Shown piece after piece: positions 1 through 44,158 of a stretch of DNA of 44,158 bases (position 1 is its first letter; every line of letters begins with the position of its first letter). The DNA comes from Winogradskyella sp. (GTDB lineage: Bacteria > Bacteroidota > Bacteroidia > Flavobacteriales > Flavobacteriaceae): assembly GCF_025210595.1 (NCBI RefSeq), contig NZ_JAOARH010000025.1:1-44158 (forward strand). The letters are read 5' to 3'. Below the pieces are notes generated by a model, which searched no databases, had not been told where the DNA came from, and saw only the letters and a list, made by a program, of their open reading frames with translations. The position numbers and the translations under genes are program-made.

Positions 1-227
1 ACAAGGTTTTGTAAATCTTCTTCAGACGTTGCATCTGCAGGAATTATTTGAGATCCTGTTTTCTCAGCTAATTCATTAATTTGCCCCATACGCATTGCTA
101 TAGGTGCATTAGTAAGCACAAATTCACCACCTTCTTCATGTACACGTTCTGCTGTTTTCCATGCTATTGAGTCAGCATTTAATGCTCCAAAAATAATTCC
201 TTTTTTTCCTTTTAGTAAGTTATACAT
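1..227 (-). CDS. fabI: Enoyl-[acyl-carrier-protein] reductase FabI, N-terminal part (runs off the window)
   Basis: Only the first 75 codons are inside the window; the gene continues past position 1. The start ATG is the reverse complement of 225-227, 38 nt downstream of the predicted transcription start. The translation begins MYNLLKGKKGIIFGAL and continues NADSIAWKTAERVHEEG, the nucleotide-binding start of the short-chain dehydrogenase FabI family, with the FabI-type SIAW segment and the later stretch NAPIAMRMGQINELAEKTG that is characteristic of Bacteroidota FabI. The family reduces trans-2-enoyl-ACP in the last step of each fatty acid elongation cycle. The catalytic Tyr/Lys are outside the window, so activity cannot be judged. 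It is separated from recN by about 100 bp. Confidence 0.9.
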   Translation of the reverse strand, partial: MYNLLKGKKGIIFGALNADSIAWKTAERVHEEGGEFVLTNAPIAMRMGQINELAEKTGSQIIPADATSEEDLQNL

Positions 228-270
228 AGTGTCTATTTTTAGTCAGTATTTTTATTTGTAATTCAATGTT

Positions 271-278
271 CAAATATA
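271..278 (-). promoter_or_regulatory. Promoter -7 element before fabI
   Basis: On the minus strand the sequence reads TATATTTG, an exact match to the Bacteroidota -7 consensus TAnnTTTG. It would start transcription near 265 and give a leader of about 38 nt to the fabI ATG. No good -33 TTTG is present at the ideal spacing. Confidence 0.5.
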
Positions 279-328
279 CTATTAAATTGAACATCTATAA
301 TAAGATTATTACCTATAAGACTAGCTTG

Positions 329-1981
329 CTAATTAAGTAATTGTTTAGCATGTGCAACTGCAGATTCTGTAATATCCAAACCACCTAACATCTGCGCAAT
401 TTCTACAACACGCTCTTCTTCTTCTAATCGTTTTAACCTAGTATGAGTAGCATCATCCTTATCAAATTTAAAAACTTTAAAATGAGAATTACCCTTTGCG
501 GCAATTTGCGGCAAATGTGTTATGGCAAATACTTGCATTCTAGCGCTCATTTGCTTCATAATATCACCCATTTTGTTTGAAATTTCACCAGAAACACCTG
601 TATCTATTTCGTCAAACATAATAGATGGTAACTGAATATATTCAGACAAAATAGCCTTTATAGTGAGCATAATTCTTGATAATTCACCTCCTGAAGCCGC
701 CTTTTTTAACTCATTATAATTTGAACCTTTATTTGCGGTAAATAAAAACTGTAAATCATCTTTTCCGTTTGAAGAAAAACCATCTAAAGACTTAAGTTCT
801 ATTTTAAACTTAGCATTTGGCATTCCTAAATCTGAAAGTTTACGCTCTAACTTTTCTATTAATTTAGGAGCTACAGCCTTTCTCTTTTTACTTATTTGCG
901 CTGCTATTTCATTAAGCTTGTTTTCATGTTTTATAAGCTCTTGTTCTTTTTCTTTAATAGCATCATCTAAACTTTCAGTTTTAAAAAGCTTAGATTCTAA
1001 TTCCGTTTTTATTTCAATTAATTCTTCAATGTCAGAAACTGAATGTTTTTGAAATAAATTATTTATAATTTGAAGCTTAGAATTTATCTGCTCTAATTTT
1101 TGAGGATCTGAAGACAGTTGTTCTTCAAGATTATCTAGTTCTGCTAAAACATCGTCTAATTCTATAGTTACACTAGAAACCCTTTCATACAAAGATTCAT
1201 AAGCTTTACCAAAACCCAAGATTCTATTTAGCTCTTGCTTTGCAGTATTTAACTGATCTATTACACCTTGGTTCTCTAAACTTAAAATTGACTTTACATT
1301 ACCTAACTTCTCTTCTATTATTTCTATATTATTGAGTTGTTCGTATTGCGATTCTAACACTTCAATATTTATAGATTCTAAATTTATTTCGTTAAGCTCC
1401 TTAGTTAAAAAGAGATTATAATCATACTCTTTGATCATTTCTGCCTTTGAAGATTTTAAAACTTCTAAAGCTTTCTGAAGCGATTTGTAGGCGTTTAGTT
1501 GATTACTGAATAACTCTAATTTTTTATCATTATCTGCTAACGCATCAATGACTTTAAATTGATAATCATTTTCTGTAAGTTGTTGTGTTTGATGCTGCGA
1601 ATGAATATCTATAAGATGCGAGCTTAGAGCAGAAAGACTCTCTAAAGTTACAGGAGTATCGTTTATAAAAGCACGCGATTTACCCGAAGGCAAAATCTCC
1701 CTTCTTATTATAGTTTGCACATCATAATCTAGATCTAAAGAAGAAAAAAGCGATTTTAAGTTGTAGTTTGCAATATCAAAACCTGCTTCTATAATACATT
1801 TTTCTTCTTTGTTTTTTACCTGACTTATATCTGCGCGTTTGCCTAAAACTAGAGATAAACCTCCCAAAAGAATAGATTTACCTGCACCTGTTTCGCCTGT
1901 AATTATGGTTAATCCATTATTAAAACCAACATTAAGTTCATCAATTAATGCGTAATTTTTTATGTAAAGTGTATTTAGCAA
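329..1981 (-). CDS. recN: DNA repair protein RecN
   Basis: SMC-like ATPase of double-strand break repair, cytoplasmic. The 550-residue length fits the family. Walker A is GETGAGKS at residues 29-36, directly after the RecN-type N-terminus MLNTLYIKNYALIDEL. A long coiled-coil region rich in Leu, Glu, Lys and Gln spans roughly residues 150-380. The C-terminal half of the ATPase shows the ABC signature AASGGELSR and the Walker B segment SIMFDEIDTGVSG, followed by the H-loop region ITHLPQIAAKG. The ATG at 1981 lies about 15 nt below a predicted promoter, so the gene is probably transcribed on its own. Nothing is missing from the conserved motifs. Confidence 0.97.
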   Translation of the reverse strand: MLNTLYIKNYALIDELNVGFNNGLTIITGETGAGKSILLGGLSLVLGKRADISQVKNKEEKCIIEAGFDIANYNLKSLFSSLDLDYDVQTIIRREILPSGKSRAFINDTPVTLESLSALSSHLIDIHSQHQTQQLTENDYQFKVIDALADNDKKLELFSNQLNAYKSLQKALEVLKSSKAEMIKEYDYNLFLTKELNEINLESINIEVLESQYEQLNNIEIIEEKLGNVKSILSLENQGVIDQLNTAKQELNRILGFGKAYESLYERVSSVTIELDDVLAELDNLEEQLSSDPQKLEQINSKLQIINNLFQKHSVSDIEELIEIKTELESKLFKTESLDDAIKEKEQELIKHENKLNEIAAQISKKRKAVAPKLIEKLERKLSDLGMPNAKFKIELKSLDGFSSNGKDDLQFLFTANKGSNYNELKKAASGGELSRIMLTIKAILSEYIQLPSIMFDEIDTGVSGEISNKMGDIMKQMSARMQVFAITHLPQIAAKGNSHFKVFKFDKDDATHTRLKRLEEEERVVEIAQMLGGLDITESAVAHAKQLLN

Positions 1982-2001
1982 GTACTTAGAATTTGTTTTT
2001 A

Positions 2002-2009
2002 CAAAAATA
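2002..2009 (-). promoter_or_regulatory. Promoter -7 element before recN
   Basis: The minus strand reads TATTTTTG, an exact TAnnTTTG match, ending 20 nt upstream of the recN ATG. The -33 element is not obvious. Confidence 0.45.
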
Positions 2010-2149
2010 TATAATTACAGATGTAAACTTCAGGTTGGTACTGAATTATTTAATTACAATGCATCTCTATTTACCTATAAAATTTTATCAAATTAAGTGA
2101 AACGCAATCAACACAGAGAAGACACCTACTCTTTCTATTAATTAGAAAG

Positions 2150-3037
2150 CTAAAATTTTATTTTTCGCCATTTTTGGGAATGCATTGGCGCAATTTTATT
2201 AAGAATATTTACAGCTTCTGTAATGTTAACGCTTGGACCACCAGAAAGTATATCTGCTAATTCGTCTGATTTAGCATCGAAAAACACTCGCAATAGATAC
2301 GAGTTTGGTCTTTTTCTGTGGACTTTTTGAAGTTCTGATAAAGCAGAAATAATCTTTGTCTTACCTTTTTTTGCATCTTCTGCCATTACATCCATAGCTT
2401 CAATATGGTAGCTATACATTGTAGACCTCATTTCTTTAAATGTAGGCGACAGCAAATTATCTATTAAAGCAAAACGCGATTGCAGTCCATCTTCTAACTT
2501 CCAACCTTGTCCGCTTAATTGCTGAGAATAAGTAGCAATAGTCTGCGCTTGTGCAAAATAATCGTCACCACCATTGAGCGCAAAAGAATCTGCATCCATA
2601 CCCAAAATCATAAACACATGAAAGGATAGCACAGAAACTAAATTAGACTCAAATTGAAGTGGATTAAATACTATATTTTGAAACTCTAAATACTGAAAAT
2701 TAAAGTCTTTATCGTTATAATTATAAACAGGTGAACTGTATGTAGAGTTAAAAACAGGTCTTGAAGATGATACTTGCAAAGTGGCTTTAAATCTATCGTT
2801 TTCATAGCTCGTTACACTAATAACCATACTACAATTAATACGTTCTTCAGCTCCAAATTCTTTTTCTGTCCATTTTGTATTATTAATGAACTCATTTAAT
2901 TGCTTTTCTAGCGTTTTAAAAACAACATTATTATCGTTTCCTGTTAACTGAGAAATAACATTTACTGTACAATTCAACTCTTGTGAAAACACAACCGTTG
3001 AACATAAAAAGGTTAATAAAACTAATATCTTACGCAT
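2150..3037 (-). CDS. DUF4835 family secreted protein
   Basis: A 295-residue protein with a clear Sec signal peptide (MRKILVLLTFLCSTVVFSQ, cleavage probably after residue 18 or 19). The mature part resembles the Bacteroidota DUF4835 family: an early conserved Cys (LNCTVNV), the stretch FINNTKWTEKEFGAEERI, and QTIATYSQQLSGQGWKLEDG. The function of the family is unknown; a periplasmic or outer-membrane location is inferred from the signal peptide. Its start overlaps the end of coaBC by 8 bp, so the two are co-transcribed and probably translationally coupled. The coaBC-DUF4835-recN order is, from memory, common in Flavobacteriaceae. Confidence 0.85.
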   Translation of the reverse strand: MRKILVLLTFLCSTVVFSQELNCTVNVISQLTGNDNNVVFKTLEKQLNEFINNTKWTEKEFGAEERINCSMVISVTSYENDRFKATLQVSSSRPVFNSTYSSPVYNYNDKDFNFQYLEFQNIVFNPLQFESNLVSVLSFHVFMILGMDADSFALNGGDDYFAQAQTIATYSQQLSGQGWKLEDGLQSRFALIDNLLSPTFKEMRSTMYSYHIEAMDVMAEDAKKGKTKIISALSELQKVHRKRPNSYLLRVFFDAKSDELADILSGGPSVNITEAVNILNKIAPMHSQKWRKIKF

Positions 3038-4241
3038 GTAATTGTTTTAATATCTGCTGCAATAAATCTTCTGCAACTTCTGTTTTAGATTTAAGTGGTT
3101 GTTCCATAATATCGTTAGACGACGTTATAAATGTAACCTTATTTGTTGATACACCAAAACCAGCGCCTTTGTCTTGCAAAGAGTTTAGAACAATTAAATC
3201 TAAATTCTTTGACTTCAATTTTCCTTTAGCGTGTTCTAACTCGTTGTTAGTTTCGAGTGCAAAGCCTACTAAAAATTGTTCTCTTTTTATTTCACCAAGT
3301 GACTTTAGAATATCCTTTGTTTTTTCTAACTCTATACTAAACGTAGTATCCTTCTTTTTTATTTTCTGATTGGCTATAGTTTTTGGCCTGTAATCTGCAA
3401 CTGCAGCAGAAAGTATTGCAATATCTGAAGACTTAAAATGCTTATGTACCTCATCGTACATATCTTCTGCGCTTACTACTGGTTTTACACTAACCAAACT
3501 ATGCTCAATTTTTTGATGCGTAGGACCTGTAACTAAAATCACCTCAGCACCAAGATTTGCTGCCGCGTTAGCAATTTCAAATCCCATTTTACCGCTAGAA
3601 TGATTACCAATAAAACGAACAGGATCTATAGCTTCATATGTTGGTCCTGCTGTAATTAAAACTTTTTTTCCTCGTAATGGAAGTTGATTTAATACATCTT
3701 TCTCTATAAAACCAACAATATCTTCTGGCTCTGCCATACGACCTTCACCAACCAAACCACTTGCCAATTCACCTGTTCCGGCAGGAATCATTTTATTTCC
3801 GTAAGAGGTTAGTTTTTCAAAAGATGTTTTTGTGGACTCATGCTTATACATATCTAAATCCATTGCTGGAGCAAAATAAACAGGGCATTTTGCTGAAAGA
3901 TAGGTTGCCAGTAGGATATTATCGCAAACACCATTAGCCATTTTGGCCATAGTATTAGCTGTGGCAGGAGCTATAACAAAATAATCTGCCCACAATCCTA
4001 AATCAACATGATTATTCCACACCTCACCATCGTGCTCTTCATCTACAAAAGATGAACAGACTGGGTTTTTAGATAATGTAGAAAGTGTGAGTGGAGTTAT
4101 AAAATCTTTAGAAGCAGGCGTCATAACAACTTTTACGTTAGCGCCTGCTTTAATGAATAATCTTACTAAACTAGCAGATTTATATGCGGCAATACCAGCA
4201 GTAATGCCTAATAAAATGTTTTTGTCTTTTAGGATAGACAT
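3030..4241 (-). CDS. coaBC: Bifunctional phosphopantothenoylcysteine decarboxylase / phosphopantothenate-cysteine ligase CoaBC
   Basis: Carries out two consecutive steps of coenzyme A synthesis: CTP-dependent coupling of cysteine to 4'-phosphopantothenate, then FMN-dependent decarboxylation. The 403 residues are full length. The N-terminal flavoprotein domain (about 1-180) shows GITAGIAAYKSA, the His-containing NHVDLG, PATANTMAKMANG and PAMDLDMY. The C-terminal ligase domain (about 188-400) shows ITAGPTYEAIDPVRFIGN, HSSGKMG, AAVADYRP, the KIKK motif and VGFALET. The segment that carries the catalytic Cys in the E. coli enzyme reads ELASGLVGEGRMAEPE here, with Ser where Cys is expected (see findings). 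It sits between the omega-like gene (6 bp gap) and DUF4835 (8 bp overlap), in one operon. Confidence 0.97.
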   Translation of the reverse strand: MSILKDKNILLGITAGIAAYKSASLVRLFIKAGANVKVVMTPASKDFITPLTLSTLSKNPVCSSFVDEEHDGEVWNNHVDLGLWADYFVIAPATANTMAKMANGVCDNILLATYLSAKCPVYFAPAMDLDMYKHESTKTSFEKLTSYGNKMIPAGTGELASGLVGEGRMAEPEDIVGFIEKDVLNQLPLRGKKVLITAGPTYEAIDPVRFIGNHSSGKMGFEIANAAANLGAEVILVTGPTHQKIEHSLVSVKPVVSAEDMYDEVHKHFKSSDIAILSAAVADYRPKTIANQKIKKKDTTFSIELEKTKDILKSLGEIKREQFLVGFALETNNELEHAKGKLKSKNLDLIVLNSLQDKGAGFGVSTNKVTFITSSNDIMEQPLKSKTEVAEDLLQQILKQLHA

Positions 4242-4247
4242 GAAAAC

Positions 4248-4574
4248 TTATTCCTGAGTATCCTCAGTATTTCTGTGATAAATCTTATCATCTAACCACT
4301 CTTTAACTGCTAAAGCGTGTGGCTTTGGTAATTTTTCGTAAAACTTAGAAACTTCAATTTGTTCTTTGTTTTCAAAAATTTCTTCAAGACTATCGTTATA
4401 AGTTGCGAACTCTTCAAGCTTATCAATCAACTCACGTCTTATATCTGTGTTAATTTGTTCAGCTCGTTTTGCTATAACAGAAATAGCTTCATAGATATTG
4501 TCTGTTGCCGCATCAACTTCATTTCTGTTATACGTTACTGTAGAAACAGGTGCATCTGTCTTTTTTAAATCCAT
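4248..4574 (-). CDS. rpoZ: DNA-directed RNA polymerase omega-like subunit (Bacteroidota type, RpoZ/Rpb6 fold)
   Basis: A 108-residue acidic protein matching the Bacteroidota omega-like subunit, whose sequence is diverged from proteobacterial RpoZ. The recognisable core is the segment TDNIYEAISVIAKRAEQIN, which corresponds to the omega region that contacts the beta' subunit. The tail (KLPKPHALAVKEWLDDKIYHRN) is typical of the phylum version. Omega helps assembly and stability of RNA polymerase. It lies 12 bp after bamD and 6 bp before coaBC, so it is expressed from the bamD promoter or an internal one. Confidence 0.85.
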   Translation of the reverse strand: MDLKKTDAPVSTVTYNRNEVDAATDNIYEAISVIAKRAEQINTDIRRELIDKLEEFATYNDSLEEIFENKEQIEVSKFYEKLPKPHALAVKEWLDDKIYHRNTEDTQE

Positions 4575-4586
4575 TGTTATTAATGA

Positions 4587-5384
4587 TTAACTTTTAGTAA
4601 ATGTACTTAATTCTTTATTTAATTCTTCATTCATTTTATCAGCATCTTCCATAAATTCTGAATTTGGAAATGACTTCTTTAATGAATTAAAGTAACCAAT
4701 TGCATTATTTAATCGCTCTTCTTTTAATTGGTCTATACTTAAAATAGCCAAATTATAGGCTGCATCTAATCTGTAAAACATGGCTTCACCTCTTAACGAA
4801 GTACCAGGGAATTCTAACAGAAAATTGTTAAATGACTTTATTGAAGCTTTATAATCTCTAATTTGATCATATTGCTTTGCTATCTCAAAAGCTTTCTTTT
4901 CTAATTTAAAATCTAACTCTTTAACTAAAGCATTAGCTTCTGCTAAATATTTAGAATTTGGGTACTGATTTACGAACAATTGAAATTTCTCTAATGCCTC
5001 AATAGTTTCCTTTTGTTCTTTTGAGTATACTGGCGAATTATAATAATAGCCTTTTGCAGCTAAAAACGCTGCTTCCTCAGCTTTTTCGCTTTGAGGATAA
5101 ATATCTGTAAACTTATCAAAATGATAACTAGATATATAATAATCTTTCACCTGATAAGAGCAATACGCATGCATAAATGTTACCTTCTCAGCTTGTGGCT
5201 TGCCTCTATACTTAGGAAGAATTTGATCTAACAATCGTTTAGATTTGGTCCACTTCTCAGCTTCGTATAGCTCTGTTGCCATTTTAAATTTCTCTGAAAC
5301 ATCTTCAGATTTTAAAGCTCTCTGAAAATCGCTACAAGAGGTTAATAAAATAGCTATGAATAGTATATAAATTCCTTGCTTCAT
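4587..5384 (-). CDS. bamD: Outer membrane protein assembly factor BamD (lipoprotein)
   Basis: Component of the BAM complex that inserts beta-barrel proteins into the outer membrane. From the ATG at 5384 the protein is 265 residues and starts MKQGIYILFIAILLTSC, a lipoprotein signal with the lipobox Cys at residue 17. TPR-like helices follow (YEAEKWTKSKRLLDQILPKY, FVNQYPNSKYLAEAN, FNNFLLEFPGTSLRGEA), as in the YfiO/BamD family. A longer reading from 5414 is open, but it would place ten residues before the signal peptide and overlap the predicted promoter at 5402-5409, so 5384 is preferred. First gene of the bamD, omega, coaBC, DUF4835 run. Confidence 0.93.
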   Translation of the reverse strand: MKQGIYILFIAILLTSCSDFQRALKSEDVSEKFKMATELYEAEKWTKSKRLLDQILPKYRGKPQAEKVTFMHAYCSYQVKDYYISSYHFDKFTDIYPQSEKAEEAAFLAAKGYYYNSPVYSKEQKETIEALEKFQLFVNQYPNSKYLAEANALVKELDFKLEKKAFEIAKQYDQIRDYKASIKSFNNFLLEFPGTSLRGEAMFYRLDAAYNLAILSIDQLKEERLNNAIGYFNSLKKSFPNSEFMEDADKMNEELNKELSTFTKS

Positions 5385-5401
5385 AAATTTTAAACAGGAT
5401 G

Positions 5402-5409
5402 CAAAAGTA
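5402..5409 (-). promoter_or_regulatory. Promoter -7 element before bamD operon
   Basis: The minus strand reads TACTTTTG, an exact TAnnTTTG match. Transcription would start near 5396 and give a leader of about 12 nt. A CAAA (TTTG on the minus strand) at 5434-5437 is present but 24 bp away instead of about 19. It probably drives bamD, the omega-like gene, coaBC and DUF4835. Confidence 0.5.
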
Positions 5410-5492
5410 CGCATTAATAACGGATTTTAAAAACAAAAATTATATGCTAAAATAAGCCTAGTTTTTAATGCTATATATAATTTAAATTAAGT

Positions 5493-6377
5493 TTAACTTT
5501 TACCTAAAACGGCAAGTGCTTCTTTAATATTCTTTTTGAGATTATCTGTTGCTTCCACCAATGGTAAACGCACATAAGACTTAGAGATATTTATTGCTTC
5601 TAACACAGCTTTAATACCAGCAGGATTATTTTCAGAAAAAATTAAACCCGTTATTGGCATTAGATTATAATGTATTTGATAAGCTTCTTTAGCACTACCT
5701 GCAATACCTAAACGAATCATTTCTGAAAATTGCTTTGGTAGGGCTTGCCCTATGACAGATATAACACCCGATCCGCCTGCTAACGCTACACCTAATGCTA
5801 AATCGTCATCTCCAGAAATCACTAAAAAATCTTTAGGTTTAATTCTTAACAATTCTAAATATTGTTGCATATCTCCTTTTGCTTCTTTTACAGCAATAAT
5901 ATTTTCACAATCATTTGCCAACCTAACAATAGTTGCCGGAAGCATATTAGAAGATGTTCTGCCTGGTACATTATAAAGTATTATTGGTTTTGGTGAAGCT
6001 TTAGAAATAGCTTTAAAGTGTTGATAAATGCCCTCTTGTGTTGGCTTACTATAATATGGAGACACAGATAATATAGCATCTATGTCAGATAAGTCTGTAG
6101 ATGTAATTTCGTTAATAATAGATGCCGTATTATTACCACCAATACCAAGAACCAAAGGCAATCTATTATTATTTACCTTGGCTATAAATTTTATTAATTC
6201 TTTTTTTTCTTCGGCAGTTATCGTAACACTTTCTCCTGTGGTACCACTTATTACTAAATAATCTGTACCGTTATTTATATTATGCTCTACTAATTGCTTT
6301 AAAGCATCAAAATCTACACTTAAATCTGCTTTAAAAGGTGTGATTAACGCAACTCCTGTACCTATAAATTTGGTCAT
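5493..6377 (-). CDS. dapA: 4-hydroxy-tetrahydrodipicolinate synthase DapA
   Basis: Condenses pyruvate and aspartate semialdehyde, the first committed step of lysine and meso-diaminopimelate synthesis. The 294 residues match the family length. The GTTGES phosphate/substrate loop is at 45-50, the proton-relay Tyr at 135 (LYNVPGRTS), and the Schiff-base Lys at 164 (IAVKEAKGD). The GDD motif at about 189 and GSGVISV are also present. The start overlaps the stop of the upstream DUF6913 gene by one base (TAATG), so the two are coupled. Its product feeds the same pathway as dapF at 28841-29614. Confidence 0.98.
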   Translation of the reverse strand: MTKFIGTGVALITPFKADLSVDFDALKQLVEHNINNGTDYLVISGTTGESVTITAEEKKELIKFIAKVNNNRLPLVLGIGGNNTASIINEITSTDLSDIDAILSVSPYYSKPTQEGIYQHFKAISKASPKPIILYNVPGRTSSNMLPATIVRLANDCENIIAVKEAKGDMQQYLELLRIKPKDFLVISGDDDLALGVALAGGSGVISVIGQALPKQFSEMIRLGIAGSAKEAYQIHYNLMPITGLIFSENNPAGIKAVLEAINISKSYVRLPLVEATDNLKKNIKEALAVLGKS

Positions 6378-6895
6378 TATAATTTGTTTAAAATGTTTAA
6401 ATATTTTTTTAGTTCTTTTTTAAATATCTCAATATCCTTGGGATTTACATCTATTATTAAATCGTACAAACGCTCATCATTTCTGCTAAGACCAACTTTT
6501 AAATTCGCTTTAGATGACGCTGTAATTAAGTTTAACTCTGGTGTTTCATTTTTATAATAACTTATTAAAACATCAAAGGTTTCATCAATAAATAATTGTA
6601 AATCAGTATTATTTATTTTGCCTTTCCACCCAAAATCTTTTGGTGTATAATAAGTCTCCCACTGGCTACCTTCATACTTATTATCATTAACAAAAGTCAC
6701 AATCTTATGCTTTGGCGAAATTAAGTTTAAATCTTTAAAATAGCGTCTAAACACTTCAGAATCATTAAACTCATCTGCATTAAGTAAAACCGCAACTACT
6801 TTTATCTTATTGTTATTTACAATCGCCTTACGAACAGATAACAATTTGTTTATGTATTTTTGATTTGATTTTTCTTTAAATGCCTTTAAAATCAT
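6377..6895 (-). CDS. DUF6913-type conserved protein of unknown function
   Basis: A 172-residue soluble protein with no signal peptide and no membrane segment. It is basic at the N-terminus (MILKAFKEKSNQKYINKLL) and has an alpha/beta-looking core with LYDLIIDVNPKDIEIFKKELKKYL at the end. From memory this resembles the family named DUF6913, found next to dapA in Flavobacteriaceae; I cannot confirm that without a search. It overlaps dapA by one base and is preceded by its own -7 element, so it heads a two-gene operon. No function can be assigned; the constant link with dapA hints at a role near lysine or cell-wall metabolism, which is inference only. Confidence 0.7.
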   Translation of the reverse strand: MILKAFKEKSNQKYINKLLSVRKAIVNNNKIKVVAVLLNADEFNDSEVFRRYFKDLNLISPKHKIVTFVNDNKYEGSQWETYYTPKDFGWKGKINNTDLQLFIDETFDVLISYYKNETPELNLITASSKANLKVGLSRNDERLYDLIIDVNPKDIEIFKKELKKYLNILNKL

Positions 6896-6913
6896 TTATC
6901 TTTAGCCTTTGTG

Positions 6914-6921
6914 CAAATTTA
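6914..6921 (-). promoter_or_regulatory. Promoter -7 element before DUF6913-dapA
   Basis: The minus strand reads TAAATTTG, an exact TAnnTTTG match, 19 nt upstream of the DUF6913 ATG. Confidence 0.5.
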
Positions 6922-6965
6922 ACAAAAGCCAAAATATTATTTAATCCTATTTTGAAAGTTATACA

Positions 6966-7727
6966 ATGATTAAAAACACTCTTTTAATTGTTCTTTTATT
7001 GTTTCTAACAATTTCTTGCAAAGAAACTCCTAATAAAATAGAAGGAAAACGTATTGATATAGATGAAAATATCACCTCTAATAATGCAATAGAAGACTTT
7101 ATAGCACCATATAAAACACAACTTAACAAAAACTTAGATAGCGTTATTTCTTATGCGCCAGAAACCTACTCTAAGACTGATGGAGAGCTTAATACAGCTA
7201 TTGGTAATTTAATGGCAGATGCTGTATTTAGTGAAAGTAATCCAATATTTAATAAAAGGACTGGTAAGAATATAGATTTAGTTTTACTAAACCATGGAGG
7301 TATTAGATCTATAATTTCTCAAGGAAATATAACATCAAGAACAGCCTATGAGGTTATGCCTTTTGAAAATTCTGTAGTCGTTGCTGCAATAAAAGGAAAA
7401 CAGGTAAGCGAAATGATTTCGTTTTTAGCAAAAGCTAAAAGAGCACATCCTGTGTCTAAACAATTAGAAATTTTATTAGATGATGATTTCAACATTAAAA
7501 AAGCACTTATAAAAGGCAAACCCGTTTCTGAAGATAAAATGTACTATATAGCAACTAATGATTACTTATACAATGGCGGTGATCGCATGTCTTTTTTTCA
7601 TCCTAGCGACAGCTTATATGTTTTAGATTATAAAATAAGAAACGTATTAATAGATTATTTTAAAAAGACTGATACCATAAAACCAAAAATAGACAACCGT
7701 TTCACGAAACTTCCATCTAAACCATGA
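6966..7727 (+). CDS. 5'-nucleotidase C-terminal domain lipoprotein
   Basis: A 253-residue lipoprotein: signal MIKNTLLIVLLLFLTISC with lipobox Cys at 18. The mature part corresponds to the substrate-binding C-terminal domain of the UshA/5'-nucleotidase family: TDGELNTAIGNLMADAVF, the VLLNHGGIRS segment, VMPFENSVVVAAIKGKQV, and YIATNDYLYNGGDRMSFF. The metallophosphatase half is absent here and is encoded by the next gene, which starts inside the stop of this one (ATGA, 4 bp overlap). The two products therefore probably act together as one exported nucleotidase or UDP-sugar hydrolase. No clear -7 element was found upstream; CTATTTTG before the start is a near miss. Confidence 0.88.
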   Translation: MIKNTLLIVLLLFLTISCKETPNKIEGKRIDIDENITSNNAIEDFIAPYKTQLNKNLDSVISYAPETYSKTDGELNTAIGNLMADAVFSESNPIFNKRTGKNIDLVLLNHGGIRSIISQGNITSRTAYEVMPFENSVVVAAIKGKQVSEMISFLAKAKRAHPVSKQLEILLDDDFNIKKALIKGKPVSEDKMYYIATNDYLYNGGDRMSFFHPSDSLYVLDYKIRNVLIDYFKKTDTIKPKIDNRFTKLPSKP

Positions 7728-8635
7728 AAAGAAGAGATTTTATACAGCAAACAACTGCAGCAACAGCAATGCTTGGTTTAGGTGGATTAAGCCTTCAATC
7801 TTGCAATAACAACCAAAAGCACATTACTATTCTACATACTAATGATGTGCATAGCCATATAGACCCTTTTGGCCCTGATAATAAAAGAAATGCAAACAAA
7901 GGAGGTATTGCTAGACGTGCTACTTTAGTTGAATCTATTAGAAAAGAAAACCCTAATACTTTACTTTTAGATGCTGGTGATATTTTTCAAGGCACACCTT
8001 ATTTTAATTATTATGGAGGTGAGTTAGAGTTTAAATTAATGAGTATGCTTAAATACGATTTGGCAACCATTGGTAATCACGATTTTGATAATGGTATTGA
8101 TGGGCTTTACGCACAATTGCCTAATGCAAAATTTGAATTTGTATCTGCTAATTACGATTTTTCAAACACAATAATGGACACTCATGTAAAACCTTACAAA
8201 GTTTTAGTTAGAGATGGTGTTAAAATAGGTGTATTTGGCTTAGGTATTCAGCTCGAAGGGCTTGTAAATAAAAAGATGTACAAAGAAACCGTATATCATA
8301 ATCCTATTGAGATAGCCCAAGATATGTCTCGTATTCTTAAAGAAGAAGAAGGTTGTGATTTGGTTATTTGCTTATCTCACATTGGCTATCATTATAAAAA
8401 ACACCCAGATCGTGTTTGCGATTTAAATCTTGCTAAAGCAACAAAAGATATTGATCTAATTATAGGTGGTCATACACATACTTTTTTACCTAAACCAACT
8501 ATTGCAAAAAATAGTGCTGGAGAAAATGTACTTGTAAATCAAGTTGGAGCTTATGGTTTGTATTTAGGCAGAATTGATTTTTATTTTGAAAAAGGTAAAC
8601 CTGTTTATTCAGACAGCACAACTATTATTGTTTAG
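7724..8635 (+). CDS. Exported metallophosphatase, catalytic domain of 5'-nucleotidase type
   Basis: A 303-residue calcineurin-like phosphoesterase. The N-terminus MKRRDFIQQTTAATAMLG is a twin-arginine signal, and LSLQSC gives a lipobox, so this looks like a Tat-exported lipoprotein. The metal-binding motifs are in order: ILHTNDVHSHIDPFG, LLDAGDIFQGTP, IGNHDFDNG, ICLSHIGYH and IIGGHTHTFL. The protein ends about where the catalytic domain of UshA ends, so the C-terminal substrate domain is missing and is supplied by the upstream overlapping gene. Likely role: dephosphorylation of external nucleotides for phosphate and nucleoside uptake. Confidence 0.9.
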   Translation: MKRRDFIQQTTAATAMLGLGGLSLQSCNNNQKHITILHTNDVHSHIDPFGPDNKRNANKGGIARRATLVESIRKENPNTLLLDAGDIFQGTPYFNYYGGELEFKLMSMLKYDLATIGNHDFDNGIDGLYAQLPNAKFEFVSANYDFSNTIMDTHVKPYKVLVRDGVKIGVFGLGIQLEGLVNKKMYKETVYHNPIEIAQDMSRILKEEEGCDLVICLSHIGYHYKKHPDRVCDLNLAKATKDIDLIIGGHTHTFLPKPTIAKNSAGENVLVNQVGAYGLYLGRIDFYFEKGKPVYSDSTTIIV

Positions 8636-8692
8636 TTTTTTTGTAAGTAACTAAAAATGTAACGTCTAAGATTTCAATAAATTATATGTATT

Positions 8693-9085
8693 ATGAAGTC
8701 TGACAAAATTATTTTAGTATTAAGAATAGCTGTTGCAATTATTTTAATTCAAACTCTTCGTTTTAAGTTTACAGCGCATCCAGATAGTGTTTACATTTTT
8801 GAAACTGTAGGCTTAGAACCCTTTGGAAGAATTGGAATAGGAGTCCTAGAACTCATTGCTGGTATATTACTTTTAATACCAAAAACTGTTTGGGCTGGCG
8901 CATTATTAACTTTAGGTCTTATTGGTGGTGCAATAATAATGCATTTAACACGGTTAGGAATTGAAGTAAAAGGAGATGGAGGTGTATTATTCTACACAGC
9001 ATTAATAACTTTTATACTAAGTGCTATACTTCTATATTATTACAAAAATGAAATTCCCTTTATTGGTAAAAAACTAAGCTTTTAA
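8693..9085 (+). CDS. DoxX-like four-helix membrane protein
   Basis: A 130-residue membrane protein with four hydrophobic segments (about 5-22, 48-65, 66-88, 100-118). The GIGVLELIAGILLLIPKT stretch and the layout of four helices match the DoxX/DoxD-like family of small inner-membrane proteins, whose biochemical role is mostly unsettled. It follows the nucleotidase pair by 57 bp with no terminator seen between. Its TAA stop shares the palindrome TTAA with the stop of the convergent gene. Confidence 0.75.
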   Translation: MKSDKIILVLRIAVAIILIQTLRFKFTAHPDSVYIFETVGLEPFGRIGIGVLELIAGILLLIPKTVWAGALLTLGLIGGAIIMHLTRLGIEVKGDGGVLFYTALITFILSAILLYYYKNEIPFIGKKLSF

Positions 9086-9816
9086 CCGTTCGTTATATCA
9101 AAATATTCAGGCTCCGGGTCACTAAATTTTAGTTGTGATTGTACATAAAAGAACACAAAAGATACGACTAAGAAAAACGAAAATATAAAGGCTAAGGTCT
9201 TATCATCTATTATATAATAATATGCTAGCTGAATAATTTCTGAAAAAACCATACAGATAGAACCTACAAGAAACAACATAGATTTATTATCATTTTTATA
9301 CATATAATCTAACAACGCTACAGATAATAACACCATTATTACTGCATTATACACAAACTCTAACATATATTCATTATTAGAAAGTGTACCTTTTGTAGTG
9401 TCTGTAACCAAAATAACACAAAACACATCTAATGCAAAAAGAATAACTATAGGTATTACTAACTCTTTAAAAACTTTTTTAATATTAACAGGTAAAATGA
9501 TTTTGAAAATTAAAAACAAGTACGAAATAATATATAAAATGTTAGAACCATAATAATAATAATCAACCTCTCCTTCTTTAACCTCAGCACCATACCAAGC
9601 TAAAAAACTTAATATATGCCCTAAAGTAAACGCGATTAAAAAACCAATGAAAAGTTTTGATTTTCTTTTAGTCCACACACAATATAAAATAGTCAACAAA
9701 ACAAGCATTAAAGCACTTAGTGTGTCGCCTTCTTTTTCTAGCACAAATCCTTGTAATACTATAAAAACTCCACCTAAAAGCAATAGCACTACTTTTAAGA
9801 TTTTATTTAATAACAT
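9082..9816 (-). CDS. Multi-pass membrane protein, possibly YhhN/lysoplasmalogenase-like
   Basis: A 244-residue protein with about eight hydrophobic segments (near 4-22, 33-49, 55-72, 88-110, 118-138, 152-170, 178-201, 206-228) and short loops. Eight helices, the length, and the motif-like segment FLVGSICMVFSEIIQLAYY near the seventh helix recall the YhhN family (bacterial relatives of TMEM86 lysoplasmalogenase). The resemblance is weak and I would not assign the enzyme function. It may equally be an uncharacterised membrane protein. Its stop overlaps that of the DoxX-like gene within a shared TTAA. Confidence 0.5.
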   Translation of the reverse strand: MLLNKILKVVLLLLGGVFIVLQGFVLEKEGDTLSALMLVLLTILYCVWTKRKSKLFIGFLIAFTLGHILSFLAWYGAEVKEGEVDYYYYGSNILYIISYLFLIFKIILPVNIKKVFKELVIPIVILFALDVFCVILVTDTTKGTLSNNEYMLEFVYNAVIMVLLSVALLDYMYKNDNKSMLFLVGSICMVFSEIIQLAYYYIIDDKTLAFIFSFFLVVSFVFFYVQSQLKFSDPEPEYFDITNG

Positions 9817-9915
9817 AATTAATCCCTTATTATGGGAACGAATATAATAAAAAATTGCAATTAAACGGTAAAATATTACTTTTTATCGGTAAAAAACTTG
9901 TTTTTACGTAGGAAT

Positions 9916-13387
<3,472 letters not shown>

Positions 13388-13415
13388 AGAATGCAATTTC
13401 TATCTAAATAGAAAT

Positions 13416-14003
13416 CTATAACCCTTCTTTATTCAACCATTTTGGTGCTGGCAGTGGCACATAATTATTCATTTTATTAAATAAACCTTCAATAGTATTA
13501 TCTACAACTACAGCATCTAGATTTTCTTGTTTTAAAAAACCTCTTTCAACCATCATCTTACATTGCGTAATTAATGCATCATAGTAACCATTGATATTTA
13601 AAATACCTATTGGTTTTGTATGCAAACCTAATTGTCCCCAAGTAGTGATTTCAAAAAACTCATCCATAGTACCAAATCCACCAGGAATAATAATAAAACC
13701 ATCACTCTTTTCGTACATAAGTATTTTACGATCGTGCATATTATCTGTTACAACTAATTCTGTAAGCTCTGTATGAACTATTTCTTTTGTTTTTAAAAAA
13801 TGAGGGATTACACCAATGGTTTTTCCATTAGCATCAATAGCACCTTGCGCTACTTTACCCATAACACCAATCTTTGCTGCGCCATAAACCAAAGCTATAT
13901 TTTTCTTAGCCATATAGAAACCTAATTGATATGCTGTTGTAATAATATCCGTATCATTACCCTCACTGCTTCCGCAAAAAACTGATATACTTTTCATATT
14001 CAT
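13416..14003 (-). CDS. LOG family protein (TIGR00730; nucleotide 5'-monophosphate phosphoribohydrolase type)
   Basis: A 195-residue Rossmann-fold protein. The diagnostic motif PGGFGTMDE is at 107-115, and MHDRK at 89-93 supplies the conserved Arg. SVFCGSSEG at the N-terminus and VYGAAKIGVMG complete the family pattern. Members cleave nucleoside 5'-monophosphates such as cytokinin ribotides; the native bacterial substrate here is unknown. The start may be the first or third codon (both Met). A 20-nt hairpin separates it from the downstream lipoprotein gene. Confidence 0.93.
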   Translation of the reverse strand: MNMKSISVFCGSSEGNDTDIITTAYQLGFYMAKKNIALVYGAAKIGVMGKVAQGAIDANGKTIGVIPHFLKTKEIVHTELTELVVTDNMHDRKILMYEKSDGFIIIPGGFGTMDEFFEITTWGQLGLHTKPIGILNINGYYDALITQCKMMVERGFLKQENLDAVVVDNTIEGLFNKMNNYVPLPAPKWLNKEGL

Positions 14004-14085
14004 TTCCCATGCAAGCGGGAATCTTTTAATTATTTTTTTTTAGTCTTAACTACGCTCAATCTAGCAATTCAAATCTGCTTCATCT

Positions 14086-14961
14086 TCAACTTCTTGTGCC
14101 CTTCAACATTCTATCATTTCCGTTTAAATCTTTTTTTAATTCTATATTATGGAAATTAGCATCTACTAAAAGCTGTTTTGTTTCTTCACCAAGATACTGG
14201 TTAATTTCAAAATAAAGCTGCCCTTGTTCTTTCAAATTATCAGCAGCAAAACTGGTTATAGTTTTATAGAAAATCAACGGGTTTTCATTTTCCACAAACA
14301 ATGCTAAATGTGGTTCATTATCAAGTACATTTGGCTTCATTTCTTGTTTTTCGAGATGACGTACGTATGGTGGATTGGATACAATGATATCAAACTTCAA
14401 ATTTTTCAACTCCAAATTCCAAGTACTATCATCTAAAATGTCAACTTCCAAAAAATTAATATCAACTTGATTTAATTCTGCATTTGCTTTGGCAACGTCT
14501 AGGGCTTTATCTGAAACATCCAAAGCACAAACCTTTGCGCTTGGCATAAACTTTGCCAAACTAACTGCTATTGAACCAGAACCCGTTCCGATGTCTAAAA
14601 CCGTTGTTGTTTTGGGATTTGTCTTTTTGTTTTTGGAATTTGCGATGATAAGAGACACGAGCTCCTCTGTTTCTGGTCTAGGAATTAGCACATTTTCGTT
14701 TACTTTAAAAGTAAGTCCGAAAAATTCTGTCTCTCCTAAGATATATTGAATAGGTTTTTGCTGTTTTAAATCTTCAAGTGTCTTAAAAAAAGTATCTGTT
14801 TCAGTTTTTGAAAATGTAAAACCTGGCTCTAATGCTAATTGAATTCTGGAAACATTAAGATAGTGTTCCGTTGCTAAAAAGAAGAAACTTTCTACTTCAG
14901 CTTTACCATAAATTGCATCCAATTCTGTGTGAAAAATATGTTTTAAATCTAAAGCTTTCAA
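14086..14961 (-). CDS. prmC: Peptide chain release factor N5-glutamine methyltransferase PrmC
   Basis: Methylates the Gln of the GGQ motif in release factors 1 and 2. The 291 residues fit the family. The N-terminal helical domain ends with PIQYILGETEFFGLTF and the highly conserved VLIPRPETEELV (91-102). The SAM-binding loop DIGTGSGSIAVSLA begins at 123, and the catalytic NPPY is at 196-199 (IVSNPPYVR). It lies 2 bp after the GNAT gene 14964-15455, so the two form an operon. Confidence 0.97.
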   Translation of the reverse strand: MKALDLKHIFHTELDAIYGKAEVESFFFLATEHYLNVSRIQLALEPGFTFSKTETDTFFKTLEDLKQQKPIQYILGETEFFGLTFKVNENVLIPRPETEELVSLIIANSKNKKTNPKTTTVLDIGTGSGSIAVSLAKFMPSAKVCALDVSDKALDVAKANAELNQVDINFLEVDILDDSTWNLELKNLKFDIIVSNPPYVRHLEKQEMKPNVLDNEPHLALFVENENPLIFYKTITSFAADNLKEQGQLYFEINQYLGEETKQLLVDANFHNIELKKDLNGNDRMLKGTRS

Positions 14962-14963
14962 TA

Positions 14964-15455
14964 TTAAAGAGTTTTAAGCATCCAAACTGTACACGAATAA
15001 TGACCTGTATTCCCCATAGGTTTATCAATAAACTCAAAACCTACTTTTTTGTATAATTTTCTAGCAGCATCCATATATGGCATGGTTTCTAAATAACATT
15101 TATCAAAACCAGCATCTTTTGCAAATAACAGGCATTTTTCCATCATTTTACTGCCAACACCTTTTCCTCTTGCTTCAGGCATAAAATACATTTTTTGCAA
15201 TTCGCATACATTACCATTATAATTATCTAATGGAGAAATACCTGCTCCACCTATAATCTCACCAGCTTTTTCTACTACATAATAAATTTTGCGTGCCTGG
15301 TCATAAGTTTCGGTCATACAATCTAAAGCTTTATCCTCATAAGCTGTACCAACTTTTGGCACACCAAATTCTATTAAAACACTACGAATAGCTTTAGCAA
15401 TTTTAGGATTATCCTTTTGTTCTATTTCTCGAATAACAATAGTATCTTTACTCAC
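14964..15455 (-). CDS. GNAT family N-acetyltransferase
   Basis: A 163-residue acetyltransferase. The acetyl-CoA binding motif A is MYFMPEARGKGVGSKMME (R/Q-x-x-G-x-G/A type), preceded by the beta-strand CELQKMYF and followed by CYLETMPYMDAARKLYKKVGF, a typical motif B with a Tyr and the GF ending. The substrate is unknown. It is the first gene of a pair with prmC, and it is divergent from the LEA-type lipoprotein gene 60 bp away. Confidence 0.9.
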   Translation of the reverse strand: MSKDTIVIREIEQKDNPKIAKAIRSVLIEFGVPKVGTAYEDKALDCMTETYDQARKIYYVVEKAGEIIGGAGISPLDNYNGNVCELQKMYFMPEARGKGVGSKMMEKCLLFAKDAGFDKCYLETMPYMDAARKLYKKVGFEFIDKPMGNTGHYSCTVWMLKTL

Positions 15456-15515
15456 TTAAATTAAGATTTAATACTGATTAATTTCGGTATGAAGATAGCT
15501 ATAATTATCTATGTT

Positions 15516-15974
15516 ATGCACAAAAGAACTATTCTCATTTTATTGTTTTTTTCACTGGTTTTCAACTGTACTGTAAATGAACAACCTCAGTTTTCTGGAC
15601 TAGAAAACATAAAAGTTGTAGACTCTAACATTAAAAACATTACACTTAGTGCAGATGCTTTATTTGTTAACCCTAATGATGTTGGTGGCATATTAAAAGC
15701 TGAGGACTTAAAAGTTTACATAAACGATACCGAAGTAGCCACATTAATTTCTGAAGAGTTTAAAGTACCATCAAAGAAAAATTTTAAAATCCCACTAACT
15801 GTAGCTGTGGCAACTGATAGTATTGTTGACAAAAAAAGCCTTGGAGGTTTAATCGGTAGCTTAATTTCTCAAAAACTAAAAGTGCAATACAAAGGTGAAA
15901 TTAAATACAAAGTACTCGGTTTTTCCTCTACTTACAATGTTGACGAAACTCAAAATATTAAAATTAAGCTGTAA
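15516..15974 (+). CDS. LEA type 2-like lipoprotein
   Basis: A 152-residue lipoprotein when started at 15516 (MHKRTILILLFFSLVFNC, lipobox Cys at 18); the open frame reaches back to 15489, but that would precede the signal peptide by nine residues. The mature part has the pattern of LEA type 2/WHy domains: a strand pair around VDSNIKNITLSADALFVNPN, then LKVYINDTEVATLI and VPSKKNFKIPLTVAV. The role is unknown; a cell-envelope location is inferred. Its TAA is followed at once, in the same reading frame, by the TTG start of ribD. Confidence 0.75.
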   Translation: MHKRTILILLFFSLVFNCTVNEQPQFSGLENIKVVDSNIKNITLSADALFVNPNDVGGILKAEDLKVYINDTEVATLISEEFKVPSKKNFKIPLTVAVATDSIVDKKSLGGLIGSLISQKLKVQYKGEIKYKVLGFSSTYNVDETQNIKIKL

Positions 15975-16982
15975 TTGAATACCAATGAATATTATATAAA
16001 GCGCTGCTTACAGATTGCAAAAAATGGATTAGGCTCTACACAACCAAACCCAATGGTTGGTGCTGTTATTGTACACAAAAACAATATAATTGGTGAAGGT
16101 TACACAAGCCCTTATGGCGGACCACATGCAGAAGTAAATGCAATAAATGCTGTAAAGGATAAAACATTATTAAGCAAAAGCACACTTTACGTTACCCTAG
16201 AACCTTGTAGTCATTTTGGAAAAACACCACCTTGTAGCGACTTAATTGTGAAACATAAAATTCCGAAAGTGGTTATTGGCTGTGTAGATGATAACCCTGA
16301 AGTTGCTGGTAAAGGTATTACTAAACTAAAAAACTCTGGTTGCCACGTTATTGTTGGTGTACTCGGAAAAGAATGCAAAACACACCATAAACGATTCTTT
16401 ACCTTTCACAATAAAAAGCGTCCATATATCATTTTAAAATGGGCAGAAACTAGAGATGGATTTATAGCTCCTAAAAGTAAAGATAAGCAAAAGCCAGTAT
16501 GGATTACCAACAAATACTCTAGACAGTTAGTTCATAAATGGCGCGCTGAAGAACAAAGCATCCTTGTAGGAATCAACACTGTAATAGAAGACAACCCTAG
16601 TTTAACAGTTAGAGATTGGACAGGAAAACATCCTGTTAGAATTGTTTTAGACAAAAAAAAATCACTCTCCTCAAGCCTGAACGTTTTTAACAACATCACT
16701 GAAACCATAAGAATAACAAATTCGCATATTGATTTTAACCAACCAATTGCTACCCAAATTTGTAAGCTATTGCATAAAAAAAGTATTAACTCGGTAATTA
16801 TTGAAGGAGGTGCAAAAACACTTCAAGCTTTTATTAACGAAAACCTTTGGGACGAAGCGCGAATTTTCACAGGTAATGCTGAGTTTAATAACGGTATAAA
16901 AGCTCCAAAACTTAATGGAACATTGAATTTTGAAACTAGTATTTTAGACGATATACTTAGGATTTATACTAGAGAAGACTAA
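15975..16982 (+). CDS. ribD: Bifunctional riboflavin biosynthesis protein RibD
   Basis: Performs the deamination and reduction steps that give 5-amino-6-ribitylamino-uracil phosphate. The start is the TTG at 15975, abutting the stop of the upstream gene. No ATG lies before the conserved N-terminus, and the first in-frame ATG falls inside the core motif QPNPMVG, so TTG is the only reasonable start. The deaminase domain shows HAEVNAI (His 51, Glu 53) and the zinc ligands Cys 78 and Cys 87 (EPCSHFGKTPPCSDL). The reductase domain shows ILKWAETRDGFIAP, VGINTVIEDNPSLTVR and the segment IIEGGAKTLQAFI. The 335-residue length is normal for the two-domain enzyme. Confidence 0.96.
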   Translation: MNTNEYYIKRCLQIAKNGLGSTQPNPMVGAVIVHKNNIIGEGYTSPYGGPHAEVNAINAVKDKTLLSKSTLYVTLEPCSHFGKTPPCSDLIVKHKIPKVVIGCVDDNPEVAGKGITKLKNSGCHVIVGVLGKECKTHHKRFFTFHNKKRPYIILKWAETRDGFIAPKSKDKQKPVWITNKYSRQLVHKWRAEEQSILVGINTVIEDNPSLTVRDWTGKHPVRIVLDKKKSLSSSLNVFNNITETIRITNSHIDFNQPIATQICKLLHKKSINSVIIEGGAKTLQAFINENLWDEARIFTGNAEFNNGIKAPKLNGTLNFETSILDDILRIYTRED

Positions 16983-16998
16983 GAACAAATTAAAAGAC

Positions 16999-17014
16999 TC
17001 CTGTTTACACAGGA
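16999..17014 (+). promoter_or_regulatory. Small hairpin overlapping a possible ribosome binding site
   Basis: A perfect 6-bp stem, TCCTGT and ACAGGA, with loop TTAC, ends 7 nt before the ATG of the HAD gene. Its 3' arm holds the only Shine-Dalgarno-like sequence (AGGA) in the ribD-HAD gap, so folding would hide it. A regulatory role is inference. Confidence 0.3.
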
Positions 17015-17021
17015 CATAGAT

Positions 17022-17633
17022 ATGATTAAAACGTTAATATTCGATTTTGGCGATGTGTTTATCAACTTAGATAAACTAGGCGCAATGCAAAATGCACTAA
17101 AGCTTTTTGGCTTAAATACTTTTGAAGAAGATATGATAGCCGCTAATATTCAGTATGAAATTGGCAAAATTTCCACTACTGAATTTATTGAATTCTATCA
17201 ATCTAAATTTCCACACTTAAACGAAACTCAAATTGTTGATGCTTGGAACTATATTATTAAGGATTTCCCTAAATATCGTCTAGATTTTATCGAAAATTTA
17301 GCTAGAAACAATCAATACAAATTGATTCTTCTTAGCAACACTAACGATATGCACATAGATTTTATTAAGAATAATGTATGCTTCTATGAAGACTTTAAAA
17401 ATTGTTTTGACAAATTCTACCTTTCTCAAGAAATTCATCTAAGAAAACCTAATAAAGACATTTTTGATTTTGTTTTACAGGAAAACAATTTAATTCCAAA
17501 TGAATGTTTGTTTATAGACGACACTAAAGAAAACACAGATATGGCAGCTACCATGAAAATAAACATCTGGAATATTGACGAAACCAAGGAAGATGTTGTG
17601 AGCCTATTTGAAATTAAAAAAGATCTCTTTTGA
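17022..17633 (+). CDS. HAD superfamily (subfamily IA) phosphatase
   Basis: A 203-residue hydrolase. All four HAD motifs are visible: motif I DFGDVF (nucleophile Asp at 8), motif II LLSNTND near 106, the motif III Lys in LRKPNKDIFDFV, and motif IV LFIDDTKENTD. The alpha-helical cap sits between motifs I and II, as in class IA. It resembles YihX-like sugar-phosphate phosphatases, but the substrate cannot be read from sequence. Its TGA overlaps the TTG start of the next gene (TTGA). Confidence 0.92.
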   Translation: MIKTLIFDFGDVFINLDKLGAMQNALKLFGLNTFEEDMIAANIQYEIGKISTTEFIEFYQSKFPHLNETQIVDAWNYIIKDFPKYRLDFIENLARNNQYKLILLSNTNDMHIDFIKNNVCFYEDFKNCFDKFYLSQEIHLRKPNKDIFDFVLQENNLIPNECLFIDDTKENTDMAATMKINIWNIDETKEDVVSLFEIKKDLF

Positions 17634-18478
17634 TTTCCCTTACACTAAGCATACTATCTTCTACAGCAATTTTTGTGCTTTTTAAACTTTTCAATAAGTA
17701 TAACGTTAACACACTACAAGCCATCGTCATTAATTATATTACTGCAAGCACTTGTGGTATTTTACTTTATGATCAACAAATTGAATTATCTAAAATAATT
17801 AATACTAACTGGTTATACTCTGCTATAATTCTAGGCTTTTTATTCATTAGCATTTTTAACGTTATGGCACTTACAGCTCAAAAAAATGGATTATCTGTTG
17901 CTTCTGTAGCGAGTAAAATGAGTGTCATTATTCCTATTCTTTTTGGAATACTGATTTATAACGAAAGCTTAGGTATTAGAAAAATTTCAGGAATAATTCT
18001 CGCTTTGGTTGCTGTTTACTTAACGTCCATAAAACCAAAAAAAGATGTAGTACTAACCAAAGCTGTTTACCTTCCTATTATATTATTCTTAGGTTCTGGA
18101 ACAATAGACACTAGTGTAAACCATTACGCACCTGAAGGAAAAATGCCCTTATTTTTAGCTGTAATTTTTGCAGTTGCAGGGATTATAGGCTTATTTGTTT
18201 TGAGCTATAAATCACTAAAAAAGCATCAACAATTCAATAAAAAAAGTATTCCTTTTGGCATAGCATTAGGCATCGTTAATTATAGCTCTATGTTTTTTTT
18301 ATTAAAAGCTTTACGAGTAGATAACTTTGAAAGCTCTTCTGTATTTACAATAAATAATGTAGCTATAGTTGCCGTTTCTTGTTTGACAGGTCTTTTATTA
18401 TTTAAAGAACAGATTACAAAAACAAATTGGTTAGGAATCTTTATAGCACTATTATCTATAGTTTTAGTAACACTATAG
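17630..18478 (+). CDS. DMT/EamA family transporter
   Basis: A 282-residue membrane protein with about ten hydrophobic helices in two similar halves, the layout of the drug/metabolite transporter superfamily. Recognisable parts are LSVASVASKMSVIIPILFG with IYNE in the first half, and FTINNVAIVAVSCLTGLLLFKE in the second, both typical of EamA repeats. The start is TTG at 17630, overlapping the HAD stop as TTGA. Substrate unknown. It ends 38 bp before the convergent arylsulfotransferase gene, with no clear terminator between. Confidence 0.88.
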   Translation: MISLTLSILSSTAIFVLFKLFNKYNVNTLQAIVINYITASTCGILLYDQQIELSKIINTNWLYSAIILGFLFISIFNVMALTAQKNGLSVASVASKMSVIIPILFGILIYNESLGIRKISGIILALVAVYLTSIKPKKDVVLTKAVYLPIILFLGSGTIDTSVNHYAPEGKMPLFLAVIFAVAGIIGLFVLSYKSLKKHQQFNKKSIPFGIALGIVNYSSMFFLLKALRVDNFESSSVFTINNVAIVAVSCLTGLLLFKEQITKTNWLGIFIALLSIVLVTL

Positions 18479-18516
18479 CCACATAAAACCACTTAATCTT
18501 TAGAAAAACGGCATAT

Positions 18517-20109
18517 TTAATTCTTCAATACTTTCACATATTTAGAAGTATTACCTACAGAAATTTTCACCATATACAGTCCTTTTGTTATATTTTCTAA
18601 ATTAATAGAATTAGAATCTGTTTTTCTCAAAACCATTTTTCCAGTAATGTTATAAACTTCTATTTCATCTATAAGTTGAGTAAAATCAAAATTTAAAATA
18701 TCTTCCGTAGGATTAGGATAAACTTTAAGACCTACTAATTGAGAATCTTCAATTGACAATCGATTAACACAATCATCTGTTAAGACATTTACATCTTCTA
18801 TCTTTCCTGTATTGTTAAAAGTAACACCATTAAAGCCAACATAATTAGAAGGATATCTATGAGCCCTAAAAGACGCATTATCACTAGGATCATCTGTTTG
18901 ATTAAAAACTGTATTGTTAGCAACTGGAATTATATATACCCAAACCACGTTTCCTAAATTATCAACCTCAGTAATCCTACCTTTTTCTGACTCATTTATT
19001 AAAGCGTTTCCATTAGACATAATTTGCATGCCGCATCTAGAGCTTCCTAGCATAGTTTCACCCAATATAACACCATCGTATGACCAAAAATAATCTTCAG
19101 GTAAAAACTTACCCAAACTCATACTATAGATCCCATTAGAATCATTTTGATCTATTATATGAATTGAAGATGCTGTTATATCAACTCCATAGCCATCATT
19201 AGAAAACACAGACATTTTACCTTGATTAGGACCTTCAGTTATCCATTTTATATCATGTTGTCTCCCTAGTTTTCTATCGTCTATAGTTCCCATGTTATAA
19301 ACCGCTGGATTACCCCATCTCCATAAAAAATCACCTCCTTTATTATAAATTCCACCTGCATGAGAAGCTGCTTCTGCTGTTGTAGTACTGTGGTCTATTA
19401 CAAACACTTCATTTAGGTGCCTAGATGATATAGCTATTTGATCTAATTCTTCATTATAATCTATTGCATTTGCGTGAACAAAATTTTCAGGGTTACCTCC
19501 ATCGTAATTCATATTCAATAACTGAGGGTTATCAGCAACGACTCCATAATTAGGTTTAGAACTATCAAAATCTTGTATTAAATGATCAAACAGCTTCCAT
19601 TCCCAAACAATATTTGCAGAATTAGCACCAACAGGTTCAATTTCAATAATTTTTTCTAACATAAAATTATTACCACTAAAAGACGTATCCTTTCCTTCTG
19701 CAAACATTTCTGTATTAGAATACACATCCCTAACTAAAACCAAGAAATTCCCATTAGGCAATGGCTCTATATCGTGATGAATACGAAAACCAAACTCATC
19801 TTGATAATTAATTCCCCATAAAATATTATTATCCCAATCTCTTAACTGCGCCTCAAACCCACTACTTTGCAAAAGGTTTCCATTTTCTAAGAAATAATTA
19901 TTACGACTTCCATCAATAGAGTTATTCCATTGATTAACCACCTCACCGCAATTATTAATTAAAAACACCCTTTCATCTGAAGTTGCTTTAAACAGAGTAA
20001 AACCTTCAGATTTTTCTTTATTAATATCATCAAAAACCAAACCGATTGTCTCTTGCCCATTAGACAAATTAATGAATAAGAGTAGAATAGAATAAATAAA
20101 ATTTTTCAT
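18517..20109 (-). CDS. Secreted aryl-sulfate sulfotransferase-like protein with type IX secretion domain
   Basis: A 530-residue exported protein. The signal peptide is MKNFIYSILLLFINLSNGQ. Residues about 30-430 form a beta-propeller like the arylsulfotransferase (ASST) family, with repeated Trp/Asp-rich blades (NILWGINYQDEFGFRIHHD, DIEPLPNGNFLVLVRD, GGDFLWRWGNP, DRKLGRQHDIKWI). The last ~75 residues are a type A sorting domain for type IX secretion (LKVYPNPTEDILNFDF, then YNITGKMVLRK, ending KYVKVLKN). The enzyme family transfers sulfate between phenolic compounds; the true substrate is unknown, and proteins of this shape are common in marine flavobacteria. Confidence 0.85.
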   Translation of the reverse strand: MKNFIYSILLLFINLSNGQETIGLVFDDINKEKSEGFTLFKATSDERVFLINNCGEVVNQWNNSIDGSRNNYFLENGNLLQSSGFEAQLRDWDNNILWGINYQDEFGFRIHHDIEPLPNGNFLVLVRDVYSNTEMFAEGKDTSFSGNNFMLEKIIEIEPVGANSANIVWEWKLFDHLIQDFDSSKPNYGVVADNPQLLNMNYDGGNPENFVHANAIDYNEELDQIAISSRHLNEVFVIDHSTTTAEAASHAGGIYNKGGDFLWRWGNPAVYNMGTIDDRKLGRQHDIKWITEGPNQGKMSVFSNDGYGVDITASSIHIIDQNDSNGIYSMSLGKFLPEDYFWSYDGVILGETMLGSSRCGMQIMSNGNALINESEKGRITEVDNLGNVVWVYIIPVANNTVFNQTDDPSDNASFRAHRYPSNYVGFNGVTFNNTGKIEDVNVLTDDCVNRLSIEDSQLVGLKVYPNPTEDILNFDFTQLIDEIEVYNITGKMVLRKTDSNSINLENITKGLYMVKISVGNTSKYVKVLKN

Positions 20110-20301
20110 AACTTTTTTTTACGCTAATATAATCTAGGAAATTATTTTAATCTATCACAAATCACATTTTAACACAAAATCACAAGTCGTTTTTAGTCTA
20201 TTTAATTCAGAAAAATTGAATATAAAAAAACGATTGAGAAGCTAATAAATATATAAAGTTCTTTTATAAAGATTTCATAATTTTATAGTAGTTTCGTACT
20301 A

Positions 20302-20916
20302 ATGAACATGAATCTTAAGGACACATACAAAACCATAGCTAAACCAGCATACGGCGAACTATTTAAAGATAAAAACAGTAAGTTTTATGGTTACGCATTT
20401 CCTGTAACTTCAGAAAATGAGATAAAAACTCATCTGAATAACGTAAAAAAAGAACATTATTCTGCAAGACATTGGTGCTATGCTTACCAATTAGGAACAG
20501 AAGTGACAAATTACAGAGCAAATGACGATGGAGAACCTAACAACTCTGCTGGTATGCCAATCTACGGACAAATTCAATCATTTAATGTTACTAATGTTTT
20601 AGTTGTTGTTGTACGCTACTTTGGTGGAGTTAAGCTAGGTGTTGGTGGTTTAATTAATGCCTACAGAACAGGAGCTCAATTAGCCTTAGAAGCCTCAGAC
20701 ATTATTGAGAAAACAATAGATAAAAGTTTTCTACTTCAATTTGAATATAAAAACATGAGTAAAGTAATGCGTATGTTAAAAGAAAATAATGTAGAAATAA
20801 ATAATCAAACTTTAGAACACAACTGTTTGTTAGAAATATCTGTCAGAAAAAGTAACGCTTTAAAGGTTTTTGAACTTTTTAGTCAATTTTACGGTGTGAA
20901 AATCAATGAATTATAA
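20302..20916 (+). CDS. YigZ/IMPACT family protein
   Basis: A 204-residue protein with the UPF0029 N-terminal domain: KFYGYAFPV, KEHYSARHWCYAY, the signature NDDGEPNNSAGMPI, and VVVVRYFGGVKLGVGGL followed by AYRTGA. The C-terminal ~70 residues form the DUF1949-type ferredoxin-like domain. The family is widespread; a link to translation control is known for eukaryotic IMPACT, while the bacterial role is unsettled. The start is at 20302 or 20308 (two Met codons). The stop abuts that of the convergent thioesterase in the palindrome TTATAA. Confidence 0.93.
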   Translation: MNMNLKDTYKTIAKPAYGELFKDKNSKFYGYAFPVTSENEIKTHLNNVKKEHYSARHWCYAYQLGTEVTNYRANDDGEPNNSAGMPIYGQIQSFNVTNVLVVVVRYFGGVKLGVGGLINAYRTGAQLALEASDIIEKTIDKSFLLQFEYKNMSKVMRMLKENNVEINNQTLEHNCLLEISVRKSNALKVFELFSQFYGVKINEL

Positions 20917-21324
20917 CGAATAATTTTGCAGTTTATCTAAAAGATATTTTGGACATCGAGTCGGTCTATTTCGCTTTGCATCAATAAAAGCTAAAATTGT
21001 ATTTCCAGTAGCCAATATTTCACCCTTATCATTTCTCAATTCGTAATCAAATTCTATTGAAGCAGTTGGCATTTTTTTCAACTGAGTTTTTACTTTAAGC
21101 ACATCATCATAACGTGCTGAATTTTTGTAATTTATACTTAACGAAACTACAGGCAACATAACTCCTTCTGCTTCCATAGCACTATAACTAAGCCCAAACT
21201 CTCTTAACCATTCTGTTCTACCTACCTCAAAATAAACGGCATAGTTAGCATGATAGACAACTCCCATCTGATCTGTCTCACCATAACGCACTCTTATTTT
21301 TGTTTCGTTAAAATTAAATTTCAA
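20911..21324 (-). CDS. Acyl-CoA thioesterase, hot-dog fold (YbgC/FadM-like)
   Basis: A 137-residue protein of the 4HBT family. The active-site region reads RYGETDQMGVVYHANYAVYFEVGR, where the conserved Asp (DQMGVVYHANY) is the catalytic residue. The later pattern NYKNSARYDDVLKVKT and the strand ATGNTILAFID also fit. It hydrolyses acyl-CoA thioesters; chain length is not predictable. It is divergent from dnaA, separated by a 192-bp T-rich spacer. Confidence 0.93.
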   Translation of the reverse strand: MKFNFNETKIRVRYGETDQMGVVYHANYAVYFEVGRTEWLREFGLSYSAMEAEGVMLPVVSLSINYKNSARYDDVLKVKTQLKKMPTASIEFDYELRNDKGEILATGNTILAFIDAKRNRPTRCPKYLLDKLQNYSL

Positions 21325-21452
21325 TGTTGTATTTATTAAAAAATTTGTAAATTTAAGTGATTTTAAACATGCTAAAAAAATTCTAAAAATTCAACCAGAA
21401 TTGATTTTTTTTTTAATTTTTTTGTTCACATATTTGTCATGTTCAAAACGGT

Positions 21453-21479
21453 AAGAGAATCCTAATTCTCTTTTTTTTT
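21453..21479 (+). terminator. Terminator-like hairpin in the dnaA leader (possible attenuator)
   Basis: An 8-bp stem, AAGAGAAT and ATTCTCTT, with loop CCTA, runs directly into an unbroken T tract (21471-21479). This is the form of an intrinsic terminator on the plus strand. No plus-strand gene ends upstream (the neighbour is divergent), so the hairpin would act only on transcripts that start in the dnaA leader, 37 bp before the dnaA ATG. Alternatively the T tract belongs to a promoter just downstream (TTTTTTTG at 21473-21480). Confidence 0.5.
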
Positions 21480-21516
21480 GCTAAACTAACTATCAATTAT
21501 AAACTAATACTAACTA

Positions 21517-22944
21517 ATGGAGATCACAGCGGAATCTGTATGGCGTAATTGTCTCAATTTTATTAAAGATAATATACAACCTCAAGCCTACAAAACATGG
21601 TTTGAACCCATACAAGCTGTTAAAATTTCTGGTAATGCACTAAGTATACAAGTTCCTAGTAAATTCTTTTATGAGTGGCTAGAGGAACATTACGTAAAAA
21701 TACTTAAAGTAGCTTTAACCAAAGAGTTAGGCAATGATGCAAAGTTAGTATATGTCATAAAGATGGAAAACACTTATGGCAATAAACAACCGTTTACAGA
21801 AAAAATTCCTAGTGCTAATAGAACACCTGTTAAGTCTCAAGATGTTGATGTTCCTTTTAATAATAAAAGTCCTGAATTAAAGAACCCTTTTATTATTCCA
21901 GGTATAAGAAATGTTAAGATTGAATCGCAACTAAACCCTAGTTATACGTTTGAAAATTTCTTAGAAGGTGACTCTAATCGTTTGGCTAGAAATGCAGGTA
22001 TTGCAGTTGCTAATAAACCAGGAGGCACTTCGTTTAATCCGCTTTTAATTTTTGGTGGAGTTGGCTTAGGAAAAACTCATTTAGCACATGCTATTGGTGT
22101 TGATATAAAAGACAAATATCCTGAAAAAACAGTTCTATATATTTCTGCTGAAAAATTCACACAACAGTATATTGATTCTGTAAAAAAGAACAATAGAAAT
22201 GACTTTATACACTTTTATCAAATTATAGATGTGTTAATCATTGACGATGTTCAATTTTTATCTGGAAAAACAGGCACTCAAGATGTTTTCTTTCATATCT
22301 TTAATCACTTACACCAAAATGGAAAACAGGTAGTACTAACAAGTGATAAAGCACCTGTAGATATGCAAGATATTGAGCAACGCCTATTATCTCGTTTTAA
22401 ATGGGGACTTTCTGCCGAATTACAAACGCCAGATTTTGAAACCAGAGTTTCAATCTTAAAAAACAAACTCTATAGAGATGGTGTAGAAATGCCAGAAGAA
22501 ATTGTAGAGTATGTTGCTAAGCACATAAAAACTAATGTAAGAGAATTAGAAGGAGCAATCATTTCCTTAATTGCTCAGTCTTCTTTCAATAAAAAAGAAA
22601 TAACTCTTAGTTTAGCTAAAGACATTGTAGATAAGTTTGTAAAGAACACAAAACGTGAAGTTTCTATAGATTACATTCAAAAGGTGGTTTCAGACTACTT
22701 CCAAATGGACGTAAGCACTTTACAGTCTAAAACTCGTAAGCGTCACATTGTACAAGCACGTCAACTTGCTATGTTCTTTGCTAAAAAATACACAAAAGCG
22801 TCTTTAGCTAGTATTGGTTCGCAAATTGGTCAGCGCGATCACGCTACTGTATTACATGCTTGCAAAACAGTTGACAACCTATCTTCTACTGACAAACAGT
22901 TTAGAAAATATGTTGAGGATTTAGCTAAAAAACTATCACTTTAA
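21517..22944 (+). CDS. dnaA: Chromosomal replication initiator protein DnaA
   Basis: ATP-dependent initiator that opens the chromosomal origin. All four domains are visible in 475 residues: domain I (about 1-85, WRNCLNFIKDNIQPQAYKTW), a short linker, AAA+ domain III with Walker A GGVGLGKTH (180-188) and Walker B LIIDDVQFL (240-248), sensor 1 VVLTSDKAP and the box VII arginine region DIEQRLLSRFKWG, and DNA-binding domain IV with the signature GQRDHATVLHACKTV near 446. I found no cluster of DnaA boxes in the spacers on either side, so the origin is probably elsewhere, though a search is needed. A terminator-like hairpin precedes the gene. Confidence 0.99.
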   Translation: MEITAESVWRNCLNFIKDNIQPQAYKTWFEPIQAVKISGNALSIQVPSKFFYEWLEEHYVKILKVALTKELGNDAKLVYVIKMENTYGNKQPFTEKIPSANRTPVKSQDVDVPFNNKSPELKNPFIIPGIRNVKIESQLNPSYTFENFLEGDSNRLARNAGIAVANKPGGTSFNPLLIFGGVGLGKTHLAHAIGVDIKDKYPEKTVLYISAEKFTQQYIDSVKKNNRNDFIHFYQIIDVLIIDDVQFLSGKTGTQDVFFHIFNHLHQNGKQVVLTSDKAPVDMQDIEQRLLSRFKWGLSAELQTPDFETRVSILKNKLYRDGVEMPEEIVEYVAKHIKTNVRELEGAIISLIAQSSFNKKEITLSLAKDIVDKFVKNTKREVSIDYIQKVVSDYFQMDVSTLQSKTRKRHIVQARQLAMFFAKKYTKASLASIGSQIGQRDHATVLHACKTVDNLSSTDKQFRKYVEDLAKKLSL

Positions 22945-22956
22945 AAACACTTAGAC

Positions 22957-23421
22957 ATGACTCGTATTTTAATGGTGTGTCTCGGTAATATTTGCCGTTC
23001 ACCATTGGCTCATGGTATATTAGAATCTAAACTTAATAATCAATTATTCTATGTAGATTCTGCTGGTACAGCTGCTTACCATGTAGGCAACAAACCAGAT
23101 CATCGCTCAATACAAGTAGCGCTAAACAATGACATAGATATAAGCACACAAAGCGCAAGACAATTTAAAGTATCAGATTTTGATACTTTTGATTTTATCT
23201 ATGCTATGGACTCGTCTAACTACAATAATATTATTAGTTTGGCTAGGAACAATGAAGACCTTGGCAAGGTAAAATTGTTTTTAGAAGAAAACACTCAAAT
23301 TTCTAATAAAAATGTACCAGATCCTTATTATGGTGACATAAGTGATTTTGAATATGTTTTTGATATCATTGAAGCTACTTCTACTATAATGGCAAAAAAA
23401 CTACAAAAGACAAACATATAA
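22957..23421 (+). CDS. Low molecular weight protein-tyrosine phosphatase
   Basis: A 154-residue cytoplasmic phosphatase. The P-loop VCLGNICRSPLA puts the nucleophile Cys at 8 and the Arg at 14 (CX5R). The general acid Asp is at 122 in VPDPYYGD, and AMDSSNYNNI is the other conserved block. It follows dnaA by 12 bp and is probably co-transcribed with it. Family members dephosphorylate tyrosine kinases or arginine-phosphorylated proteins; the partner is unknown here. Confidence 0.95.
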   Translation: MTRILMVCLGNICRSPLAHGILESKLNNQLFYVDSAGTAAYHVGNKPDHRSIQVALNNDIDISTQSARQFKVSDFDTFDFIYAMDSSNYNNIISLARNNEDLGKVKLFLEENTQISNKNVPDPYYGDISDFEYVFDIIEATSTIMAKKLQKTNI

Positions 23422-23485
23422 GCATTTCATATCATTTCTTTGATTTTTTGTAATTTAGGAATGTAAACAACTCAAAATTAAAGCT

Positions 23486-24877
23486 ATGAAAAAATTATTA
23501 CTACCACTTTGCGCTTTGTGCTTTTGCTTTTCTTTTTCTCAAGATATAGAATTAGAAGCATTTGCTTCAGGATTTAATAGACCTGTAAACATTAAACATG
23601 CTGGTGATGATCGATTATTTGTTGTTGAACAAGATGGTGTTATTAAAATTGTAAATACTGATGGATCAACAGAAAGCACCAACTTTTTAGATATCGATTC
23701 TAGAGTCGGAAGCTCAGGTAACGAACAAGGTTTATTAGGTTTAGCATTTCATCCTAACTACGCTACAAATGGTTATTTTTTTGTGAATTATACAAACAAC
23801 TCAGGCGATACTGTAATATCTAGATTTTCTAGAATTAGTGTTAATCCAGCCATTGCAGATCCTAATTCTGAATTAATTATACTCACTTACTCACAACCTT
23901 ACAGCAATCATAACGGAGGTGAATTACAATTTGGTCCAGATGGCTATTTGTATATCTCTAGTGGAGATGGAGGTTCTGGTGGAGATCCACAGAACAACTC
24001 TCAGAATACCAATAGCTTATTAGGAAAACTCCTAAGAATAGATGTTAATAATTCATCAGCTTCTAACCCTTATGCCATACCTTCAGATAATCCTTTTGTT
24101 GGCAATTCTGCTAGTAGAGAAGAAATTTGGGCTTATGGTTTGCGTAATGCATGGAAATTTTCTTTTGATAGCCTTAATGATGATTTATGGATTGCTGATG
24201 TAGGACAAAATTCAAGAGAGGAAATTAATATGGTAGCATCAACAGATGCTGGCCTTAATTACGGCTGGAGATGTTACGAAGGCAACAATACTTACAACAC
24301 CAGCGGCTGTCCAAATAGCAACACTTTAACGTTTCCAGTATCTGAATATTCACATTCAGGTGGAAGATGCTCCATAACAGGAGGTTATGTTTACAGAGGA
24401 TCAACTTACCCAAATCTAGAAGGCTTATATTTTTTTGGAGATGTATGCACTCAAGAAATAGGATATTTAAGATATGAAAATGGCAACTGGAACTCTACTT
24501 TTGAAGGATTTTCTGGTAATTGGGTTGCCTTTGGTGAAGACATCAATGGTGAACTTTATGTATCTAGTCTTGGCGGAAGTATTTTTAAAATTACTGACAC
24601 ACTTCTCAGCATAGATGACAACTTATTAAATTCTATTTCAATTTCTCCCATTCCTGCTAAAAACATTTTAAATATTGATTTCTCTAATGTTAATGTTTCA
24701 TTTTCTGCAAATATTACTGTTTATGACATACAAGGAAAAACAGTTAAAACCATATTTAAAGATAAAGAGAATAAAAGCACAAGCATTAACACCTCTGACT
24801 TAAAGAGTGGTTTTTATATTTTGAAAATAGAAACCGAAAATGGCAGACAAATCACAAATAAGTTTATTAAAAACTAA
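23486..24877 (+). CDS. Secreted PQQ-dependent sugar dehydrogenase-like protein with type IX secretion domain
   Basis: A 463-residue exported protein with signal MKKLLLPLCALCFCFSFSQ. The beta-propeller of the soluble glucose/sorbosone dehydrogenase family is seen in order: FNRPVNIKHAGDDRLFVVEQ, GNEQGLLGLAFHPNY, NHNGGELQFGPDGYLY with SSGDGGSGGDPQ, EEIWAYGLRNAWKFSFD, ADVGQNSREEIN and GGYVYRGSTYP. The His in NHNGG and the Asp-rich Ca/PQQ loop are intact. The last ~80 residues are a type A sorting domain (SISPIPAKNILNIDF, then YDIQGKTVK, then SGFYILKIE). The likely role is periplasmic or extracellular sugar oxidation, provided PQQ is available. Confidence 0.9.
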   Translation: MKKLLLPLCALCFCFSFSQDIELEAFASGFNRPVNIKHAGDDRLFVVEQDGVIKIVNTDGSTESTNFLDIDSRVGSSGNEQGLLGLAFHPNYATNGYFFVNYTNNSGDTVISRFSRISVNPAIADPNSELIILTYSQPYSNHNGGELQFGPDGYLYISSGDGGSGGDPQNNSQNTNSLLGKLLRIDVNNSSASNPYAIPSDNPFVGNSASREEIWAYGLRNAWKFSFDSLNDDLWIADVGQNSREEINMVASTDAGLNYGWRCYEGNNTYNTSGCPNSNTLTFPVSEYSHSGGRCSITGGYVYRGSTYPNLEGLYFFGDVCTQEIGYLRYENGNWNSTFEGFSGNWVAFGEDINGELYVSSLGGSIFKITDTLLSIDDNLLNSISISPIPAKNILNIDFSNVNVSFSANITVYDIQGKTVKTIFKDKENKSTSINTSDLKSGFYILKIETENGRQITNKFIKN

Positions 24878-24879
24878 AC

Positions 24880-25596
24880 ATGAACAACGCAAAAGGCACT
24901 TTATATCTTATACCTACAAGGCTTGGTGACAATCCACCTCTTGAAGTATTACCAATTTCTATAAAAAAAATCATAGAAGATGTAGATTATTATATTGTTG
25001 AAAATGAAAAAACAGCACGACGTTTTATAAAGCGTGTTTCACCCAGCAAATCTCAACCCTCATTAAAATTAAGTGTTTTAAACAAATACACTACAGAAAG
25101 TGAACGAGACACCTATTTAAATGCTTGCTTAGAAGGACACTCTGTTGGTCTTCTTTCTGAAGCTGGCTGCCCAGCAATTGCAGATCCTGGATCTGATATT
25201 GTAAGTATGGCTCACAGAATGGACATTAAAGTTATTCCACTTGTTGGACCATCATCAATAATTTTAGCCCTTATGGCATCTGGCATGAACGGACAAAGCT
25301 TTTGCTTTAACGGTTATTTACCAATAGATAAAAGCGAAAGAAAATCTAAATTAAAAACTTTAGAGCGTTTATCAGCAGAACACAATCAATCTCAGATTTT
25401 TATAGAAACTCCTTATAGAAATATGAAAATGTTAGACGACTTAGCAAACACACTACATCCTCAGACTAGAATTTGTGTTGCCTGCGATTTAACTTTACCA
25501 ACAGAATTTATTAAAACAATGCCTGCCAAAGCATGGAAAAATAATACAGAAGACCTTCACAAAAGGCCTGCAATATTTATAATACACAAAAATTAA
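24880..25596 (+). CDS. SAM-dependent methyltransferase of the tetrapyrrole methylase family (RsmI-like)
   Basis: A 238-residue protein starting 2 bp after the dehydrogenase stop. The tetrapyrrole methylase motifs present are LYLIPTRLGDN at the N-terminus, GLLSEAGCPAIADPGSDIV (residues ~90-108) and VIPLVGPSSIILALMASGM. The RsmI-like segment FCFNGYLPIDKSERKSKL and IFIETPYRN follow. RsmI makes the 2'-O-methyl group on C1402 of 16S rRNA; this shorter Bacteroidota form is a diverged relative, so the exact target is not certain. Its stop overlaps the convergent gene in TTAA. Confidence 0.82.
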   Translation: MNNAKGTLYLIPTRLGDNPPLEVLPISIKKIIEDVDYYIVENEKTARRFIKRVSPSKSQPSLKLSVLNKYTTESERDTYLNACLEGHSVGLLSEAGCPAIADPGSDIVSMAHRMDIKVIPLVGPSSIILALMASGMNGQSFCFNGYLPIDKSERKSKLKTLERLSAEHNQSQIFIETPYRNMKMLDDLANTLHPQTRICVACDLTLPTEFIKTMPAKAWKNNTEDLHKRPAIFIIHKN

Positions 25597-26270
25597 AGGA
25601 TAGCCTTAGCCTTCTTATTAGGCTTAATTAGAGATGTATCGTAACCAGAAAACTTTTTCATGTAATATTTTACTGTAGAACCGTAGGCGTCTGCAAAATT
25701 ATTGCTACCATAACTACGTAAAAATTTCTTCACACTACCAGGTCCAGCTAGGTGAGCTGCTGCCAAAATACCAGATTCGGTAACCTTAACTCCTCCTATC
25801 CATTTTCCATCAAAACGTTGAATATCTCTTCTTAACACCCATTTATTTCGCGAGGCATTTGCCATAAATGCTTTTTCTTGTAATTCTGGATTATACAGAA
25901 ATTGATTAGGATTATAGATACCGATCAGTTTTAATGTTTCTGAACCAAATTGATATTTCCCTAAATATCCAAGTGTATTAACCGTAAAATAATTCCCTCT
26001 AGATTCTTTAAAAGCTAAAGCTTCTTTAAAACCTTCAAAAGATTTTCCTAAATGAGGTGTGAAAATATTTGATTTAGATGTTTCCAAATCCTCAGCCATT
26101 GCTAATTCTTCAGAAATGTTATAATCTAAATGAAGTCCATCAGTAGAATATAACTCAGAATCTAAATTAGAATCTGGATATATTGCTAATGCAATAAACA
26201 AACAAATTGAAAAAGGCAGTAAAAAATTCTTAACCCTATTTTTTGTCATAACAGCCAATTTTAAACTCAT
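25593..26270 (-). CDS. Lytic-transglycosylase-like cell-wall protein
   Basis: From the ATG at 26270 the protein is 225 residues and opens MSLKLAVMTKNRVKNFLLPF with a membrane-spanning signal anchor. The longer open frame from 26309 would overlap the predicted promoter at 26307-26314 and is less likely. The C-terminal domain resembles lysozyme-like transglycosylases: FKEALAFKESRGNYFTVN with a candidate catalytic Glu in the KES motif, then GYLGKYQFGSETLKLIGI and ILAAAHLAGPGSVKKFL. Cleavage of peptidoglycan glycan strands is inferred. It sits at the end of an envelope-related minus-strand cluster. Confidence 0.75.
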   Translation of the reverse strand: MSLKLAVMTKNRVKNFLLPFSICLFIALAIYPDSNLDSELYSTDGLHLDYNISEELAMAEDLETSKSNIFTPHLGKSFEGFKEALAFKESRGNYFTVNTLGYLGKYQFGSETLKLIGIYNPNQFLYNPELQEKAFMANASRNKWVLRRDIQRFDGKWIGGVKVTESGILAAAHLAGPGSVKKFLRSYGSNNFADAYGSTVKYYMKKFSGYDTSLIKPNKKAKAIL

Positions 26271-26306
26271 AAAACTTTCCCCTTTAAGCTTTAGTAAATT
26301 CGCGTG

Positions 26307-26314
26307 CAAATATA
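26307..26314 (-). promoter_or_regulatory. Promoter -7 element before the transglycosylase-like gene
   Basis: The minus strand reads TATATTTG, an exact TAnnTTTG match, about 37 nt upstream of the chosen ATG at 26270. It supports that start. Confidence 0.5.
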
Positions 26315-26366
26315 CAATATTTTTTTAACATTTGAAAACCAACTACTTAAAGCTCACCAAAAGTTA

Positions 26367-27272
26367 TTAATAGTACAAATAATGCAGCTTTAAACGACCT
26401 TTACTATTTAGTTCTAAAGCAGGAAAAGGTATTTTAATAACGTTGAAAACGTCAAAAATAGTTTTAAGAACACTCGATTTTGTTTTAATTCTGCTTAAAT
26501 CAATATCTAAGCTAAGGTAATATTGGCGTGTTCTATTCTGGTTTAAAAACAAAGGATCGTAAGTATCTCCTGTTAACATACCATTTGCTCCATAGCCAAA
26601 AGCTAGATTTAACCAATTAGGAATATGTTCTGATTTTAAAAATGAGTTAATGTTGGCACTCAACCAATAGGTTTGGCCATTATAATCTTTCAAAAATTCT
26701 TCTGCTAAACCACTACCTAATTTTTCTGGTCGTTGTTTTGCAAATCGTGTACGGTGAAACGAATACTTTAGTAAAATACGCTGTTCCTCCCATAATAGTT
26801 CTTGCCCAACATATAATCCTGTTCCTGCTGCGTTAGCCGCCATATCAGTCCAAGAAAATCCCCATTCTTCAGAAAAACCATCCATTACCTCAACAGCTGT
26901 TAAAAAAACCAACCCTAAAGTTGAACCGTATATTAATTGGTCTTTTTTACTAACTCCTGCCCAATTCAACACATTAGCACCTAATCTTCCTAATTGATAA
27001 GATGAAAATACATGTCCCATTTTATCCATTTGCAACCATTCATCACTATCGTTTATAGTTTTAAATTTTGAACGTGGATAATCTGCATACCATAATTGGT
27101 CTAAACCAACAAGAGCTACAGAAGCTAAAGAAACTTCTGTAAGAACCACAGCATTTCTTCTAGATATATTTAAAGAATCGCTTGGCTTTAAAAACTGATT
27201 AAATTTTGATTGCGAATGAAGTGATCCTGAAATACAAATCAGAAAAACTATATAATATAAAGACGATTTCAA
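26367..27272 (-). CDS. DUF2279 (YfiM-like) exported protein
   Basis: A 301-residue protein with signal MKSSLYYIVFLICISGSLHSQ. Its core matches the DUF2279/YfiM family: LDQLWYADYPRSKFKTIND, DKMGHVFSSYQLGRLG, GLVFLTAVEVMDGFSEEWGF and SWTDMAANAAGTGLY. These segments include hydrophobic helices and conserved His and Asp residues that could form an active site, but no activity is established. The C-terminal ~100 residues look beta-rich and outer-membrane-like (ending SKGRLKLHYLYY). It lies 3 bp after mltG, in the same operon. Confidence 0.8.
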   Translation of the reverse strand: MKSSLYYIVFLICISGSLHSQSKFNQFLKPSDSLNISRRNAVVLTEVSLASVALVGLDQLWYADYPRSKFKTINDSDEWLQMDKMGHVFSSYQLGRLGANVLNWAGVSKKDQLIYGSTLGLVFLTAVEVMDGFSEEWGFSWTDMAANAAGTGLYVGQELLWEEQRILLKYSFHRTRFAKQRPEKLGSGLAEEFLKDYNGQTYWLSANINSFLKSEHIPNWLNLAFGYGANGMLTGDTYDPLFLNQNRTRQYYLSLDIDLSRIKTKSSVLKTIFDVFNVIKIPFPALELNSKGRLKLHYLYY

Positions 27273-27275
27273 AAT

Positions 27276-28319
27276 TTAGCGATTAATACCTTGAGACGAT
27301 AAGTATCTTTGATATTCTCTAGCATTATTATTGTGCTGCGCTAAGGTTTTAGCAAACTTATGATAGCCTATACGCTTTGCATCTGCTGCAAAATAAAGAT
27401 AACTATGTTTCTCAGGATTTAACACTGCATTTATAGCCGACAAATCTGGCATAGCAATTAGTCCTGGAGGTAATCCTAAGTTTTTATACGTATTATAAGG
27501 CGAATCTATTTCCTTATGTACATTAAGCACACGACGAATAACAGTATTCTTGTATTTTGGCAATTGATAAGCTGCATACTTAAGCGTTGGATCTGCCTGA
27601 AGTGGCATTCCAATTCTTAAACGGTTAAGGTAAACACCTGCAACTCTAGGTTGCTCGTCTCGTTGCTTAGATTCTTCATGCACAATAGAAGCCAATGTCA
27701 TCACCTCATCTGGCGAAAGATTTAATTTTTTGGCTCTATTTAATCTGTCTTCATTCCAAAAGCGTTCATATTTTTTTAGCATTTTATTTCTAAACCCTTC
27801 AGCTGAAGTGTTCCAAAAAAATTCATAACTATCTGGCAAGTACATTCCTAAAGCTGTTTCTTTAGTAAATGTACTCTTGCTAAAAAAAGCATCATCTGTC
27901 ATAGCTTTTAATAAAGATAAACTATCAGCTTCTATTTGATAACTAATTCTTCCTGCTAAATCTGCTAATGTATGCTGATTATTAAAGGTTACTTTAATAG
28001 GCAAATTTTTGCTTCTAATGGAATTTATAATATCATTATTATTCATATCCTTAGAAATAGCAAAACGACCAGCTTTAATATTAGAAGTATATTTTTTTTG
28101 TTTCGCCAAAGCATCAAAAGCACTCATATCATTCAATAAAGGCTCTAGTTGCTTTCTAACCATTAAATAATTAGCATCTGTAGGAACATTAATGTAAACC
28201 TTGTCTTCTGTAAACTTGGTATTAGGCTGAAACATAGCTCCATAAATATAATAGGCCATAAAACCAAAAATCACTAAACCTATTATGGCAACTGCCCAAA
28301 GAATTTTCTTTATGTACAT
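27276..28319 (-). CDS. mltG: Endolytic murein transglycosylase MltG
   Basis: Cuts nascent glycan strands in peptidoglycan and so sets their length. The 347-residue protein has an N-terminal membrane anchor (ILWAVAIIGLVIFGFMAYYIYG, residues 6-27), a LysM-like region (ILKV-type strands near 40-110), and the YceG catalytic domain. The core motif ASIVHEESKQRDEQ places the probable catalytic Glu at 216; VAGVYLNRLRIGMPLQADP and SPYNTYKNLGLPPGLIA follow. It is 3 bp from each neighbour (GNAT upstream, DUF2279 downstream). Confidence 0.96.
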   Translation of the reverse strand: MYIKKILWAVAIIGLVIFGFMAYYIYGAMFQPNTKFTEDKVYINVPTDANYLMVRKQLEPLLNDMSAFDALAKQKKYTSNIKAGRFAISKDMNNNDIINSIRSKNLPIKVTFNNQHTLADLAGRISYQIEADSLSLLKAMTDDAFFSKSTFTKETALGMYLPDSYEFFWNTSAEGFRNKMLKKYERFWNEDRLNRAKKLNLSPDEVMTLASIVHEESKQRDEQPRVAGVYLNRLRIGMPLQADPTLKYAAYQLPKYKNTVIRRVLNVHKEIDSPYNTYKNLGLPPGLIAMPDLSAINAVLNPEKHSYLYFAADAKRIGYHKFAKTLAQHNNNAREYQRYLSSQGINR

Positions 28320-28322
28320 AAA

Positions 28323-28847
28323 TTAATCGTTAATACGTTGTAAAATATATTCGTTTAAAAACTTTTGACCATTAAAGGTCCAATCTTTTTTTAGCCCAAT
28401 TTTTTTAAATCCGTTATTCTCAAATAACCCTAAACTGGCTTCATTATTTTCAGAAATATTAGCATATACCTGATGTAAATGCAAAACACTAAAACAATAA
28501 TCTATCAAAAGCCTAAGTGCTTCGCTTCCAAAACCGCTATTTCTGTTTGGTTGGTCTTTAATTAGAATTCCGATACCAGCACGTTTATTTTTAAAATTGA
28601 AATCAAAAACATCTATCAATCCGATAGCATCATCATTTTGAGTACAAATTACTAAACGTAATTGTTTAGCTTCAAAAATGTCTTGCTGTGCATTTTCGAG
28701 ATATTGCTTTATTAAAAACCTAGAATATGGTGTTTGAGTATCACTCAATTCCCATAGTGATGCATCATTTTCTACCTGATATATAAAATCTAAATCCTCA
28801 GGTTCTAAAGCTCTTAAATAAATATGTTCGCCTTGCAAGCTTACCAT
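28323..28847 (-). CDS. GNAT family N-acetyltransferase (RimJ/RimL-like)
   Basis: A 174-residue acetyltransferase. LRALEPEDLDFIYQVENDAS at the start and GIGILIKDQPNRNSGFGSEALR (acetyl-CoA motif A) identify the RimJ/RimL-type GNAT fold; the end ASLGLFENNGFKKIGLKKDW is motif B. The substrate is unknown. It overlaps dapF by 7 bp and precedes mltG by 3 bp, so it belongs to the dapF operon. Confidence 0.9.
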   Translation of the reverse strand: MVSLQGEHIYLRALEPEDLDFIYQVENDASLWELSDTQTPYSRFLIKQYLENAQQDIFEAKQLRLVICTQNDDAIGLIDVFDFNFKNKRAGIGILIKDQPNRNSGFGSEALRLLIDYCFSVLHLHQVYANISENNEASLGLFENNGFKKIGLKKDWTFNGQKFLNEYILQRIND

Positions 28848-29614
28848 TCTATATTACCTTTAAAAACTTGTTCTGCTAAACCGATAAGCCAAATATCTTT
28901 ATAGCCATTTGCATCAGCTAAAAAACTAACTTTTAGTTGACCACCTTGGGTTTTAAGGTGTATTTCATTAGTTAAAGCTTTGGCTGTTTTATGCATTGCC
29001 AAAGCTACTGCTGTAACTCCTGTACCACAAGATAGGGTTTCATCTTCTACTCCACGCTCATAAGTTCTTACAGCAAATTGGTTATTAGAAATTTGCTCTA
29101 CAAAGTTAACATTACTTCCTGCTTTGCCATAAGGCTCACCATATCTAATAGCTGCGCCTTTTTCCTTTACATTATATTCATTTAGGCTTGAGACCATTTC
29201 TACATGATGTGGAGATCCTGTATCTAAAAACAAATGCTGACTATAAACATTAATTTCATTAACATCTTGCATCTGCAAATGCACTATATTGTTTTCAATT
29301 TTAGCTTTATGTAAACCGTCTATAGCATGGAATGCTGCTTTATTTTTAATAATTCCAAGAAACTTTGCAAATGCTACGATGCAACGACCACCATTGCCAC
29401 ACATGCTACTTTCGTTACCATCAGAATTATAATAAACCATCTTAAAATCTGACGCTACATCATTCTCCAATAGAATAAAACCATCAGCACCAATGCCAAA
29501 TCGTCTATCACATAACTCAGCTATACGTTTGGTATTGTTTTTGTCTATGATTTGTAAACGATTATCAACTATAATAAAATCGTTTCCTGTGCCTTGGTAT
29601 TTGTAAAATGTCAT
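28841..29614 (-). CDS. dapF: Diaminopimelate epimerase DapF
   Basis: Converts LL-diaminopimelate to the meso form for lysine and peptidoglycan. Started at the second Met (29614) the protein is 257 residues, MTFYKYQGTGNDFIIVDN; the first Met at 29620 adds only two residues. Both catalytic cysteines are present: in NESSMCGNGGRC (Cys 74 counting from the longer start) and ETLSCGTGVTA (Cys 197). The Asn/His/Glu context (GSPHHVEM, YERGVEDET) is complete. First gene of the run dapF, GNAT, mltG, DUF2279. Confidence 0.98.
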   Translation of the reverse strand: MTFYKYQGTGNDFIIVDNRLQIIDKNNTKRIAELCDRRFGIGADGFILLENDVASDFKMVYYNSDGNESSMCGNGGRCIVAFAKFLGIIKNKAAFHAIDGLHKAKIENNIVHLQMQDVNEINVYSQHLFLDTGSPHHVEMVSSLNEYNVKEKGAAIRYGEPYGKAGSNVNFVEQISNNQFAVRTYERGVEDETLSCGTGVTAVALAMHKTAKALTNEIHLKTQGGQLKVSFLADANGYKDIWLIGLAEQVFKGNIEW

Positions 29615-29630
29615 TATCATAATTATCGCA

Positions 29631-29638
29631 CAAATATA
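29631..29638 (-). promoter_or_regulatory. Promoter -7 element before dapF
   Basis: The minus strand reads TATATTTG, an exact TAnnTTTG match, 16 nt before the preferred ATG. A TTTG (CAAA at 29653-29656) lies 14 bp upstream, shorter than the usual 19. Confidence 0.5.
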
Positions 29639-29663
29639 AGAATAATAGGATGCAAATAGACTT

Positions 29664-29746
29664 GTTAAAGCGTCGTTAAAGTTGGCGTTAAATAGTCGTT
29701 AAAATAGAATTTAAAATTCAATATATATCTAAATTTAAACGTTAAA
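29664..29746 (+). promoter_or_regulatory. Phased GTTAAA direct repeats between dapF and htrA (candidate operator)
   Basis: GTTAAA occurs at 29664, 29675, 29687 and 29698, with steps of 11, 12 and 11 bp (spacers of 5, 6 and 5 nt). A fifth copy is at 29741, 43 bp on, close to four helical turns. All are in the same orientation, towards htrA. Direct repeats on one face of the helix are the usual target of OmpR/PhoB-family response regulators. The array ends about where an htrA -33 element would be. Confidence 0.5.
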
Positions 29747-29770
29747 AAGTAATTTAAATCCTGAAAAATT

Positions 29771-31183
29771 ATGAAGAAGATTTTAACTTTAGTAGGAGTT
29801 TCGGTATTAGGTGGTATACTAACCTTAGGTGGATACAAACTTTTTATAGAAAAAAAACACAAAGAACAACTAGCTGTTGAACAGGTTTCGGATTTACCAG
29901 TTTTTGTGCCTACAGCTACGAATACAAATAACAACGCTTTAATAGTACCAAACTTTACTGATGCTGCAGAAAAATCTTTAGATGCTGTAGTACATGTTAA
30001 AAACACAGCCATTGTTTCCTCGCCTGCAACTATGTCTGACTACTTTTTTGGTAGAAGTCAGCCACGTGCGCAAGTTGGTACAGGTAGTGGAGTTATCATT
30101 TCACCAACGGGTTATATAGTCACTAATAACCACGTTATACAAAATGCAAATGAAATTAGTATTACCTTAAATAATAACAAATCTTATATGGCTGAGTTAA
30201 TAGGTACTGATGAAACCACAGATATTGCACTCATTAAAATTGACACCGATGAAGATTTACCGTTTTTAGCCTTTGGAGATTCTGATAACGCCAAGATTGG
30301 CGAATGGGTTTTAGCGGTTGGTAATCCGTTTAATTTAAATTCTACAGTTACTGCAGGTATTATTAGTGCAAAATCTAGAGACTTAAGTGGTAGAAACACA
30401 CAATCGTTTATACAAACAGATGCAGCTGTAAACCCAGGAAACTCTGGCGGTGCTTTAGTAAACACTAATGGAGACTTAATAGGTATTAATACAGCTATAT
30501 CATCTAGAGATGGATCTTATATTGGATATTCCTTTGCAGTACCAAGCAACATTACCAGAAAAATTGTTAACGATATTATGGAATATGGTAATGTACAAAA
30601 TGGCATACTTGGTGTTGTTGGAGGTGCTTTAAATAGTAAAGCTGCAGAGCAACTTGGCACAGATATTACTGAAGGATTTTATGTTAGTGATGTTACTGAA
30701 GATACAGGAGCTGAAAAAGCAGGCATTCAATCTGGTGATATCATTAAGAAAATAGATAATGTTGAAATTAATAAATCTTCAGACCTAACAGGCTATTTAA
30801 AAACAAAAAGCCCAAATGATGTGGTTAATGTTACTCTACTTAGAGATGGAGATGAAGAAATCTTACCTGTAACATTATTAAAAAATTCATTACTTGAGAT
30901 TCCTACTATAGGTGTCGTAAAAAATATTTCTACCGAAGAATTAAAAGATTTTAATCTTGACTATGGATTGAAAATTTCGCGCCTTACAGAAAGTCCAAGA
31001 CTTGAGTCTTATTGGAGAAAAAATGGTGTTGAAGAGGGCAGCATTATTACAAGATTAAACGGTAAAAAACTATACTCTATAGACGATGCACAAAAAGCTC
31101 TAAAAAGCCGTAGTTATAATGAACCTTTACAAATTGAAATTATAAACAAACAGGGAGAAAAAGTTGTATATAACTTTAGATAA
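29771..31183 (+). CDS. Do-like periplasmic serine protease (HtrA/DegP family)
   Basis: Envelope quality-control protease and chaperone. The 470-residue protein has an N-terminal signal or membrane anchor (residues 4-25), a trypsin-like domain with the complete triad His 121 (GYIVTNNHVI), Asp 151 (TTDIALIKID) and Ser 225 (NPGNSGGAL), and two PDZ domains (about 275-360 with EKAGIQSGDIIKKIDN, and about 385-470 with GVEEGSIITRLNGK). It is monocistronic: a strong terminator follows. The repeats upstream suggest control by an envelope-stress regulator (see findings). Confidence 0.96.
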   Translation: MKKILTLVGVSVLGGILTLGGYKLFIEKKHKEQLAVEQVSDLPVFVPTATNTNNNALIVPNFTDAAEKSLDAVVHVKNTAIVSSPATMSDYFFGRSQPRAQVGTGSGVIISPTGYIVTNNHVIQNANEISITLNNNKSYMAELIGTDETTDIALIKIDTDEDLPFLAFGDSDNAKIGEWVLAVGNPFNLNSTVTAGIISAKSRDLSGRNTQSFIQTDAAVNPGNSGGALVNTNGDLIGINTAISSRDGSYIGYSFAVPSNITRKIVNDIMEYGNVQNGILGVVGGALNSKAAEQLGTDITEGFYVSDVTEDTGAEKAGIQSGDIIKKIDNVEINKSSDLTGYLKTKSPNDVVNVTLLRDGDEEILPVTLLKNSLLEIPTIGVVKNISTEELKDFNLDYGLKISRLTESPRLESYWRKNGVEEGSIITRLNGKKLYSIDDAQKALKSRSYNEPLQIEIINKQGEKVVYNFR

Positions 31184-31203
31184 GACAATTAAAAAAACAA
31201 GTT

Positions 31204-31250
31204 AAAACGTCCCTTTAAAGAACGATTCTTTAAAGGGACGTTTTATTTTC
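31204..31250 (+). terminator. Strong intrinsic terminator after htrA
   Basis: A perfect 19-bp stem, starting AAAACGTCCCTTTAAAGAA and closing over loop CGA, is followed by TTTTATTTTC. On the minus strand it is also followed by a T tract, so it could work in both directions. Confidence 0.9.
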
Positions 31251-31283
31251 GTTGAAATACACAACGAAAACGTTTGAAATATG

Positions 31284-31291
31284 TATTTTTG
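31284..31291 (+). promoter_or_regulatory. Promoter -7 element before GAPDH
   Basis: TATTTTTG, an exact TAnnTTTG match. Transcription would begin near 31297 and leave an A-rich leader of about 28 nt to the ATG at 31325. It overlaps the longer open frame, which supports the shorter protein start. Confidence 0.6.
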
Positions 31292-31324
31292 CGCCTAATA
31301 AAAAAATCAATAAACCAAAACAAA

Positions 31325-32773
31325 ATGGGTTTTAACGACACTTACGAAAAAGAGTTAGCGTTTCAAGCAGATCGTCGCAGAGCTACGGTAGAATTTATTA
31401 AAACCGTCAACGACCTTTGGTACGACAACTCAATTGAACTTGTTATATTTAGAAATCAATTAATTGATAGAAAAGTGAGCGAAATTTTAAATCTGCACGA
31501 GTATGCAGGTGAATTTGTTCAAAAACCTATTTCTATTTTTGATTCTGTAGAGATTGCACAAGCAATTAAGAAATTAAACTTACCACCTGCTAAATTAGAT
31601 ATTGGTAAACTAACTTATGAGTACCACTTAGAAGATCAAAAGCACGAAAATGCAACGGCTTTTGTTTCTGCTAAACTAAAAGAAGCTAATAATTCAAAAG
31701 AATTAGAACCAAAAGATGTTGTTCTTTACGGTTTTGGTAGAATTGGAAGATTAGTAGCTCGTGAATTGATGACACGTACTGGAAAAGGTACTCAATTACG
31801 ATTAAGAGCTATTGTAACGCGTGGAGAAATTAACGAAACCGTTTTAGAAAAGCGTGCTTCTTTACTTAGAAACGATTCTGTGCACGGAGATTTCTCTGGT
31901 ATGGTAAGTGTAGATGTAGAAAATAGTGCTTTAATTATTAATGGTACTACTGTAAATATTATTTCTGCAAATGCACCTGAAGATATAGATTATACAAAAT
32001 ACGGTATAGACAATGCATTAGTTATTGATAATACTGGTGCTTTTAGAGATGATAAAGCTCTTGGCAGACACTTAAATGCTAAAGGTGTTGACAAGGTATT
32101 ATTAACTGCACCAGGAAAAGGTGTACCAAACATTGTACATGGTGTTAATCACCTAGAGCATAACCCAGATGAAGTTAATATTTTCTCTGCTGCTTCTTGT
32201 ACTACAAATGCTATTACACCAATTTTAAAAGCTGTTGAAGATTCTTACGGTGTTAAATCTGGTCACTTAGAAACGATTCATGCGTACACTAACGATCAAA
32301 ACCTTGTAGATAACTTCCACAAAAAATACAGACGTGGTAGAGCTGCTGCTTTAAACATGGTAATTACAGAAACTGGAGCTGGTAAAGCAGTAAGTAAAGC
32401 ATTACCATCATTAGAAGGTAAATTAACTTCTAACGCTATTAGAGTACCTGTACCAAACGGATCTTTAGCTATTCTTAATTTAGAATTAGAAAAAGAAACT
32501 TCTGTAGAGAGCATGAACGCTATCATGAAAAAATACGCACTTGAAGGTGATTTAGTTGAACAAATTAAATATGAATTAAGTGACGAATTAGTATCTAGCG
32601 ATATCGTTGGTAGCTCTGCACCTTCAATCTACGATAGTAAAGCAACTATTGTAAGAGCTGATGGTAAGAATGCAGTATTATATATATGGTATGATAACGA
32701 GTATGGTTACAGCCACCAAGTTATTAGACTTGCAAAATATATTTCTAAAGTAAGACGTTTTACTTACTATTAG
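31325..32773 (+). CDS. Glyceraldehyde-3-phosphate dehydrogenase, long form
   Basis: Started at 31325 (MGFNDTYEKELAFQADRRR) the protein is 482 residues; the open frame extends to 31274, but that region holds the predicted promoter. The first ~130 residues are an N-terminal extension not found in ordinary ~335-residue GAPDH. Then come the nucleotide-binding GFGRIGR (136-142), the catalytic Cys 292 in SAASCTTNAITP, ETIHAYTNDQ with its His, and WYDNEYGYSHQV at the end. The strand after the first loop reads LRAIVTRGEIN without the Asp that favours NAD, so NADP use is possible. It catalyses the oxidative step of glycolysis or its reverse. Confidence 0.95.
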   Translation: MGFNDTYEKELAFQADRRRATVEFIKTVNDLWYDNSIELVIFRNQLIDRKVSEILNLHEYAGEFVQKPISIFDSVEIAQAIKKLNLPPAKLDIGKLTYEYHLEDQKHENATAFVSAKLKEANNSKELEPKDVVLYGFGRIGRLVARELMTRTGKGTQLRLRAIVTRGEINETVLEKRASLLRNDSVHGDFSGMVSVDVENSALIINGTTVNIISANAPEDIDYTKYGIDNALVIDNTGAFRDDKALGRHLNAKGVDKVLLTAPGKGVPNIVHGVNHLEHNPDEVNIFSAASCTTNAITPILKAVEDSYGVKSGHLETIHAYTNDQNLVDNFHKKYRRGRAAALNMVITETGAGKAVSKALPSLEGKLTSNAIRVPVPNGSLAILNLELEKETSVESMNAIMKKYALEGDLVEQIKYELSDELVSSDIVGSSAPSIYDSKATIVRADGKNAVLYIWYDNEYGYSHQVIRLAKYISKVRRFTYY

Positions 32774-32798
32774 AATGATTATATCATTTAGATTAAAA

Positions 32799-32830
32799 AA
32801 ATCTTGTCTTACGGCAAGATTTTTTTTTTT
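32799..32830 (+). terminator. Intrinsic terminator after GAPDH
   Basis: Stem ATCTTGTC / GGCAAGAT (one G-U pair) with loop TTAC at 32801-32820, extended by A:T pairs and followed by a run of ten T. Confidence 0.9.
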
Positions 32831-32967
32831 GCTATATGCATCCAAATACAGAGTATAGTCGTATATAAAAATGGCTCATCTATTGAGATGACCAAAAGCC
32901 TTAAAATTTATTTATAATTACTATCTTGGCACCTAATTAATTTAACTGAACCAAAAATCTTATTAAG

Positions 32968-33594
32968 ATGAAGCTTTTCACCAAAGTTGTTGTAATTCTT
33001 ATAGTTATATTTAACCTACAAACCACAAATGCTCAAGAACAGCAAGACAATACTGAGGAGCAATACTCATTAAACAAAGGCAATATAGACAGCCAATTTG
33101 AGTATGTTTTTAGAAAATCTGGAAATTTTAAAGGTACTAACGGCCAACCATACGAAGCCGTAAAGCAAGCTTGGTTAATTAAACTAAAAGCAAACGTATT
33201 AGATTCTCTAAAAACCACATATCAAAACTTAGCAAACTCTAAAACAACAGTTGCTAACCAAGCCAAAGAAATAGAAGACCTTAAAGCAAAATTAGGCAAT
33301 ACTCAAACAACACTAGACCAATCCAACGAAGAAAAAAACAACATGGCTTTATTAGGTATGCAAACTAGTAAAACCAACTATAATGTAATTATGTGGTGTA
33401 TTGTAGCAGCACTTACAGCACTACTGTTGTTTTTTATCTATAAATTTAAGAATAGCAACTCACTCACAAAAGAAGCAAAGCACAAACTCGAAGAAGTCGA
33501 AACCGAATTTGAAGAACACAGACGTGTGGCTCTCGAGCGCGAACAAAAAGTAAGACGTCAATTACAAGACGAGATTAACAAAAATAAAGCATAA
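32968..33594 (+). CDS. Coiled-coil protein with signal peptide and one membrane segment
   Basis: A 208-residue protein in three parts: a Sec signal (MKLFTKVVVILIVIFNLQTTNAQ), a mainly helical region with a heptad-like stretch (NQAKEIEDLKAKLGNTQTTL, about 95-125), and a membrane helix (VIMWCIVAALTALLLFFIYKF, about 140-160) followed by a charged helix (HKLEEVETEFEEHRRVALER). In databases this kind of protein is often labelled tRNA (guanine-N1)-methyltransferase because it lies before trmD. Nothing in the sequence supports that: it has no methyltransferase motif. The function is unknown; an envelope-spanning scaffold is a guess. It is closed by its own terminator. Confidence 0.85.
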   Translation: MKLFTKVVVILIVIFNLQTTNAQEQQDNTEEQYSLNKGNIDSQFEYVFRKSGNFKGTNGQPYEAVKQAWLIKLKANVLDSLKTTYQNLANSKTTVANQAKEIEDLKAKLGNTQTTLDQSNEEKNNMALLGMQTSKTNYNVIMWCIVAALTALLLFFIYKFKNSNSLTKEAKHKLEEVETEFEEHRRVALEREQKVRRQLQDEINKNKA

Positions 33595-33634
33595 CATTTA
33601 TGTTATTATAAACGCAAGTGAAAAATCCACATAT

Positions 33635-33664
33635 AATCCGCAATGCTTATTGCGGATTTTTTTT
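33635..33664 (+). terminator. Intrinsic terminator after the coiled-coil protein gene
   Basis: Perfect 10-bp stem AATCCGCAAT / ATTGCGGATT, loop GCTT, followed by eight T. Confidence 0.92.
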
Positions 33665-33740
33665 GTTGTAACCTAGGTATTAATGTGTTAAGTTTACTTG
33701 CATTTGATAAGCATAAATATATATCATCAATGGATTAAAC

Positions 33741-34559
33741 ATGACAATTGAAAAAATAAAACATAAATTGGAATCTTACGCTCATGAAGTTAATGAGTTT
33801 CATCCTTTTTTACAAAATTTTCTTGGACAGATTCCTACAATTAAGCATGTTGAATACACCCATGGAAATAGAGAGTATGGTGCAGATTTTATTTTAATTG
33901 TTGAGGATGAAATTTTGCTCAAGGAAACTTATATAGGTGTAGTTGTTAAAAGTAAAAAAATACTACAATCTGATGTTGATAATATTGAACGCCAAATAAA
34001 TGAATCATTTCGTTTACCAAAAATTATTTTCAACGGTAAAAAAAAAGTTTCATTGGACACCGTATAGTTATTAACAAATAAAACCATTACCACTAATGCC
34101 AAAGAAAAAATTAGAGAATACTTTAGAAATAAAAACTTATCAATTATAGATATTGATATGCTTGCCAATTTAATAAATAAGCATCATCGAGAATTTATAA
34201 ATGAAATGAAAGATGATATTTTTACCATAGAGAATAATCATATTGACAGTTGTGGAAAAATACCTAGAGTCAATACAAAAGACAAATACTTAGGATATTA
34301 TGAAAATGAACATAAAGAACAATTCTTCTTTATTGGAGATTATGATGAGAAAAAGGCTATTATTCTTGGCGGAGATTTTGGTTGGGAAGAAGAAATTGAG
34401 ATTCATTTAGGAATGACTAAATTTGATTTCATTTTTTCCAAACCTGAAATTTTATGGATAAGTAATTGTTTTTCAACAATGATTAATAAAAATTTCATGA
34501 GTATTTATGAAGATTTCATAGATATATTAGGTTTTCCCAAAAAAACACAAAAGCGGTGA
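33741..34559 (+). pseudogene. Restriction-endonuclease-like gene interrupted by one in-frame TAG
   Basis: Two open segments, 33741-34067 and 34068-34559, lie in the same frame and are separated only by TAG at 34065-34067. There is no other stop between 34068 and the later ATG at 34158, so the original product had about 272 residues. The first part resembles PD-(D/E)xK nucleases of the Mrr type: EYGADFILIVEDEILL with a candidate Asp, then YIGVVVKSKKI with the VxVK strand, then VDNIERQINESFRLPKI. Around the stop the reading is SLDTV*LLTNKTIT, where related proteins usually have V-W before the strand, so a TGG to TAG change fits. The C-terminal part (34158 on) is unrecognised. It sits alone between housekeeping genes, with no methylase partner. 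Confidence 0.7.
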
Positions 34560-34596
34560 AGTTTATAAAATAACGACTAAATTACTCAATTAAACC

Positions 34597-34604
34597 TATC
34601 TTTG
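34597..34604 (+). promoter_or_regulatory. Promoter -7 element before trmD
   Basis: TATCTTTG, an exact TAnnTTTG match, 20 nt before the trmD ATG. Confidence 0.6.
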
Positions 34605-34623
34605 CACTCTATTTTCATTCACC

Positions 34624-35301
34624 ATGCGTATAGATATCATTACTGTTTTACCAGAATTGTTAAAAAGTCCGTTTGAAGCTTCAATACTTAAACGTGCTAT
34701 TGATGCCAATTTGGTAGAAGTTCACTTTCATAACCTTAGAGATTACACCACAAATAATTATAAATCTGTGGACGATTACCAATTCGGTGGTGGAGCTGGT
34801 ATGGTTATGATGATTGAGCCTATAGACAAATGCATCTCTGGTTTACAAGCTGAGCGCAATTATGATGAGATTATTTATATGACGCCAGATGGTGAGCGCC
34901 TTAATCAAAGTATTGCCAACCAAGTATCGCTAAAAGAAAACATAATCATTCTTTGTGGTCATTACAAAGGTGTAGATCAACGTGTGCGCGATAAATTTAT
35001 AACCAGAGAAGTATCTATAGGTGATTATGTACTCTCTGGAGGAGAATTAGGAGCTGCTGTGTTATGTGATGCGGTAATTCGGTTAATACCAGGTGTATTA
35101 GGTAATGAGACTTCTGCACTAACTGATTCGTTTCAAGATAATTTATTAGCACCACCAATTTATACCAGACCAAGAGAATATAAAGGTATGAAAGTGCCAG
35201 AAGTTTTGTTTAGCGGTAATTTTGGAGAAATAGAAAAATGGCGTGAAGAACAAGCCTACGAAAGAACTAAAGAAAGACGACCAGATCTTTTGAATGATTA
35301 G
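34624..35301 (+). CDS. trmD: tRNA (guanine(37)-N1)-methyltransferase TrmD
   Basis: Methylates G37 next to the anticodon and prevents frameshifting. The 225 residues match the family. The N-terminus [20 protein letters not shown], the Gly-rich [17 protein letters not shown], the SAM-knot segments [13 protein letters not shown] and [14 protein letters not shown], and [11 protein letters not shown] are all present. The C-terminal helical domain ends [12 protein letters not shown]. The TAG stop lies inside the first unit of the TGATTAG tandem repeat that follows. Confidence 0.98.
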
Positions 35302-35409
35302 TGATTAGTGATTAGTGATTAGTGATTAGTGATTAGTGATTAGTGATTAGTGATTAGTGATTAGTGATTAGTGATTAGTGATTAGTGATTAGTGATTAGT
35401 GATTAGTGA
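35295..35409 (+). repeat. Tandem repeat, 16 copies of TGATTAG
   Basis: The 7-nt unit TGATTAG is repeated 16 times without error, from 35295 to 35406, followed by a partial TGA. The first copy carries the trmD stop codon. A reverse-complement piece, ACTAATCACT, follows at 35424-35433 and could pair with any unit. The repeat fills most of the trmD-rplS gap. Perfect short-unit arrays like this usually change copy number by slippage. Confidence 0.98.
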
Positions 35410-35497
35410 AACTAAATAATCAACTAATCACTTAAAAGATTAAACAACTAACATTAAAACTTTTCACTTTTACACCTCATACTTTATACTTTTTAAC

Positions 35498-35578
35498 TAT
35501 CTTTGCAGCCAATTTTGGATTAACCTCTGGCGAAAACCGTGAATGTTGATTTAAAACAACCATAATAAAAGAAAAAAC
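35498..35578 (+). promoter_or_regulatory. Promoter -7 element and leader of rplS
   Basis: TATCTTTG at 35498-35505 is an exact TAnnTTTG match. With a start near 35511, the leader before the rplS ATG is about 68 nt, longer than the 12-40 nt seen for most genes here. It contains short pairings (CCAA/TTGG, TGG/CCG). Control of L19 through this leader is possible but not shown. Confidence 0.55.
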
Positions 35579-35929
35579 ATGGATTCTTTAGTAAAATTTG
35601 TACAAGACGAATTTGTAACAAAAAAAGATTTACCAGAATTTAGTGCTGGTGATACAATTACAGTATATTACGAAATTAAAGAAGGAAACAAAACACGTAC
35701 TCAGTTCTTTAAAGGTGTAGTTTTACAGCGTAAAGGAAGTGGAACTTCAGAAACATTTACTATTCGTAAAATGTCTGGCACTATTGGTGTAGAACGTATC
35801 TTCCCAATAAACTTACCAGCTTTACAAAAAATTGAAGTAAACAAACGTGGTAAAGTACGTAGAGCACGTATATTCTACTTTAGAGGTCTTACTGGTAAAA
35901 AAGCAAGAATTAAAGAAGTTAGAAGATAA
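35579..35929 (+). CDS. rplS: 50S ribosomal protein L19
   Basis: A 116-residue ribosomal protein at the 30S-50S interface. The L19 pattern is complete: FSAGDTITVYYEIKEGNKTR, FFKGVVLQRKGSGTSETFT, IRKMSGTIGVERIFPINLP, the Lys/Arg-rich KRGKVRRARIFYFRGLTGKK and the basic tail. It is close downstream of trmD, as in many bacteria, but has its own promoter and terminator. Confidence 0.99.
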   Translation: MDSLVKFVQDEFVTKKDLPEFSAGDTITVYYEIKEGNKTRTQFFKGVVLQRKGSGTSETFTIRKMSGTIGVERIFPINLPALQKIEVNKRGKVRRARIFYFRGLTGKKARIKEVRR

Positions 35930-35950
35930 TCTAACACACATACTATTTAA

Positions 35951-35977
35951 AAAGCCTTCAATACTGAAGGCTTTTTT
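35951..35977 (+). terminator. Intrinsic terminator after rplS
   Basis: Perfect 10-bp stem AAAGCCTTCA / TGAAGGCTTT with loop ATAC and a T run to 35977. Confidence 0.93.
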
Positions 35978-36039
35978 AGTTATTAACCATTGTTAATAAG
36001 TGTAGTTTATAAATTGTGCACATCTAAATTGTTAAAAAA

Positions 36040-36070
36040 TTTGAATATTCGCAATCTAAATGTAATTTAG
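36040..36070 (+). promoter_or_regulatory. Promoter with -33 and -7 elements at consensus spacing, no gene downstream
   Basis: TTTG at 36040-36043, exactly 19 nt, then TAATTTAG at 36063-36070 (one mismatch to TAnnTTTG). This is the only promoter in the window where I see both elements at the standard spacing. It would start a transcript near 36077. The -7 element overlaps the palindrome TTTAGCTAAA. Confidence 0.55.
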
Positions 36071-36076
36071 CTAAAC

Positions 36077-36566
36077 AATTAACAAGAAACATGACTTATG
36101 TCTAAATTTATGTTAAATTGTATTTAAAGAAACGTTCTTTACATATTGAGTTAGTTTTTTGAGGTTAGCTAACCTCTTGTTTATACAAGTATTGGGTAAT
36201 TAACCATGAAGCTTACGTTTTACAGCATGCTTGCAGGTTGTAAAGTAATAGTGAAAAGCTCTGAGAAAGTAATGGAATCGAAAGTGAACACGAAAAAGAT
36301 GAGCAATGTTTTTTAGAAGTATAGAACACGTAAGTGAAGCATAAAAAAGAAAACATCAAGAAAAACTAATCTTAAAGGAGCTTAGTAGTATCAGGTCAAT
36401 ACATTTTGAAAGATATGAAACGTTTCATTGAAACAGAAACACTTGAACTGAAAAGGATGATGGTAAAAACCTTACAGCCGATTTTGTGAAAGCTTAATAA
36501 GTCACGTTAGTACTGTTTCAAGAAAAGCCATGTCAGCACAGATTTTTCTGAGTGATATGGCTTTTT
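36077..36566 (+). ncRNA. Candidate structured noncoding RNA of about 490 nt
   Basis: This stretch (with its flanks, 35978-36656) has no gene of normal size, but it has a promoter at its start and an intrinsic terminator at its end. Inside are many local palindromes: GAGGTTAGCTAACCTC (36161-36176), CTTGTTTATACAAG (36176-36189), a hairpin closed by TTTACA/TGTAAA (36219-36244), ATGAAACGTTTCAT (36415-36428), and a 9-bp long-range pairing of TTGAAACAG (36428-36436) with CTGTTTCAA (36513-36521). Near the 5' end, GTTCTTTACAT at about 36134 resembles the boxA antitermination element. It is not recognisable as RNase P RNA, tmRNA, SRP RNA or 6S RNA. Two tiny open frames are present (see findings). The call is inference from layout. 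Confidence 0.45.
36523..36566 (+). terminator. Intrinsic terminator closing the candidate RNA
   Basis: A 13-bp stem from AAAAGCCATGTCA and TGATATGGCTTTT (one G-U pair), a small internal loop, a further 4-bp stem CAGA/TCTG, loop TTTT, and a short T run. Confidence 0.8.
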
Positions 36567-36627
36567 GTTTAGCTAAACTTATAAGCTTTCTAATCCTAAA
36601 TTTACTTCTGTATTTTAGAACTTCATT

Positions 36628-36635
36628 TATTTTTG
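36628..36635 (+). promoter_or_regulatory. Promoter -7 element before the pentapeptide gene
   Basis: TATTTTTG, an exact TAnnTTTG match, 21 nt before the ATG at 36657. It overlaps the longer open frame and favours the shorter start. Confidence 0.5.
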
Positions 36636-36656
36636 TTCTTACACTATATTTACTTC

Positions 36657-37229
36657 ATGAATTTACAAGTAATAGACAGCAAAACCTTCAGCCATAAAGA
36701 TTATACATCTATTATTTTACCTAAAGCAGAATACAGCTATTGCACCTTTACTAATTGTAATTTTGAAAATTCTGATGTTTCTAATAATGTATTTCTAGAA
36801 TGTGAATTCAATGACTGCAACTTTAGCAATGTTAATGTTAAGCACACCACATTTAATGATGTTATTTTTAATTCTTGTAAACTGGTTGGTTTAAATTTTA
36901 AAAACTGTAACGACTTTTTGCTAGCTTTTGGTTTTAAAAATTGCAACCTTAACCTAAGTTCATTTGCTGAAATGACTATTAATAAAACTCAATTTACTAA
37001 TTGCAAAATGAATCAGGTTGATTTTTCTCAAGCCCAAGCCAAATCGTGTCTATTTCAAAAATGCGACTTAAAGAATTCTATTTTTGATAGCACCAATCTT
37101 CAAGATTCAAACTTTTCTACTGCATTTAATTTCATAATAAATCCTACCTCCAACAACATTAAAAATGCTACCTTTTCAAAAGAAAATATTGTAGGACTCT
37201 TAAAACCCTTTGGTATAAGAATAATGTAG
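36657..37229 (+). CDS. Pentapeptide repeat protein
   Basis: Started at 36657 (MNLQVIDSKTFSHKDY) the protein is 190 residues. From about residue 25 to 150 it shows the A(N/D)LxF-like five-residue period with Cys, Asn and Phe in the stacked positions: CTFTNCNFENSDVSNNVF, CEFNDCNFSNVNVKHTTF, CLFQKCDLKNSIFDSTNL. This forms a right-handed beta-helix. In the family some members protect gyrase from inhibitors (Qnr-like), but the Cys-rich Asn pattern here is not enough to claim this. It is a short cytosolic protein with no signal peptide. Confidence 0.9.
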   Translation: MNLQVIDSKTFSHKDYTSIILPKAEYSYCTFTNCNFENSDVSNNVFLECEFNDCNFSNVNVKHTTFNDVIFNSCKLVGLNFKNCNDFLLAFGFKNCNLNLSSFAEMTINKTQFTNCKMNQVDFSQAQAKSCLFQKCDLKNSIFDSTNLQDSNFSTAFNFIINPTSNNIKNATFSKENIVGLLKPFGIRIM

Positions 37230-37307
37230 TAATTATCATTTTTTGATAACTATTTTTATCAAATTCATAATTTTTTAGTCATGCTCTTGCTAATCTCATA
37301 CCTATAA

Positions 37308-39599
<2,292 letters not shown>

Positions 39600-39608
39600 A
39601 ATTTGATT

Positions 39609-39642
39609 AAAAAAGCTTCATTAAAAAATGAAGCTTTTTTTC
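39609..39642 (+). terminator. Intrinsic terminator after isocitrate dehydrogenase
   Basis: Perfect 14-bp stem AAAAAAGCTTCATT / AATGAAGCTTTTTT with loop AAAA. Confidence 0.92.
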
Positions 39643-39729
39643 TGTTTAAATTTGTGTAACAATAGTTTTTATGAGTCGTTTAAACAAATAGTAACATCAA
39701 TCATCAATCAAAAGACATAGTTTTTAATT

Positions 39730-42105
39730 ATGGTTACATCAAATAGAGTGTTATTACTCTTTCTTTTTCTAAATTCACTTGCCCTTTTAGCTCAAGAAAA
39801 ATTCACTTTAAGCGGTACAGTAAGAGATAGCCAAAGTAATGAAACCTTAATTGGAGTAAATGTTATAGTTCCAGAAATACAATCTGGTACCATGACCAAT
39901 GAATATGGCTTCTACTCCATTACACTACCAAAAGGCACATATAAAATACAAATTAGCTATTTAGGGTTTAAAACTATTACAGAAACCATAGCTTTAAATA
40001 CTGATGTAGTTAAAAATTTTCAACTTACAGAAGCTGATGAAAGCTTAGATGAAGTTGTTATTACAGAAAATATAGAAAAACTAAACATTAGAAAACCACA
40101 AATGAGTGTTAATGCATTATCTATTAACACCATTAAGCAAATGCCTGTTGTATTAGGTGAAGTAGATGTTATAAAATCTATTACACTTCTTCCTGGTGTA
40201 ACCAATGCAGGTGAAGGGTCTTCTGGTTTTAATGTTCGTGGAGGATCTGCAGATCAAAATCTTATTCTTTTAGATGAAGCTACTATTTTTAATTCATCGC
40301 ATTTATTTGGTTTCTTTTCGGTTTTTAATCCAGATGCTATTAAGGACATTAAACTATATAAAGGAGGAATACCTGCAAAATATGGTGGACGTATATCTTC
40401 TGTGTTAGACATTTATCAAAAAGAAGGCAATAGTAGTAAATTTAACATGAATGGTGGCATTGGCTTAATATCTAGTCGTTTATTAGCTGAAGGACCTATT
40501 AAAAAAGATAAAGGCTCTTTTTTATTTGGAGGAAGAAGTAGTTATGTTCATTTATTTTTACCGCTTTTTGACATAGATAATGTCGCTTATTTCTATGATT
40601 TAAACACAAAATTGAGTTACAGACTTAATGAGAGAAATAATATTTTTCTTTCTGGCTATTTCGGTAGAGATGTTTTTGAACTAGCAGATAGTTTTGAAAA
40701 CACTTACGGTAATACCGTTGTTAATTTCAGGTGGAATCATTTATTTTCCGATCAGCTTTTTTCTAATCTATCGTTAATATACTCCGATTATTATTACGGA
40801 TTAAAGTTAGATTTCGTAGAATTCGATTGGGAATCTGGCATTAGAAATTTCAACCTTAAATACGATTTTAAGCATTATATAAACAATAATTTTAAACTCG
40901 AGTATGGTTTAAATAGCATGTACTATAAATTCAATCCTGGTGAAATAAACCCTACAACAGAAAGTTCTGGTATAAATCCATTTAAACTCATAGATAAATA
41001 TGCTTTTGAAAATGCAATATATTTAGATGCCGAGCACAAACTGAGTAATAAGTTATCTGTAAGCTATGGTGTAAGGTTTAGTACATTTCATCGTTTAGGG
41101 CAAGATGAATTAAATATTTATGAGAACGATAATCCTGTAATTTTTAACGAAGATCTTGGTATTTACGAAAAAGCAGAACCATTAGGCACAGAAAGTTTTA
41201 GTAGAAGCGATGTTATTGAATTATTTTCCAATATCGAACCTCGTTTAGCAATCGCATACCAATTAAATGATAATGCTTCTGTAAAGGCAAGTTATAACAG
41301 AATGAGTCAGTATTTACACTTGCTATCTAACACAAATTCACCAACACCATTAGATGTTTGGACACCAAGCGGCAAATACGTAAAACCTCAATTACTAGAT
41401 CAAGTCGCTTTAGGATATTTTAAAACATTTAAAGATAATCTGTTCTCTTTAGAGGTTGAGACATTTTATAAAACCATAAAAAACCGAATAGATTATATAG
41501 ATGGAGCCGATTTAATTGCTAATAATGCTATTGAGCAAGTTATTCTTAATGGTGAAGCCAGAGCTTATGGTATGGAAATCTTATTTAGAAAAAACGAAGG
41601 CAAACTAAAAGGTTGGTTGGCATATACATTATCAAAATCAGAACAGCAAACATCAGGTAGAACACAAACTGAAAACGGAATCAATAATGGTAAATGGTAT
41701 AACACACCTTTCGATAAAACCCACGATATTTCATTAACTGCCAGCTACGAATTAAATAAAAAATGGTCGTTAAATTCAAATTTTATATTTCAAACAGGGC
41801 AACCAACAACATTTCCTAACAGTCAATACGAATTTAATGGCATAGTAGTACCAAATTATGAATCCAGAAATTCTAGCAGACTACCCTCATACCATCGTCT
41901 AGATGTATCAGCAAATTATAACCCAAATTCTAATAGTAATAAACGATTTAAAGGCGAATGGGTTTTTGGTATTTACAATATTTATAATCGCAGAAATGCC
42001 ACCAATATTACATTTAGAGAAAACCGAATAACAGGTACAAACGAAGCTATTAGACTTGCCATTTTTGGTATTGTTCCTTCTGTTTCATATAACTTTAAAT
42101 TCTAG
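39730..42105 (+). CDS. TonB-dependent outer membrane receptor with carboxypeptidase-like domain
   Basis: A 791-residue outer-membrane receptor. Order of parts: signal peptide (MVTSNRVLLLFLFLNSLALLAQ), a carboxypeptidase D-type regulatory domain (about 25-105, LSGTVRDSQSNETLIGVNV and YGFYSITLPKGTYKIQISY), the plug (about 115-230, LPGVTNAGEGSSGFNVRGG and LLDEATIFNSSHLFGF), and the 22-strand barrel to a C-terminal aromatic end (SVSYNFKF). The partner lipoprotein gene follows after 5 bp. Such pairs import ligands such as metal complexes or small organics across the outer membrane; no substrate can be assigned. Confidence 0.95.
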   Translation: MVTSNRVLLLFLFLNSLALLAQEKFTLSGTVRDSQSNETLIGVNVIVPEIQSGTMTNEYGFYSITLPKGTYKIQISYLGFKTITETIALNTDVVKNFQLTEADESLDEVVITENIEKLNIRKPQMSVNALSINTIKQMPVVLGEVDVIKSITLLPGVTNAGEGSSGFNVRGGSADQNLILLDEATIFNSSHLFGFFSVFNPDAIKDIKLYKGGIPAKYGGRISSVLDIYQKEGNSSKFNMNGGIGLISSRLLAEGPIKKDKGSFLFGGRSSYVHLFLPLFDIDNVAYFYDLNTKLSYRLNERNNIFLSGYFGRDVFELADSFENTYGNTVVNFRWNHLFSDQLFSNLSLIYSDYYYGLKLDFVEFDWESGIRNFNLKYDFKHYINNNFKLEYGLNSMYYKFNPGEINPTTESSGINPFKLIDKYAFENAIYLDAEHKLSNKLSVSYGVRFSTFHRLGQDELNIYENDNPVIFNEDLGIYEKAEPLGTESFSRSDVIELFSNIEPRLAIAYQLNDNASVKASYNRMSQYLHLLSNTNSPTPLDVWTPSGKYVKPQLLDQVALGYFKTFKDNLFSLEVETFYKTIKNRIDYIDGADLIANNAIEQVILNGEARAYGMEILFRKNEGKLKGWLAYTLSKSEQQTSGRTQTENGINNGKWYNTPFDKTHDISLTASYELNKKWSLNSNFIFQTGQPTTFPNSQYEFNGIVVPNYESRNSSRLPSYHRLDVSANYNPNSNSNKRFKGEWVFGIYNIYNRRNATNITFRENRITGTNEAIRLAIFGIVPSVSYNFKF

Positions 42106-42110
42106 TACAA

Positions 42111-42926
42111 ATGAAAAAAATAGCCGTTTTATTAGTATTTGTTCTCTTATTTTCAAATTGTGAAGACAAAGTAGATGTAGATCTCAACACCACCGAACCG
42201 CGTTTAGTTATAGAAGCATTTATTAATTGGTTTAAAGACACACCTGGAAACGAACAAAGCATTAAACTTAGTCTTTCAGCACCTTTCTTTGATGAAACTG
42301 TACCACCAGCCAACGGAGCCGCAGTATTTATTTCAGATTCTAATAATAATATTTATAATTTCACAGAAGACGGACTAACCGGAATCTATAAAAACAACAA
42401 TTTTTCACCAATTATTGATGAAACATACACCCTAACTATAGTTTATAATGGTGAGACATATACTGGTACAGAAACACTTAAATCTGTAGTACCCATAGAT
42501 TATATTGAACAAAATAATGATGGTGGTTTTACAGGAGAGGATATAGAACTTAAAGCATTCTATACAGATCCTGCAAATATTGAAAATTATTATTTCTTTG
42601 AATTTATAAGCGATATACCAGTAATACCAACATTAGAAGTTTACGATGACGAATTTACCGATGGTAATCAAATTTTCGGATTCTATACAGAAGAAGATTT
42701 AGAGTCAGGTGATATTGTAACAATAAGAAATTATGGGATTTCACAACGCTTCTATGAATTTATGTTCATTTTATTACAACAAGGTAGCGAAGAAAACGGA
42801 GGACCATTTGAAACACAGCCAACAACCGTAAGAGGCAATTGTATCAATACAACAAACCCAAGTAACTACCCATTAGGTTATTTCAGACTATCAGAAGTAG
42901 ACGAACTAGTATATACCGTAGAATAG
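42111..42926 (+). CDS. DUF4249 family lipoprotein, partner of the TonB receptor
   Basis: A 271-residue lipoprotein with signal MKKIAVLLVFVLLFSNC (lipobox Cys 17). The DUF4249 pattern is visible: DVDLNTTEPRLVIEAFINWF at the N-terminus, an Ig-like region (VFISDSNNNIYNFTEDGL, ETYTLTIVYNGETYTGTETL), and the C-terminal VRGNCINTTNPSNYPLGYF, with Cys and YF as in the family. These proteins are coded beside TonB-dependent receptors and probably sit on the outer membrane as binding or gating partners. It ends just before the GC-rich repeat at 42935. Confidence 0.88.
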   Translation: MKKIAVLLVFVLLFSNCEDKVDVDLNTTEPRLVIEAFINWFKDTPGNEQSIKLSLSAPFFDETVPPANGAAVFISDSNNNIYNFTEDGLTGIYKNNNFSPIIDETYTLTIVYNGETYTGTETLKSVVPIDYIEQNNDGGFTGEDIELKAFYTDPANIENYYFFEFISDIPVIPTLEVYDDEFTDGNQIFGFYTEEDLESGDIVTIRNYGISQRFYEFMFILLQQGSEENGGPFETQPTTVRGNCINTTNPSNYPLGYFRLSEVDELVYTVE

Positions 42927-42934
42927 TTTAATAT

Positions 42935-43034
42935 GGGCGTTACCTTGCGCTCGTCGAAATATCGTCGAGTACAAGGTCGCGCTATCCACTATATCTTTTG
43001 CCATGCAAAAGGATGCCGTTTCTATCGCTAACGC
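42935..43034 (+). repeat. GC-rich cloverleaf-like intergenic repeat (REP/MITE-like)
   Basis: A 100-bp element that stands out from the AT-rich surroundings. Its ends pair (GCGTTA at 42937-42942 with TAACGC at 43029-43034). Inside are a first hairpin (ACCTTG-CG-CTCG, 42942-42953, with CGAG-TA-CAAGGT, 42966-42977) and a second (ATCTTTTGC with GCAAAAGGAT, 42993-43014, one bulge). From memory, sequences starting GGGCGTTACC and containing a CTATATCTTTT segment recur between genes in Flavobacteriaceae; only one copy lies in this window. It is located between DUF4249 and murQ. Confidence 0.75.
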
Positions 43035-43058
43035 AAAGAAATTCTTTATTTTTATATC

Positions 43059-43871
43059 ATGAATTTCGAAAAAACTACAGAGAAAGATTCTCATTATAAT
43101 CATTTAGAAAAAATGTCTATTAATGAGATTATTACCAACATCAATGCCGAAGATAAAACTGTTCCATTAGCAGTAGAAAAATCGTTACCTCAAATAGAAC
43201 TATTAATAGAAAAAGTAGTTGACAAACTTAAAACAGGAGGACGCTTATTTTACATAGGAGCAGGTACAAGTGGTCGTTTAGGTATTTTAGATGCCTCTGA
43301 GTGCCCACCAACATTTGGAGTACCTCATAATGTAGTTATTGGTCTAATAGCAGGTGGTGATAACGCAATCCGAAAAGCTGTGGAAAATGCAGAAGATTCA
43401 ACCACTCAAGGCTGGGAAGACCTTCAATCTCATAGCATATCTCAAAATGATATTGTAATTGGCATTGCAGCTTCAGGAACAACACCTTATGTCGTTAGCA
43501 CATTAAAAAAATGTAATCAAGAGCAAATAATTACTGGATGCATTACATGTAATAAAAATAGTCCTTTAAGCCAAGTAGCTCAATTTCCTATTGAAGTAAT
43601 AGTAGGTCCAGAATTTCTTACAGGTAGTTCAAGAATGAAAGCAGGAACAGCTCAAAAACTAGTGCTTAATATGATAACAACAACAACAATGATTCAGTTA
43701 GAGAAGGTAAAAGGTAATAAAATGGTCGATATGCAATTAAGCAACAACAAACTAGTAAATCGAGGTGTAAAAATGATAATGAATGAATTAAATATTACTG
43801 AAGAAGAAGCTTCTAAATTACTACAAGAACATAAAAGTGTAAGAAAAAGTATTAGCTATGGACGAAAATAA
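43059..43871 (+). CDS. murQ: N-acetylmuramic acid 6-phosphate etherase MurQ
   Basis: Removes the lactyl ether from MurNAc 6-phosphate and gives GlcNAc 6-phosphate during cell-wall recycling. The 270 residues include the SIS domain: FYIGAGTSGRLGILDASECPP, VIGLIAGGDNAIRKAVENAED, IGIAASGTTPYVVSTL and the motif GPEFLTGSSRMKAGTAQKLV. The C-terminal UBA-like helix (NELNITEEEASKLLQEHKS) is present. The ATG lies 24 bp after the GC-rich repeat, so the promoter must be in or before the repeat, or the gene is read from the TonB receptor operon. Confidence 0.97.
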   Translation: MNFEKTTEKDSHYNHLEKMSINEIITNINAEDKTVPLAVEKSLPQIELLIEKVVDKLKTGGRLFYIGAGTSGRLGILDASECPPTFGVPHNVVIGLIAGGDNAIRKAVENAEDSTTQGWEDLQSHSISQNDIVIGIAASGTTPYVVSTLKKCNQEQIITGCITCNKNSPLSQVAQFPIEVIVGPEFLTGSSRMKAGTAQKLVLNMITTTTMIQLEKVKGNKMVDMQLSNNKLVNRGVKMIMNELNITEEEASKLLQEHKSVRKSISYGRK

Positions 43872-44103
43872 TAGAACAGATAAAGAATTGCTTAGCAAAG
43901 GTTTAAGACGAATGGGTATTTGTATTGTACTCATGTTTATTGGTCCAACATTACTTCATCTTTCTCTTAACAATGATGACAAACCACTATATATTCCTTT
44001 ACTGATAATCTCAATACTACTATGCATATCAGCCATTATAATGCTCTATATAGGCTTATCGACTATAGTTGATAGTTTTTTTAAAAAGGGGAAAGGCAAG
44101 TAG
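43858..44103 (+). CDS. Small two-helix membrane protein, DUF6095-like
   Basis: An 81-residue protein with two hydrophobic segments (about 19-37 and 44-66) and charged ends (MDENNRTDKELLSKGLRRMG, tail FFKKGKGK). The start overlaps the murQ end by 14 bp, so the two are co-transcribed. From memory it matches the small family DUF6095; no function is known. A role with murQ in cell-wall recycling is inferred only from the overlap. Confidence 0.75.
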   Translation: MDENNRTDKELLSKGLRRMGICIVLMFIGPTLLHLSLNNDDKPLYIPLLIISILLCISAIIMLYIGLSTIVDSFFKKGKGK

Positions 44104-44134
44104 TTATTTTCATTTGTTTTAATAAAAACAAAAA

Positions 44135-44158
44135 ACCCAGCTCAATTAAGAACTGGGT
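44135..44158. terminator. Probable bidirectional terminator at the window end
   Basis: ACCCAG at 44135-44140 pairs with CTGGGT at 44153-44158, and TC/GA extend the stem across one mismatch. On the minus strand it is followed by TTTTTTGTTTTT. On the plus strand the T run would lie outside the window. It follows the murQ pair. Confidence 0.65.

Follow-up and report, generated by a model that had tools for sequence, protein, structure and literature searches.

The rplS and icd genes of Winogradskyella sp. enclose a gap with a promoter, a series of predicted RNA helices, a terminator, and a pentapeptide-repeat open reading frame (Table 1). The window, that is, the whole stretch of DNA analyzed, is 44,158 nt long, and the gene names rplS, icd, and pentapeptide-repeat are readings of translations. 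A hairpin with a T-run is found within 160 nt 3' of rplS in 68 of 93 loci, compared with an average of 2.7 in shuffled DNA; this count covers loci with an rplS match and leaves out 9 of 102 without one. Some genera carry the pentapeptide gene between the RNA and icd, others lack it at this place, and many loci are without it. Upstream of rplS, Rfam matches the L19-Flavobacteria ribosomal protein leader (35521-35548, plus strand). A perfect tandem array of TGATTAG (35295-35409; 16.4 copies of 7 bases) starts at the end of trmD.

Table 1. Features of the rplS-icd region, in window coordinates.
Feature	Position	Strand	Basis and remarks
rplS	35579-35929	+	Translation reading; 5' neighbour of the RNA gene
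rplS terminator	35949-35976	+	Terminator scan; separates the RNA gene from the upstream gene
Sigma-A-type promoter: TTTG (36040-36043), 19 nt, TAATTTAG (36063-36070)	36040-36070	+	Sequence
5' leader hairpin (36075-36084 with 36111-36121)	36075-36121	+	RNAalifold, 25 genus members; begins at the predicted first nucleotide
Hairpin UAAAG-AAACGUU-CUUUA, including boxA-like GTTCTTT (36134-36140)	36125-36144	+	Alignment, pair counts
Domain 1: helix 36150-36160 with 36360-36371, enclosing several hairpins	36150-36371	+	Helices from 20 other loci, mapped
Domain 2: hairpin with near-invariant core TCAATACATTTTGAAA (36396-36411)	36377-36426	+	Alignments
Domain 3: closed by GAAACAG/CUGUUUC, with inner hairpins	36430-36519	+	Fold from other loci, pair counts
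Terminator with sequence-conserved stem AAAAGCCATGTCA/TGATATGGCTTTT	36523-36567	+	Homolog comparison, exact pattern
Pentapeptide-repeat open reading frame	36657-37229	+	Translation reading; between the RNA and icd

Comparative analysis supports positions 36040-36567 as the gene for a large structured noncoding RNA that is confined, in the samples searched, to the family Flavobacteriaceae. Comparison of homologs shows the parts of the putative gene to be a promoter, a terminator, a leader hairpin, a UAAAG-(7 nt)-CUUUA hairpin, and three domains, with a fixed place and no conserved protein. The RNA is predicted to start at 36075 and to run for about 490 nt, ending in a T-rich stretch past the terminator stem. 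The original prediction had placed -33 and -7 elements at exactly 19 nt, and the sequence has TTTG, N19, and the -7 box at just that spacing. The T, A, and TT of the -7 box (36063, 36064, 36067, and 36068) are invariant in 25/25 aligned genus members. The -33 box is less constrained, G being found at 36043 in 16 of the 25. A widened pattern, TTG-N17-22-TAnnTTWR, which was chosen after inspecting the genus promoter alignment, lies upstream of the 5' motif described below in 54 of 77 loci, where shuffling predicts 4.9. According to a study on Flavobacterium psychrophilum, the flavobacterial sigma-A box TAnnTTTG sits at -12 to -5 (PMC9723704), and the start at 36075 is predicted from this placement.

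A strong terminator had also been predicted, and a stem (36523-36535 with 36553-36565) and T-rich tail are present; a simple terminator scan missed it owing to a loop longer than 8. The TGGCTTT half is present in 65/65 homologs found with model R1 (loci L033-L097; three weak matches, L098-L100, were left out). R1 itself, built on domains 2 and 3, ends in AAAGCCA, so independent evidence comes from the inner bases of the stem and its 3' half alone. The four bases after GCCAT take seven forms. GTCA or ATCA stands with TGAT opposite in 57 of the 65 loci, and five loci change both sides of the stem, with TGTT opposite AATA, AGCA, or GACA. Compensatory changes in the stem are also seen by eye in two further loci (L227 and L232). 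For comparison, rplS terminators were identified at 60 of the 63 loci in this set that include an rplS end; they begin with 22 different hexamers, one of which accounts for 29 of the 60. The close conservation of the terminator stem suggests that it has a second function, such as protein binding. The RNA gene is probably transcribed independently, as we infer from the conserved promoter and terminator.

Distribution in the Flavobacteriaceae

A DNA search of 40 genomes found matches in 25, namely the window's own genome and 24/24 other genomes of the same genus, and none in 15 genomes of other families. rplS adjoins the RNA in all 25 genus loci (window included), and icd lies on the other side in 24, the exception being L019. 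Across 28 loci of other genera, rplS is found in 27 and icd in 25. Model R1 (E ≤0.1) detects the RNA in 69 of 199 family genomes, with a single match in all but two, in which the additional match is weak. The exact terminator pattern is found in 98 of the 199 genomes (97 of 198 genera), and the reversed pattern in none. Nine further genomes have clear R1 matches only, which brings the combined detection to 107/199. The 199 genomes, sampled at nearly one per genus, represent a major marine family, and the RNA detected in 107 of them is absent from the Rfam library used. One genome carries the terminator signature on two contigs (G151:C116 and G151:C198), which may be a duplicate or an assembly overlap.

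Beyond the family, the terminator pattern is rare. In the order sample it is found in 14 of 296 genomes, 13 of them in the family, and in the class sample in 1 of 295, the window's own genome; 9 of the 295 belong to the family. G491, a genome of another family with a terminator-pattern match, shows none of rplS, icd, and trmD in the 5 kb examined, and we regard its match as a chance one. A terminator scan of named genomes gave at least 119 stretches, or 123 with four loci of the order sample, and 110 of the 123 passed a filter for rplS/icd position. The 13 failures include seven titled as unrelated bacteria, one titled as Saprospiraceae, and one member of the Flavobacteriaceae at a contig end. 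Among the matches listed, the RNA lies in the rplS-icd gap of Winogradskyella, Gelidibacter, Psychroserpens, Algibacter, Maribacter, and Zobellia, as well as Arenibacter, Cellulophaga, Aquimarina, Polaribacter, Tenacibaculum, and Kordia. In the Maribacter and Aquimarina clades, among others, the RNA body has diverged too far for us to align it; the terminator is retained, as is the 5' motif in most gaps.

Apparent divergent versions were noted by eye, unscored, in the first 620 nt after rplS in at least 7 of 18 family genomes, which were chosen mostly because the terminator pattern or R1 had found nothing in them. Among the sequence listed for 12 genomes of other families, no RNA was noticed by eye after rplS. 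By the exact terminator pattern, 0/25 genomes matched in g143 (probably Flavobacterium), the genus best represented in the order sample, and nothing similar was noticed by eye after rplS in six of its genomes. Detection is rare in small genomes: the RNA is found in 3 of 39 genomes below 2.35 Mb, some of which are incomplete, and in 104 of 160 above. Since about half of the family genomes gave no detection, the RNA is either dispensable or diverged beyond these tests.

Fold, covariation and known RNA families

RNAalifold of the 25 genus sequences gave 73 pairs, 32 of them with changes on both sides. The helix that closes domain 1 spans more than 200 nt, and a hairpin within this domain (36327-36336) has a GNRA loop, which by our own count is found in 15 of 25 genus members. 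In domain 2, 5 of 14 pairs of the outer stem change on both sides, and the inner stem UCAA/UUGA is invariant in 25/25. A 9-bp long-range pairing, noted earlier between 36428-36436 and 36513-36521, is exact, and the fold derived from other loci contains a helix at its core (36430-36437 with 36512-36519). On visual inspection, neither a K-turn nor an 11-nt tetraloop receptor was retained as a candidate.

An independent test of the structure used loci found only by the terminator pattern. Thirty-eight of these combined a gap of 500 nt or more with the domain 2 core. Of the 38, 14 were set aside as possible or close genus members, by a cautiously wide hand list, and 4 because the 5' motif stood at an unexpected distance. 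The 20 loci used (L202 included) comprise none titled Winogradskyella and two MAGs titled without a genus, and they match the genus sequences with a best local identity of 67-76%. Their fold has 128 pairs, 75 of which occur as two or more standard pair types that differ at both positions. When this structure was mapped on the genus alignment, 126 pairs remained and 84.8% of 2990 cells were paired, versus 79.5% after column shuffling and 41-45% when the structure was slid by 1-3 columns. Changes on both sides were seen in 52 of the 126 pairs versus 32.2 in shuffles, and 0 of 500 shuffles reached any of five structure measures. Column shuffles ignore relatedness; the slid controls, in which it is preserved, also score clearly lower. 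G-U cells outnumber A-C cells by 310 to 98, which indicates that the plus strand is the RNA. In the window, 105 of 122 mapped pairs form. Folded alone, the RNA sequence of the window is not unusual (z -1.53; 7 of 100 shuffles equally good), and the small helices 10, 11, and 13 and parts of 15 are poorly kept in the genus. Separate folds of six Maribacter-like and eight Aquimarina-like sequences gave changes on both sides in 32 of 117 and 20 of 139 pairs, respectively, and no RNA body shared between these groups and the window group could be aligned. A third clade group, with 3 usable sequences, was left out of the folding.

The original prediction had described a large noncoding RNA, perhaps restricted to the Flavobacteriaceae, and had proposed searches of Rfam and of relatives and a check for covariation. 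The homologs, the covariation, and the spread of the terminator pattern in the samples searched agree with this description, and compensatory changes are present. It had also recognized no standard bacterial RNA. Rfam release 15 (4227 models) gave no family at gathering score in the RNA of the window. Its 10 sub-threshold matches up to E 5 are all far below gathering, and the best, Phe_leader (E 0.0021), lies over the rplS terminator region. At 20 other loci, no family was found in the RNA at gathering, and at 18 further loci the matches with E ≤0.01 were the L19-Flavobacteria leader, one Flavo-1, and 5S/23S rRNA, none of them in the RNA. A match to the Flavo-1 sRNA family also lies at 42971-43039 of the window, on the minus strand.

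Known housekeeping RNAs were located elsewhere. The genome's only match to RNase P (RF00010), of which the RNA might have been a divergent form, is at G000:C129:8399-8714. tmRNA (RF00023) is at G000:C5:8179-8573, with weaker partial matches elsewhere and none on C50; a full-length tmRNA match above cut-off was found in 4/4 genomes. 6S RNA is likewise rejected, with RF01685 matches elsewhere in 6/6 genomes (5 over cut-off; at G000:C98:8860-8988 in the window's own genome). RF00013 (6S) matched 0 of 4 genomes. 6S-Flavo RNA (RF01685) resembles the RNA of the rplS-icd gap as a noncoding RNA of the same bacteria, but its model has 108 positions. In the papers listed by literature searches, titles and abstract openings contain no description of an RNA between rplS and icd; subscription papers and preprints lay outside this scope. 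A text search of PMC11109978 gave no match, and PMC5069720 was also queried. There is strong comparative support for regarding the RNA as a candidate new class that belongs to no catalogued family tested, with precedents, as a kind, in other large ornate RNAs.

The absence of a normal gene behind the promoter, also claimed earlier, is borne out by the reading frames of at least 25 aa, none of which is conserved. The four such frames in the stretch are kept in 9, 3, 14, and 7 of 25 members (window counted), and in 17 of 25 the stretch is longer or shorter than its counterpart in the window by a number of bases that is not divisible by 3. Given the poor frame retention and these out-of-frame length changes, a protein-coding frame is rejected. 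Open reading frames of 27-48 aa do occur, and the one kept best (14/25) is on the minus strand; a conserved DNA element or small-protein gene is nevertheless scarcely credible, given the length shifts, the covariation, and the bias of G-U over A-C.

The leader hairpin and the boxA-like motif

A boxA-like sequence near the 5' end, GTTCTTTACATATTG in the window, was part of the original prediction. GTTCTTT (36134-36140) is invariant in 25/25 genus members, and the ACATATTG that follows varies, with most members differing. A motif of the type AAG-(2-5)-xGTTCTTT is found in 77 of 102 gaps, compared with 0.4 in shuffled DNA, and as defined is not found in the remaining 25. Allowing one mismatch, the pattern matches 44 of 296 order genomes, 25 of these outside the family; the reversed control also gives many matches, so the pattern at one mismatch is not discriminating. 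The exact matches in the order sample are four (G193, G459, G464, and G170), all in the family. In the main predicted fold, the motif is largely paired, CUUU with upstream AAAG, and the outermost pair of this hairpin is U-A in 19 and C-G in 4 of 25 members. In a short-range RNAalifold fold of the genus members, the motif instead finds its partners downstream. The long-range helix of domain 1 has its 5' strand within 10 nt after the motif.

In E. coli, the order of the rrn leader is boxB, boxA, and boxC, and boxA recruits antitermination factors, as described in PMC10250234. The rRNA leaders of the Flavobacteriaceae contain GTTCATTAACATATTG in 4 of 6 cases and near variants in 2 of 6 (two leaders from one genome), and GTTCATTGACATATTG is present in the spacer before 23S in 4/4 readable cases. 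In these leaders, the promoter is followed by a hairpin (seen by eye in L257, L258, and L259) and then by GTTCATTAACATATTG or a near variant, the same order as in the RNA gene. Like an rrn leader, the RNA gene has a hairpin 5' of the boxA-like motif after the promoter, namely the leader hairpin in the consensus of 25 genus members, and an untranslated folded RNA follows the GTTC-TT motif. There are also differences. The family rRNA boxA has GTTCATT where the RNA gene has GTTCTTT, and the window sequence departs from the commonest family rRNA-leader boxA by one substitution and one deletion. Moreover, the motif of the RNA gene can pair with AAAG, and no rRNA lies downstream.

The boxA-like motif is conserved and resembles rRNA boxA, and an antitermination role is unproven. 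We do not accept boxA as a proven antitermination site, since only GTTCTTT is invariant and the motif can pair with AAAG. Because most of the motif can sit in a hairpin, rrn-like transcription of the RNA gene is a possible mode that we infer from sequence and analogy. If the rrn-like leader is real, boxA-type transcription in this family serves an RNA other than rRNA.

Possible functions and related systems

The best reading, which we find slightly more likely than not, is a trans-acting structured noncoding RNA of about 490 nt, usually single copy, which probably acts as an RNA-protein scaffold. RNA polymerase would leave the promoter with an rrn-like Nus complex recruited via the leader hairpin and the boxA-like motif, and this complex would let the long untranslated RNA be finished. 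The tethered motif may help the long-range helix of domain 1 to close. Once finished, the RNA would serve one or several proteins as a scaffold, or sequester them, and these proteins may bind the near-invariant hairpin of domain 2 and the stem of the terminator. The scaffold role is proposed by elimination of other roles. A tentative elaboration, which may well be wrong, is a family-wide ribonucleoprotein RNA that borrows the transcription mode of rRNA, in which the rrn-like leader (hairpin and boxA) loads a Nus complex, this complex brings about closure of the long-range helix during transcription, and the terminator stem, fixed in sequence, also serves as a site for protein binding. If true, a non-ribosomal RNA of the housekeeping type would be produced by transcription of the ribosomal RNA type.

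Base pairing with mRNAs near their start codons by conserved loops, above all UACAUU of domain 2, would make the RNA a regulatory sRNA. The near-invariant short core within a hairpin resembles a possible sRNA seed, and a structured genus-wide sRNA, Rfp18, is reported to affect protease mRNAs in F. psychrophilum (PMC9723704). Against this role, which we consider unlikely, much of the invariant core is paired, about 490 nt with many covarying helices far exceeds the structure needed for a seed, and no copy of the core string was detected in Maribacter, Aquimarina, or further clades that retain the terminator. Rfp18 and other F. psychrophilum sRNAs resemble the RNA in being independent structured transcripts of a related genus (PMC9723704). 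rplS is absent from the main text of that paper, and no RNA like that of the rplS-icd gap was noticed by eye after rplS in the six genomes of g143, which is probably Flavobacterium.

If the RNA were a cis-acting leader or attenuator, its terminator would control icd downstream, alone or together with the pentapeptide gene. This would suit the order rplS-RNA-icd, kept across many genera, and the conserved terminator stem. Such a role is quite improbable. A promoter-like TAnnTTTG lies between the terminator and icd in 69 of 95 loci, where a mononucleotide shuffle predicts 8.6, so icd has its own promoter-like box and an icd leader is unlikely at most loci; given the 26 loci without the box, a separate icd promoter is a tendency rather than proof for each locus. 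In addition, the pentapeptide gene intervenes in some genera, and in 7 of 18 family genomes icd follows rplS within 300 nt with no RNA noticed by eye. Even less probable is a ribozyme or the relic of a mobile intron. The multi-domain fold and the GNRA loops in 15 of 25 genus members would suit such an identity, but the RNA is usually single copy at one fixed locus, and, with no Rfam family at gathering, the sub-threshold matches within it (E up to 5) are to neither ribozymes nor introns.

Few structured bacterial RNAs reach such a size. The flavobacterial RNA shares large size, intricate structure, and conserved nucleotides with OLE, GOLLD, and ROOL. These three are among the models of Rfam release 15, and the flavobacterial RNA differs from them in matching no Rfam family. 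OLE and its like are described as large, intricately structured bacterial RNAs, and the biochemical function of OLE is called mysterious (PMC9723947 and PMC12286853). Because the flavobacterial RNA sits at one place and many of its hosts can be cultured, it could be probed directly by deletion, SHAPE, and pull-down.
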